Assembly (NCBI RefSeq): GCF_009184395.1
Contig: NZ_WEIC01000002.1
Location: 62,001 to 126,000, forward strand
DNA: 64,000 nucleotides
Direction of reading: 5' to 3'
Source of the DNA: Amylibacter sp. SFDW26
GTDB taxonomy: Bacteria > Pseudomonadota > Alphaproteobacteria > Rhodobacterales > Rhodobacteraceae
The translations under genes and the position numbers were made by a program. Positions 1 through 64,000 of the stretch are shown piece by piece (position 1 is the stretch's first letter; every line of letters starts with the position of its first letter). A model generated the notes under the pieces. The model did not search any database. It was given only the letters and a program-made list of their open reading frames with translations, and was not told the DNA's origin.

Positions 1-153
1 AAGCAGCTTACACAATATAGCTCTATCTTCATCAGGCGTGCCTTCAGACACAATAGCCCAATATGCAACAGATGCAGGTGCATTCACTTTTGGAAAAGGT
101 CGCGCGTGTAGTTCGCGCGATAACATTTCACGTTGCGGATGATCTTGAAGCAT
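1..153 (-). CDS. DUF3422 family protein, N-terminal part (runs off left edge)
   Basis: The reverse strand has an ATG at 153-151 followed by an open frame to the window edge. It begins MLQDHPQREMLSRELHARPF and continues with a proline/alanine segment. The ELHARPFP signature near the N-terminus is typical of DUF3422 proteins, a family of membrane-associated proteins of unknown function common in alphaproteobacteria. An AAGG ribosome binding site lies about eight bases upstream of the ATG. Only about 51 codons are visible, so domain content and the C-terminal membrane segments expected in the family cannot be checked. No function can be assigned beyond family membership. Confidence 0.75.
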   Translation of the reverse strand, partial: MLQDHPQREMLSRELHARPFPKVNAPASVAYWAIVSEGTPDEDRAILCKLL

Positions 154-255
154 TACGGGCCTTACCACTTAATTACGTTCTGCGGGCCAACTTGCCCAAA
201 AAACGTATATATAAGCAAGGGACACGGTGACGCGACCCTTTAATTATGTCCAGAA

Positions 256-786
256 TCATTCAGGTGGCATCGGAATAGGTGGCCATTCTTGCGTTACTTC
301 TGCCTGTATGGGACGTTCCAGATACGTGGACAAAACAACATAACTGCGTGTGCTACGCACGCCTGGCAACATATAAAGCTGCGCCAAAAACGCCTCCATC
401 GCTTGCGCGTTTGCGCAACGCACTTTCATCATCACACAGGTATCTCCCGCAACAGAGTGGATTTCTTCTACCTCAGGGAATTTTTGCAAACGCATCATAC
501 GTTCACTTTTCCCCCAGCCCTCCGCATCAACTTGGACAAAGGCCAAAAATGGCTTCCCAATGGCTTCTCCATCAAGACAAGTGGTCGTTCCTTTTAACAC
601 GCCAGAAGCACGCAAACGTTTTACGCGTTCATGTACGGCAGGTGCGGACAATCCTGCAACCTGTCCGATTTCAGCATAAGTCAAACGCGCATCCGTCGTC
701 AGCGCCCTTAATATTTTTCGGTCAAAAGCATCTAAAGGGCGGGCAGGCTTACCATTTGGCTGAACATCCTCTTTATCTTTATTCAT
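256..786 (-). CDS. Lrp/AsnC family transcriptional regulator
   Basis: This 176-residue protein has the two-domain Lrp/AsnC layout. A winged helix-turn-helix lies at about residues 18-75 (LDAFDRKILRAL, then LTYAEIGQVAGLSAPAVHERV). An effector-binding ACT-like RAM domain follows, with VAGDTCVMMKVR and the closing LPGVRSTRSYVVLS. I chose the ATG at 786 rather than the in-frame start at 825 because GAAGGA sits nine bases before it. It is divergent from a ridA-like gene and a LysE-type exporter, with about 70 bp between. Such regulators usually sense an amino acid and control adjacent export or catabolic genes, so it probably controls 855-1878. That target is inferred. Confidence 0.9.
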   Translation of the reverse strand: MNKDKEDVQPNGKPARPLDAFDRKILRALTTDARLTYAEIGQVAGLSAPAVHERVKRLRASGVLKGTTTCLDGEAIGKPFLAFVQVDAEGWGKSERMMRLQKFPEVEEIHSVAGDTCVMMKVRCANAQAMEAFLAQLYMLPGVRSTRSYVVLSTYLERPIQAEVTQEWPPIPMPPE

Positions 787-854
787 TCTGCATTTTCCTT
801 CTTTTAATCCAATAATAATCCGCATTTTATGAATTTAGCAAAAGGATATTCACT

Positions 855-1241
855 ATGAAGATGGAAACGGTTAACCCGAAAAAAGGCGTGTACCCAGCAA
901 CGAAAGATTATGTTCATGCAATGAAAGTCACGGGTGCAGCAAGCATGTTGTTTATCAGTGGAACAATGGGATTGGACGAAACAGGCCTTGCGCCTAAGAC
1001 CATAGATGAACAGCTGTCCCTTGTATGGTCAAACATCAGATGCATCTTAGCAAATGCAGAAATGAACACCGATAATATCGTAAGAACAACCAGCTATTTG
1101 CGTGATACCAAATATGCCAAGAAAAATGAAAATGCGCGCGTAGCGGCTCTTGAGGGTCGTCGCATTCCAACCACGACAATCGTCGCCGAAACTTTGACCC
1201 CAAAGTGGTTGATCGAAATCGAAGTCATCGCTGCAGTGTAA
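855..1241 (+). CDS. RidA/YjgF family protein (probably not the canonical deaminase)
   Basis: The 128-residue product matches the compact Rid (YjgF/YER057c/UK114) fold, with LFISGTMGLDETG near the start and the closing LIEIEVIAAV strand. Canonical RidA hydrolyses reactive 2-aminoacrylate-type imines and needs an arginine in a motif like PARxxV. Here the equivalent stretch reads RIPTTTIVAETL, so the arginine appears replaced by threonine. That suggests a Rid subgroup with another or no catalytic role. AAAGGA precedes the ATG. The gene lies ten bases ahead of a LysE-type exporter, likely co-transcribed, and is divergent from an Lrp-type regulator, which points to handling of an amino acid or its by-product. 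Confidence 0.88.
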   Translation: MKMETVNPKKGVYPATKDYVHAMKVTGAASMLFISGTMGLDETGLAPKTIDEQLSLVWSNIRCILANAEMNTDNIVRTTSYLRDTKYAKKNENARVAALEGRRIPTTTIVAETLTPKWLIEIEVIAAV

Positions 1242-1251
1242 GGATATCATC

Positions 1252-1878
1252 ATGAATTTTGACACATACCTATTATTCACAGTTACGACCGCCATTATCA
1301 TCTTTTCACCAGGGCCAACCGCCATATTGGTTGCATCACAAGGCGCATCAAATGGTTTGGCACGCACGTTATTCAGTATTTTCGGTATAACGTTGGCGAC
1401 CATCACTTATTTCATATTTTCCGCAACGGGCATTGCATCTGTAATTGTTGCCTCTCATCTCATGTTTTCAATCATCAAATGGATTGGCGTTGCTTATTTA
1501 TTATATCTCGGCCTTACCGCGATATTCAGTAAATCTGGCGGCATAAGTGTAAATCGCAGCACAGTTCAGAAAAGCCGCAAAGTGCTTTTTTCACAAGGCT
1601 TTTTAGTGGAATTTTCCAACCCAAAAGCATTGTTGTATTTCGCGGCCATACTTCCGCAATTTCTGGATGTGACTAAAGCAATCTTTCCACAGGTATTAGC
1701 GATGGGTACCACAACCTTTATTCTGCAAATCATCATATATGGCGCATATTCTTATATGGGTGACCGATTGGTACGTGGCGGCGTTAAACACTGGATTATC
1801 AAAACCATCAACAAAACAGCAGGCGGTGCGCTTATCTTTGCTGGTGTAAAAATGGCCAGTGTTACAGCAAGTAACTGA
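1252..1878 (+). CDS. LysE/RhtB family amino-acid exporter
   Basis: This 208-residue inner-membrane protein has the LysE/RhtB pattern. A first helix is followed by IIFSPGPTAILVASQGASNG, the conserved loop of the family. About six hydrophobic helices follow, with the FSNPKALLYFAAILPQF segment typical of RhtB-like exporters. Members export amino acids or their analogues by proton exchange; the substrate cannot be read from sequence. It follows the Rid-family gene by ten bases and ends five bases before the convergent rmuC stop, so the two transcription units meet tail to tail. The Lrp-type regulator upstream fits amino-acid-responsive control. Confidence 0.88.
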   Translation: MNFDTYLLFTVTTAIIIFSPGPTAILVASQGASNGLARTLFSIFGITLATITYFIFSATGIASVIVASHLMFSIIKWIGVAYLLYLGLTAIFSKSGGISVNRSTVQKSRKVLFSQGFLVEFSNPKALLYFAAILPQFLDVTKAIFPQVLAMGTTTFILQIIIYGAYSYMGDRLVRGGVKHWIIKTINKTAGGALIFAGVKMASVTASN

Positions 1879-1883
1879 ATAAA

Positions 1884-3122
1884 TTACGCGCCCGTTTTCG
1901 GGTTCAATTTGACCACATCAGCAGAGGCATCCGAAATTTCTTCAAAATCAAAGGCATCAAGCCGCTTTGCCCGCGTGCCTGCTTTGGTCGCAGATATCTT
2001 AATGTCTTCGATGTCTTTACTCGCTTGTGAAAAGTGACGGTCAAGATTTTCAACACGCCCACCAAGGCGCTCCACATCTTTAAACAACGCGCCCAGCTCT
2101 TTGCGAATAGCCCCCGCCTGTTCACGCATTCGCGCATCCTTCAACACAGCACGCATTGTGTTCAGCGTAGCCATACAAGTCGTTGGTGACACGATCCAAA
2201 CACGTGCATCGAACCCTTCACGCACAACTTCTGGGAAATTCGCATGAAGTTCCGCATAAACAGCTTCGGATGGTAAGAACATCAAAGCACCATCTGCCGT
2301 TTCACCTTCGATAATATACTTCTCACTGATCGCTTTGATATGTGTGCGTATAGAGGATTTCATCAAACGCGCAGCAACAACTGCCTGTTCGTCTGTTTCT
2401 GCATTCCGCAACGCTTCATAAGCCTCCAACGGGAACTTTGAATCAATCACAATCGGACCAGGTGGGTTTGGCAGATGGATCAAACAATCCGCACGCTTGC
2501 CATTCGATAAAGTTGCTTGAAAACTATACGCCTCAGGTGTCAAAGCTTTCGATACGATATCGTTCAGCTGGATTTCACCAAACGCCCCACGTGTCTGTTT
2601 ATTCGACAGGATATCTTGCAAACCCAGCACATCCCCAGACAGCTTTTCAATATTCGTCTGCGCCTTATCAATCGTCGCCAAACGTTCTTGCAATTGCGTC
2701 AGCGATTGCGTGGTTTTTTCAGATGACCCATGTAGGCTTTCTTTCATCCGTTCCTGCATTTCATGTAAGGATTGCGCCGATTTCAATGCGCTCGTATGTA
2801 GCGTATCATTCATATGTTGCTGTACTGTAGCTAAACGCTTCTCCATTGTCTGGATCATATTCACTTGCGCATTGGCCTGCGTATCTGAAACGCTTTGCAG
2901 GTTCCCCGCCAGTTGCTGTTGGTTGACGCCCAGCGTTTGAATATCTTCGTTCAACCGTCCGAATTGCATGGCAACTTGTTCCACCGCATTCTGCGATCGT
3001 CCCGCACGGCGCACGGATGTGATCAGCAAAACCACCACAAGCAACAGCACAGCAGTCGCTAAAATCACGCCCATTACCAGCGGATCATTCAATGCATAGC
3101 TTTGTCCATTAATTTCTATCAT
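1884..3122 (-). CDS. rmuC: DNA recombination protein RmuC
   Basis: The protein is 412 residues. It has an N-terminal membrane anchor at about residues 16-37, a long heptad-rich coiled coil rich in Gln (about 40-165), and then the RmuC nuclease-like domain with IVIDSKFPLEAYEAL and WIVSPTTCMATLNTMR. RmuC proteins limit inversions and rearrangements at repeats and are related to the PD-(D/E)XK nuclease fold. The start ATG overlaps the mutL stop in an ATGA arrangement (3119-3122), so translation is probably coupled to mutL. Pairing of the two repair functions in one transcript fits a role in genome stability. Length is in the usual range. Confidence 0.93.
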   Translation of the reverse strand: MIEINGQSYALNDPLVMGVILATAVLLLVVVLLITSVRRAGRSQNAVEQVAMQFGRLNEDIQTLGVNQQQLAGNLQSVSDTQANAQVNMIQTMEKRLATVQQHMNDTLHTSALKSAQSLHEMQERMKESLHGSSEKTTQSLTQLQERLATIDKAQTNIEKLSGDVLGLQDILSNKQTRGAFGEIQLNDIVSKALTPEAYSFQATLSNGKRADCLIHLPNPPGPIVIDSKFPLEAYEALRNAETDEQAVVAARLMKSSIRTHIKAISEKYIIEGETADGALMFLPSEAVYAELHANFPEVVREGFDARVWIVSPTTCMATLNTMRAVLKDARMREQAGAIRKELGALFKDVERLGGRVENLDRHFSQASKDIEDIKISATKAGTRAKRLDAFDFEEISDASADVVKLNPKTGA

Positions 3123-4954
3123 GTGCGCCCAAACAACCGTTCAATATCTGCCAATTTCAATTCTACATAGGTCGGGCGTCCATGGTTACATTGTCCCGAA
3201 TGTGGTGTCGCTTCCATTTCGCGCAGCAATGCATTCATTTCTTCAGCGCGCATTTGGCGCCCTGAACGGATAGATCCATGACACGCCACACGGGATAGGA
3301 TCGCTTCGATCTTATCCGCCACAACTTTTGTCGTCGTCTGATCCGTCAGTTCATCACAGATATCACGCACCAAGGCTTGTGCGTTCACCTCCCCCAAAAT
3401 CGCAGGCGTCTCGCGCACACAGACTGCATTGCCGCCAAACTCCTCGATCACCAATCCGAACTTCGCCAACTCATCCAAAACATCGATCAAGACCAGCCGT
3501 TCATTTTCAGACAGATCAACAACCTCTGGCAACAACAACGCCTGCGATGCCACACCATTCTCTGCCATTTGATTTTTCAGTTTTTCATACACCAATCGCT
3601 CATGCGCAGCGTGTTGATCAACGATAACCAAACCATCTGGCGTTTGGGCGATAATATAATTCTCATGCAATTGTGCACGCGCTGCTCCAAGAGGTTTCTC
3701 GGCGGCATCTTCGACCTCAACCGTTTCAATAACAGGTTCCACACGCCCAGAGTATTCGGTTTGAACATCTGCAAACCCTGACTGCACAGGCGGCACCATC
3801 GTAGAGCGTGAACGTTGATCCATCTGATAAACAGGTGCTACAGGTCGAGCCTCTGCCTGAAAAGCCCCCAATGTGGCATCTGCCACTGTAGATGACGCCC
3901 GATGCCCCGCACTGGATAATGCATGGCGCAAACCAGACACAATCAAACTGCGCGCACCAGCAGGATCGCGGAAACGTACCTCTGCCTTAGCAGGATGCAC
4001 ATTCACATCTACCAATGTTGGATCACACTCGATGAACAGGGCAACAACAGGATGACGATCACGGCTTAGGTAATCTGAATAGGCGCCGCGTACAGCACCC
4101 AACAGCAACCGATCCTTCACAGGCCGCCCATTCACAAACAGATACTGTCCAATAGCAGCCCCGCGCGAATAGGTCGGCAACGATGCATAGCCATGCAACG
4201 ATAATCCTTCGCGTTCGAAATCCAACGCTACAGAATTTTCCGCAAACTCTGTGCCAAGAATAGAGCGCAACCGCCCCAAAACAGCATCAAACAAATCGCC
4301 CGATTGCGCGTCCGAGCGGAACGTCACACGCCCCTGCCCGCCCCCAGACACATCACGCAATGTGAACCCAACATAGGGTTCCGACATCGCCAAACGTTTG
4401 ATCACATCTGTGATCGCCTGTGCCTCGGCACGATCAGTCCGCAGAAATTTCAAACGCGCAGGGGTCGCGTGAAACAAATCGTTCAATTCAACCGTTGTGC
4501 CCTTTGATCGCGCCACAGGTTTTATCGGGCGAATATCCCCACCATTCACCGTGATCTCTGATGCATGATCCGTCTCGAACCCACGCGAAGAAATCGTCAA
4601 ACGACCGACTGCACCCAAGGAAGGCAATGCCTCGCCGCGAAAACCAAAAGAACTGATGTTCAACAAATCTGTTCCATCAATTTTTGACGTCGCATGACGC
4701 GATAAAGCAAGGTGCAACTGATCCTCTGGAATACCAATTCCATCGTCAGAAACACGGATTAGCGTCTTGCCCCCATCCGCATAAGCAATATCAATACGCG
4801 TTGCGCCCGCATCCAAAGAATTCTCAACCAATTCTTTTACAGCAGAGCTTGGACGTTCCACCACTTCACCCGCTGCAATACGATTTGCAGCAGCATCATC
4901 CAATTGACGGATTTCGGGTCGATCGCCCTTTATATTGGGGGTATGCGTGTTCAT
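3119..4954 (-). CDS. mutL: DNA mismatch repair protein MutL
   Basis: This 611-residue protein has the GHKL ATPase motifs of MutL: NSLDAGATRIDI, DDGIGI, FGFRGEALPS and the TKGTTVELNDLFHATPARL region. A variable linker (about 330-420) precedes the C-terminal dimerisation domain. That domain contains DQHAAHERLVYE, which fits the DQHA(X)2E(X)4E metal site of MutL endonucleases, together with ACHGSIRSGRQM and QCNHGRP. It therefore likely nicks DNA itself, as expected where no MutH exists. The gene is first in a two-gene unit with rmuC. The ATG at 4954 has only a weak ribosome binding site, but the N-terminus aligns well with the family. Confidence 0.96.
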   Translation of the reverse strand: MNTHTPNIKGDRPEIRQLDDAAANRIAAGEVVERPSSAVKELVENSLDAGATRIDIAYADGGKTLIRVSDDGIGIPEDQLHLALSRHATSKIDGTDLLNISSFGFRGEALPSLGAVGRLTISSRGFETDHASEITVNGGDIRPIKPVARSKGTTVELNDLFHATPARLKFLRTDRAEAQAITDVIKRLAMSEPYVGFTLRDVSGGGQGRVTFRSDAQSGDLFDAVLGRLRSILGTEFAENSVALDFEREGLSLHGYASLPTYSRGAAIGQYLFVNGRPVKDRLLLGAVRGAYSDYLSRDRHPVVALFIECDPTLVDVNVHPAKAEVRFRDPAGARSLIVSGLRHALSSAGHRASSTVADATLGAFQAEARPVAPVYQMDQRSRSTMVPPVQSGFADVQTEYSGRVEPVIETVEVEDAAEKPLGAARAQLHENYIIAQTPDGLVIVDQHAAHERLVYEKLKNQMAENGVASQALLLPEVVDLSENERLVLIDVLDELAKFGLVIEEFGGNAVCVRETPAILGEVNAQALVRDICDELTDQTTTKVVADKIEAILSRVACHGSIRSGRQMRAEEMNALLREMEATPHSGQCNHGRPTYVELKLADIERLFGRT

Positions 4955-5002
4955 ACCACTATAGATAGCATGAACACTCGCGATTCGACAGTGGTCTTAG
5001 GG

Positions 5003-6313
5003 TTAATCAGTGTTAACCAAACCTTCAGGCTTACCAACCACAACAAAGCGCATCGCTTCTGGTTGTAACAGCTCTTTAGCCACACGGTTCACATCCTCTA
5101 ACGTCACCGCATTGATCTTGTCATTGCGTGTTTTTGGATAATCAATCGGATAACCACTCATCTGCATTCCAACCAACAAATTTGCGATCCGTCCGTTGCC
5201 ATCAAAACGTAACGGGTAAGCGCCCGTCAGATATTTCTTAGAAGCCTCCAACTCTTCAGCAGTCACGCCAAACTCGGCCATTTTACGCCATTCTTCTTTG
5301 ATAACATCCAAAGCCGTTTTGATCCGGTCATTCGATGACGAAACGCCACCAGCATAAATGTTAGTATAATCAAAAGGCGCTAAATAAGAATAAACACCGT
5401 AAGTAAGGCCACGCTTTTCGCGCACCTCAGCTGTCAAACGAGATGATAGACCACCGCCGCCCAATGTGTGGTTTAACAAATAAGCCGCAAAGAAATCAGG
5501 ATCATGACGATCCATGCCATCATGTGCCCAAATTGCCACTGCTTGTGGTGTATCAAAGTCTACAACAGTCACACCACCAGAAGCAGAAAATTCTGTTTTT
5601 TGTGGTAAAGCTTTTCCTGTTTCAGGCAGGTCACCCAACAATGCGTCGACCATAGGGCCAACCTCTTCAGCACGAATATCGCCAACGACACTAACAAATA
5701 AGCGATCTTTTGCGAAGATATTCTTATGAGCTTGGCGCATATCTTCTGCGGTCAAATTCGTCACTGTCTCCAAAGTTCCTTCTAACGATTGGCTATAAGG
5801 GTGGTTTGAATATGCAAGCGCCGCCATTGCCCGCGTTGCAATATCTTGCGGATCTGTTTGTTTCGATTTCACAATCGATACGACCTGATTTTGGACACGT
5901 GCAAAGGCTACATCGGAAAATGTTGGCTGCATTAAAGCTTGCTTAAGCAATGCCAAAGACTGATCTTGGTTCTCTTTTAAAACCCGTGCAGAAATAGACA
6001 CACTGTCACGTGATGCATCAAAGCCAAATCCAGCAGCCAATTCTTCGGTAGCACGCGAAAATGCAGAGGCATCCATATCCCCAGAACCTTCTTCTAACAG
6101 CCCTGTCATCAAATATGTTGCGCCCATTTTATCAGCATCATCCAGTGATGCGCCACCTTTAAAGGCAACTTCAAGCGCAACAAAGGGGATACTGGGCTCA
6201 TCCACTAACCAAACGGTGATACCACCTTTTGATGTGATTTCTTGGATGTTGGTTTCAGCAAAGGCAACCGCCGTACTTAAAGACCAAATGATAAATGTGA
6301 AAACAAATCGCAT
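5003..6313 (-). CDS. M16 family peptidase homologue lacking the zinc motif
   Basis: The 436-residue product has an N-terminal signal peptide (hydrophobic stretch ending AVAFAETN) and the two-lobed M16 fold. Where active M16 peptidases carry HxxEH it has YLMTGLLEEGS, so it cannot bind catalytic zinc. It keeps the substrate-binding pair region SSRLTAEVREKRGLTYGVYSY. This matches the non-catalytic partner of bacterial two-subunit M16 proteases. The zinc-site partner lies three bases upstream, and AAAGGA precedes the ATG. The two products probably form a periplasmic heterodimer that degrades peptides; the pairing is inferred from adjacency and motif loss. Confidence 0.92.
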   Translation of the reverse strand: MRFVFTFIIWSLSTAVAFAETNIQEITSKGGITVWLVDEPSIPFVALEVAFKGGASLDDADKMGATYLMTGLLEEGSGDMDASAFSRATEELAAGFGFDASRDSVSISARVLKENQDQSLALLKQALMQPTFSDVAFARVQNQVVSIVKSKQTDPQDIATRAMAALAYSNHPYSQSLEGTLETVTNLTAEDMRQAHKNIFAKDRLFVSVVGDIRAEEVGPMVDALLGDLPETGKALPQKTEFSASGGVTVVDFDTPQAVAIWAHDGMDRHDPDFFAAYLLNHTLGGGGLSSRLTAEVREKRGLTYGVYSYLAPFDYTNIYAGGVSSSNDRIKTALDVIKEEWRKMAEFGVTAEELEASKKYLTGAYPLRFDGNGRIANLLVGMQMSGYPIDYPKTRNDKINAVTLEDVNRVAKELLQPEAMRFVVVGKPEGLVNTD

Positions 6314-6316
6314 GTC

Positions 6317-7648
6317 TTATCCTTTCGTCTCTGGCAACAGCCAAGAAGAAACTGAATTGTTAATATTAAGAACTTTACGTGCTGCCGCCATAACATCTTC
6401 GGCTGTAACGGCTTGCAATACAGCAGGCCAGTCTTGCACATCTTGAATGGTTAAACCTGTTGTTAAAGCCGTTCCATACTCACGCGCTAAACCTGACAAA
6501 CTATCGCGTGCATAAATCTGCGATGCCATAGCTTGGGTTTTCAAACGTTCCAAATGTGCGGCATCTACATCTGTTTCCAGAAACGTTTCGATGGCTTTAT
6601 CCAAAGCAGCTTCTGCATCCTCGTTAGACGTTCCAGGAGCAGGCAAAATATACAGACCAAACGTTTCCATATCTAAAGCCGTTCCGTCATAAAAAGCAGA
6701 ACTGTTGATTACAACTTTCTGTTTCAATTGTAATTCCTGACCCAAATAGGATGTCAGCCCTGAACCACCCAAAAGTTCCGCCAACATAACCAAGGCGGCT
6801 GCTTCTTTTTGATCTCCTGCTTTACGACTTTCCGCCAAATAGGTGCGTATAAACTGTGGCTGACGTACACGTGCATCTGTCAGTGTTGTCCTAAACGGCG
6901 CAATATGCGGTGGCTCTTGTGTGCGAACACGTTCTGGCAAATCCTTAGATGGCACCAATGGCCCGTAATGCTCAGTTGCTAACGCACGAACTTCTTCTGG
7001 TGTTGTATCCCCAGCGACGATCAAGATCGCATTGTTTGGCGCATAATACGTCCTATAGAACTCTAAAGCATCTTGTCGCGTTAACTGTTTAATTTCATGC
7101 ATCCAACCGATCACAGGAATACCGTAACGATGGTTGTGAAACTGTAGTGCATTACGTTGTTCGTGTAATAATGAGTTCGGGTTATTCTCTGTACGAGAAT
7201 TGCGTTCTTCGACAACAACATCGCGTTCAGGCAGAACTTCTTCCTCAGAAAGAATTAGATTTTGCATGCGATCGGCTTCAAGCCCCATCATCAATGACAA
7301 ACGGTCTGCAGATACTCTTTGAAAATAAGCCGTATAATCATACGACGTAAATGCGTTTTCTTGGCCACCATTTGCGGCAACGATTTCAGAAAACTCGCCT
7401 GGCTTCAGCGTTTCCGTTCCTTTAAACAATAAATGTTCCAAGAAATGTGCAATGCCCGACTTCCCAGCCTTTTCATCTGCGGACCCGACACGATACCAAA
7501 CCATATGGGTCACTACAGGTGCACGGTGATCTTCGATCACAACAACCTGCATACCGTTATCCAAATTAAAAGATGTTACGTTTTCTGCGTACAAAATAGA
7601 CGGGATTAGAAACGTAATAAATGCAATAAAACCTGTGAGTATTTTCAT
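6317..7648 (-). CDS. M16 family zinc peptidase (catalytic subunit)
   Basis: This 443-residue protein has a signal peptide (residues 1-21) and the inverted zinc motif HFLEH at residues 68-72. A glutamate at residue 148 is placed as the third zinc ligand (HxxEH followed by about 76 residues, in VVVEERN). The C-terminal half is the usual regulatory lobe. M16 peptidases degrade short peptides inside a closed chamber. It precedes its zinc-less partner by three bases, so they are surely one transcript. A terminator-like hairpin at 7679-7711 separates it from the lipoprotein gene upstream, suggesting its own promoter. Secretion to the periplasm is expected. Confidence 0.93.
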   Translation of the reverse strand: MKILTGFIAFITFLIPSILYAENVTSFNLDNGMQVVVIEDHRAPVVTHMVWYRVGSADEKAGKSGIAHFLEHLLFKGTETLKPGEFSEIVAANGGQENAFTSYDYTAYFQRVSADRLSLMMGLEADRMQNLILSEEEVLPERDVVVEERNSRTENNPNSLLHEQRNALQFHNHRYGIPVIGWMHEIKQLTRQDALEFYRTYYAPNNAILIVAGDTTPEEVRALATEHYGPLVPSKDLPERVRTQEPPHIAPFRTTLTDARVRQPQFIRTYLAESRKAGDQKEAAALVMLAELLGGSGLTSYLGQELQLKQKVVINSSAFYDGTALDMETFGLYILPAPGTSNEDAEAALDKAIETFLETDVDAAHLERLKTQAMASQIYARDSLSGLAREYGTALTTGLTIQDVQDWPAVLQAVTAEDVMAAARKVLNINNSVSSWLLPETKG

Positions 7649-7678
7649 ATAAAAACCGCTGCCTTTTTAAAGTTTCTC

Positions 7679-7711
7679 AAAAATATACCTAGGATCAATT
7701 AAAACCCTAGG
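7679..7711 (-). terminator. Terminator-like hairpin with CCTAGG arms
   Basis: Two copies of CCTAGG at 7688-7693 and 7706-7711, 12 bases apart, form a hairpin. On the minus strand it is followed by TATATTTTTG. It lies downstream of the DUF3035 lipoprotein gene and upstream of the M16 pair, and would act on minus-strand transcription. The stem is only six pairs, so strength is uncertain. Confidence 0.45.
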
Positions 7712-7753
7712 CAATAAAACATACGCATTTGTGATGATTAAGTATTAACTTGC

Positions 7754-8287
7754 TTACTCAACAATTCTTACAGAAGGCGTGCGAACACCTTGGCGACGTA
7801 AGCGATCCGTTTCTAGGACTGGGTCAAGTGATTCAGATTTGTACGTTTGCAACCGACCATCATGCCCGATCCAACGTTGGAAAAATCTAGGTTTTCTCTT
7901 CTTTGCAATGACTTTAGCATCTGCGTCGATTTGGTCGCGAATATTACCCGGTACGCCAGAACGCGAAGCCGCGGCAATCAAAGCTTGCTCATCGCTTGCG
8001 ATTAATTCACTGTCTAAACGTTCAGGATTACCGCCCAATGCAGTGATTGCATCACGGTCTGGCTCAAGATCAACACGATTTTTAGAGCCCAATGTGGGTT
8101 CTGGTAGTGTGACCGTATCTTCTGGAATTTCCAACGGTTTAGTCGGAATGATGGAGAATTCATCTGGCCCAGCATCTCTAATTTTGAAATCACCATTTTT
8201 GTCAAAAATAGACTCACCACGCCCACATGCGGCTACCAAAAAGCCAAGAGCAAGCATAAAAATCAATTTAGTCGGACGAAAATTCAT
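7754..8287 (-). CDS. DUF3035 domain lipoprotein
   Basis: The product (177 residues from the ATG at 8287) starts MNFRPTKLIFMLALGFLVAAC, written here across a typical lipoprotein signal with a VAAC lipobox and Cys21 as the lipid attachment site. The mature part has the proline-rich DUF3035 opening (GPDEFSIIPTKPLEIPED). A TTG start at 8305 would add six residues before the signal and is less likely. Function is unknown. In Rhodobacterales this gene regularly lies between lspA and the M16 pair, as here. Its neighbour lspA encodes the peptidase that would mature it. It is probably a membrane-anchored envelope protein. Confidence 0.88.
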   Translation of the reverse strand: MNFRPTKLIFMLALGFLVAACGRGESIFDKNGDFKIRDAGPDEFSIIPTKPLEIPEDTVTLPEPTLGSKNRVDLEPDRDAITALGGNPERLDSELIASDEQALIAAASRSGVPGNIRDQIDADAKVIAKKRKPRFFQRWIGHDGRLQTYKSESLDPVLETDRLRRQGVRTPSVRIVE

Positions 8288-8346
8288 GTGCTGCACACAC
8301 CCCAAGAAACTCTTTTCATGCTGTTTAACCTAGAATTATACCCGCG

Positions 8347-8817
8347 TCACGCCTTCTTTGGCAGCTTTTCGGAAAAGAATATGAAACCAAAGGCACCCGC
8401 AAAGACAAATATATCTGCAACGTTAAACACAGAAGGGTTTTGCCAGCCACAACACGACATGTTCAAAAAGTCGGCAACAGCCCCGTGAATGACACGATCA
8501 AGCGCATTTCCAAGCGCTCCACCGATCACGCAGCCAAAAAGAATAGCTGCAAACCACCCCGTAAATTGACGCGAATACCATAAAACACCAACAGAGATAG
8601 CCACAGCTAGGGTAATCAACCCCCAGCGCATAATTTCGGAATCATTTCCAAACAGACCGAAATTGATGCCATCATTCCAACCCATGCGGAAATTCAGCAA
8701 AGGTGGGATCACATCAATTTCACGGCCATCAACCAAACGCAGATAAAACACCACGTACCACTTCGTAAACTGATCAATCAGAAACGTTACAACTGCGATA
8801 AGTGCTGTTTTACTCAT
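8347..8817 (-). CDS. lspA: Lipoprotein signal peptidase (signal peptidase II)
   Basis: This 156-residue integral membrane protein has four predicted helices. The two catalytic aspartates sit in GNALDRVIHGAVADFL and in FNVADIFVFAGA, the conserved LspA blocks. It cleaves prolipoproteins before the lipidated cysteine in the inner membrane. AAGGA precedes the ATG. It follows purH by 11 bases and precedes the DUF3035 lipoprotein gene, so the three are likely co-transcribed. Length is normal for the family. Confidence 0.96.
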   Translation of the reverse strand: MSKTALIAVVTFLIDQFTKWYVVFYLRLVDGREIDVIPPLLNFRMGWNDGINFGLFGNDSEIMRWGLITLAVAISVGVLWYSRQFTGWFAAILFGCVIGGALGNALDRVIHGAVADFLNMSCCGWQNPSVFNVADIFVFAGAFGFIFFSEKLPKKA

Positions 8818-8828
8818 AACGATAGTCC

Positions 8829-10418
8829 TTAGTGTCTAAAGTGGCGCATGCCTGTGTAAACCATAGCCAAGCCAGCCTCATCCGCTGCTTTGATCACTTC
8901 TTCGTCACGCATAGAGCCACCTGGTTGAATAACAGCCGTTGCACCCGCTTCTGCAGCAGTTAGCAAACCGTCAGAGAATGGGAAGAACGCATCAGATGCC
9001 ACAACAGAGCCTTTGGTCAATGGCTCAAACAAGCCCATAGCCTCTGCCATATCAATAGATTTACGTGCAGCAATACGTGTGCTGTCTACACGGCTCATTT
9101 GCCCTGCACCAACACCTACAGTCGCTTGGTCTTTTACATAAACAATCGCATTTGATTTCACGTGTTTTGCCACTTTCCATGCAAATAACATATCGCGCAA
9201 CTCATCCTCAGATGGCGCACGTTTCGTGACAACTTTCAGATCGTCCAATCCGATAAAGCCATTGTCGCGGTCTTGGATCAAATACCCACCAGAAACTTGC
9301 TTCCAAACCTGCGCAGCCGTGCGAATATCAGGCAAACCACCTGTTTCCAACAAACGCAGGTTTTTCTTAGCTGCAAAAATCGCTTTCGCTTCATCACTGA
9401 TGCTTGGTGCAATCACAACTTCTGTGAAAATCTCTACAATTTGTTCTGCCGTTGCTGCATCCAAAGTTTGGTTCAACGCAATGATACCGCCAAATGCGGA
9501 TGTGCGATCACAATCAAACGCAGATTGATACGCATCCGCCAATGTTGCACCACGTGCCACACCACAAGGGTTCGCATGTTTGATGATCGCACAGGCTGGG
9601 CCTTCTGCTGGATCAAACTCTGCCACCAATTCAAACGCGGCATCCGTGTCATTAATGTTGTTGTAAGACAGTTCCTTGCCTTGTAACTGAACAGCCGTGG
9701 ATACACCTTCACGTGTACTGCCATCGCGGTAAAAACTTGCTGTTTGATGTGGGTTCTCGCCATAACGCAATGTTTGCGCATGTGTTCCTGCAATCGCTTT
9801 GCGACGTGGTGCAGTTGATCCAATAGCACCCGCCATCCAAGTGGATACTGCAGCATCATAGGCACCTGTGCGCGCATACGCCGTTTGCGCCATCTTTTGA
9901 CGGAACTCAAGGCTTGTACCACCACCAGTCACGGTCATTTCTTCTAACAATGCATCGTAATCTTCAACATCCACAACAGTCACAACAAAACCGTGGTTTT
10001 TTGCAGCGGCGCGGATCATTGCAGGACCGCCAATATCAATGTTCTCGATACAATCGTCATAGGCACCGCCAGCAGCAACAGTTGCTTCAAACGGGTATAA
10101 ATTCACAACCAACAAATCGATCGCGCCAATGTCGTGTTCATCCATAGCTGCCAAGTGATCATCGTTGTCACGCAGCGCCAATAGGCCGCCATGCACCATT
10201 GGGTGCAACGTTTTCACACGGCCATCCATCATCTCAGGAAAATTCGTGATGTCCGATACATCTTTCACTGGCAAACCCGCATCGCGAATGGCTTTCGCCG
10301 TACCACCAGTAGACAACAACTCAACCCCAGCCTCGTTTAAAGAGCTGGCCAAATCGATCAGCCCCGTTTTATCAGATACAGAAAGCAATGCGCGGCGAAT
10401 GGAAACTGGGCTGTTCAT
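8829..10418 (-). CDS. purH: Bifunctional AICAR formyltransferase / IMP cyclohydrolase
   Basis: The 529-residue protein has the N-terminal MGS-like IMP cyclohydrolase domain ([52 protein letters not shown]). The C-terminal AICARFT domain contains [23 protein letters not shown] and the closing [29 protein letters not shown]. It catalyses the last two steps of purine synthesis to IMP in the cytosol. Length and both domains are complete. It sits between the heparinase-like gene and lspA on the minus strand, an order I recognise from other Rhodobacterales. Confidence 0.97.
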
Positions 10419-10482
10419 AAGATCGGTCCTTTGTATTGGCCGCCCCCCAAAGGCGACCCTAAATAGCTATCTTGGGTGCACA

Positions 10483-12162
10483 CTATAAACGAGTCACAAC
10501 CCAACTTACGGCGCCTTCATAGTTAACTGCGAAAGAAGTTACCACGATTTGTTTTGTCGCGCGTGGTTTCAAACGATCAGCTGAGAAATATGCACTGCCT
10601 TCCAGTGATATTTTCCCACCAGAGGCTTTGAATATCCAAACTTCCTCATTTGGCAGTTTCAATGATACCGCTGTTCCGCCCAAATCCAATTCTACATCCA
10701 CATCTGCAGCTATACGGAACCGCGATATAAATGGAATAGTCTTTGTGACTTGATGTAATATCGCAGCATCAAAAACCGCTTCATCTTTTTTGTGAGCACA
10801 GAACAATCGATCCGTTCCAGACAAGCTACGCCCATTGGGCGACATCTCTAAACTGCGATTATAGGTCAAACCAAATTCTTGCTTATACCCGACATGCTGC
10901 CCAGACAACAAAGCTGCGCTTCCCATCTCACGTTCGGAACGGATTAACTTCACATCCGCAGCATCAAACATCGGTGCAACTTGCCTACGCTGCCGTATTG
11001 ATGCTTCTGATGAAAACGGCTGGATGGAGGCAACATTAAATGCAGCCGCTGTTTTCGCAGCAGTGCGCCACCCCTGACTTAAATTTCGCCCAGCACCCGT
11101 ACTTTTAAAGATACAACATTCACCGCTGGAAAACTCAAACGCCAATGCACAGTCGTACCGCGCATCACCAACAGGCGGCGGTGCCATATCTGCCACCAAT
11201 ACTGATGCCACCCTAGACATCCGCGAATAGCCCATGACATCGCCAAGCACAGATGTGCCACGCACCCCACCATCTTGCAGAATATTATCAATCCGTTCAG
11301 CGTCTGACGCTTCACCACCATGAAACTCAGCTAAACGACCGTCACCCATACGCAATGTACGGATCAGCGGCGCAATGCGCTCGATCGCAGTTAATAAAGC
11401 GCGATCAGGTGTCAGATCGGCCGTGGTGATCCCTTGATCCACCCAAACCAACAATGTGAAGATTTCCAACAGTTCTTCTGGATTGCGAGATGGAATATCA
11501 CCATCCTCGCCAATATAAGCTTCACATTCCTTCGTCAGCCGCGCCAACGATGGTTTCAAATCCTTTGCGAATTCTTCCAATGCCAAAGCACTATAGACAT
11601 AGCCAACCAAGGCTTGAAAACGCGGCAATCCTTCAGGTGCTGTATTCCATGTCTTTTTTAAAAATCGCGCATGATGTGAAATAGCGGCAAAATACTGTTT
11701 TGATTGCACAGCATCCGCGCCATTCAACAAAACAATAGCATGGTTCACCATTCGAATAATTCGCGCCCCAGCCATTTCTGGCGTCCATGCAAGGTTTTCA
11801 CCATTCCCAAAACGCCCCAACCAATCATAGAACCACAGCTTTGCCGTATCTAAACAATCACGTGACCCATTCGCAGCCAAGTCATCGAGCCAGAAAAATC
11901 CATGTGCTTTGATCTGAAATTCTTCGTGGTCTTTCTCCACATCCCAGATCACATCATCGGGCTCTTTCACCAAACGGCCATCAATCAGGAAATTCCCAGC
12001 TGCCAATTGCAAGCCTTTGCTTGATGATCCAACACCGCGCGGCATTGGTTGTGAGATAAACGCTTTAGCTGCGCGCCCGCGCCGTGTGCTTTTGGCCAAG
12101 GCCTGTGTTTTCCGATCCAGATGATCAGATTTCAGAAATTCAAAAAGATCGAAAATCTTCAT
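10483..12162 (-). CDS. Heparinase II/III family protein
   Basis: The product (559 residues from ATG 12162; a GTG at 12168 is the alternative) has an alpha-helical first half and a beta-rich C-terminal half with the Hepar_II_III pattern (GRLAEFHGGEASDAERI, SGWRTAAKTAAAFN-like segments). No signal peptide is seen, so it would be cytoplasmic unless exported another way. Family members are polysaccharide lyases, but the substrate here is unknown. Conserved placement between rsmB and purH suggests a housekeeping role rather than a carbon-scavenging one. It starts 13 bases after the rsmB stop, so it is probably co-transcribed with rsmB. Confidence 0.85.
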   Translation of the reverse strand: MKIFDLFEFLKSDHLDRKTQALAKSTRRGRAAKAFISQPMPRGVGSSSKGLQLAAGNFLIDGRLVKEPDDVIWDVEKDHEEFQIKAHGFFWLDDLAANGSRDCLDTAKLWFYDWLGRFGNGENLAWTPEMAGARIIRMVNHAIVLLNGADAVQSKQYFAAISHHARFLKKTWNTAPEGLPRFQALVGYVYSALALEEFAKDLKPSLARLTKECEAYIGEDGDIPSRNPEELLEIFTLLVWVDQGITTADLTPDRALLTAIERIAPLIRTLRMGDGRLAEFHGGEASDAERIDNILQDGGVRGTSVLGDVMGYSRMSRVASVLVADMAPPPVGDARYDCALAFEFSSGECCIFKSTGAGRNLSQGWRTAAKTAAAFNVASIQPFSSEASIRQRRQVAPMFDAADVKLIRSEREMGSAALLSGQHVGYKQEFGLTYNRSLEMSPNGRSLSGTDRLFCAHKKDEAVFDAAILHQVTKTIPFISRFRIAADVDVELDLGGTAVSLKLPNEEVWIFKASGGKISLEGSAYFSADRLKPRATKQIVVTSFAVNYEGAVSWVVTRL

Positions 12163-12174
12163 AACCACGTCAGA

Positions 12175-13470
12175 TTACCCAGCTTGCTTCTTCAACCGCA
12201 CAACAAAAAATCCATCCATGCCACCCTGTTCTGCCATGAAATGCGGTAGCGTGCGAATGCACCCATGCTTATTCAACCACTGCTCAGGAATACCCATATC
12301 GGCAGAGAGTATAGGATCAATTTCAGCGTCATCATTTTCACGCACGAACTTCGCCGCTTGATCTTCACCTTCTGGGCGCAACAGCGAACAAGTACTATAG
12401 ACCATCACACCACCTGGTTTTAACCACCGCCATGCGCAATCCAGCATTTCGCGCTGCAAAACCACCAAGCTTTTAACTGCATCCTTATCTTTCAAATGCG
12501 GCAAATCTGGATGACGTCGGATTGTTCCCGTGGCCGAACAAGGCGCATCCAACAGGATCGCATCATATTCCACACCTGGTTTCCATGTCAGCACATCCGC
12601 ATGCACAACCTTGGCCTTCAACCCAGTGCGTTCCAAGTTCTCACGCACACGGTTCAAACGGTATTTTGAAACATCCGCCGCCGTCACATCCGCACCAGCG
12701 GCTGCAAACTGCAATGTCTTACCCCCAGGGGCTGCACATAAATCCAGCACAGTTTTACCAGACACATCCCCCAGAGCTTTGGCTGGCAAACTGGCAGCCA
12801 CATCTTGAACCCACCAAGCGCCTTCATCAAACCCAAACAAGCGCGAAACTTGTCCTGCCTGTTTCAGACGTAGTGACTTCTCACCAACCTGCTGCGCTTC
12901 CAGTTCATCCAACAAGCGCGGCATGTCGCCTGCATCTTTCAATGAAATATCCAATGGCGCATTCCAAACGTGCGCCTCTTCAATCTTCGCCGCAGATACT
13001 TCGCCATGATCACCCACTACCATTTTACGCAAATAATAAGGCATCTGATGCGTCGGATGTTCCTCCCAATGCTCGCGCCCTTCAGTGTTAATCTTGCGGC
13101 ATACCGCATTGATCAAACCAGACAGAAACGAAGTATGTCGCGAAGCCTTTGCCATATTCACAGCACTATCAATCGCTGCATGTGGGCTGATCCCATCCAC
13201 CAAAAGCTCTGTCGCACAAAGACGCAGAATATGGCGCCCATGCACAGGCGGTTCTTTCTTTAGGTAAAAGTCGATCAACATATCCAGCGGTTCAAGATGT
13301 TTAAGCGTGCTCAAAACCAAGCTCTGTGCACGTGCCCGTTCAGACCCCGATAGTTTCTTCATAATATCACTGGCCCCATCCGTCATTTCAGATAGGGGGC
13401 GTTTTTCCACCAAAACACCATTCAACATATCCATAGCCGCCATACGGGCGGACAAACCAGCTTTTGCCAT
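12175..13470 (-). CDS. rsmB: 16S rRNA (cytosine-967-C5)-methyltransferase RsmB
   Basis: This 431-residue protein has an N-terminal NusB-like RNA-binding domain (about 1-140) and a C-terminal SAM-dependent m5C methyltransferase domain. The SAM loop is VLDLCAAPGGKTLQ, and ILLDAPCSATGTIRRHPD carries the first catalytic-site cysteine. VMVYSTCSLLRPEGEDQ carries the second. It methylates C967 of 16S rRNA. AAGG precedes the ATG by about ten bases. It appears to open a minus-strand unit with the heparinase-like gene and possibly purH-lspA. Confidence 0.94.
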   Translation of the reverse strand: MAKAGLSARMAAMDMLNGVLVEKRPLSEMTDGASDIMKKLSGSERARAQSLVLSTLKHLEPLDMLIDFYLKKEPPVHGRHILRLCATELLVDGISPHAAIDSAVNMAKASRHTSFLSGLINAVCRKINTEGREHWEEHPTHQMPYYLRKMVVGDHGEVSAAKIEEAHVWNAPLDISLKDAGDMPRLLDELEAQQVGEKSLRLKQAGQVSRLFGFDEGAWWVQDVAASLPAKALGDVSGKTVLDLCAAPGGKTLQFAAAGADVTAADVSKYRLNRVRENLERTGLKAKVVHADVLTWKPGVEYDAILLDAPCSATGTIRRHPDLPHLKDKDAVKSLVVLQREMLDCAWRWLKPGGVMVYSTCSLLRPEGEDQAAKFVRENDDAEIDPILSADMGIPEQWLNKHGCIRTLPHFMAEQGGMDGFFVVRLKKQAG

Positions 13471-13603
13471 TCAAAAGAGCCTTACGAGCAAGAAATTCAG
13501 TATCAAAAGGCTTATGCCTGAAAGATTGCCGCACAACCAGTCCATAAAATTGCCCTTCCCCCAAACTTGCGTTAAATAAGCATCACAAACGATAGGCTAT
13601 CCC

Positions 13604-13792
13604 ATGACCGCTACACCAACAGATAAAACAAAACGTATCGAAGACGCCGCAAAGCGTGCACTTGAAGAAGCGCAAAAACGCAAGGCAGAGAATCAAGGCC
13701 CGAATCTACAGACTGAGCTTGGCGGTCGTAATGGTCCAGAACCAACGCGTTTTGGCGATTGGGAGAAAAAAGGTATTACATCGGATTTTTAG
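13604..13792 (+). CDS. Succinate dehydrogenase assembly factor 4-like protein (DUF1674)
   Basis: This 62-residue basic protein ends in GGRNGPEPTRFGDWEKKG followed by ITSDF, the DUF1674/SDHAF4 signature. In eukaryotes SDHAF4 binds FAD-loaded SdhA and helps its assembly while limiting oxidant release; bacterial homologues are presumed to act likewise. The N-terminal half is a charged helix. It lies 133 bp from the divergent rsmB start, a placement common in Rhodobacterales. No sdh genes are in the window. The assignment rests on the C-terminal motif, which is distinctive. Confidence 0.88.
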   Translation: MTATPTDKTKRIEDAAKRALEEAQKRKAENQGPNLQTELGGRNGPEPTRFGDWEKKGITSDF

Positions 13793-13874
13793 AAAATTCG
13801 CGTGATAATTCCCTAATCTATTAATCTAATCACAGAACCCATCCGCTCTAATCGTCCCAAACAAGGGACCGATT

Positions 13875-14642
13875 ATGAAACCGTTTATCTTTTTAGCAAT
13901 CAGCACATGGTGGATCGTATTTTCGCCTGTGTCTGCACAAGCGCAATCCGAAAACTTTACATGGATGGTGTGGGAGCAGCGCAAAGTAGATCCAATACTT
14001 TGTAGGGATAAAAACCTCTGCGACCCGCAGCGCAAATACATCACACGTCTTATTGAGCAACCAACCGAACAAAAAGCCCGTGAGATGTTAGGCGCAATAG
14101 CACAATTGGCAAAACTCCGCGGGCAACCTGTCGAACATCCAGAAGCACCACGAATGTGCCGTCATACCGAGGCTGGTAAAATTCTAGGTTTCGATCCAGA
14201 GCTTTGGGATATGTCCGATAAGCTTGCAGCACTCAAAGATTTGGGTGGCGTCTATTTTTCCGTCCAAACCATGAAAGGCCCCAAATCATATAAAGGTCAA
14301 TTTGGTCTAGACCTTCAAAAAAACATGGAAGCACGCTTCAAAAATGCAGGCCTGCCTGTTCTATCCGAAGATCAGATGGAACAAACTGCGGGCAAACCCC
14401 ATCTGAACATCTACTTCTCAAACACCAATCCCAAAACGGGATGTACATACAGCGTATTTGCAAGCCTCACACAAACCATGCTGCTGACACGTAACCACAC
14501 CACCAAGCTGAAAGTCGGCACATGGGGGTTTTCTGGCGGCCCATCTAAAGACCACCCAAACGGCACCGAATATGACGCCGTTATGCGTGTCGTTGATAGG
14601 TTCTTAGAGGATTACAAGCGGGCAAACACCTTGCGAAATTAA
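13875..14642 (+). CDS. Predicted secreted protein of unknown function
   Basis: I do not recognise this 255-residue protein. It begins with a clear signal peptide (hydrophobic stretch ending VSAQAQ at about residue 24), so it is probably periplasmic. The mature part has cysteines in [14 protein letters not shown] and [10 protein letters not shown] and another in [11 protein letters not shown], which could form disulfides. The C-terminal half alternates hydrophobic residues in a way suggesting beta strands ([31 protein letters not shown]). It ends convergent with dapB, the stop codons overlapping at 14639-14642. AAGGGAC lies close upstream of the ATG. No neighbour hints at a role. Confidence 0.8.
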
Positions 14643-15448
14643 AGACCCAGCACATCCATCATGTCATATTCACCTGGTGCTTTACCTTGCCCCCATAAAG
14701 CAGCCTTTAAAGCACCACGTGCAAATATCTGACGATCCGTTGCCAAGTGACGCAAAACAATACGCTCACCATCTGCGGCAAAAATTACATCATGTTCGCC
14801 CACAACATCACCGCCACGGATAGCATGAAAACCAATGTCACCACGTTTACGCGCGCCAGTAATGCCATCACGCCCACGATCGGATACTTCTTTCAAGTCA
14901 ACACCACGTCCTTCTGCGGCCGCTTCACCCAACATCAAAGCGGTGCCAGATGGCGCATCCACTTTATGCTTATGATGCCCTTCGATGATCTCAATATCAA
15001 AGTCTGCATCCAACGCCTCGGCAACTTTCTTAGTCAATTGCGTCAACAGGTTCACACCCAAGCTCATGTTGCCAGCACGCACAATTGCACAATGACGCGC
15101 CGCTGCATTCAGCTTTGCCAAATGCGTATCATCAAAACCAGTTGTCCCAATCACATGCACCGCGCGCGCCTGTGCCGCCAATTCCGCATGTGCCACAGTT
15201 GCATCTGGCGACGTAAAATCAATAATCGCCTGCGCTTTTGCAAACACTTCTAACGGATCATCAGACACCATCACGCCAGAGGCCGCACCGCCCATAGCAA
15301 CGCCCAGATCCTGACCAACCCAATCGTGGCCAGTACGCTCTGTTACACCGCACAAAGCAGCCTTATCGCTTTCGTTCACAGCCTTAATCAACATCTGACC
15401 CATACGACCAGAGGCACCAACGATAGCAATTTGTGTCACATCAGACAT
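14639..15448 (-). CDS. dapB: 4-hydroxy-tetrahydrodipicolinate reductase
   Basis: The 269-residue enzyme has the N-terminal dinucleotide-binding loop [10 protein letters not shown], the GTTGF segment and the conserved [20 protein letters not shown] substrate-binding block. It reduces the product of DapA with NAD(P)H in the diaminopimelate/lysine pathway. GGAG precedes the ATG. It is divergent from rbfA with 123 bp between. dapA lies 33 kb away in this window, so the two steps are not in one operon. Confidence 0.97.
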
Positions 15449-15571
15449 AACAGAACTCCATAATTATTGCCCTTCCTTTACCCCGCATATTCACCAAAGG
15501 CAAAGGCTAGCTTGCACACACGCGCCAACTCTCTTAAATGAAGCATCACTTATAGATAGGTAGAATCTCTT

Positions 15572-15964
15572 ATGGCCAGTGCAGAACCATCCCAAAGACA
15601 GCTTCGTGTCGGCGAAATGCTGCGCCGTTCCATATCCGAAATTTTAGCACGTGGCGAATTATACGATCCGGATTTGGCACATACGTCGATCACAGTGGGC
15701 GAAGTCCGCACATCATCCGATCTGCGTAATGCAACCGTCTTTGTGTACCCTTTGGGCGGTCAAAACTCTGATGTCATCGTCAAAGCCTTAAATCGTTCTG
15801 CAAGCGAGGTGCGCCGCTACTTAAACAAGGATATCAGCCTTAAATACTCTCCAAATATTAAGTTCGCATTGGACACAACATTCGACCAAATGGACGAAAC
15901 CCGTAGATTGCTGAACCAAGACAGTGTTACACGTGATTTAGAGGATAACTCCTCAGACGATTAA
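15572..15964 (+). CDS. rbfA: 30S ribosome-binding factor RbfA
   Basis: This 130-residue protein has the KH-like RbfA fold. It opens with QRQLRVGEMLRRSISEILARGE, then has ITVGEVRTSSDLRNATVFVYPLGG and the LKYSPNIKFALDTTFDQ strand. It binds maturing 30S subunits and is needed for 16S rRNA processing, especially in the cold. It heads the block that in alphaproteobacteria usually runs rbfA-truB-rpsO-pnp; here a sulfotransferase gene starts 22 bases after its stop. nusA and infB, which often precede it, are not adjacent. Confidence 0.95.
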   Translation: MASAEPSQRQLRVGEMLRRSISEILARGELYDPDLAHTSITVGEVRTSSDLRNATVFVYPLGGQNSDVIVKALNRSASEVRRYLNKDISLKYSPNIKFALDTTFDQMDETRRLLNQDSVTRDLEDNSSDD

Positions 15965-15986
15965 GCATGCCAAAGGTTGATACAAT

Positions 15987-16763
15987 ATGATCTCAACAGA
16001 TATCGCAGCGCTTCGCGCCATTTCAAAGCCTACACTCGACAGGCGATATGGCATCAGCCTTATGACAACGGATGAATATCCATTGTATTACCGCATGATC
16101 ACCAAATGTGGCTGCACAACAGTAATCAATCTGATCTATTACCTGCATACGGGTCAACAACAACAAGACCCAAACGCTATTCACAAAAACGAAGACTTGG
16201 TTCCCAAGGCTGAATATGTGACGAACACTCAAATCAGAAACAGCCCCTACAGCTTTATAGTGATCCGAAACCCCATAAAACGGTTCATGTCATTATATTA
16301 CGACAAACTATTATCACCAACTCAGCGCGGCAAACCAAACCGTATCGGGAAGTATTTTATCGAAAACGGGCTGGTTGACCCGAATGCCGGCCAAGATGTG
16401 GATAAGCATCGGGAGAATTGCATTAATTCAATCAAGTGGATCAACAAAAATCTAGCTGGTCAAACAGACCAAAAGAAAAACTTCCACTGGCGCCCACAAA
16501 CAATGCGGCTAAAGCAAGTATACTCATTAAACTTCAACGTTCTAATGTTGGAGGATTTGAACTATCAGCTGATCAAAACACTCAGCCCACTTATCCCTCA
16601 TATCGCAGAGGCGATCGAAGCCATCTCGGCAAAGAACGTATCACCTAAACCAGTACCCGCAGATGCCATCCTAGATGACACCCTACGACAACTCATTACT
16701 GATACCTATTCAGATGATACAAAAATATACAACGAAGTCGCCGCTTATTGGCGCGATCAATAA
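15987..16763 (+). CDS. Sulfotransferase family 2-like protein
   Basis: The 258-residue product has the two PAPS-binding signatures of sulfotransferases. One is an N-terminal phosphosulfate loop (MITKCGCTTVINLIYYL, residues about 38-54). The other is the 3'-phosphate motif FIVIRNPIKRFMSLYYDKL (about 87-105). Such enzymes move sulfate from PAPS to carbohydrates, and many act on surface polysaccharides; the acceptor here is unknown. It is inserted between rbfA and truB, 22 bases after the first and 9 before the second, so it would be co-transcribed with the translation genes. Its base use is more AT-rich than truB, which suggests acquisition. The family call is good; specificity is open. Confidence 0.82.
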   Translation: MISTDIAALRAISKPTLDRRYGISLMTTDEYPLYYRMITKCGCTTVINLIYYLHTGQQQQDPNAIHKNEDLVPKAEYVTNTQIRNSPYSFIVIRNPIKRFMSLYYDKLLSPTQRGKPNRIGKYFIENGLVDPNAGQDVDKHRENCINSIKWINKNLAGQTDQKKNFHWRPQTMRLKQVYSLNFNVLMLEDLNYQLIKTLSPLIPHIAEAIEAISAKNVSPKPVPADAILDDTLRQLITDTYSDDTKIYNEVAAYWRDQ

Positions 16764-16772
16764 AGAAGCCAT

Positions 16773-17687
16773 ATGCAGCAGAAATCAAAGAAACGCGATC
16801 TAGACGGGTGGCTGATCATAGACAAAGTCGCTGGCATCACATCCACAAGCGTGGTCAATAAGTGTAAATGGTTATTCAAAGCCAAAAAGGCAGGTCATGC
16901 AGGCACGCTTGATCCGGACGCTACAGGATTACTTGCCGTGGCTTTTGGCGAAGCTACAAAAACCATACCCTACATTATGGACGGTATCAAAACCTATAAA
17001 TTCGTTGCTACACTAGGCACTGCAACATCGACCGATGACGCAGAAGGTGATGTTATTAATACGTCCACCCTACGTCCAAGCGATGACGATATTCGCGCAG
17101 CCCTACCGAATTTTTGCGGATACATCCAACAAACGCCGCCTAAATTTTCAGCCGTGAAAATCGACGGTGAACGTGCCTATACAATCGCACGGCGCGGCGA
17201 TGATATCGAATTGGCCAGCCGTGAACTGTATGTCGAACGCTTAGAGTTTGTGGAACGCCTGTCTGAGACCGAGGTTGAGCTGAGCCTCACTTGCGGCAAA
17301 GGTGGATATGTCCGATCAATCGCCCGTGATCTTGGCGAACATCTTGGATGTCTTGCCCACGTCAAATGGCTCCGCCGCATGGACACTGGTCCTTTTGATA
17401 TCGACCAATGCACAACCATCGCACATCTGGAGAGTTTGGAAACCATGTCAGAACGCGAAACCATGCTGCTATCCACAGAAGCCGCATTAGAGCCCATCAT
17501 GCGCATCGACATCAGCGACCAAGACGCCACCGACATCCAATTCGGCAAAAGCATCCTTGTCACACAGGCCCCTGATGACCCAGAAACACCCGTTTGGGTC
17601 AGTCATAACGGCAAAGCCCAAGCGATCGGTCATGTCTCAGATGGGACTTTCCAACCGAAACGCGTCATTCTACAACGTGACGCATGA
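16773..17687 (+). CDS. truB: tRNA pseudouridine-55 synthase
   Basis: This 304-residue enzyme carries the TruB catalytic block KAGHAGTLDPDATGLL, with Asp47 as the nucleophile. It also has PPKFSAVKIDGERAY and the GGYVRSIARDLGE segment. It converts U55 to pseudouridine in the T-loop of tRNAs. Its stop overlaps the start of the following DUF1643 gene (ATGA at 17684-17687), implying translational coupling. Length is normal. Confidence 0.96.
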   Translation: MQQKSKKRDLDGWLIIDKVAGITSTSVVNKCKWLFKAKKAGHAGTLDPDATGLLAVAFGEATKTIPYIMDGIKTYKFVATLGTATSTDDAEGDVINTSTLRPSDDDIRAALPNFCGYIQQTPPKFSAVKIDGERAYTIARRGDDIELASRELYVERLEFVERLSETEVELSLTCGKGGYVRSIARDLGEHLGCLAHVKWLRRMDTGPFDIDQCTTIAHLESLETMSERETMLLSTEAALEPIMRIDISDQDATDIQFGKSILVTQAPDDPETPVWVSHNGKAQAIGHVSDGTFQPKRVILQRDA

Positions 17688-18193
17688 TCACAAAAACACA
17701 TATCAAAGATGATGCCCCATCGATTGCCATCTATTCCGATTGCGAAAACTACCGCTACAGCCTGACCCGCACATGGGATGAGGCTGGCAAACGCGTTTTA
17801 TTCGTCATGCTGAACCCATCCACAGCGACCGAAGTGCAAAACGACCCAACGGTCGAACGCTGTGAACGCCGCGCCCGTACTTTGGGCTACGGCGCATTTT
17901 GCGTCTGCAACATCTTCGCTTACCGCGCCACAGACCCCAAAGTCATGCGCGCGCAATCTGATCCAACAGGCCCAGCAAATGACGCCGCAATCATCGAAGC
18001 ATCGGATTGGGCAGATGACATCGTGTGTGCGTGGGGCACCCACGGTGAACACTTGCAACGCGGCCCAGAAATGGAGCGTATCTTACGCGCCCAACCCAAA
18101 CCCCTCACACACCTAGGGTTGTCAAAAGCAGGTCATCCAAAACATCCCCTTTACATTGGCTACAAAGTACAGCCTATGATGTGGGATGAATGA
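17684..18193 (+). CDS. DUF1643 domain protein
   Basis: The 169-residue protein matches DUF1643, with RVLFVMLNPSTATEVQNDPT, then CERRARTLGYGAFCVCNIFAYRATDP and the closing HLGLSKAGHPKHPLYI. The family is widespread and of unknown function. It starts inside the truB stop and its own stop overlaps the EamA transporter start by eight bases, so three genes are translationally linked. Association with truB suggests an RNA- or nucleotide-related job, but that is only context. Confidence 0.85.
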   Translation: MITKTHIKDDAPSIAIYSDCENYRYSLTRTWDEAGKRVLFVMLNPSTATEVQNDPTVERCERRARTLGYGAFCVCNIFAYRATDPKVMRAQSDPTGPANDAAIIEASDWADDIVCAWGTHGEHLQRGPEMERILRAQPKPLTHLGLSKAGHPKHPLYIGYKVQPMMWDE

Positions 18194-19049
18194 TCAAACC
18201 AAAGGCTTTTTAATCACGATTATCGGCGTACTGTTTATCGTACCCGATAGCCTTTTCATCCGTTTGATCGAAGCGGATACATTAACCATAGCATTTTGGC
18301 GCAACAGCCTTTCTGGCATTGTTATGTGCATTGCTTATTTGATGATCGGCGGCTTAACACCTTTCAAACAAGCCATTAATGCTGGAAAACCCGCATGGCT
18401 TTACATGTTCTTTGTAGGGTTCACAGGCATACTTTTTGTCATGGCCATTCAAAACACCAGTGTCGCCAACACAGTGTTTATTTTGGCATCAATGCCAATC
18501 TTCGCAGCATTTTTCAGTTGGCTCGCTCTTGGTGAACGCATCAGCCAACGCATGATCTGGACGATTCTATTCGTAATCATTGGCATTGGGATCATTGCCA
18601 GCGGCTCAGGTCATAACGAAAATGCGCATATATTCGGTGATATCATTGCGCTAATCGCTGCCGCCAACTTTGCAATTGCCCTCACCGCTGCAAGGCGCGC
18701 AAAATCTGTATCGCTCGTTCCACTGGCCGCCATTGCCTATATTATTTCTGGTATCGCCGTTATCCCCTTCACAGATATCTTTGACTTTCCTGCCCATCAA
18801 TGGTGGATCATCGGCCTTCACGGTGCCGTTTTCACAGCCATCAGCATGGCCTTCTTAACATTGGGACCACGCTATATCACCTCTGCCGAAGTCTCCCTTT
18901 TGATCCTTCTTGAAAGCGTCCTTGCCCCACTACTGGTTTGGTTCGTCATAGGTGAAGACCCTGGTGTTTGGACACTCATAGGTGGCGCAATCATCATCAG
19001 TGTTTTATTCATCTCGAACATAATTGTTCTGATGCGCAAGAAACCCTGA
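18186..19049 (+). CDS. EamA/DMT family transporter
   Basis: This 287-residue protein has ten predicted membrane helices in two EamA repeats (about residues 6-135 and 147-280). The typical features are FIRLIEADTLTIAFWRN at the first loop and LILLESVLAPLLVWFVIGE near the end of the second repeat. DMT proteins export metabolites or take up small solutes; the substrate is unknown. It overlaps the DUF1643 stop by eight bases. Downstream is a convergent FMN reductase gene. Confidence 0.88.
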   Translation: MNDQTKGFLITIIGVLFIVPDSLFIRLIEADTLTIAFWRNSLSGIVMCIAYLMIGGLTPFKQAINAGKPAWLYMFFVGFTGILFVMAIQNTSVANTVFILASMPIFAAFFSWLALGERISQRMIWTILFVIIGIGIIASGSGHNENAHIFGDIIALIAAANFAIALTAARRAKSVSLVPLAAIAYIISGIAVIPFTDIFDFPAHQWWIIGLHGAVFTAISMAFLTLGPRYITSAEVSLLILLESVLAPLLVWFVIGEDPGVWTLIGGAIIISVLFISNIIVLMRKKP

Positions 19050-19073
19050 TTATAATCACACCACCATTAAGAA

Positions 19074-19598
19074 CTATGCCAATGTTGCAGCAGCAGCTTT
19101 TAACTCTGCATCCAAAGCGGCGTCCTTCATAACACCTTTCTCTGCATCAAATGCATCATAGAAACTCGGCACAGACACAGTCGCCTTAACCTCTGCCCCA
19201 AAATGCGGCATTGATCCTGCGGCAGCAGCCAAAACAGATTGTGCACCACCTGCACCCGGTGATGTTGCCAGCAAAACCATCGCTTTATCTGCGTAAACTT
19301 TGCCTTCCAAACGAGAGGCCCAGTCAAACGTGTTCTTATAAGCCGCCGAATAGCTGCCATTATGCTCTGCAAATGAAATTATCACAGCATCAACCGCGGC
19401 AATCTTATCTTTAAACGCCTGAGCCAAATCAGGAACACCAGCAGCCTCTTCACGATCGCTGCTATAAATAGGCATTTCAAAGTCATTCAGATCAATGACC
19501 TCCACATCTGCATTCGGAACAAGACCCGCTGCATATGTCACCAATTGTTTGTTTATCGATTTTGAGCTGCTGCTTGCAGCAAATGCTAGAATTTTCAT
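19074..19598 (-). CDS. NADPH-dependent FMN reductase family protein
   Basis: The 174-residue flavodoxin-like protein starts MKILAFAASSSSKSINKQLV, where the serine-rich loop binds the FMN phosphate. It also has AVDAVIISFAEHNGSYSAAYKNTFDW and LLATSPGAGGAQSVL, typical of the NADPH-dependent FMN/quinone reductase family (ArsH/ChrR/SsuE-like). I chose ATG 19598 because AGGAAA lies just before it; an upstream ATG at 19613 is poorly placed. It is divergent from a LysR regulator with 101 bp between, which likely controls it. A role in quinone or nitro-compound reduction is likely but not shown. Confidence 0.88.
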   Translation of the reverse strand: MKILAFAASSSSKSINKQLVTYAAGLVPNADVEVIDLNDFEMPIYSSDREEAAGVPDLAQAFKDKIAAVDAVIISFAEHNGSYSAAYKNTFDWASRLEGKVYADKAMVLLATSPGAGGAQSVLAAAAGSMPHFGAEVKATVSVPSFYDAFDAEKGVMKDAALDAELKAAAATLA

Positions 19599-19699
19599 GA
19601 CTTTCCTCATCATTAATTTTCAAACAAACTTGCATGTCATAAAAATATACACAATATATTTAAAAATACATCAGATGTGCGTTTATGCAAAGGTAAACT

Positions 19700-20554
19700 A
19701 TGGATCATTGGACAGAAATTAAAACCGCATACGAAGTCGTCCGTTTGGGCACTGTCAGTGCAGCCGCTGACGCTTTAAACGTACACCGCGCCACAGTCAT
19801 TCGACATATTGACCTGCTAGAAGCAGAGCTCGGCACGAAATTGTTCCAACGACACGCACGTGGATACACTCCAACAGAGGCAGGCCAAGATTTATTGCGT
19901 GTCGCAAAAACCACGGATGAGCAATTCAACCAACTTGCCATGCGCACCAAGGGCAGCGCATCAGAATTATCTGGCGAGCTCGTCATCACATCACTGGAAT
20001 CTATGGCTTCTATCTTGATGCCCGCCATCAATACGTTTCGCACAGAGTACCCAAACGTCATCATCCGCTACATCACCAGCGGCCGTGTGATAAAACTGGA
20101 ATACGGCGAGGCACATATCGCCATTCGCGCAGGCCCAAAACCAACGGAATTGGACAACGTCGTTCAACCCTACATAACATCCGAGATGGGGTTATATGCA
20201 TCCAAAGATTATATTGACCGCAAAGGCACAAACATCGACATAACCGACCACGATTTCATTGGCCCGCATGATACAAATGTTGGCGCGCCATTCTTTAAAT
20301 GGCTTCTCGCTAACATCCCATCGGAACAAATCGTTTTACGCACCACAAACGAAAGCGTCGGCACAAAAGCCGTACTCTCTGGAATAGGTGTTGGCTTTAT
20401 GGAGACCAACAGAGCCAAAAGAAACGGTTTGGTAGAAATCGTAGCCCCCAAAGAGGAATGGAGCGGACAAACATGGTTGGTCACACATGTGGACTTACAC
20501 CGCACAGCCAAAGTTCAAGCTTTCTTAAACATCTTAAAACAGCGCAATATTTAA
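19700..20554 (+). CDS. LysR family transcriptional regulator
   Basis: This 284-residue protein has the N-terminal LysR winged helix (VVRLGTVSAAADALNVHRATVIRHIDLLEAELGTKLFQRHARGYTPT, spanning about residues 11-57) and a C-terminal periplasmic-binding-like effector domain. It faces the FMN reductase gene across a 101-bp AT-rich gap containing TTGCAT at 19630 and ATGCAA at 19685. This is the usual arrangement for a LysR regulator acting on its divergent neighbour, probably in response to a redox-active compound. The inducer cannot be read from the sequence. Confidence 0.92.
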   Translation: MDHWTEIKTAYEVVRLGTVSAAADALNVHRATVIRHIDLLEAELGTKLFQRHARGYTPTEAGQDLLRVAKTTDEQFNQLAMRTKGSASELSGELVITSLESMASILMPAINTFRTEYPNVIIRYITSGRVIKLEYGEAHIAIRAGPKPTELDNVVQPYITSEMGLYASKDYIDRKGTNIDITDHDFIGPHDTNVGAPFFKWLLANIPSEQIVLRTTNESVGTKAVLSGIGVGFMETNRAKRNGLVEIVAPKEEWSGQTWLVTHVDLHRTAKVQAFLNILKQRNI

Positions 20555-20679
20555 GAGCTTATCAATCCATGTGGATACAAACCTCGGTTAATGTTCACGG
20601 AATACTGATGTAGTGTGATTGGCAGCACAGCAAGTTTATAGCCTATGCATAGTGCAATTAAGCACATGAAAGGCTCTTT

Positions 20680-22065
20680 ATGGTACTGGCAATTAACCTT
20701 AAATCCCGCATTTTTTTCATTGTATCACTGGCAATGCTTTCTCTATCATGGACCCAAACACTCAGGGCCCAAGAAACAGTGAAATTGCCCAACTATGTGA
20801 TTGAGCAATATGGAACGCCCCCAGTAGTCCCAAAAGGCCCATTGCCAAAGGCACTGCGGTCAGCCGTAAAAGTAGCATTTATTGATAGTATGGCCCAATC
20901 AACTTGGGGAAGAGATCAAACATTAGCTTTGGCAGAAATTTCTGAATCAAAAGACCCTCGGATTGTTTGGCTTATCAGTGATTTGATGCGCTTCGCATCT
21001 AGTCCACAGCTAAACACAGTGCTGACGACTGCTGCTAATGATTTACTTGGTACAAACTTATCAGACCGAAATAGTTGGGGAACCGTTACCGATCACCTCA
21101 TCGCTTGGGATATTCCAGAACCCCCAAATTACCTGCGTGTTAAACGTGCTATCTTCACAAGCGTTTTTCCTGGCTGGGACAAAATATTTGTAAAAGGTGA
21201 CATTGATTGGAGATTGGTATCATGGGGCGGCGTTCTTATCGACAACCGCGCATACGATACAACAGATGAAGCCTGTAATTGCATTCCTGCGGCTGATAAT
21301 CCTGAGGTAAGTAACGCAAAAGATGCCACATGGCTCAAAGACAGCGACATTGTTTTTGGCATTGAAGTGAACGGTGAATATCGCGCCTATCCTCGTCAAA
21401 TTATGGAAGTTCGCGAAATGGTGAACGACACATTGGGGGGGCGTGATCTAGGAATTCCTTACTGTACTCTATGTGGTGCGGCACAGGCATATTTTACCGA
21501 CCAACTGCCACGAGGCGTTAAACGACCAATATTGCGCACCTCTGGATTGCTAAGTCGATCCAACAAAGTGATGTACGATCTCAATACCTATTCTGTTTTT
21601 GATACGTTCTTAGGTCACGCGGTCACAGGACCACTTGCCAAAAAGAACATCAAACTTAAACAAGCGGCGGTCATCACAACAGATTGGGGAACTTGGAAGA
21701 AAGAACATCCAGAGACAACGGTGCTACTTGAAAGATACGCACTTGGTCGCGACCCAGATTTTCGCAATGGACGTGATGCCAATGGCCCAATATTTCCAAT
21801 TGGTGATGTTGATCCACGTTTGCCAGTCCATGAAGATATCATTGGTATCGTTACAGCATCAGGCAAACCAGTGGCCTTTCAACGAAGCAAAGCATTTGTA
21901 GCTTTAAAAAAAGGCAAGGAAATCTCTTTTGAAAATATCCAACTAAAACTGGATGCTGGTGGTATAAAAGCGGTGGATGCAAACGGCTCAGATCTTGGTA
22001 GTCATCAGGCATTCTGGTTTGCGTGGTCTCAGTTCCACCCACAAACGGCGCTCTGGCCTCGGTGA
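20680..22065 (+). CDS. DUF3179 domain secreted protein
   Basis: The 461-residue protein has an N-terminal signal peptide (residues about 1-31, ending TLRAQE) and a DUF3179 body. Key segments are VFGIEVNGEYRAYPRQIME, DRSLGIPYCTLCGAA-like LGIPYCTLCGAAQAYF with a CxxC, and SRSNKVMYDLNTYSVFDTFLG. DUF3179 is of unknown function and usually exported. AAAGGC precedes the ATG. It stands alone between the LysR gene and rpsO, and interrupts the usual truB-rpsO neighbourhood. The CxxC and a second pair (EACNCIPA) could bind metal or form disulfides. Confidence 0.88.
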   Translation: MVLAINLKSRIFFIVSLAMLSLSWTQTLRAQETVKLPNYVIEQYGTPPVVPKGPLPKALRSAVKVAFIDSMAQSTWGRDQTLALAEISESKDPRIVWLISDLMRFASSPQLNTVLTTAANDLLGTNLSDRNSWGTVTDHLIAWDIPEPPNYLRVKRAIFTSVFPGWDKIFVKGDIDWRLVSWGGVLIDNRAYDTTDEACNCIPAADNPEVSNAKDATWLKDSDIVFGIEVNGEYRAYPRQIMEVREMVNDTLGGRDLGIPYCTLCGAAQAYFTDQLPRGVKRPILRTSGLLSRSNKVMYDLNTYSVFDTFLGHAVTGPLAKKNIKLKQAAVITTDWGTWKKEHPETTVLLERYALGRDPDFRNGRDANGPIFPIGDVDPRLPVHEDIIGIVTASGKPVAFQRSKAFVALKKGKEISFENIQLKLDAGGIKAVDANGSDLGSHQAFWFAWSQFHPQTALWPR

Positions 22066-22233
22066 AGTAACTTCTGATGCACTCAAGCAACAAATCAACC
22101 CCAACGCATATTTTGCTTCCATTCCTAACGATTCGGGCATAAAAGCCCCAAATCCGTGCAAATTCACGGACTCCATGGGCCCTGCTGGACGATATCCCGG
22201 CTTGCGCCATTAACTCTAACCAAGGAGACCCCG
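22066..22233 (+). promoter_or_regulatory. rpsO leader with two hairpins
   Basis: The leader before rpsO has a small hairpin (GGGC at 22135-22138 with GCCC at 22145-22148) and a perfect six-pair hairpin (TCCGTG at 22153-22158 with CACGGA at 22165-22170). A segment then runs into the AAGGAG ribosome binding site at 22222-22227. S15 is known to repress its own translation through leader structure in several bacteria, so this may be its binding site. That role is inferred; the 3' side of the DUF3179 transcript may also end here. Confidence 0.4.
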
Positions 22234-22503
22234 ATGTCGATCACTGCAGAGCGTAAAGCTGAGCTAATTAAAGAGTATGCAACAAAACCTGGTGACACTG
22301 GTTCCCCAGAAGTTCAAGTTGCTATTCTTACTTCACGTATCTCTACACTTACAGAGCACTTTAAAACCAACAAAAAAGACAACCACTCACGTCGTGGTCT
22401 TTTGAAAATGGTTGCTCTACGTCGTAAGCTGCTAGATTACACAAAAGGCAAAGACGAGGCGCGTTACCAAGACCTTATCAAACGCCTAGGCATCCGCCGC
22501 TAA
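22234..22503 (+). CDS. rpsO: 30S ribosomal protein S15
   Basis: This 89-residue protein is complete S15. It opens [16 protein letters not shown], with the conserved [17 protein letters not shown] and the [19 protein letters not shown] helix. It binds the central domain of 16S rRNA early in 30S assembly. The ATG at 22234 has AAGGAG seven bases upstream; the longer frame starting at 22156 has no ribosome binding site and a non-family N-terminus. A UUCG-capped hairpin follows the stop, then pnp. Confidence 0.98.
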
Positions 22504-22507
22504 TACT

Positions 22508-22540
22508 CAAACGCACTCCTTCGGGGGTGCGTTTGCATTT
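22508..22540 (+). terminator. UUCG-capped hairpin between rpsO and pnp
   Basis: A 12-pair stem (22508-22519 with 22524-22535, one G-U pair) is closed by the exceptionally stable C(UUCG)G tetraloop and followed by CATTTTG. It fits an intrinsic terminator or a 3' end stabilising hairpin for rpsO. A weak T-run suggests that some transcription reads through into pnp. Confidence 0.8.
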
Positions 22541-22687
22541 TGACTAAGGGGCCGTGATCCCCTGCAATGGTGCAAAATCACAAATGTCCGTTGATCGGCA
22601 GGCCTGCCCGCCCCACCGATCGGATGATATGAAACAAGGGCACGGTCGCATACCAACGGGTGGCACCGTTATGAAAGAAGAAACGTT
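22541..22687 (+). promoter_or_regulatory. Structured pnp leader
   Basis: Three short stems can be paired in the pnp leader: 22547-22551 with 22559-22563, 22593-22598 with 22616-22621, and 22642-22646 with 22665-22669. In enterobacteria PNPase represses its own mRNA after RNase III cuts a leader stem. A similar loop is plausible here, but no cleavage site can be assigned by eye. Confidence 0.4.
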
Positions 22688-24817
22688 ATGTTTAACGAAG
22701 TAAAAAAATCCATAAAATGGGGTGAAGAAACCCTTACACTTGAAACAGGCAAAGTTGCACGTCAGGCTGACAGCACAGTGATCGCTACATACGGCGAAAC
22801 TTCTGTTCTAGCTGCCGTTTGTTTTGCAAAATCAGAAAAAGAGGGCCAAGGCTTTTTCCCTCTGACAGTGAATTACCAAGAAAAATACTACGCTGCGGGT
22901 AAAATCCCGGGTGGTTTCTTTAAGCGTGAAGCACGCCCAACAGAAAAAGAAACACTGACAGCACGTCTAATCGACCGTCCAATCCGCCCGCTTTTCGTGG
23001 ACGGTTTCAAACACGAAGTTCAAGTCACTTTGACAGTTCTATCACATGATCTGACAAACGACCCAGATATGGTTGCGATGATCGCAGCATCTGCTGCGCT
23101 TACACTATCAGGCGCACCATTCATGGGCCCAATCGGCAACTGTCGTGTTGGTTTTGAAGAAGGTCAATACGTTCTGAACCCAACAGTGGACGATATGCAC
23201 GATCTGAAAAACAACCCAGATCAACGTCTGGATCTTGTTGTTGCAGGCACCAAAGACGCTGTGATGATGGTTGAATCAGAAGCATACGAGTTGACTGAGG
23301 AAGAAATGCTGGGTGCGATCAACTTTGCACACGAGCAAATTCAGCCAGTGATCGACATGATCATCGACATGGCAGAAGACGCAGCAAACGAGCCTTTCGA
23401 TTACCAACCAGCAGATTACAGCGATCTTTATACAGCTGTTAAAAAAGCTGGCGAAAAAGGTATGCGCGCTGCTTACGGCAACACAGACAAACAAGAACGC
23501 ACAGCCGCTGTTTCAGCAGCACGTGAAGCGATTGTTGAAGGCCTATCAGAAGATCAAGCCGCAGACACAAACTTGGGCACATGTTTGAAAAAACTAGAGT
23601 CCGAAGTTGTTCGTGGCGACATCGTGAAAACAGGCAAGCGTATTGATGGTCGTGACCTATCTACAGTACGCCCAATTGTATCTGAAACAGGTATCCTACC
23701 ACGTACACACGGTTCTGCGTTGTTCACACGTGGCGAAACACAGGGCCTTGTTGTCACAACATTGGGCACTGGCGATGACGAGCAAATGATCGACGCATTG
23801 AACGGCACATACCGTTCGAACTTCTTACTACACTACAACTTCCCTCCATACTCTGTTGGTGAATGTGGTCGTATGATGGGCCCAGGCCGTCGTGAAATCG
23901 GTCACGGTAAATTGGCATGGCGCGCGTTGCAGGCAGTTCTGCCAGCAGCAACTGACTTCCCATACACAGTGCGCGTTGTTTCAGAAATCACTGAATCAAA
24001 CGGCTCGTCTTCAATGGCATCCGTTTGTGGTGGTTCTTTGTCTATGATGGACGCAGGCGTTCCACTAAAAGCACCAGTTGCTGGTGTGGCTATGGGTCTG
24101 ATCTTACAAGACAGCGGTGAATATGCTGTGCTTACTGACATCCTAGGTGATGAAGATCACTTGGGCGACATGGACTTTAAAGTGGCAGGTACTGAAAACG
24201 GTATCACATCACTGCAAATGGACATCAAAGTGACAGGCATCACAACAGAGATTATGGAAAAAGCTATGGCACAAGCCAAAGACGGCCGTATCCATATCCT
24301 GAATGAAATGGCAAACGCTTTGACAGAAGCTGGTTCTTTCTCTGAACACGCTCCACGTATTGAAACGATCAACATCAACCCAGAAAAAATCCGCGAAGTG
24401 ATCGGTTCTGGTGGTAAAGTGATCCGTGAAATCGTGGAAACATCTGGTGCGAAAATCGACATCAACGACGACGGCGTAATCAAAATCGCATCTTCGAATG
24501 GCGAACAGATTGAAACAGCCCGCAAGATGATCATGGACATCGCAGCAGAACCAGAAGTAGGCACAATCTACACTGGTAAAGTTGTAAAAGTCATGGACTT
24601 CGGCGCATTCGTAAACTTCTTTGGCAAACGCGACGGACTTGTGCACGTATCCCAAATGGCGAACGAGCGCGTAAATCACCCGAACGATTTGGTTAAAGAA
24701 GGCCAAGACGTAAAAGTGAAATTGATGGGCTTCGATGACCGCGGCAAAGTTCGCTTGTCTATGAAAGTGGTTGATCAAGACACTGGCGAAGAAATCGCCG
24801 CTGAGAAAAAAGACTAA
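22688..24817 (+). CDS. pnp: Polyribonucleotide nucleotidyltransferase (PNPase)
   Basis: The 709-residue enzyme has all PNPase parts. Two RNase PH domains are present ([18 protein letters not shown]; the second with [20 protein letters not shown] and [21 protein letters not shown]). A KH domain has [19 protein letters not shown], and the C-terminal S1 domain has [18 protein letters not shown]. It degrades RNA from the 3' end by phosphorolysis and joins the degradosome. Codon use is strongly biased in a manner typical of highly expressed genes. It ends at a strong terminator at 24842-24870. Confidence 0.98.
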
Positions 24818-24841
24818 TCTTTTAACTCAGTCAGAATTAAG

Positions 24842-24870
24842 AAAGGCCTCGCATTCGCGGGGCCTTTTTT
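24842..24870 (+). terminator. Intrinsic terminator after pnp
   Basis: An 11-pair stem (AAAGGCCTCGC at 24842-24852 with GCGGGGCCTTT at 24857-24867, one G-U pair) with an ATTC loop is followed by a T-run. It ends the rpsO-pnp transcript 25 bases after the pnp stop. Confidence 0.9.
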
Positions 24871-24898
24871 ATGTGCTATAATAAACTAGATATAGAGC

Positions 24899-25786
24899 TT
24901 ACCTTGGCTCACGCGTCTGAATTTCCAATATCAGCGCACGACCAATATCAGAGACAATTTTATTTCGAAGCTGAAAGTCTGCGTCATTTTCAGTCAGATA
25001 AATTGCTGCAAGATATTGCCCGCCATCAGGAACCTGTAAGAAGGCAATAATACTACGCGAACCAAAGCCGCCAGCACCCGTTTTATCTCCAATAACCCAA
25101 CCATCTGGCAAATGCGCTCTGATCAATGCATCAGCAACCTGATCATCAATCATCCATTGTGCCAGCTGTTTTGCAGAGGCAGGTTTTAACACGTCACCCA
25201 AAAGAAGTGTTTCAAGAGTGCTTAAAATAGCGCGTGGCGTTGTTGTATCACGCAAATCACCTGGTGTTCCTTCATTCAATTCAGTTTCCCATCGGTCAAG
25301 GCGAGTAGTGGCATCACCAATCTTGCGTAAAAAATCTGTTAATCCTTTAGGACCGCCCATCGTTTCCAAAAGCAAATTAGCTGCAGTATTATCGCTGATC
25401 GTTATTGTTGCTTCACATAAACTTCCCACACTCATCCCAACCTGAACATGTTCTTCAGTTACTGGCGAATAAGACACCAGATCATCTTCTTGAAAGTTCA
25501 CAAGTCTGGAAATATCCTCTTGTTCTGCATCAACACGTGCAAGGACCGCACCGCAAAGAAGAGCCTTGAACGTACTGGACATTGGGAAGCGTTCATCTGC
25601 ACGCATTGCGATTTCCCAATCAGAGGAAACATCCCTTAACAAAACACCAATACGTGCCCCCAGTTTTGCTTCCCAATTGCTAACGGTTTTCTGCACTCCT
25701 TGGGCAAAACCAGCTCCAGCAACAGATGTACTAATCCCTGCGATTATTATGAAATGATACAAAATTCTCTTCGATAATCCTACCAT
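24899..25786 (-). CDS. Class A beta-lactamase
   Basis: The product (295 residues) has every class A serine beta-lactamase motif. STFK is at residues 71-74 (nucleophile Ser71 and Lys74), SDN at 131-133, the omega-loop RWETELNE has Glu167, and KTG is at 235-237. Cys78 and Cys124 fit the TEM/CARB disulfide. The GAGGFGSRSI tail after KTG is closer to carbenicillinase-type enzymes than to TEM. A signal peptide (ending AGFAQ) directs it to the periplasm, where it hydrolyses beta-lactams. GGAGAG sits before ATG 25786; an upstream frame start at 25867 is not supported. It is a lone gene with no linked regulator or mobile element. Confidence 0.95.
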   Translation of the reverse strand: MVGLSKRILYHFIIIAGISTSVAGAGFAQGVQKTVSNWEAKLGARIGVLLRDVSSDWEIAMRADERFPMSSTFKALLCGAVLARVDAEQEDISRLVNFQEDDLVSYSPVTEEHVQVGMSVGSLCEATITISDNTAANLLLETMGGPKGLTDFLRKIGDATTRLDRWETELNEGTPGDLRDTTTPRAILSTLETLLLGDVLKPASAKQLAQWMIDDQVADALIRAHLPDGWVIGDKTGAGGFGSRSIIAFLQVPDGGQYLAAIYLTENDADFQLRNKIVSDIGRALILEIQTREPR

Positions 25787-26133
25787 GACTACTCTCCAAT
25801 TTCTTTGCTTTAATACCTGTGTAAATTTATCTCTTGAAACAAATATGCAATAGCATCGATGCATCATAAATGTTCCTTCAAAATTGCACTTAGATCACCA
25901 ACTCTTAATTTTTCAAATAATAAAAGACGCATTTAAAAATAGCGTTGAAGGTTAGGCAAAATTTTGCGCATTAAATCGATAAAGCGCGGCGATATTAAGA
26001 CAGCACAGCAAACATAACCCTTCGATCTAAATCCCCCAATTTAACCCATCGGCGAATATCGCGGCCCGAAATCAATTGCTATCTCGAACTCATCGAACGC
26101 AATCCCGTGTTCAGCATATTCGGAGTTACACAC
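25787..26133. other. AT-rich intergenic region between the divergent bla and PepSY-like genes
   Basis: This gap of about 350 bases carries no convincing gene. It must hold the promoters of the beta-lactamase gene (minus) and the small exported protein (plus). The one notable element is a perfect 12-base palindrome, GCAAAATTTTGC at 25956-25967, which could be a regulator site. No LysR-type (ampR) gene adjoins it. Confidence 0.5.
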
Positions 26134-26397
26134 ATGAGAAAAACAACAACAGCCCTAAGCGCCCTAGCAATCGCAGCTGCCCTAACACCAGCTCTAGCTG
26201 CCAGCGCCCCAGAGGTGACGGATCAAATCGTCGCGCAAATGAAAGAGCAAGGCTACACAAACATCACTGTAGAAACTTCGCTTCTGGGTCGCACAGAAAT
26301 CGAAGGCGAAAAAGACGGTGAAGAACGTGAAGTGGTTCTTAATAAATCAGGTGAAATCCTACGGGACGAAGTTGAATTGGAAAGTGACGACGACTAG
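26134..26397 (+). CDS. Small exported PepSY-like protein
   Basis: The 87-residue product has a signal peptide (MRKTTTALSALAIAAALTPA then LAAS) and a short acidic domain. The pattern EVTDQIVAQMKEQGYTNITV followed by a glutamate-rich strand and VVLNKSGEILRDEVE resembles a single PepSY repeat. PepSY domains occur in peptidase inhibitors and sensor proteins. GGAG lies eight bases before the ATG; an earlier in-frame start at 26107 would place nine residues before the signal. A perfect terminator hairpin follows at 26458-26492, so it is a single-gene unit. The job is unknown. Confidence 0.75.
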   Translation: MRKTTTALSALAIAAALTPALAASAPEVTDQIVAQMKEQGYTNITVETSLLGRTEIEGEKDGEEREVVLNKSGEILRDEVELESDDD

Positions 26398-26457
26398 TGG
26401 TCAGTAATAAGGCTGCATAGATTCCCGTCTCGCGGCTATAGTATCCCTTTCCTTTTC

Positions 26458-26492
26458 GCGCCACCTTTGCCAAAAAGGTGGCGCAACTTTTT
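26458..26492 (+). terminator. Intrinsic terminator after the PepSY-like gene
   Basis: A perfect 11-pair stem (GCGCCACCTTT at 26458-26468 with its complement at 26474-26484) with a five-base loop is followed by AACTTTTTG. It lies 61 bases after the stop of the small exported protein and 17 before the next start codon. Confidence 0.9.
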
Positions 26493-26500
26493 GAAGGTTT

Positions 26501-27007
26501 ATGATGTTACCATCTGTCATACGATTTATCCTGATCATCCAAATCATCTGCGCGTTGGTGTTCATCTCTGAATTCATCGGGCAAGTGTTCGGCATCAAAG
26601 CATTAGACCTGCCATGGCAATGGCACGAATACATCGAAATATCCGCCGTCGCAGGTTTGCTGATCGGCATGGGCGTTACCATATATACCCTACGCGCCAC
26701 ATTACAGCGCAACCGCAAAATCGAAGATCAACTGTTGCTGGCCTCTGGTGAGTTCGAAGAATTATTAAAGTTGAAATTCAAAAAATGGTCTTTGACCAAA
26801 GCCGAAAAAGACGTGGCGCATCTGATCATCAAAGGCTTCACTACATCAGAGATTGCAGAGTTTCGTGGCAAAAGCGAAGGTACGATCAAAGCCCAAAGTG
26901 CCGCTGTTTATAAAAAGGCTGGTATGGGCGGGCGCACCCAGCTTTTGGTCTCTTTCGTCGAAGACATGGTTGATCATGGGCAAGAAAAAAATACACCTGT
27001 GACCTAA
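26501..27007 (+). CDS. Membrane-anchored LuxR-type HTH regulator
   Basis: This 168-residue protein joins two N-terminal membrane helices (about residues 5-30 and 45-64) to a short charged linker and a C-terminal LuxR/GerE-type helix-turn-helix. The DNA-binding part reads LTKAEKDVAHLIIKGFTTSEI, then AEFRGKSEGTIKAQSAAVYKKAG. There is no receiver or autoinducer domain. GAAGG is placed well before the ATG. Such one-component membrane regulators are thought to sense envelope signals directly. Targets could be the adjacent ridA or the outer-membrane barrel gene, but this is inference. Confidence 0.85.
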   Translation: MMLPSVIRFILIIQIICALVFISEFIGQVFGIKALDLPWQWHEYIEISAVAGLLIGMGVTIYTLRATLQRNRKIEDQLLLASGEFEELLKLKFKKWSLTKAEKDVAHLIIKGFTTSEIAEFRGKSEGTIKAQSAAVYKKAGMGGRTQLLVSFVEDMVDHGQEKNTPVT

Positions 27008-27033
27008 GATAAATTCATATAAAGATCACAGAT

Positions 27034-27117
27034 ATGACCATCACGCGCAGCTATGAAGCACGCATGGCAACAGATGCAATCCTTGTAGAAATCTGTATCA
27101 TCGCCGCCATCAATTAA
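27034..27117 (+). pseudogene. ridA relic with internal deletion
   Basis: A 27-codon frame reads MTITRSYEARMATDAILVEI then CIIAAIN. Its first five residues match the start of the intact RidA 180 bp downstream (MSITR), and its last 18 or so match that protein's end (AHMAREAILIEICIVAAV). The roughly 90 codons in between are missing, with the reading frame kept. It looks like a decayed tandem duplicate of ridA. The remaining piece has no convincing ribosome binding site and is probably not translated to anything useful. Confidence 0.8.
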
Positions 27118-27123
27118 CCTTTC

Positions 27124-27168
27124 GCGTATGGCAAACTGTCATACGTGCTGTGCACGTTCTGTGCACGT
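27124..27168. repeat. Repeat cluster upstream of ridA (possible operator)
   Basis: An inverted repeat CGTATG/CATACG (27125-27130 and 27140-27145) runs into two direct copies of CTGTGCACGT at 27148-27157 and 27159-27168. These are spaced 11 bases apart, one helical turn. Each contains the palindrome GTGCAC. The cluster lies about 125 bp before the intact ridA start and suggests a regulator binding site. Confidence 0.4.
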
Positions 27169-27293
27169 CGATCATACATCCTGTTTTGATGTGTTTTCGT
27201 ATGGGTTAACACAAAGTTCGCCATACTGTTTTCTGGACATGGGATCACCGCTTGGGTAGCTAAGACACATACTCAAATCTCAGGAGATACCCC

Positions 27294-27650
27294 ATGTCCA
27301 TTACCCGTATGCATTCATCTGAACGCGCCACCCAAATCGTCATTCACAACAGCACGGTTTATCTGTCAGGTCAGGTTCCAAATGATGTCACCAAAGACAT
27401 CCAAGAACAGACACAGGATTGTTTGGATAAGGTCGAGGGACGTTTGGTCGAAGCGGGATCAGACAAAGATCACATCCTATCTGCCACAATATTCCTGCGC
27501 GATATCGACCGTGACTTTGCCCCAATGAACGAGATTTGGAATGCTTGGGTTGCAGGCGGCGAAAAACCAGCACGCGCTTGTGTCCAAGCACATATGGCAC
27601 GCGAGGCAATCTTGATTGAGATATGTATAGTCGCAGCTGTCAAAGACTAG
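27294..27650 (+). CDS. RidA family protein
   Basis: The 118-residue protein is a compact Rid-family member with VYLSGQVPNDVTKDIQEQT, ILSATIFLRDI and the closing EICIVAAVKD. Unlike the Rid protein at 855, it keeps the arginine-containing motif KPARACVQA, so it could act as an imine deaminase protecting PLP enzymes. AGGAG precedes the ATG. A relic copy lies just upstream. The leader shares a short motif with the barrel gene downstream. It is followed by a separate outer-membrane protein gene after 195 bp. Confidence 0.92.
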   Translation: MSITRMHSSERATQIVIHNSTVYLSGQVPNDVTKDIQEQTQDCLDKVEGRLVEAGSDKDHILSATIFLRDIDRDFAPMNEIWNAWVAGGEKPARACVQAHMAREAILIEICIVAAVKD

Positions 27651-27845
27651 ACTTGTATATGAAGCGTAGATTTACTCATTGCCTGCGCTTCCTTTAACAC
27701 ACTGTTTTTAAACAATATATATTAAGTCACAATTCTTAACACTCCTGTGAAAATGTGTGATGGAATAAAACAAAGTTCCGCCGTGTTTTCTCAATATCCA
27801 GCTCACAGAATAGCTGGTTTTGAATTACACACTTAGGAAATAGAA

Positions 27846-28520
27846 ATGAAATTTACGAAATCAATTGCTGCCATCGCAGCAGCATCCGCACTATCCACAA
27901 CAGCAGCCTTTGCTGATGGTCACGCTGGCGGTCATGGATATTACATCCAAGGGTCACTTGGCTTTAACCAATTGCAAGATACAGACCAATCAGGTGCCCC
28001 AGGCACAGTCGCATCAGATTACGACGGTGGTTACAATATCAGCGTTGCGGTTGGTAAGAAAATCCCAGCATGGGGCGGCACACGTGCAGAGCTAGAACTT
28101 TCATACAGCGAAAACGATGCTGATACGATTGACTTCTCTGGCAACGGTGCAGGTAACGAGGCAAATGTTGCGGGCGACATCAACTCAACATCGATCCGTG
28201 CAAACTTGCTTTATGATTTCAAAACAGCTGGTAAAATCACACCATATGTAGGTGCAGGTGTTGGTGTGTCTTTCATCGATTCAAGCATAGCATACGGCGG
28301 CGCACCAGTACGTATCGATGATGATGACACAGTGCTTTCAGCACAATTGATTGCTGGTGCAGCTTATAAAATCTCTGACAACTTAGATCTAACATTGGAT
28401 GCCCGTTATAGCCGTGCATTTGGCGTAGAATTCAGCCGCGTCAGCCCAGGTGGCACAGCGACTGTAGAAGATGATTTCGACAACCTAAGTGTAAACCTTG
28501 GTCTGCGTTTCGCATTCTAA
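27846..28520 (+). CDS. Outer-membrane beta-barrel protein
   Basis: This 224-residue protein has a signal peptide (ending AAFADG) and alternating strands of an eight-stranded porin-like barrel. Examples are YYIQGSLGFNQL, YNISVAVGKKI, ANLLYDFKT and ITPYVGAGVGVSF. It ends in phenylalanine (LGLRFAF), the usual sorting signal for outer-membrane barrels. It resembles the OmpA-like/opacity protein group found in many alphaproteobacteria. No transport role can be assigned. The leader is about 195 bp long and carries a motif like the one upstream of ridA. A hairpin at 28641-28670 may end the transcript. Confidence 0.88.
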   Translation: MKFTKSIAAIAAASALSTTAAFADGHAGGHGYYIQGSLGFNQLQDTDQSGAPGTVASDYDGGYNISVAVGKKIPAWGGTRAELELSYSENDADTIDFSGNGAGNEANVAGDINSTSIRANLLYDFKTAGKITPYVGAGVGVSFIDSSIAYGGAPVRIDDDDTVLSAQLIAGAAYKISDNLDLTLDARYSRAFGVEFSRVSPGGTATVEDDFDNLSVNLGLRFAF

Positions 28521-28640
28521 GAACATACGAACCCCCAGAGCTGCCCTGGGATGATGTGGTCATTAATGCAAACTGAAGTAGCGTAATATGTGTAATGAGT
28601 ATCCAACAGTTTGCCGGCGGTAAAAAATAAATCCACATCG

Positions 28641-28675
28641 ACTGCGGGGTCGTCTTGCTGGCCCCGCAGTTAATA
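28641..28675. terminator. Terminator-like hairpin between the barrel and peroxiredoxin genes
   Basis: A perfect nine-pair stem (ACTGCGGGG at 28641-28649 with CCCCGCAGT at 28662-28670) has a 12-base loop and is followed by TAATATATTT on the plus strand. It lies between convergent genes and could serve both. The T-run is interrupted, so efficiency is uncertain. Confidence 0.6.
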
Positions 28676-28678
28676 TAT

Positions 28679-29332
28679 TTAGCTTGGTAACGATGTCTTG
28701 CGTAGATACGGAAGGACCGTTTCAAATTCACCAAACTTCGCAGTTGCATCTTCATTGCTAACTGTTGGTGGAATAATCACATCTTGGCTTAATTCCCAGT
28801 TTGCAGGCGTCGCAACACCGTGTTTCGCAGTTGTTTGCAACGCATCCAAAGCCCGTAGGATTTCAGAGAAATTACGCCCAACTGTCATTGGATACGTCAT
28901 CGACAGTTTCAACTGTTTATCTGGTCCAATGATGAACACAGAACGCACTGTTGCACTGTCCGCAGGTGTGCGGCCATCAGGCAAATACGCCTCTGCTGGT
29001 AACATATCAAAAGCTTTAGAAACCTCTAAACCTTCATCCGCAATGATTGGAAAACCCGCCGCAGCACCAGATACTTTTTCAATGTCCACTTTCCATTTCT
29101 TATGATCGGCAACACCGTCCACGGAAACACCCATCACTTTCGTGCCACGTTTTTCCCATTCGTCAGCAAGCTGTGCCACAGCGCCAAACTCTGTCGTGCA
29201 AACAGGTGTGAAATCCTTTGGATGGCTGAACAAAATCGCCCAGCTATCACCGATCCAATCGTGGAACTGATACGTTCCTTGATCTGTTTCAGCAGTGAAG
29301 TTCGGGACAACGTCATTGATACGTAAAGACAT
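28679..29332 (-). CDS. 1-Cys peroxiredoxin (Prx6 type)
   Basis: The 217-residue protein has the peroxiredoxin active site PKDFTPVCTTE with peroxidatic Cys45. No other cysteine occurs in the protein, so it is a 1-Cys enzyme. The C-terminal 1-cysPrx domain follows (about 150-205, LRALDALQTTAKHGVATPANW). It reduces hydroperoxides in the cytosol using an external thiol. GGAG precedes the ATG. A TauE/SafE transporter gene lies 75 bp upstream in the same direction. Confidence 0.94.
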   Translation of the reverse strand: MSLRINDVVPNFTAETDQGTYQFHDWIGDSWAILFSHPKDFTPVCTTEFGAVAQLADEWEKRGTKVMGVSVDGVADHKKWKVDIEKVSGAAAGFPIIADEGLEVSKAFDMLPAEAYLPDGRTPADSATVRSVFIIGPDKQLKLSMTYPMTVGRNFSEILRALDALQTTAKHGVATPANWELSQDVIIPPTVSNEDATAKFGEFETVLPYLRKTSLPS

Positions 29333-29407
29333 AATATTCTCCTATCTAAAATCGCAATTTACCCACAAGCTATGCTTGGCCTCACCAAAGGTCAATTCAC
29401 TCGGCGC

Positions 29408-30154
29408 CTATGCGCCAAAGAGTCCACGCCGCATTAAGTTCAACCCTAAAAGAAGGAACAAAATCAAAAACGCCCGTGTAAACTGTGCCATGTTCATGCG
29501 TGCGCGTTGTTTTTCACCAAAATACATACCAGCAAATGTTGGTATCAGCATCAGGATACCAATAAGCGCAAGACGCGGTGTTAACTCACCAGATACGGTA
29601 AACCCTGCAACCAGAAAAAACGACTGCACTGCAAACATGACACCAAGTGTTTTTATCATAATATTATTATCAAGACGCAAAGACATCAGATACACCACCA
29701 AAGGTGGGCTCCAAATGGCTGTCAAACCACCGAGTATACCACTTGCGGCTCCTGAAATCAGTTGCGCGGGTGTGTTATATTTTTCATTCAGCACAGGCAC
29801 AGAACCAAACAAGCTGGTGAGCGAGAAAACCACCATCGCCAACCCCACACAGGTTTGCAATATTCCCACAGAAACCTGGCCACCAATCAATGCCATAAAG
29901 AAAATCGCAATACATGCTGAAATGCAAAGCATCCAATGGCTCTTCAAAATAGGCCATACACTACCGCCAACCAAAGCCTGCCGCACATTGGTAACCATGA
30001 TAGGAAAGACGATTATCGCAACAGCAACACGCGGTTCATATATGAATGTTAGAAACCCCACCAAAAGCGCTGGTAAGCCAATGCCAAGCGTCCCTTTCAC
30101 AAAACCGCCTATGAAAAATAGACCGACGAGCAACGAAACTTCTAATATTGTCAT
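29408..30154 (-). CDS. TauE/SafE (TSUP) family membrane protein
   Basis: This 248-residue protein from ATG 30154 has about eight helices and the TSUP signature FFIGGFVKGTLGIGLPALLVG near the N-terminus, with a repeat-like SGAASGILGGLTAIWSPPLVVY in the middle. TSUP proteins export sulfite, sulfoacetate or related organic anions. GAGAG precedes this start; the frame opens at 30202 but lacks support. The gene is divergent from an aldehyde dehydrogenase gene with 105 bp between. A second TSUP gene occurs at 56192. The substrate is unknown. Confidence 0.88.
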   Translation of the reverse strand: MTILEVSLLVGLFFIGGFVKGTLGIGLPALLVGFLTFIYEPRVAVAIIVFPIMVTNVRQALVGGSVWPILKSHWMLCISACIAIFFMALIGGQVSVGILQTCVGLAMVVFSLTSLFGSVPVLNEKYNTPAQLISGAASGILGGLTAIWSPPLVVYLMSLRLDNNIMIKTLGVMFAVQSFFLVAGFTVSGELTPRLALIGILMLIPTFAGMYFGEKQRARMNMAQFTRAFLILFLLLGLNLMRRGLFGA

Positions 30155-30259
30155 AGCTATCTCTCGAATGAAAATGCACGCTAACGAATGGAACGCTTGC
30201 AATGGTGCATATTGGGTGTAACTGTCTAGAAAACCTCACACAAAGACAAGGTGTTTCAC

Positions 30260-31693
30260 ATGTTAGATAAACGCGATTTCTATATTAACGGTGCATGGGT
30301 TAAACCAGCTAAGGCAAACGATCTCAATGTCATCAATCCTGCCACAGAAGAGGCATGCGCAGTCATATCTTTGGGGGATCAATCCGATACGGATGCAACT
30401 GTTGCAGCAGCCAAAGCCGCTTTTGAACCTTGGGCCATGACACCCAAAGCAGAACGCTTGGATTATATCAAAGCCATCTTAGAAGAATACAAAAAGCGTA
30501 ATGATGATATGGCCGAAGCCATCTCTATAGAAATGGGCGCACCCATCGATATGGCACGCGCTGCCCAAGCGGGTGCTGGCAGTTGGCACATACAAGGGTT
30601 CATCGACAGTTTCACAGAAATGGATTTCGAAGAAGCGCCATGGCCAAGCTCCCCTAATGAGCGCATCCTCCACGAACCAATTGGTGTATGTGCAATGATC
30701 ACACCGTGGAATTGGCCAATGAACCAAGTCACGTTGAAAGTCATTCCAGCATTGGCAGTGGGTTGTACTGTGGTTCTAAAACCATCCGAAGAATCCCCAT
30801 TATCCTCTATGGTCTTCGCTGAAATCATTGATGCGGTTGGCCTGCCAAAAGGCGTGTTCAACATGGTCAATGGCGACGGTGTAGGCGTTGGCAGTCAACT
30901 GTCCAGCCACGCTGATGTGGACATGGTCAGCTTTACAGGTTCCACACGTGCTGGACGCCTGATCACCAAAGCAGCCGCTGACACAATCAAACGTGTTACA
31001 CTTGAATTGGGTGGCAAAGGTGCAAACATCATCTTTGCAGATGCAGACGAAAAAGCAGTTATTCGCGGCGCACGCCATTGCTTTGGCAACACAGGCCAAT
31101 CCTGTAATGCTCCAACCCGCATGTTGGTTGAACGCAGCCGTTATGACGAAGCCGTTCAACAAGCCGCAGAAACAGCGGATGCAACACCCGTGAATGATCC
31201 ATCTATGAATGGTCGCCACATCGGGCCTGTGGTCAACAAAGTACAATTCGATAAAATCCAAGGCTTAATCGAAACAGGCATATCCGAAGCCCGTCTTGTT
31301 GCAGGTGGCATTGGCCGCCCCGAAGGATTGAACCGTGGCTATTACGTCCGCCCAACTGTGTTTGCCGATGTAAACAATGAAATGACCATCGCACGTGAAG
31401 AGGTGTTTGGCCCAGTTCTGTCCATCATCCCGTTTGATACCGAAGAAGAAGCCGTTCGGATCGCCAATGACACAGTTTACGGCCTGACGAATTATGTCCA
31501 AACCCAAGATGCAGAAAAAGCATCCCGCGTGGCACGTCGTATGCGTTCTGGCATGGTGCGGATCAATGGTGAAGACAGCGCACACCCCTCACCCTTCGGC
31601 GGCTACAAACAATCTGGTAACGGACGCGAGGGCGGTGTTTGGGGATTGGAAGATTTCCTTGAAGTGAAGCACGTCACTGGGTTAAGCAGTTAA
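30260..31693 (+). CDS. NAD(P)-dependent aldehyde dehydrogenase
   Basis: The 477-residue enzyme has the complete ALDH pattern: IGVCAMITPWNWPMNQV, SFTGSTRAGRLI, the general base in TLELGGKGANI and the nucleophile cysteine in NTGQSCNAPTRMLV. HPSPFGGYKQSGNGREGGVWG closes the fold. ATG 30260 is preferred over GTG 30251 because AAGGTG is correctly spaced for it. It oxidises an aldehyde to the acid; the specificity is not readable, though this type resembles broad-range enzymes. It is divergent from the TSUP exporter gene. Confidence 0.95.
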   Translation: MLDKRDFYINGAWVKPAKANDLNVINPATEEACAVISLGDQSDTDATVAAAKAAFEPWAMTPKAERLDYIKAILEEYKKRNDDMAEAISIEMGAPIDMARAAQAGAGSWHIQGFIDSFTEMDFEEAPWPSSPNERILHEPIGVCAMITPWNWPMNQVTLKVIPALAVGCTVVLKPSEESPLSSMVFAEIIDAVGLPKGVFNMVNGDGVGVGSQLSSHADVDMVSFTGSTRAGRLITKAAADTIKRVTLELGGKGANIIFADADEKAVIRGARHCFGNTGQSCNAPTRMLVERSRYDEAVQQAAETADATPVNDPSMNGRHIGPVVNKVQFDKIQGLIETGISEARLVAGGIGRPEGLNRGYYVRPTVFADVNNEMTIAREEVFGPVLSIIPFDTEEEAVRIANDTVYGLTNYVQTQDAEKASRVARRMRSGMVRINGEDSAHPSPFGGYKQSGNGREGGVWGLEDFLEVKHVTGLSS

Positions 31694-31720
31694 TAATATC
31701 TGCAACCCTTTGAGGACAAA

Positions 31721-32902
31721 ATGATTTCATTGCGTGTAATTTTATGTGCAGCGACATTCGCGGCTGCACCAGTCGCCTCTTTCGCGGCAACCTGTGGCGG
31801 TAACTTTAACAGTTGGATGTCAGCCCTGAAATCCGAAGCGGTTTCCAAAGGACACAGCAAATCCGACGTTAACAGGTTTTTCAAATCGGCACGCATTGAT
31901 CCTAAAGTTATCAGGGCAGATCGCTCCCAAGGTGTTTTCCGCCTGACCTTCTCAGAATTTGCAGCACGCTCCATCAGTTCTGGCCGTATGAACAACGGCA
32001 AACGGAACATGGGGAAATACAAAAACACCTTCGCCAAAATTCAGAAAAAATATGGCGTGCAGCCCGCAGTGCTAACAGCGTTTTGGGCATTGGAAACCGA
32101 TTACGGCGCTGTTCAGGGGAACTTTAACACGCTCAATGCTTTGATCACCCTATCGCATGATTGCCGCCGCCCAGAATTGTTCCGCCCGCAAATCTTCGCA
32201 TTAATCGAACTGTGGAAGCGTGGCGATTTTAGCCCAACAAAAACCAAAGGTGCATGGGCTGGTGAGATCGGCATGGTGCAAATGCTGCCAGAGGATATTT
32301 TGCACCGTGGCGTCGACGGTGATGGCGATGGACGTGTACGTCTGAAAACCAGCGCCCCTGATGCCCTGCACACAGGGGGTCGCTTATTGAAAGATTTGGG
32401 ATGGAACGCCAACCAACCCTGGCTGGTCGAAGTCACCGTTCCAAAAAATCTGGATTGGTCAGAAACAGGTTTAGACAAACAAAAACCTGTCTCTTATTGG
32501 GCCAGCAAAGGCGTGAAAGCACGCGGCGTAAAAATGCCATCTGGCAATCTAAAGGCATCCCTGATGCTGCCCCAAGGGCGCAAAGGTCCAGCGTTTTTGG
32601 CACTGCCCAATTTCTTCACCTATTTTGAATGGAACAAGTCTCTGGTCTACGTTTCAACCGCCGCCTATTTCGCAACACGCTTGAATGGCGCACCACCCTT
32701 TAACAAAGGCAAGCCAGATCCAGCACTAAGTGATGCAGGCATGAAGTCTTTGCAGAAAAAACTAAAAGCACGCGGGCATGATGTTGGCAAAGTGGATGGT
32801 ATCTTGGGCGCTAAAACACGTGCTGCCGTGCAAAAAGAGCAAAAACGTTTGGGCTTTCCAGCGGATGCATGGCCAACGAAAGCGTTTGTTGCAAAACTTT
32901 AA
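31721..32902 (+). CDS. MltB-family lytic murein transglycosylase
   Basis: This 393-residue protein has a signal peptide (ending ASFAAT), an SLT_2/MltB catalytic domain and a C-terminal peptidoglycan-binding domain (MKSLQKKLKARGHDVGKVDG, about 330-390). The catalytic glutamate lies in FWALETDYGAVQG. The substrate loop reads WAGEIGMVQMLPEDIL, which departs from the usual WAGAMGQTQFIPS and may alter activity. Such enzymes cleave glycan strands to 1,6-anhydroMurNAc ends in the periplasm. It overlaps the convergent smc stop by four bases. A more typical paralogue lies at 59335. Confidence 0.92.
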   Translation: MISLRVILCAATFAAAPVASFAATCGGNFNSWMSALKSEAVSKGHSKSDVNRFFKSARIDPKVIRADRSQGVFRLTFSEFAARSISSGRMNNGKRNMGKYKNTFAKIQKKYGVQPAVLTAFWALETDYGAVQGNFNTLNALITLSHDCRRPELFRPQIFALIELWKRGDFSPTKTKGAWAGEIGMVQMLPEDILHRGVDGDGDGRVRLKTSAPDALHTGGRLLKDLGWNANQPWLVEVTVPKNLDWSETGLDKQKPVSYWASKGVKARGVKMPSGNLKASLMLPQGRKGPAFLALPNFFTYFEWNKSLVYVSTAAYFATRLNGAPPFNKGKPDPALSDAGMKSLQKKLKARGHDVGKVDGILGAKTRAAVQKEQKRLGFPADAWPTKAFVAKL

Positions 32903-35900
32903 ACGTCCAACACCATTTCTTCGGCTTCTTGCAGATCAACTGAAACCAGTTGGCTGACACCCTGCTCTGCCATCGTCACACCGAACAAACGATCCATGCG
33001 TGCCATGGTTACGGCGTGGTGCGTGATGATCAGGAAGCGTGTGTCTGTGCGTTCCGTCATCTCATCCAACAGATCACAGAAACGCGTGACGTTCGCATCA
33101 TCCAGCGGCGCATCCACCTCGTCCAGCACACAGATCGGCGATGGGTTCGCAAGGAACACCGCAAAGATCAAGGACAGCGCTGTCAACGTTTGCTCCCCAC
33201 CTGACAGCAGTGAAAGTGTTGCCAGTTTCTTACCTGGTGGCTGACACATGATTTCCAAACCAGCCTCTAGCGGGTCATCACTTTCCACCAGCACCAAATT
33301 CGCTTCACCGCCACCAAATAGATGCTTAAACAAAATTGAGAAGTTTTTATTCACTTCATCAAACGCCGCCAACAAACGCTCGCGGCCTTCTTTGTTCAGG
33401 CTGGCAATTCCAGTACGTAACTTGCGAATAGCCGCTTCCAGATCAATCTTTTCTGCTGCCAGAGTATCATGTTCTTCTTTAACTTCTTTGGCATCTTCTT
33501 CGGCACGCAAGTTCACAGCGCCCAGCGCATCGCGTTGACGGCGCAAACGCATCACATCGTTTTCAACACGTTCTGCATTTGGCATCTTCTCTGGATCAAT
33601 ATCCAGCTGCTCTAACAGGTTCGCAGGACTAACTTCCAACTCTTCATGAATACGGTCAGCAGCTGTCGATACCTGAACACGCGCCGCATCTGAAACCGCA
33701 TCGGCACGCGCACGGCTTTCACGCGCACCTGATGCCGCACGTTCCGCTTCACGTTCTTCATTTTCTGCATTGCGCAGTGCTGTTTCCGCTTCTGCCAATG
33801 TATCAGAGGCCGCTTTTAAACGTTCCTCAGCTTTGCCAATCGATTTGGAAAGCTCTTCGCGTTTCGCAAGAATTTCTTCAGGTGCTGCTGTTGCATCTTT
33901 CAACTCAGCTTCAGAACTTAACTTGCGCTCTTCCAGCTCAGCAATACGTTTGCCCGCTGTTTCTAAACGATAGCGCCAGCCGCTTGATTCCTTGGTGATC
34001 TCTTGCTGACGTTTCAAACGCGCTTCGCCTTCACGACGCGTTTCATCGAACATCGACCGTTTTGTCAGCATCGTCACACGTGCCGCTTCCACACCGATTT
34101 TCAGTGCTTCCACTTCTGCGCGTGCTGTATCCAGATCACCCAGATCGCGGATACCCAACTCTGCTTCTTTCAATGCAGTGCGCGCAGCCGTGGTCTCTTC
34201 TTCCAAACGTGAACGGGACAGTTGCAATGTTTCCAGCTTACCAGACAGCATATCGCGATCCGCTTCGGAACGGGACATCTGACGCGTAGCATCCGTTGCC
34301 TCATCATCCGCTGCTTTACGGTTACGACGCGCTTCGTGATCCGCCTCTGTCGCCGCCAGCAAAGCAGCATGTGCCGTATCAAACGCACAGCGTGCATCCG
34401 CAGCCTTCGCACCAGCCGTTTGATAGACATCTTTCAGTTCAGCCAAACGGTTTTCTTGTTGCAAACGCAATGCCGCCTCGGACGGTGCATCATCTGCACC
34501 CGCGCGGTATCCATCCCAGCGCCATAAATCACCTTCGACACTGACCAATCGTTGACCAGGTTTCAAATCAGTCTGCAACCGTGCGCCATCTGCACGGGAA
34601 ACCAATCCGATTTGCCCCAAACGACGTGCCAAAACATCAGGCGCTGTTACATAAGCAGACAGTTTTTCAACACCTGCAGGCAATCCCGCATCCGATGCAT
34701 AATCATCCAAACGCGCCCAACCAGAAACACCCTCTGGCCCCACAATCGGCGCTTTCAAATCATCTGCCAATGCAGCGCCCAAAGCTGCTTCATATCCAGA
34801 TTTTGCACGCACATCATCAATCAACTGCGCACCTGTATCACGTGCACGCGCAATCACACGCTCCAGTGCTGCCACCTCTGCACCCAATGCATTTGCTTCA
34901 CCTTCGGCTTCGGATAACGCGCCACGCACTTCGCTTTCAGCCGCTTGTGCATCCACGCGCTTGCGATCCATATCCGCCAACAGTTGTTCCGCACGCAAAG
35001 CCGTTTCATGCGCCACAGCATATTTCGTCTGTGCTGTTTTCAAACGCTCTTCGGCATCTTTCAACGCCTCTTCGGCAGAGGTTACAGATGAAACCGCAGC
35101 AGCACTTTGTTCTTCGCGTTTTTCAAAGACCTTTTGTGCGTCTTCCAACTTGCGGTGTGCAGATTGGTGGCGCGCTGACAGACGCGCAACATCTTCGGAT
35201 TGTTTATCCAACCCAGATTCTTTTTCCTGCATAACAGCAGCAGCATCACGCGCTTCTTTGTTTGCAGCATCCACTTTTTCGTCATGTCCCAAAGAGGCTT
35301 TATCCAAAGCTTCTTTTTCCCACGTCAGACGGTCAATCGTTTCTGTCGCATCTTTGTTCAGGCCGTTTTCGCGGTCGATATCATGCCCCAGTTGCGCAAT
35401 ACGCGATTGCAACGTTTCAATGGTTTGGCGCGCACGATTTTCCTGATCGTTCAGCGTATCCCGCTCCACCATCAAACGTTGTACAATCGCACCTGCAATG
35501 GCTTCTTCTTCACGCAGTGGCGGCACTTTGCCTTCAAATTCTGTGCGTTGCTTCGCTGCCTTGCTAGCAGCAGTTTGTGCTTCACCAGCAATTTTTGTCG
35601 CTTCGGTCAAAGCTTGCTGTGCAGCCAATCGTGCCGCCTCAGCCTCTTTCCAGCGACCATACAACAACAGACCCTCAGCCTGACGCAAATCTGTGCCAAT
35701 CTCACGGTACCGTGCAGCTTGGCGTGCTTGGCGAGCTAATGAGTTCAGCTGGCTTTCCAACTGTTCCAAAACATCATCCACACGCGATAGATTTGTTTCA
35801 GCCCCTTTCAGTTTCAACTCCGCTTCATGGCGACGTTGATACAGCCCAGAAATACCTGCGGCCTCTTCCAAAATGCGGCGGCGCGCTTTTGGTTTGGCGT

Positions 35901-36360
35901 TGATCAATTCAGAAATCTGACCCTGACGTACCAACGCAGGTGAATGTGCACCTGTGGAAGCATCGGCAAACAACATCTGCACATCGCGTGCGCGGGTCTC
36001 TTTACCATTGGCTTTATAGGCTGATCCAACATCGCGGGTGATCCGGCGGATCACCTCTAACATATCAGAATCATTAAACGTTGGTGGGGCGGTACGGTCC
36101 TCATTACCCATTAATAACGCTACTTCGGCGTAATTTCGTGCAGGCCGCGATGACGCGCCAGCAAAAATTACATCCTCCATACCGCCACCACGCATAGCCG
36201 TAGGACGATTTTCCCCCATTACCCAACGCAACGCTTCAAGCAGATTGGATTTACCGCAACCGTTTGGACCGACAACACCAGTTAAACCATCAGAAATCGT
36301 TAATTCTGTCGGATCCACAAAGCTTTTAAAGCCAGTTAGTCTGAGTTTGCTAAATTGCAC
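32899..36360 (-). CDS. smc: Chromosome segregation protein SMC
   Basis: The product (1153 residues from GTG 36360) starts MQFSKLRLTGFKSFVDPTEL, the family N-terminus. It has Walker A GPNGCGKSN and two long coiled-coil arms around a hinge at about 510-640. The C-terminal head carries LSGGEQTL and Walker B ICVLDEVDAPLDDAN. SMC dimers with ScpAB compact and segregate the chromosome. An upstream in-frame ATG at 36432 would add 24 residues not seen in the family, so I prefer the GTG. No scpA or scpB is nearby. It is divergent from the riboswitch-cobW unit. Confidence 0.95.
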   Translation of the reverse strand: MQFSKLRLTGFKSFVDPTELTISDGLTGVVGPNGCGKSNLLEALRWVMGENRPTAMRGGGMEDVIFAGASSRPARNYAEVALLMGNEDRTAPPTFNDSDMLEVIRRITRDVGSAYKANGKETRARDVQMLFADASTGAHSPALVRQGQISELINAKPKARRRILEEAAGISGLYQRRHEAELKLKGAETNLSRVDDVLEQLESQLNSLARQARQAARYREIGTDLRQAEGLLLYGRWKEAEAARLAAQQALTEATKIAGEAQTAASKAAKQRTEFEGKVPPLREEEAIAGAIVQRLMVERDTLNDQENRARQTIETLQSRIAQLGHDIDRENGLNKDATETIDRLTWEKEALDKASLGHDEKVDAANKEARDAAAVMQEKESGLDKQSEDVARLSARHQSAHRKLEDAQKVFEKREEQSAAAVSSVTSAEEALKDAEERLKTAQTKYAVAHETALRAEQLLADMDRKRVDAQAAESEVRGALSEAEGEANALGAEVAALERVIARARDTGAQLIDDVRAKSGYEAALGAALADDLKAPIVGPEGVSGWARLDDYASDAGLPAGVEKLSAYVTAPDVLARRLGQIGLVSRADGARLQTDLKPGQRLVSVEGDLWRWDGYRAGADDAPSEAALRLQQENRLAELKDVYQTAGAKAADARCAFDTAHAALLAATEADHEARRNRKAADDEATDATRQMSRSEADRDMLSGKLETLQLSRSRLEEETTAARTALKEAELGIRDLGDLDTARAEVEALKIGVEAARVTMLTKRSMFDETRREGEARLKRQQEITKESSGWRYRLETAGKRIAELEERKLSSEAELKDATAAPEEILAKREELSKSIGKAEERLKAASDTLAEAETALRNAENEEREAERAASGARESRARADAVSDAARVQVSTAADRIHEELEVSPANLLEQLDIDPEKMPNAERVENDVMRLRRQRDALGAVNLRAEEDAKEVKEEHDTLAAEKIDLEAAIRKLRTGIASLNKEGRERLLAAFDEVNKNFSILFKHLFGGGEANLVLVESDDPLEAGLEIMCQPPGKKLATLSLLSGGEQTLTALSLIFAVFLANPSPICVLDEVDAPLDDANVTRFCDLLDEMTERTDTRFLIITHHAVTMARMDRLFGVTMAEQGVSQLVSVDLQEAEEMVLDV

Positions 36361-36460
36361 GGTGCGTTTAAATCCCCTGATTCCGCTTGTTCTATAATCT
36401 GGTAGGGCAAACCCCACTGAGTCAACACTCAATACCCACTATGTTGCGTGTTTTTACAAG

Positions 36461-36469
36461 TTATCCACA
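36461..36469 (+). other. Perfect DnaA-box sequence
   Basis: TTATCCACA, the consensus DnaA 9-mer, occurs in the smc-cobW intergenic region, about 100 bases before the smc start. Only one perfect copy was found by eye here. It might influence smc expression or be part of an origin-like region. A single site can also occur by chance. Confidence 0.4.
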
Positions 36470-36587
36470 ACATATTGGTGCTTTATGGCCAATTCGCCGT
36501 ATTTCACGGTCATTTTCGCCCGCTGCCGTTAACAGGCATCCGACAGTCGCAAATCTTCTTGACCCTATCCCCTTCTAGAGTCATTAA

Positions 36588-36790
36588 GGTCGGGCATGGT
36601 TCCCCACTAGGATGCGAAGCGTCTGGGGATCAAATGGGAATGTGGACGGGGATGACCAAATCAGGGCCCTAAGCCACGACCGCCCCCGCGACTGTGTGTG
36701 GTGAGCGACTGTCAATAACGTCACTGGTGAAAACACTGGGAAGGCAAGGCAGACCGCGATGATCCACAAGTCAGGACACCAGCCAAGCAA
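36588..36790 (+). promoter_or_regulatory. Cobalamin riboswitch upstream of cobW
   Basis: The segment carries the ordered landmarks of the cobalamin riboswitch: ATCAAATGGGAATGTGG, CCCCCGCGACTGTG, CACTGGGAAGGC, GCGATGATCCACAAG and the B12 box GTCAGGACACC. Adenosylcobalamin binding normally represses downstream synthesis or uptake genes. Here cobW-cobN-cobO follow, which fits feedback control of B12 synthesis. The aptamer ends about 250 bases before cobW. Boundaries are approximate. Confidence 0.92.
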
Positions 36791-36834
36791 CCGTGGCAAC
36801 ACGGACCAAGAAAACGGACGGGGTGTTCCGTGAT

Positions 36835-36855
36835 GGTAAAGGGTAAAACCCTTCT
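36835..36855 (+). other. Small hairpin in the cob leader
   Basis: AAGGGT and ACCCTT flank an AAA loop around 36839-36853, just after a second short pairing (ACGGA/TCCGT, about 36815-36831). They may belong to the riboswitch expression platform. Neither is followed by a T-run. Confidence 0.3.
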
Positions 36856-36904
36856 ATCGCATCATGAACCCTCCCAAATGAAATAATTAATTGGGGGATT
36901 CCTA

Positions 36905-36958
36905 ATGAGAAAAATTTTCGCAACTTTGGCAACAACTGTTGCCCTTGGCCTTGGCTAA
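36905..36958 (+). CDS. 17-residue leader-like reading frame
   Basis: The frame reads MRKIFATLATTVALGLG then stops with TAA. It looks like the front of a signal peptide (two basic residues, then a hydrophobic run) and has GGGGGATT just before the ATG, so it could be translated. It lies between the cobalamin riboswitch and cobW. In relatives this position often holds small cobalt-transport genes (cbtB/cbtA), so it may be a remnant. It could also be a regulatory leader peptide. Both ideas are inference. Confidence 0.4.
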   Translation: MRKIFATLATTVALGLG

Positions 36959-36982
36959 ATCCACCCACTAAATAAATGCATT

Positions 36983-37015
36983 AACGGTCAGATTTCCCTA
37001 ACCGTTCTCTTTTCA
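36983..37015 (+). terminator. Possible terminator hairpin just before cobW
   Basis: AACGGT at 36983-36988 pairs with ACCGTT at 37001-37006 across a 12-base loop, followed by CTCTTTTC. It could be the attenuating hairpin of the riboswitch or the end of the short frame's transcript. The stem is short, so the call is tentative. Confidence 0.4.
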
Positions 37016-37038
37016 CAACTCTACGGACACATAATTCA

Positions 37039-38133
37039 ATGGCTCAAAAAATCCCTGCTACAGTTGTTACTGGCTTTCTAGGCGCTGGCAAAACCACACT
37101 GATCCGTCACATGCTGCAAAATGCCGAAGGCAAGCGCATTGCATTGATCATCAATGAATTCGGCGACCTTGGTGTGGATGGTGATATCCTTAAAGGGTGC
37201 GGTGACGAAACATGTACCGAAGATGATGTAATGGAACTGTCCAACGGCTGTATCTGTTGTACAGTTGCTGATGACTTTATCCCAACTATGGAAAAACTGC
37301 TAGAACGCGATCAAAAGCCTGATCACATTGTGATCGAAACTTCTGGTTTGGCTTTACCACAACCACTTGTGCGCGCGTTCAACTGGCCAGAGATCAAGAC
37401 CAAAGTGACCGTTGATGGTGTTGTTACAGTGGTGGATGGTAAAGCCGTCACTGAGGGTCGTTTTGCCCATTCTGTTGAGGCTGTTGATGCACAACGGAAA
37501 CTGGATGAGAACTTAGATCACGAAACACCATTATCTGAATTGTTCGAGGATCAGGTCGCTTGTGCCGACATGATCGTCGTGAACAAATCTGATTTACTGG
37601 GCGCCGATGAAGCCAAAGATTTGGTTGCTAAGTTAAAAGGCGAAAGCCGTGACGGTGTGCAGGTTGTGAAAGCCTCTATGGGGGCTTTGCCTGTGGACGT
37701 GTTGTTGGGTCAGGGCATTGGTGCCGAAGATGATCTGTCATCGCGCCACGAAGTGCACCACCATCATCACCACGATGACGAAGACCATCACGACGATCAC
37801 CATGATGATGACCACGATCATGATCATCACCACCATCACGAGCACAGCCACGATGAATTCGAAAGCTTTGTGGTGGATCGCGGTGAAATCACAGATCCAA
37901 ATGCATTTGCAGAACAAGTGGCCGATGTGATCCGCGCACATGATATTTTGCGCCTGAAAGGGTTCGCGGCTGTTGAAGGCAAACCAATGCGTTTGACTTT
38001 GCAAGCAGTTGGACCACGTGTGGACACATATTTCGACAAGCCATTTGGTTCTGATCCACGCAGCACGCGTTTGGTTGTGATTGGTCAAGCTGGTTTGGAT
38101 GAAGTTGCCATCACAAAGGCATTGCAAGCCTAA
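37039..38133 (+). CDS. cobW: Cobalamin biosynthesis GTPase CobW
   Basis: This 364-residue G3E-family GTPase has the P-loop GFLGAGKTTLI, the metal-binding CxCC motif in LSNGCICCTVADD, and a C-terminal CobW_C domain. A long linker (about residues 236-274) is extremely rich in histidine and aspartate. CobW is thought to deliver cobalt to the CobNST chelatase; the His/Asp tract would serve as a metal reservoir. Its stop overlaps the GNAT gene start, and cobN follows. The ribosome binding site is weak, which may leave room for leader control. Confidence 0.95.
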   Translation: MAQKIPATVVTGFLGAGKTTLIRHMLQNAEGKRIALIINEFGDLGVDGDILKGCGDETCTEDDVMELSNGCICCTVADDFIPTMEKLLERDQKPDHIVIETSGLALPQPLVRAFNWPEIKTKVTVDGVVTVVDGKAVTEGRFAHSVEAVDAQRKLDENLDHETPLSELFEDQVACADMIVVNKSDLLGADEAKDLVAKLKGESRDGVQVVKASMGALPVDVLLGQGIGAEDDLSSRHEVHHHHHHDDEDHHDDHHDDDHDHDHHHHHEHSHDEFESFVVDRGEITDPNAFAEQVADVIRAHDILRLKGFAAVEGKPMRLTLQAVGPRVDTYFDKPFGSDPRSTRLVVIGQAGLDEVAITKALQA

Positions 38134-38585
38134 TGTCTATCTCGGTCGCCATAGAAAGCCCGATCACTCCGGAAGGTCGTGAATTGATCGCAGGCAGTGA
38201 AGATGCGCTGCGTGCGGTTTATACCGAGGATGAATGCTTCACCTTTACGGCCGAAGAATTATTGGATGATACGATCGCTTTTTATGTCGCTCGCAAGGAT
38301 GATGCACCTGTGGGCTGTGTGGCTTTGGTGGATTACAAAACCTACGGCGAAATAAAGCGGCTTTATGTACCACATACGGCACGCGGCTTAGGTATTGCTA
38401 AAATCCTAATGGCGCATTTGGAAAATGAAGCGACAGCCAAAGGACATACATCTGTTAAATTAGAAACAGGTGATAAATTGGCAGCGGCAGTTTCTCTTTA
38501 CAAAACTCTGGGCTATTCCGTTTGCGGAAAATTCGGCGACTACGAAGATCACCCTGCCAGCCTGTTCATGGAAAAGGCATTATAG
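38133..38585 (+). CDS. GNAT family N-acetyltransferase
   Basis: The 150-residue protein has the GNAT acetyl-CoA site KRLYVPHTARGLGIAKILM and the closing helix-strand pair (VSLYKTLGYSVCGKFGDY). It starts within the cobW stop codon and ends immediately before the cobN ATG, so it is firmly within the B12 operon. No step of cobalamin synthesis needs an N-acetyltransferase, so its role is unclear. It may act on an unrelated small molecule or protein and simply ride in the operon. Confidence 0.88.
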   Translation: MSISVAIESPITPEGRELIAGSEDALRAVYTEDECFTFTAEELLDDTIAFYVARKDDAPVGCVALVDYKTYGEIKRLYVPHTARGLGIAKILMAHLENEATAKGHTSVKLETGDKLAAAVSLYKTLGYSVCGKFGDYEDHPASLFMEKAL

Positions 38586-41500
38586 ATGCACCTGCTTGCA
38601 GCCACACCTGGCAGTATTGATGACGGCTCAGAACCCGTTGATTTAGGTCAAACTCCAGCAGATATCATTTTTATTTCTGCCGCAGATACCGAGCTTGCAG
38701 GGCTTTCAGAAGCCCGCGCAAATCTGGATAGTAACGTCGGCAGTTTACGCTTAGCAAGCATGATGCATTTACAGCATCCGATGTCTGTTGATTTGCACAT
38801 TGAGGATTGCGCAGAAAAATCCAAAATTGTGATTGCCCGCGTGTTGGGTGGCACTGGATATTGGAAATATGGTTTAGAGCAATATGCCATGCGTTTGGGT
38901 GCAGCTGGTATTCCATTTGTGGCGCTACCTGGGGACGATAAACCAGATCAAGAACTGTGGGATTTATCCACGGTTTCGCGCGAAGACTGGGATGCGCTTT
39001 GGGCTTATATGGTCGAAGGTGGGCCGCAGAATAACGAAAATTTCCTGCGCTATGCTCAAGCGATGTTAGATGGCTCAGAAAAACCCGCTGCTGCAAGCCC
39101 ATTGTTGCGTGCGGGTGTCTATTGGCCCGGCGCTGGGATAGCCGATATTGAAGCAGCACGTGAAGATTGGACGGAAGGTGCACCTGTGGTTCCGTTGGTG
39201 TTTTACCGTGCCTTGGTTCAAGGGGCTGGGTTACATCCGATCAACCGTTTGGTGAAAAGCCTGTTGAAACGCGGTTTAAATCCGATGCCGATCTTTGTGG
39301 CCTCTTTGAAAGATCCAGTCTCTGTTGCCACACTTGAGAACCTGTTCGAGGCTGCACCGCCATCAACGATTTTAAACTGCACCAGTTTTGCTGTGGGATC
39401 ACCGCATCAAGATGAGCATGGTAAAGGGGCATCGAACCCCTTTACCATGCCAGCCGCACAAAATGCGCCTGTGTTTCAGGTTGTTCTATCGGCAGCTTCA
39501 GAAGCCTCTTGGGAAGAGGGTTTGAATGGGTTGTCAGCGCGAGACATCGCGATGAATGTTGCTTTGCCAGAAGTAGACGGACGCATTCTATCGCGCGCTG
39601 TTTCATTCAAGGGTGAAGCGTTTTTTGATGAAGCTACGGAATGTGCGATTGCCACATATCGTGCCCGTGGCGACCGTATTGAGTTTGTGGCAGAGCTTGC
39701 CAAAAATTGGGCTGAACTGCGTAAGACTGATATTGCGGATCGCAAGGTTGGCATTATCTTGGCAAACTATCCAAATAAGGATGGTCGACTTGCCAATGGT
39801 GTAGGGTTGGATACGCCTGCGGGTACTGTGAATGTATTACAGCATTTGGCAGCGTCTGGATATACGGTTAAAGACCTGCCAGCGGATAGCAAGGCATTGA
39901 TGGATCGCATCACATCTGGCCCGACGAATTGGCTGACAGACCGGGCTGACCGCACAGGTGGTGAGCGTTTAACTTTGTCTGAGTATTTAGACGCTTATAA
40001 AAAGTTACCATTGGACGTGCGTGATAAGATCACTGACCAATGGGGCGCACCTGAGGATGATCCATTTTTTACAGAGGGTGCATTCGCTTTATCGATCTTT
40101 CCTTATGGCAATGCAGTTGTTGGTGTGCAGCCTGCGCGTGGTTATAATATTGATCCGAAAGAGACCTACCATTCGCCTGATTTAGTACCCCCGCATAACT
40201 ATTTGGCGTTTTATTTCTGGATGCGTCACCACTTTAAAACCGATGCATTGATCCATATGGGCAAGCACGGGAATTTAGAGTGGTTACCCGGCAAAGCTTT
40301 GGCTTTGTCCGAGACATGTTTGCCCGAAGCCGTGTTTGGCCCAATGCCACATATTTATCCGTTTATCGTGAATGACCCTGGTGAAGGAACGCAGGCAAAA
40401 CGCCGCGCACAGGCTGTGATTATTGACCATCTTACGCCGCCATTGAGCCGTGCTGAAACCTATGGGCCGTTAAAAGACTTAGAGGCTTTGGTGGATGAAT
40501 ATTATGAAGCGGCTGGCGTTGATCCACGCCGCTTGGATCATCTGCGCCGTGAGATATTAGCGCTGACATCTGCCACTGGTCTGAACGAAGATGCTGGCAT
40601 GACGGGGGAAGATGAAGACGGAGATTTGGCAAAGCTGGATGAATATCTGTGCGAGCTAAAAGAAGCGCAAATTCGCGACGGCTTGCATATTTTTGGCGCC
40701 TCCCCTGAGGTGGGGTTAGAAGCGGATTTGGTGCAAGCTCTGGTGCGTGTCCCGCGTGGTACAGCACAAGGCGCAGATGCATCGTTGCAACGGGCTATTG
40801 CAGCTGATCTGGGGTTGGATTTTGATCCGCTGGATTGCGAAATGGCGAAGACTTGGGATTTGGCAAGACCTGACGCTTTGGCTGCTGTATCTGATGATCT
40901 CTGGCGCAGTTATGGGGATACGGTTGAGCGGATTGAATTGCTGTCTGGTGCTTTGATTACTGGACAAGATGCAGTTGGGGATGCTTCGCAAGCCGTATTG
41001 GATGGGATCGATGCGCATGTGCGGCCTATCGTACAGGATTGCGGACCATCAGAGATGAAGGGGCTCCTCACCGCCCTGAATGGGCAGTTCGTCGCCCCTG
41101 CGCCTTCTGGCGCGCCCACTCGCGGACGTTTGGATGTTTTACCTACGGGGAAAAATTTCTTTTCCGTTGATAGTCGTGCGGTACCCACACCAACTGCTTG
41201 GGCATTGGGGTGGAAATCTGCGAACCTGTTGATTGAACGTCACTTGCAGGATCACGGGGATTGGCCACGTTCAATGCTGTTAACCGCTTGGGGTACAGCG
41301 AATATGCGGACGGGTGGGGATGATATTGCACAAGCTCTGGCGTTGATGGGCGTGAAACCGAAATGGGATAGTGCGAACCGTCGTGTGACTGGGTTTGAAA
41401 TCTTGCCCTTGTCCGTTTTGGATCGCCCGCGTGTGGATGTCACATTGCGGGTCTCTGGTTTTTTCCGCGATGCATTCCCGCAATTGATTGCACTTGTAGA

Positions 41501-42275
41501 CTCCGCAGCCCGTGCAGTGATGGAACAAGATGAACCACATGATATGAACCCAGCTTTGGCAGCCGCAAGTAAAGGCGAGGAAAGCCACCGTGTGTTTGGA
41601 TCAAAACCCGGGGCTTATGGCGCTGGTTTGCAAGCGATGATTGATGAGCGGTTGTGGAATGATCAGGCGGATCTGGGCGATGCTTATCTGGAATGGGGCA
41701 GCTATGCTTATGGGAAAAATGATCAGGGCACATCGGCACGTTCTGCTATGGAAGCGCAGCTATCCCGTGTGGATGCGATTGTGCAGAACCAAGACAACCG
41801 CGAGCATGATATCCTAGACAGCGATGATTACTATCAATTCGAGGGCGGTGCAGCGGCTGCTGTGAAATCGCTACAAGGCAAGGATCGCCCGATTTATCAC
41901 AATGACCATTCCCGCCCTGAACGGCCTGTTATCCGCACACTTGATGATGAGATCGGGCGTGTCGTGCGCAGCCGTGTGGTGAACCCAAAGTGGATCGATG
42001 GTGTGAAGCGCCATGGCTATAAAGGGGCGTTTGAAATGGCCGCAACGCTGGATTATCTGTTTGCTTTTGCAGCGACCACAGGTGTTGTGAAAAACCACCA
42101 CTTCGACCTGGTGCACAATGCATTCTTAGAAGATGATGATACGCGTGAGTTTATCGCAGAGCATAATCCAGCCGCCCTGCGTGAAATGGCGGAACGCTTG
42201 CAAGAAGCGATTGATCGTGGATTATGGGTGCCAAAGTCGAACTCGGCACGTGCGCGGTTAGAGGAATTATTATGA
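38586..42275 (+). CDS. cobN: Cobaltochelatase subunit CobN
   Basis: This 1229-residue protein is the large subunit of aerobic cobaltochelatase, which inserts cobalt into hydrogenobyrinic acid a,c-diamide with CobS and CobT. Family blocks are visible: ARVLGGTGYWKYG, GVYWPGAG, FPYGNAVVGVQPARGY, YFWMRHHFKTDALIHMGKHG and EWLPGKALAL. The C-terminal region has VDVTLRVSGFFRDAFPQLI. A perfect 14-bp inverted repeat lies inside the gene at 39416-39450, in an apparent insertion. The stop overlaps the start of the GFA gene. The coding strand is conspicuously G-rich. Confidence 0.96.
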   Translation: MHLLAATPGSIDDGSEPVDLGQTPADIIFISAADTELAGLSEARANLDSNVGSLRLASMMHLQHPMSVDLHIEDCAEKSKIVIARVLGGTGYWKYGLEQYAMRLGAAGIPFVALPGDDKPDQELWDLSTVSREDWDALWAYMVEGGPQNNENFLRYAQAMLDGSEKPAAASPLLRAGVYWPGAGIADIEAAREDWTEGAPVVPLVFYRALVQGAGLHPINRLVKSLLKRGLNPMPIFVASLKDPVSVATLENLFEAAPPSTILNCTSFAVGSPHQDEHGKGASNPFTMPAAQNAPVFQVVLSAASEASWEEGLNGLSARDIAMNVALPEVDGRILSRAVSFKGEAFFDEATECAIATYRARGDRIEFVAELAKNWAELRKTDIADRKVGIILANYPNKDGRLANGVGLDTPAGTVNVLQHLAASGYTVKDLPADSKALMDRITSGPTNWLTDRADRTGGERLTLSEYLDAYKKLPLDVRDKITDQWGAPEDDPFFTEGAFALSIFPYGNAVVGVQPARGYNIDPKETYHSPDLVPPHNYLAFYFWMRHHFKTDALIHMGKHGNLEWLPGKALALSETCLPEAVFGPMPHIYPFIVNDPGEGTQAKRRAQAVIIDHLTPPLSRAETYGPLKDLEALVDEYYEAAGVDPRRLDHLRREILALTSATGLNEDAGMTGEDEDGDLAKLDEYLCELKEAQIRDGLHIFGASPEVGLEADLVQALVRVPRGTAQGADASLQRAIAADLGLDFDPLDCEMAKTWDLARPDALAAVSDDLWRSYGDTVERIELLSGALITGQDAVGDASQAVLDGIDAHVRPIVQDCGPSEMKGLLTALNGQFVAPAPSGAPTRGRLDVLPTGKNFFSVDSRAVPTPTAWALGWKSANLLIERHLQDHGDWPRSMLLTAWGTANMRTGGDDIAQALALMGVKPKWDSANRRVTGFEILPLSVLDRPRVDVTLRVSGFFRDAFPQLIALVDSAARAVMEQDEPHDMNPALAAASKGEESHRVFGSKPGAYGAGLQAMIDERLWNDQADLGDAYLEWGSYAYGKNDQGTSARSAMEAQLSRVDAIVQNQDNREHDILDSDDYYQFEGGAAAAVKSLQGKDRPIYHNDHSRPERPVIRTLDDEIGRVVRSRVVNPKWIDGVKRHGYKGAFEMAATLDYLFAFAATTGVVKNHHFDLVHNAFLEDDDTREFIAEHNPAALREMAERLQEAIDRGLWVPKSNSARARLEELL
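39416..39450 (+). repeat. Perfect 14-bp inverted repeat inside cobN
   Basis: GCATGGTAAAGGGG (39416-39429) and its exact complement CCCCTTTACCATGC (39437-39450) flank a seven-base loop. The repeat is in frame within cobN, at about codon 277-288, and encodes a Gly/Ser/Pro-containing loop. Such a long perfect stem is not expected from coding alone. It may be a small palindromic insertion or a transcript-level element. Confidence 0.85.
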
Positions 42276-42664
42276 GCAAAGGGCATTGTCTATGTGGATC
42301 GGTTTCTTGGGAATACTCAGGACCTGAAACATGGGCGTGCTTTTGCCATTGCGATACATGTCGCCGCAATTGTGCAGCCCCTGTTGTGGCCTTTATCGGT
42401 GTGCGTTTGGATCATTTCAAATGGACGGGGCAAACGCCGAAATATTATGCCTCTTCCAAAGGGGTGAAACGCCATTTCTGTGATACGTGCGGCACGCCTA
42501 TGGCATTTGAAGCCGAGCATTATGCAGGTGAAATTCACCTTTACGCAGCAAGCCTTGAAAACCCGCAGGAATTCAAACCCGAATTCCACGTCCATTACGA
42601 ACATACATTAGACTGGTTGCATATGGCGGATGATCTGCCAAAATACCCTAACTCAAAGACCTAA
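42272..42664 (+). CDS. GFA family (CENP-V/GFA domain) protein
   Basis: This 130-residue protein has the zinc-binding cysteine pattern of the GFA domain: HCLCGSVSW, CFCHCDTCRRNCAAPVVAF and CDTCGTPMAFE. The family is named for a formaldehyde-glutathione enzyme but most members have unknown function. The ATG sits in the cobN stop (ATGA, 42272-42275), so it is translated by coupling. It lies between cobN and cobO, where its role in B12 synthesis, if any, is unexplained. A start at 42224 would lie inside cobN and lacks a family match. Confidence 0.9.
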   Translation: MSKGHCLCGSVSWEYSGPETWACFCHCDTCRRNCAAPVVAFIGVRLDHFKWTGQTPKYYASSKGVKRHFCDTCGTPMAFEAEHYAGEIHLYAASLENPQEFKPEFHVHYEHTLDWLHMADDLPKYPNSKT

Positions 42665-42675
42665 AGGATACGCCA

Positions 42676-43284
42676 ATGACCGAGGATACAGAACGCCACG
42701 CCGTGAAGATGGCCAAAAAGAAAGCCGCGCGTGATAAGATCATGGCGACCAAAACTGAACAGCGCGGTTTGATCATCGTGCATACAGGTAAGGGTAAGGG
42801 CAAATCTTCAGCAGCCTTCGGGATGATTTTCCGCCACATCGCGCATGGCATGAAATCTGCGGTCGTGCAATTCATCAAGGGCGGTATGTCCACAGGTGAA
42901 CGTGATCTGATCCTGAAAAACCATTCTGACATTTGTTCGTTCCACACGATGGGCGAAGGATTTACGTGGGAAACACAGGACAAAACACGTGATACGGAAA
43001 TGGCACAAGCGGCTTGGGAAAAGGCCAAAGAGCTGATCCGTGATGAAAGCAATTCTATGGTTCTGTTGGATGAGATTAACATCGCCATTCGCTATGACTA
43101 TGTGGATATCAATGAGGTTGTGGAATTTCTGGCCACCGAAAAACCACATATGACCCATGTTGTTTTGACAGGCCGCAACGCCAAAGATGACCTGATTGAA
43201 ATCGCTGATCTGGTGACGGAAATGGAACTGATCAAACACCCGTTCCGCTCAGGTATCAAAGCACAGATTGGTGTGGAATATTGA
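42676..43284 (+). CDS. cobO: Cob(I)yrinic acid a,c-diamide adenosyltransferase
   Basis: The 202-residue enzyme has the P-loop HTGKGKGKSSAAFGM and the conserved VVQFIKGG, LVLLDEIN-like MVLLDEINIAIRY and HVVLTGRNA segments of CobO/BtuR/CobA. It adds the adenosyl group from ATP to the corrinoid cobalt. AAAGGA precedes the ATG. It is the last clear cob gene of the operon, and its stop overlaps the start of a DUF5665 gene. The riboswitch upstream of cobW would control it too. Confidence 0.96.
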   Translation: MTEDTERHAVKMAKKKAARDKIMATKTEQRGLIIVHTGKGKGKSSAAFGMIFRHIAHGMKSAVVQFIKGGMSTGERDLILKNHSDICSFHTMGEGFTWETQDKTRDTEMAQAAWEKAKELIRDESNSMVLLDEINIAIRYDYVDINEVVEFLATEKPHMTHVVLTGRNAKDDLIEIADLVTEMELIKHPFRSGIKAQIGVEY

Positions 43285-43559
43285 GCATTGAGGACTGGCA
43301 AGACGAGCTGAAAGAGCTGCGTGCCGAAGTGGCACGGCTGAATTCACATCGTTTTATCAGAATGCACAATTCGACCACGCGGCTTGTTTGGTTTAACTTC
43401 CTGCGTGGTTTGGCCTTTGGTCTTGGGTCTGTGATCGGGGCTACGGTTTTGGTTTCGCTTTTGGTTTTCTTTTTACGCGAGATCAATTTTATCCCGATTA
43501 TTGGGGATTGGGCAGCGCAGGTTTTGGATGTTATTTCAGCAGATACAACGCCAAGATAA
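43281..43559 (+). CDS. DUF5665 small membrane protein
   Basis: This 92-residue protein starts with a charged helix (WQDELKELRAEVARLNSH) and then has one long membrane helix (FLRGLAFGLGSVIGATVLVS and on). It ends with INFIPIIGDWAAQVL. The pattern fits DUF5665, of unknown function. The only start that keeps the N-terminal helix is a TTG at 43281, overlapping the cobO stop in TTGA form, which implies translational coupling. In Rhodobacterales the gene commonly follows cobO. Confidence 0.8.
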   Translation: MSIEDWQDELKELRAEVARLNSHRFIRMHNSTTRLVWFNFLRGLAFGLGSVIGATVLVSLLVFFLREINFIPIIGDWAAQVLDVISADTTPR

Positions 43560-43837
43560 CAAGCGTAGCACAACCACCTACGCCCCGCCGCTGATTTCAG
43601 TGGCAGGGTAAATCGTTTGTTTACTGTATGATGATTAAGATTGGCGGGCCCGCCGATGTGCGGTTATAGCCGGACAAGGGGTGGTGGCCCCCTGAAACTT
43701 GATCTTAACTGTTAAGCTCGGATGATTTTCGCATTTGATGCTGTCACACACCCTTTGAAAACCCGTGAACCACTTTTGCTAGCAGGGAAGTTATACTCCG
43801 CAAACTCTTTACGTTTTGTTAGAGGTGCGTACGCAAC
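43560..43837. other. 278-bp gap between convergent genes
   Basis: Besides the structured element at 43635-43716, the gap has one imperfect hairpin near 43588-43605 (CCGCTGA with TTCAGTGG). No reading frame with a ribosome binding site is visible. The remaining part (43717-43837) shows nothing I can name. Confidence 0.5.
43635..43716. ncRNA. Unidentified structured RNA or DNA element
   Basis: Seven perfect pairs (TTAAGAT at 43635-43641 with ATCTTAA at 43702-43708) enclose three smaller hairpins. These are the palindrome GGCGGGCCCGCC (43643-43654), CGG/CCG around TTATAG (about 43661-43672), and GGGG/CCCC around 43678-43691. The closing arm can instead pair with its 3' neighbour (CTTAAC with GTTAAG, 43704-43716), so two folds exclude each other. 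I do not recognise a known riboswitch or RNA class. The strand is undecided, because genes on both sides point towards it. Confidence 0.4.
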
Positions 43838-44926
43838 CTATTCCATCTGCCAATCAACGGTGAAATTGCGAGGTAGGTCAAAGGAACCACCACCCGCATA
43901 ATCCGCAAGTACTTCACCGACTTTATGCGCGATGCCAAAGCCGACGGTATAGGCGCCCATGGCACTGTATACACCTTTTACCTCTGGTATGGGTCCCAAC
44001 ATTGGGTGACGGCGACGTGCTTTGGGACGTAGCCCTGCCCAACGCTGTAGGATGTGTGCCTCTTTTAAAGCAGGCATCAAATCATAGGCTTTGTCCAAAA
44101 TCACATCCAGTTTGTCATCAATTTCAAACGGTTGCCCCCATGTTTTTTCAGATGTCGCCCCAATGGTCGTGACACCACCAATATGCGGAATGATATAAAC
44201 ACCGTTGGCATAGATTTGTGGGACATCGCCCATGTCATAGTCCAACAAAGCCGCCTGCCCTTTGACACCAACGCCTGTGTTGCACCCCAGATGGTAGTCC
44301 AACAAAGCAAAACCTTCGGTACCGCCTGCAATGATGATTGCATCAGCGCGAGCTTCGCCCCAAGCCCCGAAAACAGTGTGATCGTCAAAACCTGTGACAC
44401 GGCGGTTTTCTATGATTTCCACGCCTAGGTTTTGGCACGCTTTTGCAAGCGATACGACCGCTTTAGCAGGGTATATGCGCGCTGTGATTTCATCGTGGAC
44501 AACACCATATGGCGTGGTTGATGATGGCAACATTGGATGGCTTTCCAACACGTTCCATTTGTACTTACCTAGGAAAACTGTTTTAGCAATTTCGCGACGT
44601 TCTTCTGCCAGCTCACGGTCCCGTTCTGTGGTGATTGGAATAATGCGTCCGATACGCCCATAACCTGATTGCAGGCCAGATTTTACATCGACCTCAGCCC
44701 AGAAACGTTCGGCACTGTCCAATGCTTCGAACTGGAACTGTTTCTTCTCATTCCAACTGTCAGGCGCATGAGGAGCCATTGCGCCAACAATACCACCGCT
44801 GGCACCTTGTCCAACTGTACCTGCTTCGAATACTGCAACGGATTGTCCGCGTTTGGCACATGCATAGGCACAGGATAATCCCCATACGCCCGCGCCAATC
44901 ACAATCACATCCCACTCTTTGGGCAT
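43838..44926 (-). CDS. FAD-dependent oxidoreductase (DAO family, MnmC1-like position)
   Basis: The 362-residue protein has the FAD/NAD-binding N-terminus VIVIGAGVWGLSCAYACAKRG and the DAO-family pattern with a QGASGGIVGAMAPHAP loop. The C-terminal RWAGLRPKARRRHPMLGPIP segment precedes the FAD-closing GAYTVGFGIAHKVGE. It faces mnmD across 48 bp. In E. coli the MnmD activity is fused to an FAD oxidase of this family (MnmC). The protein may therefore supply the missing MnmC1 step of wobble-uridine modification. A general amine or glycine oxidase role is the alternative. AAGGTGAT precedes the ATG. Confidence 0.85.
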   Translation of the reverse strand: MPKEWDVIVIGAGVWGLSCAYACAKRGQSVAVFEAGTVGQGASGGIVGAMAPHAPDSWNEKKQFQFEALDSAERFWAEVDVKSGLQSGYGRIGRIIPITTERDRELAEERREIAKTVFLGKYKWNVLESHPMLPSSTTPYGVVHDEITARIYPAKAVVSLAKACQNLGVEIIENRRVTGFDDHTVFGAWGEARADAIIIAGGTEGFALLDYHLGCNTGVGVKGQAALLDYDMGDVPQIYANGVYIIPHIGGVTTIGATSEKTWGQPFEIDDKLDVILDKAYDLMPALKEAHILQRWAGLRPKARRRHPMLGPIPEVKGVYSAMGAYTVGFGIAHKVGEVLADYAGGGSFDLPRNFTVDWQME

Positions 44927-44974
44927 TTAATATCACCTTTTAAAACATGCAGGCTTGCTTTACTCCAAAGCCAT

Positions 44975-45649
44975 ATGAGCGACCAGAGCAAAACCGCAAA
45001 ACTTGAATGGCGTGATGGGGTGATCCCCATCGCAACCCAATTCGATGATCCATATTTCAGCCTAGATGATGGGTTGGCGGAAACCGAATTTGTATTTCTA
45101 GGTGGCAATGATTTGCCCGCGCGATTTGTGGATGGGTTTCATATAGCAGAATTGGGTTTTGGAACCGGTTTGAACCTGTTGGCTGCATGGCGCGCTTGGG
45201 TGCAATCGGAGCAAAAGGGACGGTTGCATTATACCAGTTTCGAAGCTTACCCGATGGATATAGCCGCCATGGCCAAGGCCACGTCTGTCTGGCCAGAATT
45301 ATGTGGGTATTCAAAAGATATGATCGCGCATTTGATGAATGGGTCATTTCAAATTGAGACCCCTAATTTATCCGCAAAGATCATTATTGGGGATGCCCGT
45401 GAAACAGTCGCAAAATGGGATCATAAAGCGGATGCATGGTTTTTAGATGGGTTTAGCCCTGCGAAAAACCCAGAGCTTTGGGAAACGGGTTTGATGCAAA
45501 CGGTCGCGGATCATACAGCCCCACAGGGAACCTTTGCCACATACACGGCTGCGGGACATGTCAGACAAAGCTTGGCAAGTGCAGGTTTTACAGTCACAAA
45601 GGTCAAAGGGTTTGGGCGCAAGCGCCATATGACCGTCGGTACTTTGTGA
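44975..45649 (+). CDS. mnmD: tRNA (5-methylaminomethyl-2-thiouridine) methyltransferase MnmD
   Basis: This 224-residue methyltransferase matches the N-terminal half of MnmC. It has LAETEFVFLGGNDLPARF, the SAM site IAELGFGTGLNLLAAW, and DAWFLDGFSPAKNPELW. It completes the mnm5s2U modification at position 34 of some tRNAs in the cytosol. It is a stand-alone protein, with the FAD-oxidase half encoded divergently next door. An EamA transporter gene follows 12 bases after the stop. Confidence 0.93.
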   Translation: MSDQSKTAKLEWRDGVIPIATQFDDPYFSLDDGLAETEFVFLGGNDLPARFVDGFHIAELGFGTGLNLLAAWRAWVQSEQKGRLHYTSFEAYPMDIAAMAKATSVWPELCGYSKDMIAHLMNGSFQIETPNLSAKIIIGDARETVAKWDHKADAWFLDGFSPAKNPELWETGLMQTVADHTAPQGTFATYTAAGHVRQSLASAGFTVTKVKGFGRKRHMTVGTL

Positions 45650-45661
45650 AAGATACAGGGA

Positions 45662-46543
45662 ATGCCAGAGAACAACAGCCAACTTGGTATCACCTTAATG
45701 ATATTCACAACGTTTGTATTTGCGATGCAAGACGGTATATCACGACATTTAGCAGGTGAATATAACGTCTATATGGTCGTGATGATCCGCTATTGGTTCT
45801 TTGCCGCATTTGTCATTGCATATGCAAAAATCAAACGGGGATCTGTGCGTAAAGTTGCGCGCACACAACAGCCTTTGTTGCAGATTGCACGTGGTTTGAT
45901 CTTAGTGACTGAGATTTGCGTGATGGTTTTAGGGTTTGTTTATCTGGGCTTGATCGAAGCTCATGCGATTTTTACAGCATATCCTTTGATCATTGCAGCC
46001 CTATCAGGTGTTATCTTGGGCGAAACTGTTGGTTGGCGGCGGTGGTCTGCGATCTTGGTTGGCTTTATTGGCATCTTGGTGATCTTGCAGCCAGGGCTCA
46101 GGGTCTTTAGCCCCAATGCACTTTTCCCCCTTATCGCTGCCCTAATGTTTGCTCTTTATGGCTTATTAACGCGTTATGCCGCCCGTAAGGACAGTGCCGA
46201 AACCAGTTTCTTTTGGACAGGTGTTGTGGGGGCTATTGGCATGACATGCGTCGGGATCTTCTATTGGGAGCCTATGTCAGGCAGCGATTGGATTTGGATG
46301 ATAGCGCTTTGCATCACAGGCGCCTTGGGCCACTTCACCCTGATTAAGTGTTATGAAGTGACCGAAGCCAGCACCGTACAACCCTTTGCCTACATGCAAT
46401 TGGTTTTTGGCAGTGGTTTAGGGTTGTTAGTCTTTGATGAAACTTTGCGTTGGGGCACAGCCATAGGAGCTGGCATTGTGATCACCGCAGGTTTGTTCAC
46501 ACTTTGGCGCGAACATGTGGCCAAAAAATCAGCCGCGCGTTAG
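45662..46543 (+). CDS. EamA/DMT family transporter
   Basis: The 293-residue protein has ten predicted helices in two EamA repeats. Examples are FVFAMQDGISRHLAGEYNVY at the first loop and CYEVTEASTVQPFAYMQLVFG in the second repeat. The substrate is unknown. It follows mnmD by 12 bases and is likely co-transcribed. Its last 15 bases overlap the convergent lytic transglycosylase gene. Confidence 0.88.
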   Translation: MPENNSQLGITLMIFTTFVFAMQDGISRHLAGEYNVYMVVMIRYWFFAAFVIAYAKIKRGSVRKVARTQQPLLQIARGLILVTEICVMVLGFVYLGLIEAHAIFTAYPLIIAALSGVILGETVGWRRWSAILVGFIGILVILQPGLRVFSPNALFPLIAALMFALYGLLTRYAARKDSAETSFFWTGVVGAIGMTCVGIFYWEPMSGSDWIWMIALCITGALGHFTLIKCYEVTEASTVQPFAYMQLVFGSGLGLLVFDETLRWGTAIGAGIVITAGLFTLWREHVAKKSAAR

Positions 46544-48481
46544 ATCTTGGGTTAATTGCAACGGGGGCGTCGCGCCGTTCAAACGTGCACGGTATACATG
46601 CAAAGATTCCATAACGCGCATCACATAGTTTCGCGTTTCTCGGTACGGAATATGTTCAATCCAATCCACCTGATCAATTATGCTGTCCCGGGGATCGCCG
46701 TATTCTTCGATCCATTTTTCAGCGCGGTTTGGGCCAGCATTGTAACCCGCGAAGGCAAGAATATATGACCCCTCGAAGAGCTTTAACAAACCACCCAAAT
46801 AAGCCGTTCCAAGTTGCGCATTATACCGCCAATCTGTTGTCAGCCTTTGTTTGGAATATTCCACACCAATATCTTCGGCCACATTTCGTGCAGTACCTGG
46901 CATAATTTGCATCAAGCCACGTGCACCTGCTGGGCTTATTGCCGTCGCATTCAGCTCACTTTCACGGCGCGCAATCGCCATAGCAATTTCTGGCTCCACG
47001 TCGACAGAGTAATTCGCCAAATCCGTCACTGGGAAATACGCTTTAGACAAAATCATACCGCGTTTTGCCCCCTCTTTCGCAACAGCAAGTGCCACATTCG
47101 GACGGTTCAACTCTAATGCAAGATCAGCCAACTGGCTTAACCCCACCGTGTCCAAGCTTTCTGCAACATGAGAAAAGAACCATCGCAAACGCGGTTGGTC
47201 ATCAGCGTAATGTAGCAACAAACCAGCACGGATTGGGGCAGAGCTCAAAAATGTAGCCGTGCGCCAGTCCGGTACATTTTGCAGACCTGTTAAGGATGCA
47301 TCTGGATCAAGACCCAGTTTTTCCGCAGCCAACTGACCGTAAAAGCTGGTTTGATATTTGGCGCCCTCCGTATAGGCGGCAGATGCTTTTTCATAATCGC
47401 CAAGCTGTTCATAGGTTCGGCCCAACCAATACCCCGAGCGGCCCAAACTAATTGGGCTTTTTACTGCAGAGTTAAAGGCTTTAAAATGCATCAACGCCTG
47501 TTGCGGTGCCTTCATTTTCGTTAGCGCAATATAACCAGACAGCCATTCAAGATCAGCAAAGTTAGATCCAGAGGACAATTCATGTTGACTGGCCAAGAAA
47601 TACGCCAAATCTGTATCACCTGAACGCATGGCGCGCCGCGCAAACCCACGACGGCGGCTGGCCCATTCTTCAGGGCGACCCAATTTAGCAACTGATCCTG
47701 TATGACGCGCAAGGAATTCTTGGGCATCATCCCAACGTCCCTTTTTCACGCGCCATTGAAAGCGATCATAAGAAAGCCCCGGATCATTCATCAAACGTTC
47801 TGGAATGGCTTCGATATCCGCATCAACCGCTTTGCTGGCACGTTGCAAACTGATCCGCGCCTTTGCCAGTTTAATTTGATCTTGTGGAACACGATCCAAC
47901 ATCCGCTCTGCTTCGCGTGTACGGCCACGCCACAACAGGTTATCAAGACGTTGTTCATTATAGCGCGACAACACCCCTTTGAATTTTGCATATAGTGCGC
48001 GTTCTTCGTGTTCCTTTAACGACATTTGCGTCCATGCGCGGATTGCTTCGGTGCGCGCTTCGGATGCACGTCCCTGTGCGGAATACGCTTCAGCCAATCG
48101 CAATGACCCTGCCCCAGTTTGTGGCATCTGGATCGCAAAATATGCCCGCACATTTGCAGCATCTGCATTTGGTGGAATTGCCGCTTCGCCTTTGCGACGC
48201 AATCGTTTCAAACCAGGCCAATCAGAATTGACCTCCAGAAACGCCATATACTCTGACCAGTTGCCCTCGCCCTGACGCAAACGTTCCCATAAAACCAAAT
48301 CTGAGCCGACGGAATCATTGATCTGGGCGGCGTAATGATCCGCAGTTACCCAATCTTCGTTACTAACGGCATTAAAAGCCGTTGAAAGCAGATCACCATT
48401 TTCCTCTTCGGTATTAGACCACGCCGTAATGGGTGCCCAAAAGGTCACACAAATCGTGATTATTCTGATCCAAAACGACAT
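46529..48481 (-). CDS. Soluble lytic murein transglycosylase (SLT70-like)
   Basis: The product (650 residues from ATG 48481) starts with a signal peptide ([20 protein letters not shown], then W). A long alpha-helical superhelix (about 25-470) follows, then a C-terminal SLT catalytic domain. The catalytic glutamate is in [20 protein letters not shown], followed by [10 protein letters not shown] and [12 protein letters not shown]. It cleaves peptidoglycan strands exolytically in the periplasm. A frame start at 48604 would put 41 unrelated residues before the signal, so I prefer 48481. It is divergent from dapA, whose product feeds peptidoglycan synthesis. Confidence 0.93.
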
Positions 48482-48632
48482 AGACAGGCTTTCATTCGAA
48501 TTCTGTGGAGAAAATAGCCAACTTCCTCTTGTTTTCCTAGGATCTTCTTGGCAAAGGTCGGATTGTTCGTGCCAAATGGCACAAATGACGTTAAAGCAAC
48601 ACACTATGTATCATCTATCGGAGGTTAAACCC

Positions 48633-49505
48633 ATGTTTAAAGGTTCATTCCCAGCTCTTATCACACCGTTTAAGAACGGTAAGGTGGACGATGATGCATT
48701 GAAGGCATTGGTTGAGTGGCATATCGACGAAGGCACACACGGTTTGGCACCCGTGGGCACGACTGGCGAAAGCCCGACCTTAAGCCATGCTGAGCACATG
48801 CAAGTGATCAAAACTGTGGTAGAGGCTGTAAATGGCCGTATCCCAGTGATTGCTGGTGCTGGTTCAAACAACACAGCTGAAGCCTTAGAATTCGCACAGT
48901 TTGCAAAAGACGTAGGCGCCGATGCGGCATTGGTTGTGACACCATATTATAACAAACCAACAGCACGCGGTTTAGTTGCGCATTACACAGCTTTGAATGA
49001 AGTTGGCATTCCAATCATTATCTACAATATCCCGTCACGCTCTGTGATCGATATGTTGCCAGAGACAATGGGTGAATTGGCTAAACTGGAAAACATCGTT
49101 GGCGTGAAAGACGCAACAGGTGATTTGGCGCGTGTTTGTCATCAACGTGCATCTTGTGGTGCTGACTTTGTTCAGCTGTCTGGTGAAGATGCAACAGCGC
49201 ATGGATTTAATGCCCAAGGCGGCGTTGGCATGATTTCTGTAACAGCAAATGTTGCGCCAAAGCTTTGCGCAGAGATGCAAGAAGCCACATTGGCAGGTGA
49301 CTTTGCAAAAGCGTTGGAACTGCAAGATAAACTGATGCCATTGCACAATGCGATCTTTACAGAACCAGGTTTGGTTGGCGCAAAATACGGCGTTGCCAAA
49401 TTGGGTCGTGCATCTGATGAGGTGCGTTTACCACTGACAACATTATCAGATGAAACCAAAGCAAAGATGGATGCAGCCATGCGTAATGCAGGGCTGATCA
49501 ACTAG
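48633..49505 (+). CDS. dapA: 4-hydroxy-tetrahydrodipicolinate synthase
   Basis: This 290-residue enzyme has the DapA barrel with GTTGESPTL, the catalytic-site TPYYNKP (Tyr106) and the Schiff-base lysine Lys159 in [10 protein letters not shown]. It condenses pyruvate with aspartate semialdehyde at the start of DAP/lysine synthesis. GGAGG lies eight bases before ATG 48633. The open frame extends up to 48429 but that N-terminus has no family match. smpB follows after four bases. Confidence 0.97.
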
Positions 49506-49509
49506 GGCT

Positions 49510-49992
49510 ATGGCCGCAAAGAAAAAGAAACCTACGGACAACAACAAACTGATCGCTGAAAATCGGCGGGCTCGGTATGACTATGCCATCGAGGACACGA
49601 TTGAATGCGGTATGGTTTTGATGGGATCCGAGGTGAAATCCCTTCGCGGTGGTGGTGCGAATATCACGGAAAGCTATGCGGATGTTGAAGATGGTGAATT
49701 GATGCTGATCAACAGCTCTGTTGCATTGTATTCTCAAGCCCGCAACTTTGGACACGAAGAACGTCGTCGTCGTAAATTACTGGTGTCAAAACGCGAGTTG
49801 TCGAAGTTATGGCAAGCGATCGGGCGCCAAGGTATGACACTTGTGCCCTTGAAGATGTACTTCAACGAAAAAGGCCGTGTGAAGCTTTTGCTGGGTGTCG
49901 CTAAGGGTAAAAAGAACGCTGATAAACGCGATACGGAAAAGAAACGTGATTGGCAGCGCCAAAAATCCCGTTTGATGCGCGATCACGGCTAA
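49510..49992 (+). CDS. smpB: SsrA-binding protein SmpB
   Basis: The 160-residue protein has the SmpB barrel ([38 protein letters not shown]) and the basic C-terminal tail ([19 protein letters not shown]). SmpB brings tmRNA to stalled ribosomes. It sits four bases after dapA. The partner ssrA gene was not found nearby. A second rescue factor, arfB, is 4 kb downstream. Confidence 0.96.
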
Positions 49993-50095
49993 CAATCCCA
50001 TTTTTCAAGTTTTCTTGCAAAATTTGCGGGTTTTTCTATGGTAAAGCCACAGATTACAGTCCCGTGATCTGAAAAAAATATAAAGGGGACTAAAA

Positions 50096-50353
50096 ATGGA
50101 AGCTTTGATTATACAAGCCGTTTCTGGTGCAATTGGCGGCAATCTCGCTGGTGCAGCTTTAAAGAACCTCAATATGGGCGTGTTATTAAATTCTGTAGCT
50201 GGCATTGTTGGTGGTGGCGTAGGTGGTAATATTTTAAGTGCAGTCGCAGGCGGTGGTATGGACGGCATCGTTGGCCAAATCGCAGGCGGTGGTGTTGGTG
50301 GTGCAGTCGTGCTGGCAATCGTAGGCGCTGTTAAAAATATGATGAATAAATAA
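50096..50353 (+). CDS. Small glycine-rich membrane-like protein
   Basis: This 85-residue protein consists of repeating small hydrophobic and glycine residues (AVSGAIGGNLAGAALKNL, VAGIVGGGVGGNIL, IAGGGVGGAVVLAIVGAV). It could insert in membranes or self-assemble. AAAGGGGAC precedes the ATG, a strong ribosome binding site, and a strong terminator follows at 50377-50412, so it is its own unit. Similar short proteins occur in Rhodobacterales, but I know no function. Confidence 0.75.
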   Translation: MEALIIQAVSGAIGGNLAGAALKNLNMGVLLNSVAGIVGGGVGGNILSAVAGGGMDGIVGQIAGGGVGGAVVLAIVGAVKNMMNK

Positions 50354-50376
50354 AGGCTGTCATAGCCTGAAATTTT

Positions 50377-50412
50377 AAACGCGCATGCCTAATCCCATGC
50401 GCGTTTCTTTTT
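50377..50412 (+). terminator. Intrinsic terminator after the glycine-rich gene
   Basis: An 11-pair perfect stem (AAACGCGCATG at 50377-50387 with its complement at 50396-50406) has an eight-base loop and is followed by CTTTTT. Confidence 0.92.
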
Positions 50413-50474
50413 GTCCACTTGCATCCCCTTCGCGACAGGTTTAGGTGGAGACGAACGACAAAGAGGCTGGGATC

Positions 50475-51326
50475 ATGATTCATTCAGATCCGAAAATTTT
50501 AGTTACAACCGATTGGTTGGCGCAGAACCTGTCAGACCCAAACATTCGGGTGTTAGACGGCTCTTGGCATTTACCCACTGAAAACCGCGACCCGTTTGCA
50601 GAGTTCCAAGCAGAGCATATTCATGATGCGCAGTTTTTCGATATTGATGCGATCAGCGATACCTCATCTGACTTGCCACACATGATCCCATCAACGGATC
50701 AATTCGCGCAACAAGTTGCAGCTTTGGGTATTTCGAATGACAGTCAGATCGTTGTCTATGATACCGAAGGTCTGTTTTCAGCTGCGCGCGTTTGGTGGCT
50801 GTTCCGTTATTTCGGCCATATGGATATTGCCGTTTTAGATGGCGGTCTGAAAAAGTGGAAAACCGAAGAACGCGAGACAACAGATCAGACCGTTGCGGCC
50901 CCTGCTGCAAATATGTCTGCCACTGCGACCCCGACAATGGAGCGCAAAGCCGCAGAAGTTTTAAGTGCCAGCAAAACACTAAGTGCACAAATCTTGGATG
51001 CCCGCGCCCCTGCCCGTTTCAAAGGTGAGGTTGCCGAACCACGCGCAGGGTTGCGTTCGGGTCATATGCCAAATGCCATCAATGTGTTTTTTAAGTCACT
51101 TTTGAATGACGATGGCACACTGAAATCAATTGACGAATTGCACACGATATTCAAAGCGCAAAGCGTCGACCTAAACAAACCGATCATCACCTCTTGTGGC
51201 TCAGGCGTGACAGCCTCTGTCATCATGCTGGCTTTACAGATGGTCGGACACACAGATAACGCACTCTATGATGGCTCTTGGTCAGAATGGGGTGGGCTTC
51301 ATGATTATCCCGTTGAACAGGGCTAA
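50475..51326 (+). CDS. sseA: 3-mercaptopyruvate sulfurtransferase (rhodanese family)
   Basis: The 283-residue protein has two rhodanese domains. The second carries the active site CGSGVTA with Cys241, the form typical of mercaptopyruvate rather than thiosulfate sulfurtransferases. Other family blocks are RVLDGSWHLP, QIVVYDTEGLFSAARVWW and DARAPARFKGE. It moves sulfur from mercaptopyruvate to acceptors. ATG 50475 is preferred to a GTG at 50445. The next gene, an aminotransferase, starts 18 bases after the stop. Together they could turn cysteine into mercaptopyruvate and then release sulfur; this coupling is inferred. Confidence 0.92.
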   Translation: MIHSDPKILVTTDWLAQNLSDPNIRVLDGSWHLPTENRDPFAEFQAEHIHDAQFFDIDAISDTSSDLPHMIPSTDQFAQQVAALGISNDSQIVVYDTEGLFSAARVWWLFRYFGHMDIAVLDGGLKKWKTEERETTDQTVAAPAANMSATATPTMERKAAEVLSASKTLSAQILDARAPARFKGEVAEPRAGLRSGHMPNAINVFFKSLLNDDGTLKSIDELHTIFKAQSVDLNKPIITSCGSGVTASVIMLALQMVGHTDNALYDGSWSEWGGLHDYPVEQG

Positions 51327-51344
51327 GGCCCAAAAGGAAATACA

Positions 51345-52526
51345 ATGTTAAACAATCTTAAACCACGTCCAGCTGATAAAATTCTTGTGCTGTCTACTCT
51401 GTTCCGTGCAGACGATCGCGCAGAAAAAATCGACCTTGGTGTTGGCGTTTACAAAAACGCCGAAGGCCACACACCGATTATGCGCGCTGTGAAAAGTGCT
51501 GAAAAGCAATTGTGGAATGAAGAAGATACAAAAACATACACAAGCCTGCCTGGTGACGCTGGCTTTCACCAAGCTATGGCAGACATGGTTTTGGCTGATA
51601 GCGTTGACCGTGACCGCATTTCATTTTGCGCGACACCAGGTGGCACAGGTGCCATTCACAATGTTTTGGAAACAATCCAAGCGGCACACCCAGACACAAC
51701 TGTTTGGTTAAGCAACCCATCATGGGGCAACCACCAATCTATGTTGAACCACTTGGGTATGAAATCAGTTTCTTATGATTACTTTGATGCAGAAGCTTGT
51801 GCTGTGGATTACCCAGCAATGCTTGCCAGCCTTCAAGGTGTAAAAGAGGGCGATGTCGTGTTGTTACATGGCTGCTGCCACAACCCAACAGGTGCAAACA
51901 TCAACAATACACAATGGGAAGAGGTTGCTGAATTGCTTTTGGCAAAAGGCGCTATCCCATTCGTAGACATCGCATACCAAGGGTTCGGCAACGGTTTGGA
52001 AGAAGATGCATTTGGCACACGTTTGCTGGCGTCTAAATTCCCAGAAATGATGATCGCAGCCAGCTGTTCTAAGAACTTCGGTATCTACCGCGAACGCACA
52101 GGTATCGTGATGGCCATTTCTGCGGATGCGGAAACTGCAAAAGTGACACAACAAACATTGTCACACATGAACCGTCAAAACTTTAGCTTTCCACCAGATC
52201 ACGGTGCACGTCTTGTGACAATGGTTCTAACCGATCCTGAGTTGCGCGCAGAATGGGCCGCAGAGCTGGAAGAAGTGCGCACAGGTATGTTGGCATTACG
52301 CCAACAATTGGCTGATGCATTGAAAGCAGAAACTGGTTCTGATCGTTTTGGTTTCATCGCAGATCACCGCGGAATGTTCTCGCGTCTGGGTTTGACCGAA
52401 GAACAAGTGATTAAATTGCGTGAAGACAATGCAATTTATATGGTGGGCGACAGCCGCATCAATATCGCTGGTTTAACGCAGAAAAACGTACCTATTATTG
52501 CAAAAGCTGTGGCTGCAGTTCTCTAA
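51345..52526 (+). CDS. Aromatic amino acid / aspartate aminotransferase
   Basis: This 393-residue class I aminotransferase has the AspC/TyrB opening (RADDRAEKIDLGVGVYKN), HNPTGANI, the FVDIAYQGFG segment and the PLP lysine Lys243 in CSKNFGIYRERTG. The enterobacterial AspC/TyrB subgroup matches best. It transfers amino groups between aspartate or aromatic amino acids and 2-oxoglutarate. It follows the mercaptopyruvate sulfurtransferase gene closely. Which amino acid it prefers cannot be decided by eye. Confidence 0.94.
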   Translation: MLNNLKPRPADKILVLSTLFRADDRAEKIDLGVGVYKNAEGHTPIMRAVKSAEKQLWNEEDTKTYTSLPGDAGFHQAMADMVLADSVDRDRISFCATPGGTGAIHNVLETIQAAHPDTTVWLSNPSWGNHQSMLNHLGMKSVSYDYFDAEACAVDYPAMLASLQGVKEGDVVLLHGCCHNPTGANINNTQWEEVAELLLAKGAIPFVDIAYQGFGNGLEEDAFGTRLLASKFPEMMIAASCSKNFGIYRERTGIVMAISADAETAKVTQQTLSHMNRQNFSFPPDHGARLVTMVLTDPELRAEWAAELEEVRTGMLALRQQLADALKAETGSDRFGFIADHRGMFSRLGLTEEQVIKLREDNAIYMVGDSRINIAGLTQKNVPIIAKAVAAVL

Positions 52527-52664
52527 ATATAGGGGCTGATCACACTCTTTTCTCAACATTTTGCGCAATTGTTACAAAAAAACGTTTGGAAATTTCGCAA
52601 AGTCGTTGCATGATTCACTTATCGGCAACAGCCGGTCAAAGTAAACAATCGAAAGGAGGTGCCA

Positions 52665-52721
52665 ATGATTATTGGGAAACAGGAGCAGCTGGTGAAGGAT
52701 ACGTGCGAGGTGACGACCTAG
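52665..52721 (+). CDS. 18-residue mini-ORF inside the candidate RNA
   Basis: The frame reads MIIGKQEQLVKDTCEVTT then TAG. GGAGG ends about five bases before the ATG within AAAGGAGGTG, nearly fully complementary to the 16S rRNA 3' end, so translation is likely. The peptide has no signal sequence, membrane helix or amino-acid run typical of attenuation leaders. Ribosomes on it would cover GAGGTG at 52707-52712 (Glu-Val codons) and so change the RNA fold. Confidence 0.5.
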   Translation: MIIGKQEQLVKDTCEVTT

Positions 52722-52794
52722 GGGGCAGCCCCTCTACTAGACATCTGGCTTCAAGATTTTCTAATCTTGCTTGGCCACCTCTAAATCTCGAGAC

Positions 52795-52824
52795 GAGCCC
52801 GCATTCCTTGGTGCGGGCTCTTTC
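52795..52824 (+). terminator. Intrinsic terminator of the candidate RNA
   Basis: A perfect nine-pair stem (GAGCCCGCA at 52795-52803 with TGCGGGCTC at 52812-52820) with an eight-base loop is followed by TTTC. It separates the RNA from lacI. Confidence 0.88.
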
Positions 52825-52839
52825 AATTGAAGAATACTA

Positions 52840-52881
52840 ACTTAGTCTTTATATCGGTTGCTAATGGAATAAGGACTAAGT
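52840..52881 (+). promoter_or_regulatory. Stem covering the lacI ribosome binding site
   Basis: ACTTAGTC at 52840-52847 pairs perfectly with GACTAAGT at 52874-52881. Three more pairs (one G-U) extend the stem inwards to 52850/52871, enclosing a 20-base loop. The AAGGA ribosome binding site of lacI (52871-52875) lies within the stem, and the ATG follows one base later. The same inverted repeat could instead be a DNA operator for LacI autoregulation. Confidence 0.55.
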
Positions 52882-52882
52882 C

Positions 52883-53887
52883 ATGGCACGTCGCCCAACA
52901 CTTAAAGATGTTGCACAAATTGCCCGTGTCAGTGAAATGACAGCATCACGCGTTTTACGTGGCAAAGGAGAGGCATCCGCCTATACATGCGACCGTGTCC
53001 GCGATGCTGCGAAAACCTTGGGATATGTGCCCAATCAGATTGCAGGGTCTTTATCCTCTAACCGCGTGAATTTGGTGGGCGTGATTGTACCATCGGTCAG
53101 TAGTTCGGTTTTTTCAGAAGTTTTAACAGGCATCATCAACGTTTTAAAAGAAACGCAATTACAGCCTGTTTTTGGTGTGACTGGTTATGACTTAGACACT
53201 GAAGAGACGGTTATTCGCCAAATGCTATCATGGCAGCCAAGTGGTGTTATTCTGGCTGGATTAGAGCACACAGAAACCGCTCGTCGTATGTTGCAAAACG
53301 CTGGCATTCCAATTGCCGAGATCATGGATACGGATGGTGATCCCGTTGATATGAACATCGGTATCTCGCACGAAAAAGCAGGATACGAGATGGGGCAGAT
53401 GTTTGTGGAACGTGGATATAAAAAGATCGGGTTCATCGGTACAAAAACCGAAACAGATTACCGTGCCACAAAACGGTTGCGTGGTTTTGAACGGGCTTTA
53501 TCCGAAGCAAACCTATCCATCATTGACCGTGAGTTTTACACAGGATCATCCTCCCTGATCATCGGGAAAGATATTACCAAGATGCTGTTGGATCGCAGCC
53601 CAGATTTGGACTGCATCTATTATTCAGGTGATATGATGGCCTCTGGCGGTTTGATGCATTGTTTGCAAAACGACATTTCCGTACCCAACCAACTGGGGCT
53701 AGCGGGTTTTAACGGCTTGGACATTCGCGAAGGGTTGCCAGCTTTGACAGCTACAACATATGCATTCCGCAAAGAAATCGGTGAAGCGGCGGCAAAGATG
53801 ATTGTTGCAGCAAAAAACTCTGAAAAAACACGCACAGGGGAAAAAATCAGTTTTGATCCTGTCATCCATATCGGCGATACGTTGTGA
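52883..53887 (+). CDS. LacI family transcriptional regulator
   Basis: The 334-residue protein has the LacI helix-turn-helix (PTLKDVAQIARVSEMTASRV, then LRGKGEASAYTCDRV) and a hinge with AGSLSSNRVNLVGVIVPS. A periplasmic-binding-like effector domain follows (about 60-330). It resembles gluconate-type repressors (GntR of the LacI family). Its targets are not adjacent: only arfB follows, overlapping closely. The ribosome binding site is buried in a potential stem, and an inverted repeat upstream could be an autoregulatory operator. Confidence 0.92.
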   Translation: MARRPTLKDVAQIARVSEMTASRVLRGKGEASAYTCDRVRDAAKTLGYVPNQIAGSLSSNRVNLVGVIVPSVSSSVFSEVLTGIINVLKETQLQPVFGVTGYDLDTEETVIRQMLSWQPSGVILAGLEHTETARRMLQNAGIPIAEIMDTDGDPVDMNIGISHEKAGYEMGQMFVERGYKKIGFIGTKTETDYRATKRLRGFERALSEANLSIIDREFYTGSSSLIIGKDITKMLLDRSPDLDCIYYSGDMMASGGLMHCLQNDISVPNQLGLAGFNGLDIREGLPALTATTYAFRKEIGEAAAKMIVAAKNSEKTRTGEKISFDPVIHIGDTL

Positions 53888-53888
53888 T

Positions 53889-54305
53889 ATGATAAAAATT
53901 TCCGACAGTATCGCATTGGAAGACTGGGAAATCACCGAAAGTTTCCATCGTTCATCAGGCCCAGGTGGTCAGAATGTGAATAAAGTTTCTACGGCTGTAG
54001 AGTTGCGGTTCGAAGCTGCACGTTCCCCGAACTTACCACCCTATGTAAAGAACCGCTTACGAACTTTAGCGGGACGAAAATGGACCAAGGATGGTGCATT
54101 GATTATCACGGCTGAAAAGCATCGTTCGCAAGCTATGAACCGCGAATTGGCGATGGAAAAATTGGTAGCTTTGATCCTGAAAGCAACAGAACGCCCCAAA
54201 TACCGTGTTAAGACGCGCCCCACACTCGCATCTAAACGTCGTAGGCTTGAGGGTAAAAAACAACGCTCTCAAATCAAATCATTGCGCGGCAAAATTTCCG
54301 AGTAA
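53889..54305 (+). CDS. arfB: Alternative ribosome-rescue factor ArfB (peptidyl-tRNA hydrolase)
   Basis: This 138-residue protein has the catalytic GGQ at residues 26-28 in SSGPGGQNVNKVSTAVEL. Its long basic C-terminal tail (LASKRRRLEGKKQRSQIKSL) inserts in the empty mRNA channel. It hydrolyses peptidyl-tRNA on stalled ribosomes when tmRNA is overwhelmed. ATG 53889 lies one base after the lacI stop, so translation is coupled. smpB is in the same window. Confidence 0.94.
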   Translation: MIKISDSIALEDWEITESFHRSSGPGGQNVNKVSTAVELRFEAARSPNLPPYVKNRLRTLAGRKWTKDGALIITAEKHRSQAMNRELAMEKLVALILKATERPKYRVKTRPTLASKRRRLEGKKQRSQIKSLRGKISE

Positions 54306-54365
54306 ACCTTAACAGGTTATTCATTTTCTTTTCTCATTCTGAAGGTTAAATAGGACCTTTTAGAT

Positions 54366-55199
54366 ATGTTTTTCAGATCACTGTTATCATTCTTCCATTT
54401 TATGGTGATCATTATCGGCTTAACTATTCCACACCAAAGCTTTGCATCAGAAGTCAAAAAGCTACCAAAGTTATCTTATATAACCGCAGGCACGTTGCGG
54501 TTTCCCTATTCATTACAGCCCAATGACGACAATAATATTTACTTTGAAACATTCATCAAAGTTGCCTTGCCCGTCTGGAAAACGGACAGGACCAAAGTGT
54601 CTTTTTTCTTGCGTGGGTTTTACAGCGGTGACAGTCAAGAATTCAGTTTCAACAATCGTGCAAAAATATCTATTGGCCTCTCGTATAATCGCAAGTTAAG
54701 TAAAACGTTTAACGTTTCATTAGATCTGCAATACGACATAGATAATCGCTATACGACACAACAAACTCAAACTGGTTTGCGCGGAAAGCTATCCTATTTC
54801 TATTACGATAATATCTGGCGCAATCGCCCCCGCGATCACAAAGGCTGGTTTCGGCAAAATTCATGGGCAAAAACTTGGGGTGTTCTTACATTTCCTGAAA
54901 GCTTAGCTGATGGCAATCGCAATCTGGCATTTATTACGGGTGGTGAACTGGCAACAGCATTTGTACGCCCAAACTCAAAGCTGCAATATGTACCTTTTGT
55001 CGATCTAATCCTTGCCAAAGATAGCTATAAATTAGCGGCAAATAGCAAAGCGATTTTTGGGTTGGGATTTAAATTGCGTAAATCTATCAAAGGTGGGGAA
55101 ATTTCTGCGGGGGCCAAATACGCATTTGATCGTCGTTGGACGCGTGGCACCACCCAAAGTGGTGTTGTTGTATCGGGTGGTTGGTATAAATCCTTTTAA
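54366..55199 (+). CDS. Predicted outer-membrane beta-barrel protein of unknown function
   Basis: I do not recognise this 277-residue protein. It has a signal peptide (hydrophobic run ending HQSFAS, about residue 28) and many alternating strands rich in Tyr, Phe and Trp ([49 protein letters not shown]). It ends with [12 protein letters not shown], a terminal phenylalanine typical of outer-membrane barrels. A weak hairpin follows arfB just upstream, and the AT-rich leader suggests its own promoter. No neighbour clarifies its role. Confidence 0.75.
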
Positions 55200-55242
55200 C
55201 ACCCTCTGGACGACTCTGGTTTGCAGGCGTATAGGGTCGCGC

Positions 55243-56151
55243 ATGTCTAAATTTGTTGTTGCAGCGCTATATCACTTTACGAAGTTTAAGGACCACAAGT
55301 CTCTTCAAGCTCCGCTTCAGGCTGTCTGTGATGAACACGGCGTCAAAGGATCACTTTTGCTGGCCTTTGAAGGCATCAATGGAACAATTGCAGGCACACG
55401 CAACGGCATCGATGCAGCATTAGCTGCAATCCGCGCCTTGCCAGGTTGTGCTGATTTTGAGCACAAAGAAAGTTTCGCAAGCCACATGCCATTTTTGCGC
55501 ATGAAGGTGAAACTAAAAAAAGAGATCGTGACATTAGGTCAACCGTCTGTCGACCCAACAGCACATGTTGGGAATTATGTAAACGCCGAGGACTGGAACG
55601 ACCTGATCGAACAGGATGATGTTGTGGTCATCGACACGCGTAATGATTACGAGGTTGATATCGGCACATTCAAAGGTGCAATTGATCCGAAAACAAAATC
55701 ATTCGGTGAATTCCCAGCGTGGTGGGCGAAGAACAAAGAACGATTCCACAACAAACGCATCGCGATGTTTTGTACTGGTGGCATTCGCTGTGAAAAATCC
55801 ACGAACTTCTTGATGAACGAAGGCGTTGAGGATGTGTACCATTTAAAAGGTGGTATTCTGAAATACCTAGAAGAAGTACCACAAGAAGACAGTACATGGG
55901 ATGGCGAATGCTTTGTCTTCGACAGCCGCGTTTCTGTGAAACACGGGCTGGAAGAAGGCAGATATGAGCTGTGCTTTGCGTGCCGTATGCCATTGGCGCC
56001 CGAAGATTTTGACCGTCCCGAATTTGAGCATGGCGTGACTTGTCACCAATGCATCAATGACCATTCCGAAGAGCGCAAAGAAAGCTTTCGCGAACGTCAA
56101 AAGCAAATCCGTTTGGCCGAAGAACGCGGCACAAAACATATCGGATCATAA
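55243..56151 (+). CDS. trhO: tRNA uridine(34) hydroxylase TrhO (rhodanese-like)
   Basis: The 302-residue protein has an N-terminal acylphosphatase-like domain ([19 protein letters not shown]), a rhodanese domain with catalytic Cys177 in [11 protein letters not shown], and a C-terminal zinc-like [15 protein letters not shown] region. TrhO (YceA) hydroxylates U34 of tRNAs to ho5U using oxygen. It fits the wobble-modification theme with mnmD. I chose ATG 55243; the longer frame from 55057 overlaps the barrel gene and has no family match. Confidence 0.93.
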
Positions 56152-56191
56152 ACCGTTAGACGTGCCCCCGAATGCTTGATAGTCGGGATGC

Positions 56192-56944
56192 ATGGAAGAC
56201 CCATCACTCTGGATATACGCGGCCCTGATAGCAGTGGCTTTTGTCGCTGGCGCTATAGATGCTATCGCTGGCGGGGGTGGTTTGTTAGTTTTACCTGCAT
56301 TGCTGTTAGCAGGCATTCCACCGTTGGAAGCTTTGGCAACCAACAAAATCCAAGGATTGTTCGGGACTGGATCAGCAACACTGACGTTTGCGCGTAAAGG
56401 TCTGTTAGACTTAAAAACAGAGTTCCCCTATGCTATCGCGTGTTTCATTGGATCTGTTATTGGCGCAATTTTGGCAACACGACTGCCAACGGAATTTCTG
56501 CGGATGATGATGCCCATCGTATTAATCGCAATCGCAATTTACTTCTTATTCCAGAAAAACCTGTCCGATGAAGATCGAAAATCCTATGTGTCACCCTTTT
56601 TGATGGGCTTTATGGTTTTACCAATGGTTGGGTTTTATGACGGCATCTTTGGCCCAGGCGCTGGCAGTTTCTATATGCTCGCATTGGTGTCTTTGGGGGG
56701 TTTTGGAATTTTAAAGGCAACTGCGCGGACAAAATTTATGAACTTTGCTTCCAACGTAGGCGGTGCTGTTAGTTTTGCAATCGCTGGCGCTGTCATATGG
56801 CCCATTGGTCTGGCGATGGCCTTTGGGCAAGTTCTGGGTGCCAATATCGGTGCAAAACTTGCGATTAATAATGGCGCCAAACTGATCCGCCCCTTGTTGG
56901 TTGTAATGTGTATCGCTTTAGCAATTAAACTGCTGGTGCAATAG
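56192..56944 (+). CDS. TauE/SafE (TSUP) family membrane protein
   Basis: This 250-residue protein has eight predicted helices. It begins FVAGAIDAIAGGGGLLVLPA with LATNKIQGLFGTGSATL, the strong TSUP signature, and has a second repeat GFYDGIFGPGAGSFYMLALV with ATARTKFMNFASNVG. It probably exports sulfur-containing or other organic anions. It is more typical of the family than the copy at 29408. Its last 20 bases overlap the convergent MFS gene. Confidence 0.92.
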   Translation: MEDPSLWIYAALIAVAFVAGAIDAIAGGGGLLVLPALLLAGIPPLEALATNKIQGLFGTGSATLTFARKGLLDLKTEFPYAIACFIGSVIGAILATRLPTEFLRMMMPIVLIAIAIYFLFQKNLSDEDRKSYVSPFLMGFMVLPMVGFYDGIFGPGAGSFYMLALVSLGGFGILKATARTKFMNFASNVGGAVSFAIAGAVIWPIGLAMAFGQVLGANIGAKLAINNGAKLIRPLLVVMCIALAIKLLVQ

Positions 56945-58181
56945 CCTCGCGCTCTTTTAATGGCTTTTCCCAAATCGGCAAATGCACGATGGCAGAGAAT
57001 GCACCAACGCCTACACCAACCCACCAAACAGTCGTGTAGCTGCCGTATATGTCATACAAGCGACCACCTAGCCAAACGCCAAGAAATGACCCTAACTGGT
57101 GGCTAAAGAACACGATGCCGTAAAGCGTGCCCATATAGCGCAATCCGTAAATGTATCCGACGAGCCCTGATGTTAAGGGTACAGATGCCAGCCATAAAAA
57201 ACCCATTGAGGATGCAAATAATAGAACTGTAAACGGCGTCATGGGGAACATGATGAACAATGCGCCAATGATTGTTCGCAGTGTATAAATACCTGCAAGA
57301 AGGTATTTTTTACTGTAGCTGTGTCCAAGTTTACCCGCCAAGATTGTACCCGCGATATTAGCGGCACCGATCACAGCGATGGACATAGCCCCCAATGCAG
57401 ATGTGGTTTTCACACCCATGCTGGCCAACAAACCATCTTGGGCAATTGGGCCGCACATTTCAGTCACGAAGGCAGGAAAATGCGCCGTGATGAATGCCAG
57501 CTGGAACCCACAGGAAAAGAAACCAAGAAAGATCAATGTGAATGATGGGTCTTTGAACGCTTTTGCTAAGATTTCACTCAGCGTTTCATCCAACTCTGCT
57601 TTGCTTTGCGAAACTGGGGAACGCAGGAAAGGCAATAACATGAGCGAGGCAAGGATTGCTGCGGCGAATATAATAAACACCCAACTCCAGTTCATATATC
57701 CCAATAAAAGCTCTGCAATCGGAGGCCCAACAATTTGGCCAGCAGATCCAAATGCTGTGGCAACACCCAATGCCATTGACCTGTTTTCATCAGACGCCGC
57801 GCGTCCGACTATGGCAAGGATCACGCCAAAGCCAGTACCCGCAATACCAAACCCAACAAGAACCTCATAAAACTGATGTTCACCTGTCGTTGTAGCAAAA
57901 CTGGATAGGATCAACCCCAATGCATAAACAGCAGCACCTAATATGATCGCTTTGCGGTCACCGAATTTTTCGGCAAAGGCACCAAAAATTGGCTGGCCAA
58001 TACCCCATGCAAGGTTTTGGATTGCGATTGCTAATGAAAACTCTGATCTTAACCATCCAAATTCTTCTGCAATCGGGATTTGGAAAACACCAAAACTCGC
58101 CCGAATAGCAAAGCATATCATCAAGATCAAAGAACTGGCAATCAGGACGGGCGTGAATAATGGTGTTTTTGACTGGGTCAT
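56925..58181 (-). CDS. MFS transporter
   Basis: The 418-residue protein has 12 predicted helices and the MFS loop motif FAEKFGDRKAIILG between helices 2 and 3. It resembles the monocarboxylate/oxalate-formate type group (SFGVFQIPIAEEFGWLRSEFS). A monocarboxylate or drug-like solute is possible; the substrate cannot be read. It is convergent with the TSUP gene and divergent from zapE. Confidence 0.9.
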   Translation of the reverse strand: MTQSKTPLFTPVLIASSLILMICFAIRASFGVFQIPIAEEFGWLRSEFSLAIAIQNLAWGIGQPIFGAFAEKFGDRKAIILGAAVYALGLILSSFATTTGEHQFYEVLVGFGIAGTGFGVILAIVGRAASDENRSMALGVATAFGSAGQIVGPPIAELLLGYMNWSWVFIIFAAAILASLMLLPFLRSPVSQSKAELDETLSEILAKAFKDPSFTLIFLGFFSCGFQLAFITAHFPAFVTEMCGPIAQDGLLASMGVKTTSALGAMSIAVIGAANIAGTILAGKLGHSYSKKYLLAGIYTLRTIIGALFIMFPMTPFTVLLFASSMGFLWLASVPLTSGLVGYIYGLRYMGTLYGIVFFSHQLGSFLGVWLGGRLYDIYGSYTTVWWVGVGVGAFSAIVHLPIWEKPLKEREAIAPAV

Positions 58182-58261
58182 CGTATTCTCCGTTGTCGGA
58201 TACTGCTTAAATTGCTATGTCTCGTCAAAGAGAATATCTGTATGGAAGACGAATAATAGTG

Positions 58262-59338
58262 ATGTCACCTATCACAGAATATGAACGCCGTGTTGCTGAT
58301 GGCGAACTTACATACGATCCTAATCAACGTGGGGCGTTAGAATTATTGGATGAGCTTCATAAGAGTTTAGCATCTTACAGGCCTCCAAAGATGGGGTTTT
58401 TAACCTCTTTTTTTGCTGGAAACCGCCGTGCGCCTAAAGGGCAATATATCTATGGTGGCGTTGGGCGCGGTAAATCAATGTTGATGGATATGTTTTATGA
58501 CTTATCTCCAACGACTGCAAAAAGGCGCGTGCATTTTCATGCATTCATGCAAGAAGTTCATGAACATATGCATGAAGTACGCAAAACAGGCGTAGAAGAT
58601 GCGTTAAAACCCGTAGCGCAAAAAATCATAAATGAAACAGATTTACTGTGTTTTGACGAAATGCAAATCACCGACATTACCGATGCTATGATTGTCGGGC
58701 GATTGTTCGAGGCCTTATTTGCAGCGGGTGTTGTGATTGTAACTACATCGAACCGCCATCCAAATGAACTTTATAAAAACGGTTTAAACCGCTCTTTGTT
58801 TTTGCCCTTTATCCAGATAATTTCTGAGCGTTTGAATGTATACTGCTTGGATAGTCAAACAGACCATCGCCAAGATCGTTTAACAGATCAACAACTGTAT
58901 TTTTATCCGTTAGACGAGGCCAGTAAATTCGCAATAGATCATTTATGGCAGGACTTGTCTGATGGTACATCCGATGCTTTGGTCATCAAACGCAAGGGGC
59001 GCGATGTGATCGTTCCTGAATTTAGTAGCGGCGTTGGCAAAGCATCCTTCAAAGACCTTTGCGCAATCCCATTAGGTCCAGGGGATTATTTAGAAATCGC
59101 AAAAAGTGTACGCGTAATCATCATCACAGACGTTCCAAAATTAAGCAGAGATAACAGCAACGAAGCCAAACGTTTTGTGACATTAATAGATGCTCTTTAT
59201 GAGGGCGGAACAAAACTAATTATCTCCGCCGATGCTGACCCAGAAAACCTGTATGTTGATGGCACGGGTGCATTTGAATTCGAACGTACCGCCAGCCGTT
59301 TACGCGAAATGCAATCTGCGGATTGGGCAAACGCTTAG
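58262..59338 (+). CDS. zapE: Cell division ATPase ZapE (AFG1 family)
   Basis: The product is 358 residues from ATG 58262. It has the AFG1 ATPase core with Walker A YGGVGRGKSMLMD, the LHFHAFMQ-like VHFHAFMQEVH segment, Walker B LLCFDEMQITD and the TSNRHPNELYKNGLNR block. ZapE modulates Z-ring constriction and, as a mitochondrial AFG1 relative, may aid turnover of respiratory-complex subunits. A start at 58217 is possible but adds residues unlike the family. It ends overlapping the convergent transglycosylase gene by four bases. Confidence 0.93.
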   Translation: MSPITEYERRVADGELTYDPNQRGALELLDELHKSLASYRPPKMGFLTSFFAGNRRAPKGQYIYGGVGRGKSMLMDMFYDLSPTTAKRRVHFHAFMQEVHEHMHEVRKTGVEDALKPVAQKIINETDLLCFDEMQITDITDAMIVGRLFEALFAAGVVIVTTSNRHPNELYKNGLNRSLFLPFIQIISERLNVYCLDSQTDHRQDRLTDQQLYFYPLDEASKFAIDHLWQDLSDGTSDALVIKRKGRDVIVPEFSSGVGKASFKDLCAIPLGPGDYLEIAKSVRVIIITDVPKLSRDNSNEAKRFVTLIDALYEGGTKLIISADADPENLYVDGTGAFEFERTASRLREMQSADWANA

Positions 59339-60540
59339 CGCACGCGCTTGCGCAATTCTTTCAAGAATACTTGATCCGCTTTGCTGTTAGGCTGTTGCCC
59401 CCAAGATGCTTGGATTGCATTCACAGCATCCAACGTCTTTGGACCGATGATGCCATCAGGCTCACCCACATCGTATCCAGCACTATTCAACAATTCTTGC
59501 ACAGCCAGCTTTTCTGCCAGTTTCAATGCACCAGGACCACGTGGCCATTCTTTGACGAACTCACCTTGCCCTTTGATTTTACCCGCCAGATGACCAACGC
59601 CCATCGCATAAGAATTGGCGTTGTTATAACGCTTGATCACACCAAAGTTCTTAAACACGATAAATGCAGGTCCATCAGACCCCGCAGGAAGAAATACCGA
59701 TCCTTTGCCGTGGTTCGGAATTTTGTTACCATTGATCGTACGCACACCCAATTCAGTCCAACGCGCAGGCGTGGCTTTTACCTTTAGACTTGCATTACCG
59801 TGATAGAAATCCTTGGGCAGTTTTACTTCAATGCCCCAAGGTTGGTTTTGCACCCAACCAGAACGTTTGAAATAGTTTGCTGTCGATGCCAACGCATCGG
59901 ATGGGTCGTTTTCATCCCAAACATTGCGTTTGCCATCGCCATCAAAATCTTGGGCAAAGGCTTCGTAACTGGTTGGAATAAACTGCGTATGCCCCATTGC
60001 CCCCGCCCATGAACCGTTCATTCGGTTTGGTGTAATGTCGCCATTTTGAATGATTTTCAAAGCCTGTAAAAGTTGCTGACGGCCAAATTTTTCGCGACGA
60101 CCATCATAAGCCAATGTTGCCAAAGCTTCGACAATATTAATGTTGCCCATATTGGCACCATAACCAGTTTCCATGCCCCAAACGGCCAAAACTACCTCTT
60201 TATCAACACCGTATTTACGTTCGATCTGACGCAAAACATTGCCATGTTTTTTCAGCGCGGCACGTCCGTTTTTCACGCGTTTTGGCGATGTTGCCGTATC
60301 TAGGTAATCCCAAATTTCACGTGAAAATTCTGCCTGTTTACGATCCAGACGCACCACACGTTCATTCAATTTTACACCGCGAAATGCGCGATCATAAACA
60401 CGTGCAGAAACACCGTTTTTCAATGCTGTGCTGCGAAATTGTTTGACCCAGGCCTGAAAGCCCGCTTCGGTTTGGGCATGGGCTGTTTGCATCCCACCAA
60501 AGCTTAAAGCCAGAATAAGGGCTGCTGATAATAGTTTCAT
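59335..60540 (-). CDS. MltB-family lytic murein transglycosylase
   Basis: This protein (401 residues from ATG 60540) has a signal peptide (ending QTAHAQ), an MltB catalytic domain and a C-terminal peptidoglycan-binding domain. The catalytic glutamate is in VWGMETGYGANMG, and the substrate loop has the standard SWAGAMGHTQFIPTSYE. It cleaves peptidoglycan in the periplasm. AGGGGA precedes this ATG; the frame start at 60612 lacks support. Compared with the paralogue at 31721 its active-site loop is conventional. Confidence 0.94.
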   Translation of the reverse strand: MKLLSAALILALSFGGMQTAHAQTEAGFQAWVKQFRSTALKNGVSARVYDRAFRGVKLNERVVRLDRKQAEFSREIWDYLDTATSPKRVKNGRAALKKHGNVLRQIERKYGVDKEVVLAVWGMETGYGANMGNINIVEALATLAYDGRREKFGRQQLLQALKIIQNGDITPNRMNGSWAGAMGHTQFIPTSYEAFAQDFDGDGKRNVWDENDPSDALASTANYFKRSGWVQNQPWGIEVKLPKDFYHGNASLKVKATPARWTELGVRTINGNKIPNHGKGSVFLPAGSDGPAFIVFKNFGVIKRYNNANSYAMGVGHLAGKIKGQGEFVKEWPRGPGALKLAEKLAVQELLNSAGYDVGEPDGIIGPKTLDAVNAIQASWGQQPNSKADQVFLKELRKRVR

Positions 60541-60660
60541 ATGTATATCCCCTGCTCGAGATGAATTTATTATTATTTCCTCTGAGTGTAGCGCAACATT
60601 TTCAAAGTCCAAGCTTAAAAGCAGAGTTTTTCAATCACTATGCGGAGAGCCGCTTATGTT

Positions 60661-61350
60661 TTAACAATTTTCTGACTGTATCTGCTCTAGGCATTCGCGC
60701 AGCATGCCAACGCGCCTTGGTTTGAACGATGTATCGGTGAAATGCAGTTCTTTGATACGGTCCACACGAAACATTCTGTAATCTTTGCGTAACTGACAAT
60801 AGGCCAACAGAACCAAGCTTTCATCCATGAATACAATTGATAGCGGCCAAATCGTACGCGTTGTGACTGCTTCTTTCTGATCCGAATAAAGCATATCCAA
60901 AACTTGCTCATCGCGTGTGGCTTTGCGTAGAGCGGCAATATCAATTTTGATCGGATGCAGTTTACGGAACTTCTTTGCGTATAAAACTGCGCTTTGTAGC
61001 TGTCGTTGCATATCTTTTGGCAAAGATGCATTCACTTTGGACAACACGTTTCGGGCAGCATCTGCCAACACAGGATCAGCAACTTGCTGGACTTCGCGTA
61101 ATCCCAAAACCAATGCTTCGATCTCATCCTGATTGAACATCATTGGTGGCATGGCAGCATCTTCAACAACTGTAAATCCATACCCAGCGGCACCATCAAT
61201 CACAGCGCCCGCAGCACGCAAATTATCAATGTAACGATAAATCGTTCGTTCAGACGCACCTAATTCCTGCGCCAATTGCGTTGCCGTCACAGGGGACGGC
61301 AATGTGCGCAGCAGTTGCATGAGTTCCAGTAATCGGTCACTTTTAGCCAT
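60661..61350 (-). CDS. YafY-type HTH/WYL transcriptional regulator
   Basis: The 229-residue protein has an N-terminal HTH_11 domain (TATQLAQELGASERTIYRYI) and a C-terminal WYL domain (about 135-220, with RTIWPLSIVFMDESLVLLAYC and FRVDRIKELHFTD). WYL domains sense ligands such as nucleic-acid signals or small molecules. It is divergent from a GST gene with 85 bp between, so it probably controls that gene. The inducer is unknown. Confidence 0.93.
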   Translation of the reverse strand: MAKSDRLLELMQLLRTLPSPVTATQLAQELGASERTIYRYIDNLRAAGAVIDGAAGYGFTVVEDAAMPPMMFNQDEIEALVLGLREVQQVADPVLADAARNVLSKVNASLPKDMQRQLQSAVLYAKKFRKLHPIKIDIAALRKATRDEQVLDMLYSDQKEAVTTRTIWPLSIVFMDESLVLLAYCQLRKDYRMFRVDRIKELHFTDTSFKPRRVGMLRECLEQIQSENC

Positions 61351-61435
61351 ATCAAATGTATAAATATCTCTACTGACAGTTTTTGTCAGTATTCTTTGTT
61401 AGACAACCGTTATTATTATTTTCAATGAGGTTATA

Positions 61436-62137
61436 ATGTTAAAACTTACCATCTTCCCCGAAGGCTTTAACGAACCGTCTGGCAGTCCTTTTGCTGTTAA
61501 GGCTTTATGCTTGGTGGAAAACTCGGGCCAACCTTACGAGGTGATTGTCACTCCTGATCCGCGCAAAGCCCCCAAACAGAAATTGCCCGTTCTAGAGCAT
61601 GGCGCAAATGTTATTCCAGACAGCGATCAAATTCGCGATTATTTGGAAAGCGCGTTTGATGTTGATTATGACAAAGGACTTTCGGATGAACAGCGTGCTG
61701 TTTCCCGCAGCATAATTCGCATGCTGGAAGAGCATCTGTATTTCGCGATCTATTCTGATCGTTGGCAAGATGATGGGAATTGGGCACTGACCAAAAGTAT
61801 TTACTTCAACGATATGCCACCCGTCATCGGTGGGTTTATCACCAATCAAATCCGCAAAGGGGCTGTTGCACAGATTACGGGTCAAGGCATGGGGCGCCAT
61901 TCACCAACAGAACAAGCAACGCGTGTTGAAAAAGACATTGCTGCGGTTGAAACCATTTTGGGGGATAAGCCGTTTTTATTTGGCGATACGCCAAGTGGCG
62001 CAGATTATACAGCCGTTCCATTTTTAGCAGCGGCAGCAGCATTTCCATCTGAAACCCCGATCACAACAGTCGTTCAATCGCGTCCAAATCTGATGGCCTA
62101 TATCGCACGTGGTAAGGATACGTTTTACCCGAAATGA
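61436..62137 (+). CDS. Glutathione S-transferase family protein
   Basis: This 233-residue protein has a thioredoxin-like N-terminal domain (FNEPSGSPFAVKALCLVENSG, PKQKLPVLEHGANVIPDSDQI, residues about 7-70) and an alpha-helical C-terminal GST domain. Substrate specificity cannot be read. It is divergent from the WYL regulator, and its stop overlaps the DUF1801 gene start (ATGA, 62134-62137), so the two are coupled. Confidence 0.9.
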   Translation: MLKLTIFPEGFNEPSGSPFAVKALCLVENSGQPYEVIVTPDPRKAPKQKLPVLEHGANVIPDSDQIRDYLESAFDVDYDKGLSDEQRAVSRSIIRMLEEHLYFAIYSDRWQDDGNWALTKSIYFNDMPPVIGGFITNQIRKGAVAQITGQGMGRHSPTEQATRVEKDIAAVETILGDKPFLFGDTPSGADYTAVPFLAAAAAFPSETPITTVVQSRPNLMAYIARGKDTFYPK

Positions 62138-62529
62138 TACCGCCAATCACTAACCCAATGGTGCAAGCTGCATATGATAAATTGCCCGCAGCATCCCAAA
62201 AGGGTGCCCTGATGTTACGTGATCTGATTTATCAAACAGCACATGAGTTGCCCGAAACCCCACCGTTGACAGAATGCCTGCGGTGGGGACAGCCATCATA
62301 TATTACCCCTAAAGGCTCTACATTGCGTATAGGGGTTCCTAAATCTGGTGCCTTTGCACTTTATGCTCATTGCCAAAGCACAATAATTTCGCAGTTCGCA
62401 CTGACTTTTGGGAATGAATATAAATTTGATGGCAATCGCGCCGTCATTTTTGACGGCATTGACGAAATAGATGCAAAGCAACTTAAATTACTCATCAAAC
62501 ACGCACTTACATATAAAATGAAACCTTAG
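62134..62529 (+). CDS. DUF1801 domain protein
   Basis: The 131-residue protein matches the DUF1801 (YdhG/YjbR-like) fold, with LTECLRWGQPSYITPKGSTL near the middle and a C-terminal helix (AKQLKLLIKHALTY). The family has no settled function. It is translationally coupled to the GST gene upstream. Its last four bases overlap the convergent rnr gene. Confidence 0.85.
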   Translation: MIPPITNPMVQAAYDKLPAASQKGALMLRDLIYQTAHELPETPPLTECLRWGQPSYITPKGSTLRIGVPKSGAFALYAHCQSTIISQFALTFGNEYKFDGNRAVIFDGIDEIDAKQLKLLIKHALTYKMKP

Positions 62530-64000
62530 CGTCTGCGTTTTAACACTCGTTTACGGCTTTTACCTTTGGCCGCTGGTTTACGGCTGCGCGAAAACTTCTT
62601 ACCGCCCGTACCCTTGGGCATCGGTTTTCCGTCAAGTTCCAGCATTTCTAATGTCAGCCCACCTGTTACAGCCGTGGCATCCACGAGTGATACCTTACAA
62701 GGCATACCAACCGCAATGATCCGATTGCTTTCATCGCCCTTCAGCGTGCCATCACGCTCGTTATATCGCCAATATTCACGCCCCAAATGTGCCAGAGGAA
62801 TAATCCCATCTGCACCTGTTTCCAGCAGTTTCACGAACAGGCCAAATTTGGCGATGCCAGATACACGTCCTTCGAATTCATTACCAACGCGTTCAGACAG
62901 GAACGCTGCCAAATATCGATCTGTCGTATCACGTTCTGCCAACATAGAGCGACGTTCTGTTTCAGAAATCCATTCGCCTGTTTGTGCCAATTCTTCGACA
63001 TCATCAGCCGTTAAACCATCATCGCCCCAACCATGCGCGGTGATCAATGCACGGTGCACGATCAAATCCGCATAGCGGCGGATGGGGGATGTGAAATGGG
63101 CATAACGGCGCAGATTCAAACCAAAGTGACCCAAATTATCAGGCGCATAATACGCCTGCTTCATCGATCGCAGAACGGTCATGTTGATGACCTCTGCATC
63201 CTCTGAACCAGCTGCACCATCCAGCAATTTGTTCAAATGTTGCGTCTTAACACCCTGCCCTTTAGCAAGCTGTAATCCAGCGGAATCCGCCACTTCGCGG
63301 AGTGTTTCCAGCTTTTCTGGCGTTGGCTCTTCGTGGACGCGGTAAATCAGCGGTTGTTTTTTCGCTTCAAGCGTTTCTGCGGCACAAACATTCGCAGTGA
63401 CCATAAACTCTTCAACCAATTTATGTGCATCAAAACGTTCTTTAAATGCCACGGACATCACTTTGCCCTCATCCGACAAAACAATCTGACGTTCTGGCAG
63501 ATCAAGGTTCAATGGTTGTCGTAAATTACGAGCCTTCGTTGCTGAAGCATAGGCCGCAAACAAATCGTCAATCGCCTTTGCCAGCAGTTTAGTTGCTTCA
63601 TCATAATCACCCTGTGAAGCTGCTTGCGCTTGTTCATAGGACAAGGATGCAGGTGACCGCATCAAACCACGGAAAAATTCATGCCCCAGCTTTTGCCCTT
63701 TGGAATCCAGAACGATACGAACGGCCATACATGCGCGGTCTACACCTTCGTGCAACGAACACAAATCACCCGACAACGCATCAGGCAACATCGGCACAAC
63801 ACGGTCTGGGAAATAACTGGAATTACCACGCTTACGCGCCTCTTTATCCAACTGTGATCCACCCTGCACATAATGCGCCACATCAGCGATAGCGACCCAA
63901 ACAATATGCCCACCTGCATTCTTTGGGTCATCATCAGGGAGTGCGCAAATCGCATCATCGTGGTCACGGGCATCAGATGGATCGATTGTGAATAATGGCA
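62526..64000 (-). CDS. rnr: Ribonuclease R (5' end cut by the window edge)
   Basis: About 490 C-terminal codons are present. The frame is open to the window edge, where the active-site motif TIDPSDARDHDDA lies near the break. The RNB catalytic domain continues with VAIADVAHYVQGGSQLD and ends with YAHFTSPIRRYADLIVHRAL. An S1 domain (FEGRVSGIAKFGLFVKL) and a very basic tail (about residues 430-451 of the visible segment) follow. RNase R degrades structured RNA 3' to 5' and helps ribosome and tmRNA quality control. It is convergent with DUF1801. Confidence 0.94.
   Translation of the reverse strand, partial: PLFTIDPSDARDHDDAICALPDDDPKNAGGHIVWVAIADVAHYVQGGSQLDKEARKRGNSSYFPDRVVPMLPDALSGDLCSLHEGVDRACMAVRIVLDSKGQKLGHEFFRGLMRSPASLSYEQAQAASQGDYDEATKLLAKAIDDLFAAYASATKARNLRQPLNLDLPERQIVLSDEGKVMSVAFKERFDAHKLVEEFMVTANVCAAETLEAKKQPLIYRVHEEPTPEKLETLREVADSAGLQLAKGQGVKTQHLNKLLDGAAGSEDAEVINMTVLRSMKQAYYAPDNLGHFGLNLRRYAHFTSPIRRYADLIVHRALITAHGWGDDGLTADDVEELAQTGEWISETERRSMLAERDTTDRYLAAFLSERVGNEFEGRVSGIAKFGLFVKLLETGADGIIPLAHLGREYWRYNERDGTLKGDESNRIIAVGMPCKVSLVDATAVTGGLTLEMLELDGKPMPKGTGGKKFSRSRKPAAKGKSRKRVLKRRR

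Follow-up and report, generated by a model that had tools for sequence, protein, structure and literature searches.

What kind of gene lies in the short space before the lacI-type gene at 52883 of the window (the whole 64,000-nucleotide stretch analysed here)? An earlier note, made from the letters alone, had placed at 52648..52824 a candidate small RNA with a mini-ORF and two mutually exclusive folds, either a dual-function RNA or a translation-sensing leader, and could match it to no known family. On direct reading, all of the features that it named are present at the coordinates it gave, but the gene extends beyond that interval, as promoter-like hexamers (52586-52614) and a 5′ hairpin (52621-52636) precede it. 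It consists of a conserved promoter-like box, a presumed RNA of about 190-205 nucleotides, and a terminator. Its parts and its downstream neighbours are as follows.

52586..52614, + strand: promoter-like hexamer pair TTGGAA-N17-CATGAT, conserved in the genus by eye and below the threshold of the pattern scan
52621..52636, + strand: 5′ hairpin AUCGGC/GCCGGU, predicted by folding, near the presumed transcript start
52651..52661, + strand: extended ribosome binding site GAAAGGAGGTG, read from the sequence
52665..52721, + strand: 18-codon frame MIIGKQEQLVKDTCEVTT, with ATG at 52665 and TAG at 52719-52721
52656-52661 and 52707-52712, + strand: the two GAGGTG copies read from the sequence, the first in the binding site and the second, which is not conserved, in codons 15-16
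52719..52736, + strand: stop-codon hairpin UAGGGGG-CAGC-CCCUCUA, supported by the pairing of the stop bases against shuffles
52752..52769, + strand: lineage-specific hairpin CAAGAUU/AAUCUUG, with changes on both sides at 6 of 7 pairs in 25 copies
52776..52782, + strand: CACCUCU (CACCTC at 52776-52781), complement of the binding site, forming the putative closing helix P1 with 52655-52661 by 7 of 7 pairs
52795..52823, + strand: intrinsic terminator, a stem at 52795-52820 followed by TTT
52883..53887, + strand: lacI/gntR-type regulator gene (Pfam LacI), a neighbour outside the RNA
53889..54305, + strand: arfB (NCBIfam equivalog ArfB; 184.4 bits, cut-off 100), the gene that most often follows the RNA in the family

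The predicted fold of 52620-52840 has an energy of -75.4 kcal/mol (z -2.83), and 2 of 200 shuffles were as stable. A plain pattern scan of the locus gave one terminator-like site against 0.7 in shuffles, which is the chance level, and no promoter-like site on the + strand. Since the scan was not above chance, the support for the element comes from comparison. A candidate promoter, TTGAAG-N17-TATATC at 52827-52855, was seen by eye between the terminator and the lacI-type gene and is absent from the scan list. A tRNA or tmRNA search of the window found none, and of the Rfam families only a cobalamin riboswitch (36580-36801, 102.1 bits) exceeded its cut-off there. When 52520-52890 was searched permissively, the best match was MicC (27.5 bits against 90), and CC2171 (RF01867) reached 17.8 bits against its gathering score of 75. 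The earlier failure to place the RNA in a known family was thus borne out, in that no Rfam match above the gathering score exists at the element.

Distribution and the 18-codon frame

Is this RNA gene found beyond the nearest relatives? A search with the DNA of 52600-52840 gave matches in 26 of 61 genomes, namely 25 of the 33 genomes of the window's genus (its own genome included) and one of another genus of the family. Alignment A1 comprises 25 copies, 24 of the genus and one of another genus (L024), after a copy with Ns (L023) and one at a contig edge (L027) had been dropped. A model built from the genus copies (R1) gave one place each in 100 of 295 family genomes; one partial match at which the element is absent (L144) was dropped and nine copies from an 11-mer search were added, giving 108 copies. 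The R1 loci are biased to the 18-codon form from which the model was made, whereas the 11-mer search is free of that bias. The exact 11-mer GAAAGGAGGTG occurs at 40 places in 21 family genomes, with one to four per genome (29 for a reversed control pattern), and the 20 places that were read yielded seven further 18-codon copies missed by R1 and two copies with 26 and 31 codons. Alignment A2 holds 91 copies, that is, the 99 with 18 codons minus eight with long inserts or an unclear terminator (L064, L076, L098, L106, L114, L146, L147, and L150). The model made from it (R2) matched 268 of 295 Rhodobacteraceae genomes, or 267 of 294 genera, and 238 of the 260 better genomes; the count of 268 includes weak matches, was made without a decoy-genome control and with rough E-values, and some genomes have two to four matches. 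The gene is therefore not confined to close strains but extends over the family. The motif AAGGAGGTG is identical in 91 of 91 copies of A2, partly by construction, since agreement with the binding site at 9 or more of its 11 letters served to locate the copies.

Does the window copy belong to the same family as these? A profile of the RNA body, built without the window lineage, scored 6.5-22.4 bits in 18 of the 26 copies L001-L026 (8.1 bits in the window) and found nothing in the other eight, while the best of 520 shuffles reached 3.7. Since the matches lie above the shuffles and the slot beside arfB is shared, the window copy is a member of that family.

The frame is exactly 18 codons long in 25 of 25 genus-set copies without Ns, all of which end in TAG, and in 99 of 108 family copies, counted by a start rule that is blind to length. 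The start and the stop vary among the 99 copies: GTG occurs 76 times, ATG 18 times, and TTG five times as the start, and TAG occurs 47 times, TGA 35 times, and TAA 17 times as the stop. Synonymous single changes number 5390 against 3616 expected in the frame (1.49; other frames 0.96 and 1.05) in the family and 484 against 338 (1.43; other frames 1.00 and 1.15) in the genus set, in both cases over sequence pairs that are not independent. Because the excess appears in that frame only, the frame has been translated. Thus, the small RNA with a mini-ORF proposed in the earlier note held up, and comparison of the sequences shows that the mini-ORF was translated over evolution.

The commonest residues of the peptide are about MSREILERGVGTVRE, followed by three variable ones, and those of the window copy are MIIGKQEQLVKDTCEVTT. 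E7 is conserved in 96, V10 in 90, G11 in 80, and T12 in 81 of the 99 copies, and the last five residues are variable. Judged by eye, the peptides are charged and unlike membrane-spanning segments. Conservation also goes beyond the codons: Leu6 is TTG in 67 of the 73 copies with Leu, and Arg3 is AGA in 67 of 67. Longer mini-ORFs with a CC2171-like look also occur in the family, with 26, 26, and 31 codons (L139:1501-1690, L158:777-990, and L160:1033-1251, respectively).

A TTGACA box (at least 5 of 6 matches, from -65 to -30 relative to the binding site) precedes 74 of 99 copies against a shuffled expectation of 16.9, and 66 of 99 have a TTGACA-like box at -52 to -50. Scoring without a shuffled control gave a terminator, a hairpin plus a T-rich tail, in 99 of 99 copies, with a weak one in L064. 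The terminator stems often keep AAGGGCCG..CGGCCCUU across genera (e.g., L115 and L164), beyond what a terminator would seem to need.

Stop-codon hairpin, probable closing helix, and alternative folds

How is the RNA folded, and does the fold bear on translation? The stop codon forms part of the 5′ strand of a hairpin whose loop is of the CAGC type, and the partner triplet varies with the identity of the stop: UAA faces mostly UUA or UUG, UGA faces UUG or UCG, and UAG faces CUG, CUA, or UUA/UUG. In 78 of 99 copies, each of the three stop bases has a pairing partner, against 60.2 ± 2.6 copies (the highest was 71 in 2000 shuffles) when the partners were exchanged among sequences of the same spacing. 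The comparison shows that the stop codon sits in a hairpin covarying with its identity. Taken over all copies, the aligned sequences show a conserved gene with a promoter box at a fixed place, a terminator, an 18-codon frame, and a covarying stop hairpin.

The consensus fold of the 91 copies consists of P1 (GGAGGUG with CAYCUCC), a start-codon hairpin (P2), two helices that join the frame and the 3′ part (P3 and P4), the stop hairpin, and the terminator. Compensatory changes on both sides occur at 33 of 47 pairs (shuffles 23.1 ± 1.8; slid versions 18-28, a comparison that is flattered because A2 was aligned by sequence and the structure was predicted from A2 itself). The cells with both-side changes number 301 against 98.8 ± 11.9 in shuffles; such cell and pair counts come from related sequences and hence are not independent events. 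The terminator has both-side changes at 11 of 12 stem pairs in the 91 copies. The pairs of P2, P3, and P4 are formed in 87, 92, and 74% outside the window lineage against 44, 49, and 37% within it (7 rows of A2), while the corresponding values are 98 and 100% for P1, 91 and 100% for the inner stop hairpin, and 96 and 99% for the terminator. Thus, the whole family fold does not hold in the window, and a single fold for the entire family was ruled out by the failure of P2-P4 to form in the window lineage. For the rest of the family, though not for the window lineage, the alignment shows covarying helices that involve the start codon and the frame. Within the genus alignment of 25 copies, the stop hairpin, the downstream hairpin, and the terminator have both-side changes. 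The arms of the 5′ hairpin, compared by eye, change together (ACCGGG/CCUGGU in L015), and this hairpin is absent from L019, L024, L025, and L026. The search for compensatory changes suggested by the earlier note therefore succeeded for the stop hairpin, the downstream hairpin, and the terminator, but the pairing between the binding site and CACCUC varies by G-U only.

That pairing, P1, has all seven pairs in the window and its lineage, and 98.1% of its cells are paired in the 91 copies. The 68 departing cells comprise 56 that keep a G-U pair and 12 that break it, and none represents a change on both sides. The lack of both-side changes is explained by the fixation of the site by the 16S rRNA, so that covariation cannot prove P1. 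The predicted mean pair probability of P1 is 0.92 in the window, with a median of 0.95 and values over 0.5 in 79 of 99 copies, and the predicted cost of keeping the site and the start open has a median of 14.4 kcal/mol in the 99 copies, both computed without a shuffled control. The binding site is likely paired with CAYCUCC near the 3′ end and shut in the finished RNA.

A second fold may compete with P1. An upstream GGYG can pair with the CRCC of CRCCUCC, and outside the CAUCUCC group the U-A and C-G combinations prevail over the others (26 and 16 against 7 and 12; Fisher p 0.007, uncorrected for descent) among 61 of the 91 sequences, 21 of the CAUCUCC group and nine with other combinations having been set aside. 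The earlier idea of two exclusive folds therefore survives in its CACCUC-dependent part, and the competition of this hairpin with P1 is its better-supported version. The part that had the fold switching between the two GAGGTG copies was ruled out: only 13 of the 25 sequences of A1 have the second GAGGTG unchanged, so it is not conserved. GGAGG occurs within codons 12-17 in 44 of 99 family copies.

The binding site matches the 3′ end of the 16S rRNA over 11 nucleotides in the window and over 17 in the GAAAGGAGGTGATCCAG copies, by eye against L157, which I take to be the 16S end. The leading explanation, which I favour only tentatively, is that the locus is a small RNA gene of the Rhodobacteraceae, transcribed on its own, whose product serves both as a small mRNA and as a structured RNA, in which ribosome loading is set against the closure of P1. 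The binding site would emerge from the polymerase about 120 nucleotides before its complement. A ribosome might load in that interval, translate the 18 codons, and open the stop hairpin. After synthesis of the 3′ part and departure of the ribosome, P1 would shut the site, and the RNA would stay folded and untranslated. The hairpin formed with the first bases of CACCUCC would compete with P1 and keep the site open. The order of loading first and closing later is purely conjectural. Translation and folding of the RNA would be mutually exclusive, as the binding site and the stop both appear to be folded in. The RNA may thereby report or limit ribosome loading, and its product may be small quantities of a short peptide, the closed RNA, or both.

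Could the gene instead be an ordinary small mRNA that makes an 18-residue peptide, with a structure that merely tunes translation and stability? The fixed length, the synonymous excess, the conserved E7, V10, G11, and T12, the strong binding site, the gene's own promoter box and terminator, and the loss of the inner helices from the window lineage all fit this, and the fairly conserved peptide core counts against the preferred explanation because an ordinary peptide gene would also have it. It is rather unlikely, however, given the variable last five residues, the nucleotide conservation beyond the codons, the covarying long-range helices from the frame to the 3′ part in the rest of the family, and the binding site that is predicted to be shut.

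Ribosomes on the site might also free CACCUCC, which would then pair with the binding sites of other mRNAs, an action that the earlier note had suggested. The CCUCC core is indeed kept, with columns 163-167 of A2 being C/U, C, U, C, and C in at least 87 of 91 copies each. However, the segment is already explained by its pairing with the RNA's own site, and according to the part of the Caulobacter study that was available, only 24.6% of genes carry such a site in that organism (PMC4117421). A trans-acting regulator of this kind is quite improbable.

Neighbouring genes and related RNAs

Is the RNA a leader of arfB? The usual slot of the gene is between a Vut_1 transporter gene, which I take to be of the queuosine precursor transporter type, and arfB. 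In 88 of 99 family loci, arfB follows the RNA on the same strand at a distance of no more than about 1.5 kb; it starts within 330 nucleotides in 81 of the 88, and SD-like sites precede it in 24 of the 88. These findings would suit a leader or attenuator in which translation of the mini-ORF sets the read-through into the ribosome-rescue gene. However, the terminator described above was scored in all 99 copies, and the upstream transporter gene is equally constant (90 of 99 loci), so that conserved gene order suffices as an explanation. arfB is absent within about 1.5 kb downstream in 11 of 99 loci, and a mechanical ORF list places the next long ORF on the other strand in 7 of these 11. No antiterminator was found among the helices of the consensus fold. 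Moreover, a -10-like box lies 4-9 nucleotides upstream of the arfB start in 18 of 88 loci, which is weakly positive against 6.2 ± 2.3 in shuffles; as SD-like sites are few and these boxes lie at leaderless distance, the sequences suggest that some members of the family may have a leaderless arfB. The arfB leader is accordingly a doubtful reading, slightly more so than a trans-acting RNA.

The window departs from the usual slot. An aminotransferase gene lies upstream of the RNA, and the lacI-type gene separates the RNA from arfB. This gene order is found in L001-L004, and a lacI-type gene also follows the RNA in L006, where the contig ends before arfB. The translation-sensing leader considered in the earlier note thus finds no support in the window, where the RNA ends in a terminator of its own and is followed by a lacI-type regulator gene; in other genomes, arfB usually takes that place. 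The terminator and the loci without arfB nearby, where the next long ORF is often on the other strand, indicate that the RNA unit is an independent gene. It is linked to arfB at least by shared gene order and perhaps also by regulation. Two ribosome-rescue genes, smpB (49510-49992) and arfB (53889-54305), lie less than 5 kb apart in the window with the RNA gene between them.

The arfA and brfA genes are controlled by a hairpin or a terminator in the frame, according to the available part of PMC8012679. On that account, they resemble the present locus in having a rescue-factor gene nearby and a terminator close to a frame, but here the terminator follows a separate mini-ORF with its own stop, and arfB is a separate downstream frame.

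How does the 18-codon RNA relate to CC2171 of Caulobacter? The two share CAACAA..GAAAGGAGGTGATCC, a mini-ORF (18-35 codons in the CC2171 copies examined), a terminator, and a length of about 160-190 nucleotides, but they differ in the body, which gives no clear match, and in the neighbour genes. RF01867 scored 23.5-42.4 bits on eight of 10 family loci and gave none at E up to 0.5 on the other two (L066 and L068); in the class it matched 25 of 142 genomes, five of them above cut-off. R2 matched 55 of 240 class genomes, including three from its own family, and coincided in place with RF01867 in 20 of 27 cases. The CC2171-type test set consisted of 23 of the 27 places (L028, L051, and L054 were left out, and L048 is a family copy), and R2 matched 23 of 23 of them with E from 5.5e-12 to 0.0098. 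In contrast, R3, a model of the body without the binding site and the terminator that has only four base pairs, matched none of the 23 at the element, and the body profile made without the window lineage gave at most 4.3 bits on these loci, near the 3.7 of the best of 520 shuffles. Thus, the resemblance is due to the binding site and the terminator. Membership in CC2171 was not upheld, given the score of 17.8 bits against 75 and the body models, which match no CC2171-type locus clearly, and the 18-codon RNA seems to be built to the same plan without being a member. Divergence from a CC2171 body beyond detection is possible, and L139, a 26-codon form directly before arfB, gives a hint of common descent with the CC2171 kind. 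In one alphaproteobacterium, the SRP RNA gene lies directly behind a CC2171-type element (L033:1306-1402 and 1501-1645, minus strand).

Two earlier predicted ncRNAs of Caulobacter are translated, according to the available part of Schrader 2014 (PMC4117421), and a Mesorhizobium study, in its available part, lists only a CC2171 match (PMC5596092). rnTrpL/peTrpL of Sinorhizobium is a small RNA that also encodes a short peptide (PMC10117765, available in part), and Spot 42 is likewise peptide-encoding by a title cited there; the peptides of the two have 14-15 residues. The 18-codon RNA is like both in combining a small RNA with a short peptide, and the translated frame that marks a dual-function RNA is present in it on evolutionary evidence. 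Unlike them, it has no trp attenuator and no known target, and its stop codon lies in a conserved hairpin. A search of the papers available found no description of this Rhodobacteraceae RNA gene; the available parts of small-RNA papers on Rhodobacter and Ruegeria (PMC4809877, PMC3320616, and PMC6238624) held nothing attributable to it, and the terms sought were absent from PMC11005374.

Type I toxin mRNAs are among the small mRNAs closed by long-range 5′-3′ pairing. A toxin mRNA with such a closed inactive form would share the small peptide and the masking of the binding site by a complementary segment close to the 3′ end, but this is extremely improbable, as the peptides are charged and by eye neither hydrophobic nor membrane-spanning, the gene is present in most sampled genera at a mostly constant place, and no antisense RNA is known (a pattern scan alone gave two promoter-like sites on the minus strand, where 1.0 was expected for both strands together).

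A bolder and unlikely idea is that of a family-wide RNA class that measures the ribosome supply by imitation. Such an RNA would carry a near-perfect partner of the 16S 3′ end and, 120 nucleotides later, an imitation of that end. While the RNA is being transcribed, ribosomes and the imitation would vie for one site, and the 18-codon frame, its stop locked in a hairpin, would fix where the ribosome lets go. If true, the mostly constant place beside the rescue factor gene arfB would fit the sensing of ribosome loss. A structured and translated RNA gene is matched in about 90% of the sampled genera of a well-studied family, without an Rfam match above cut-off in the window. It provides a natural case of a hairpin that covaries with stop-codon identity, and the sharing of one RNA between folding and translation becomes testable in common laboratory strains of Rhodobacteraceae.
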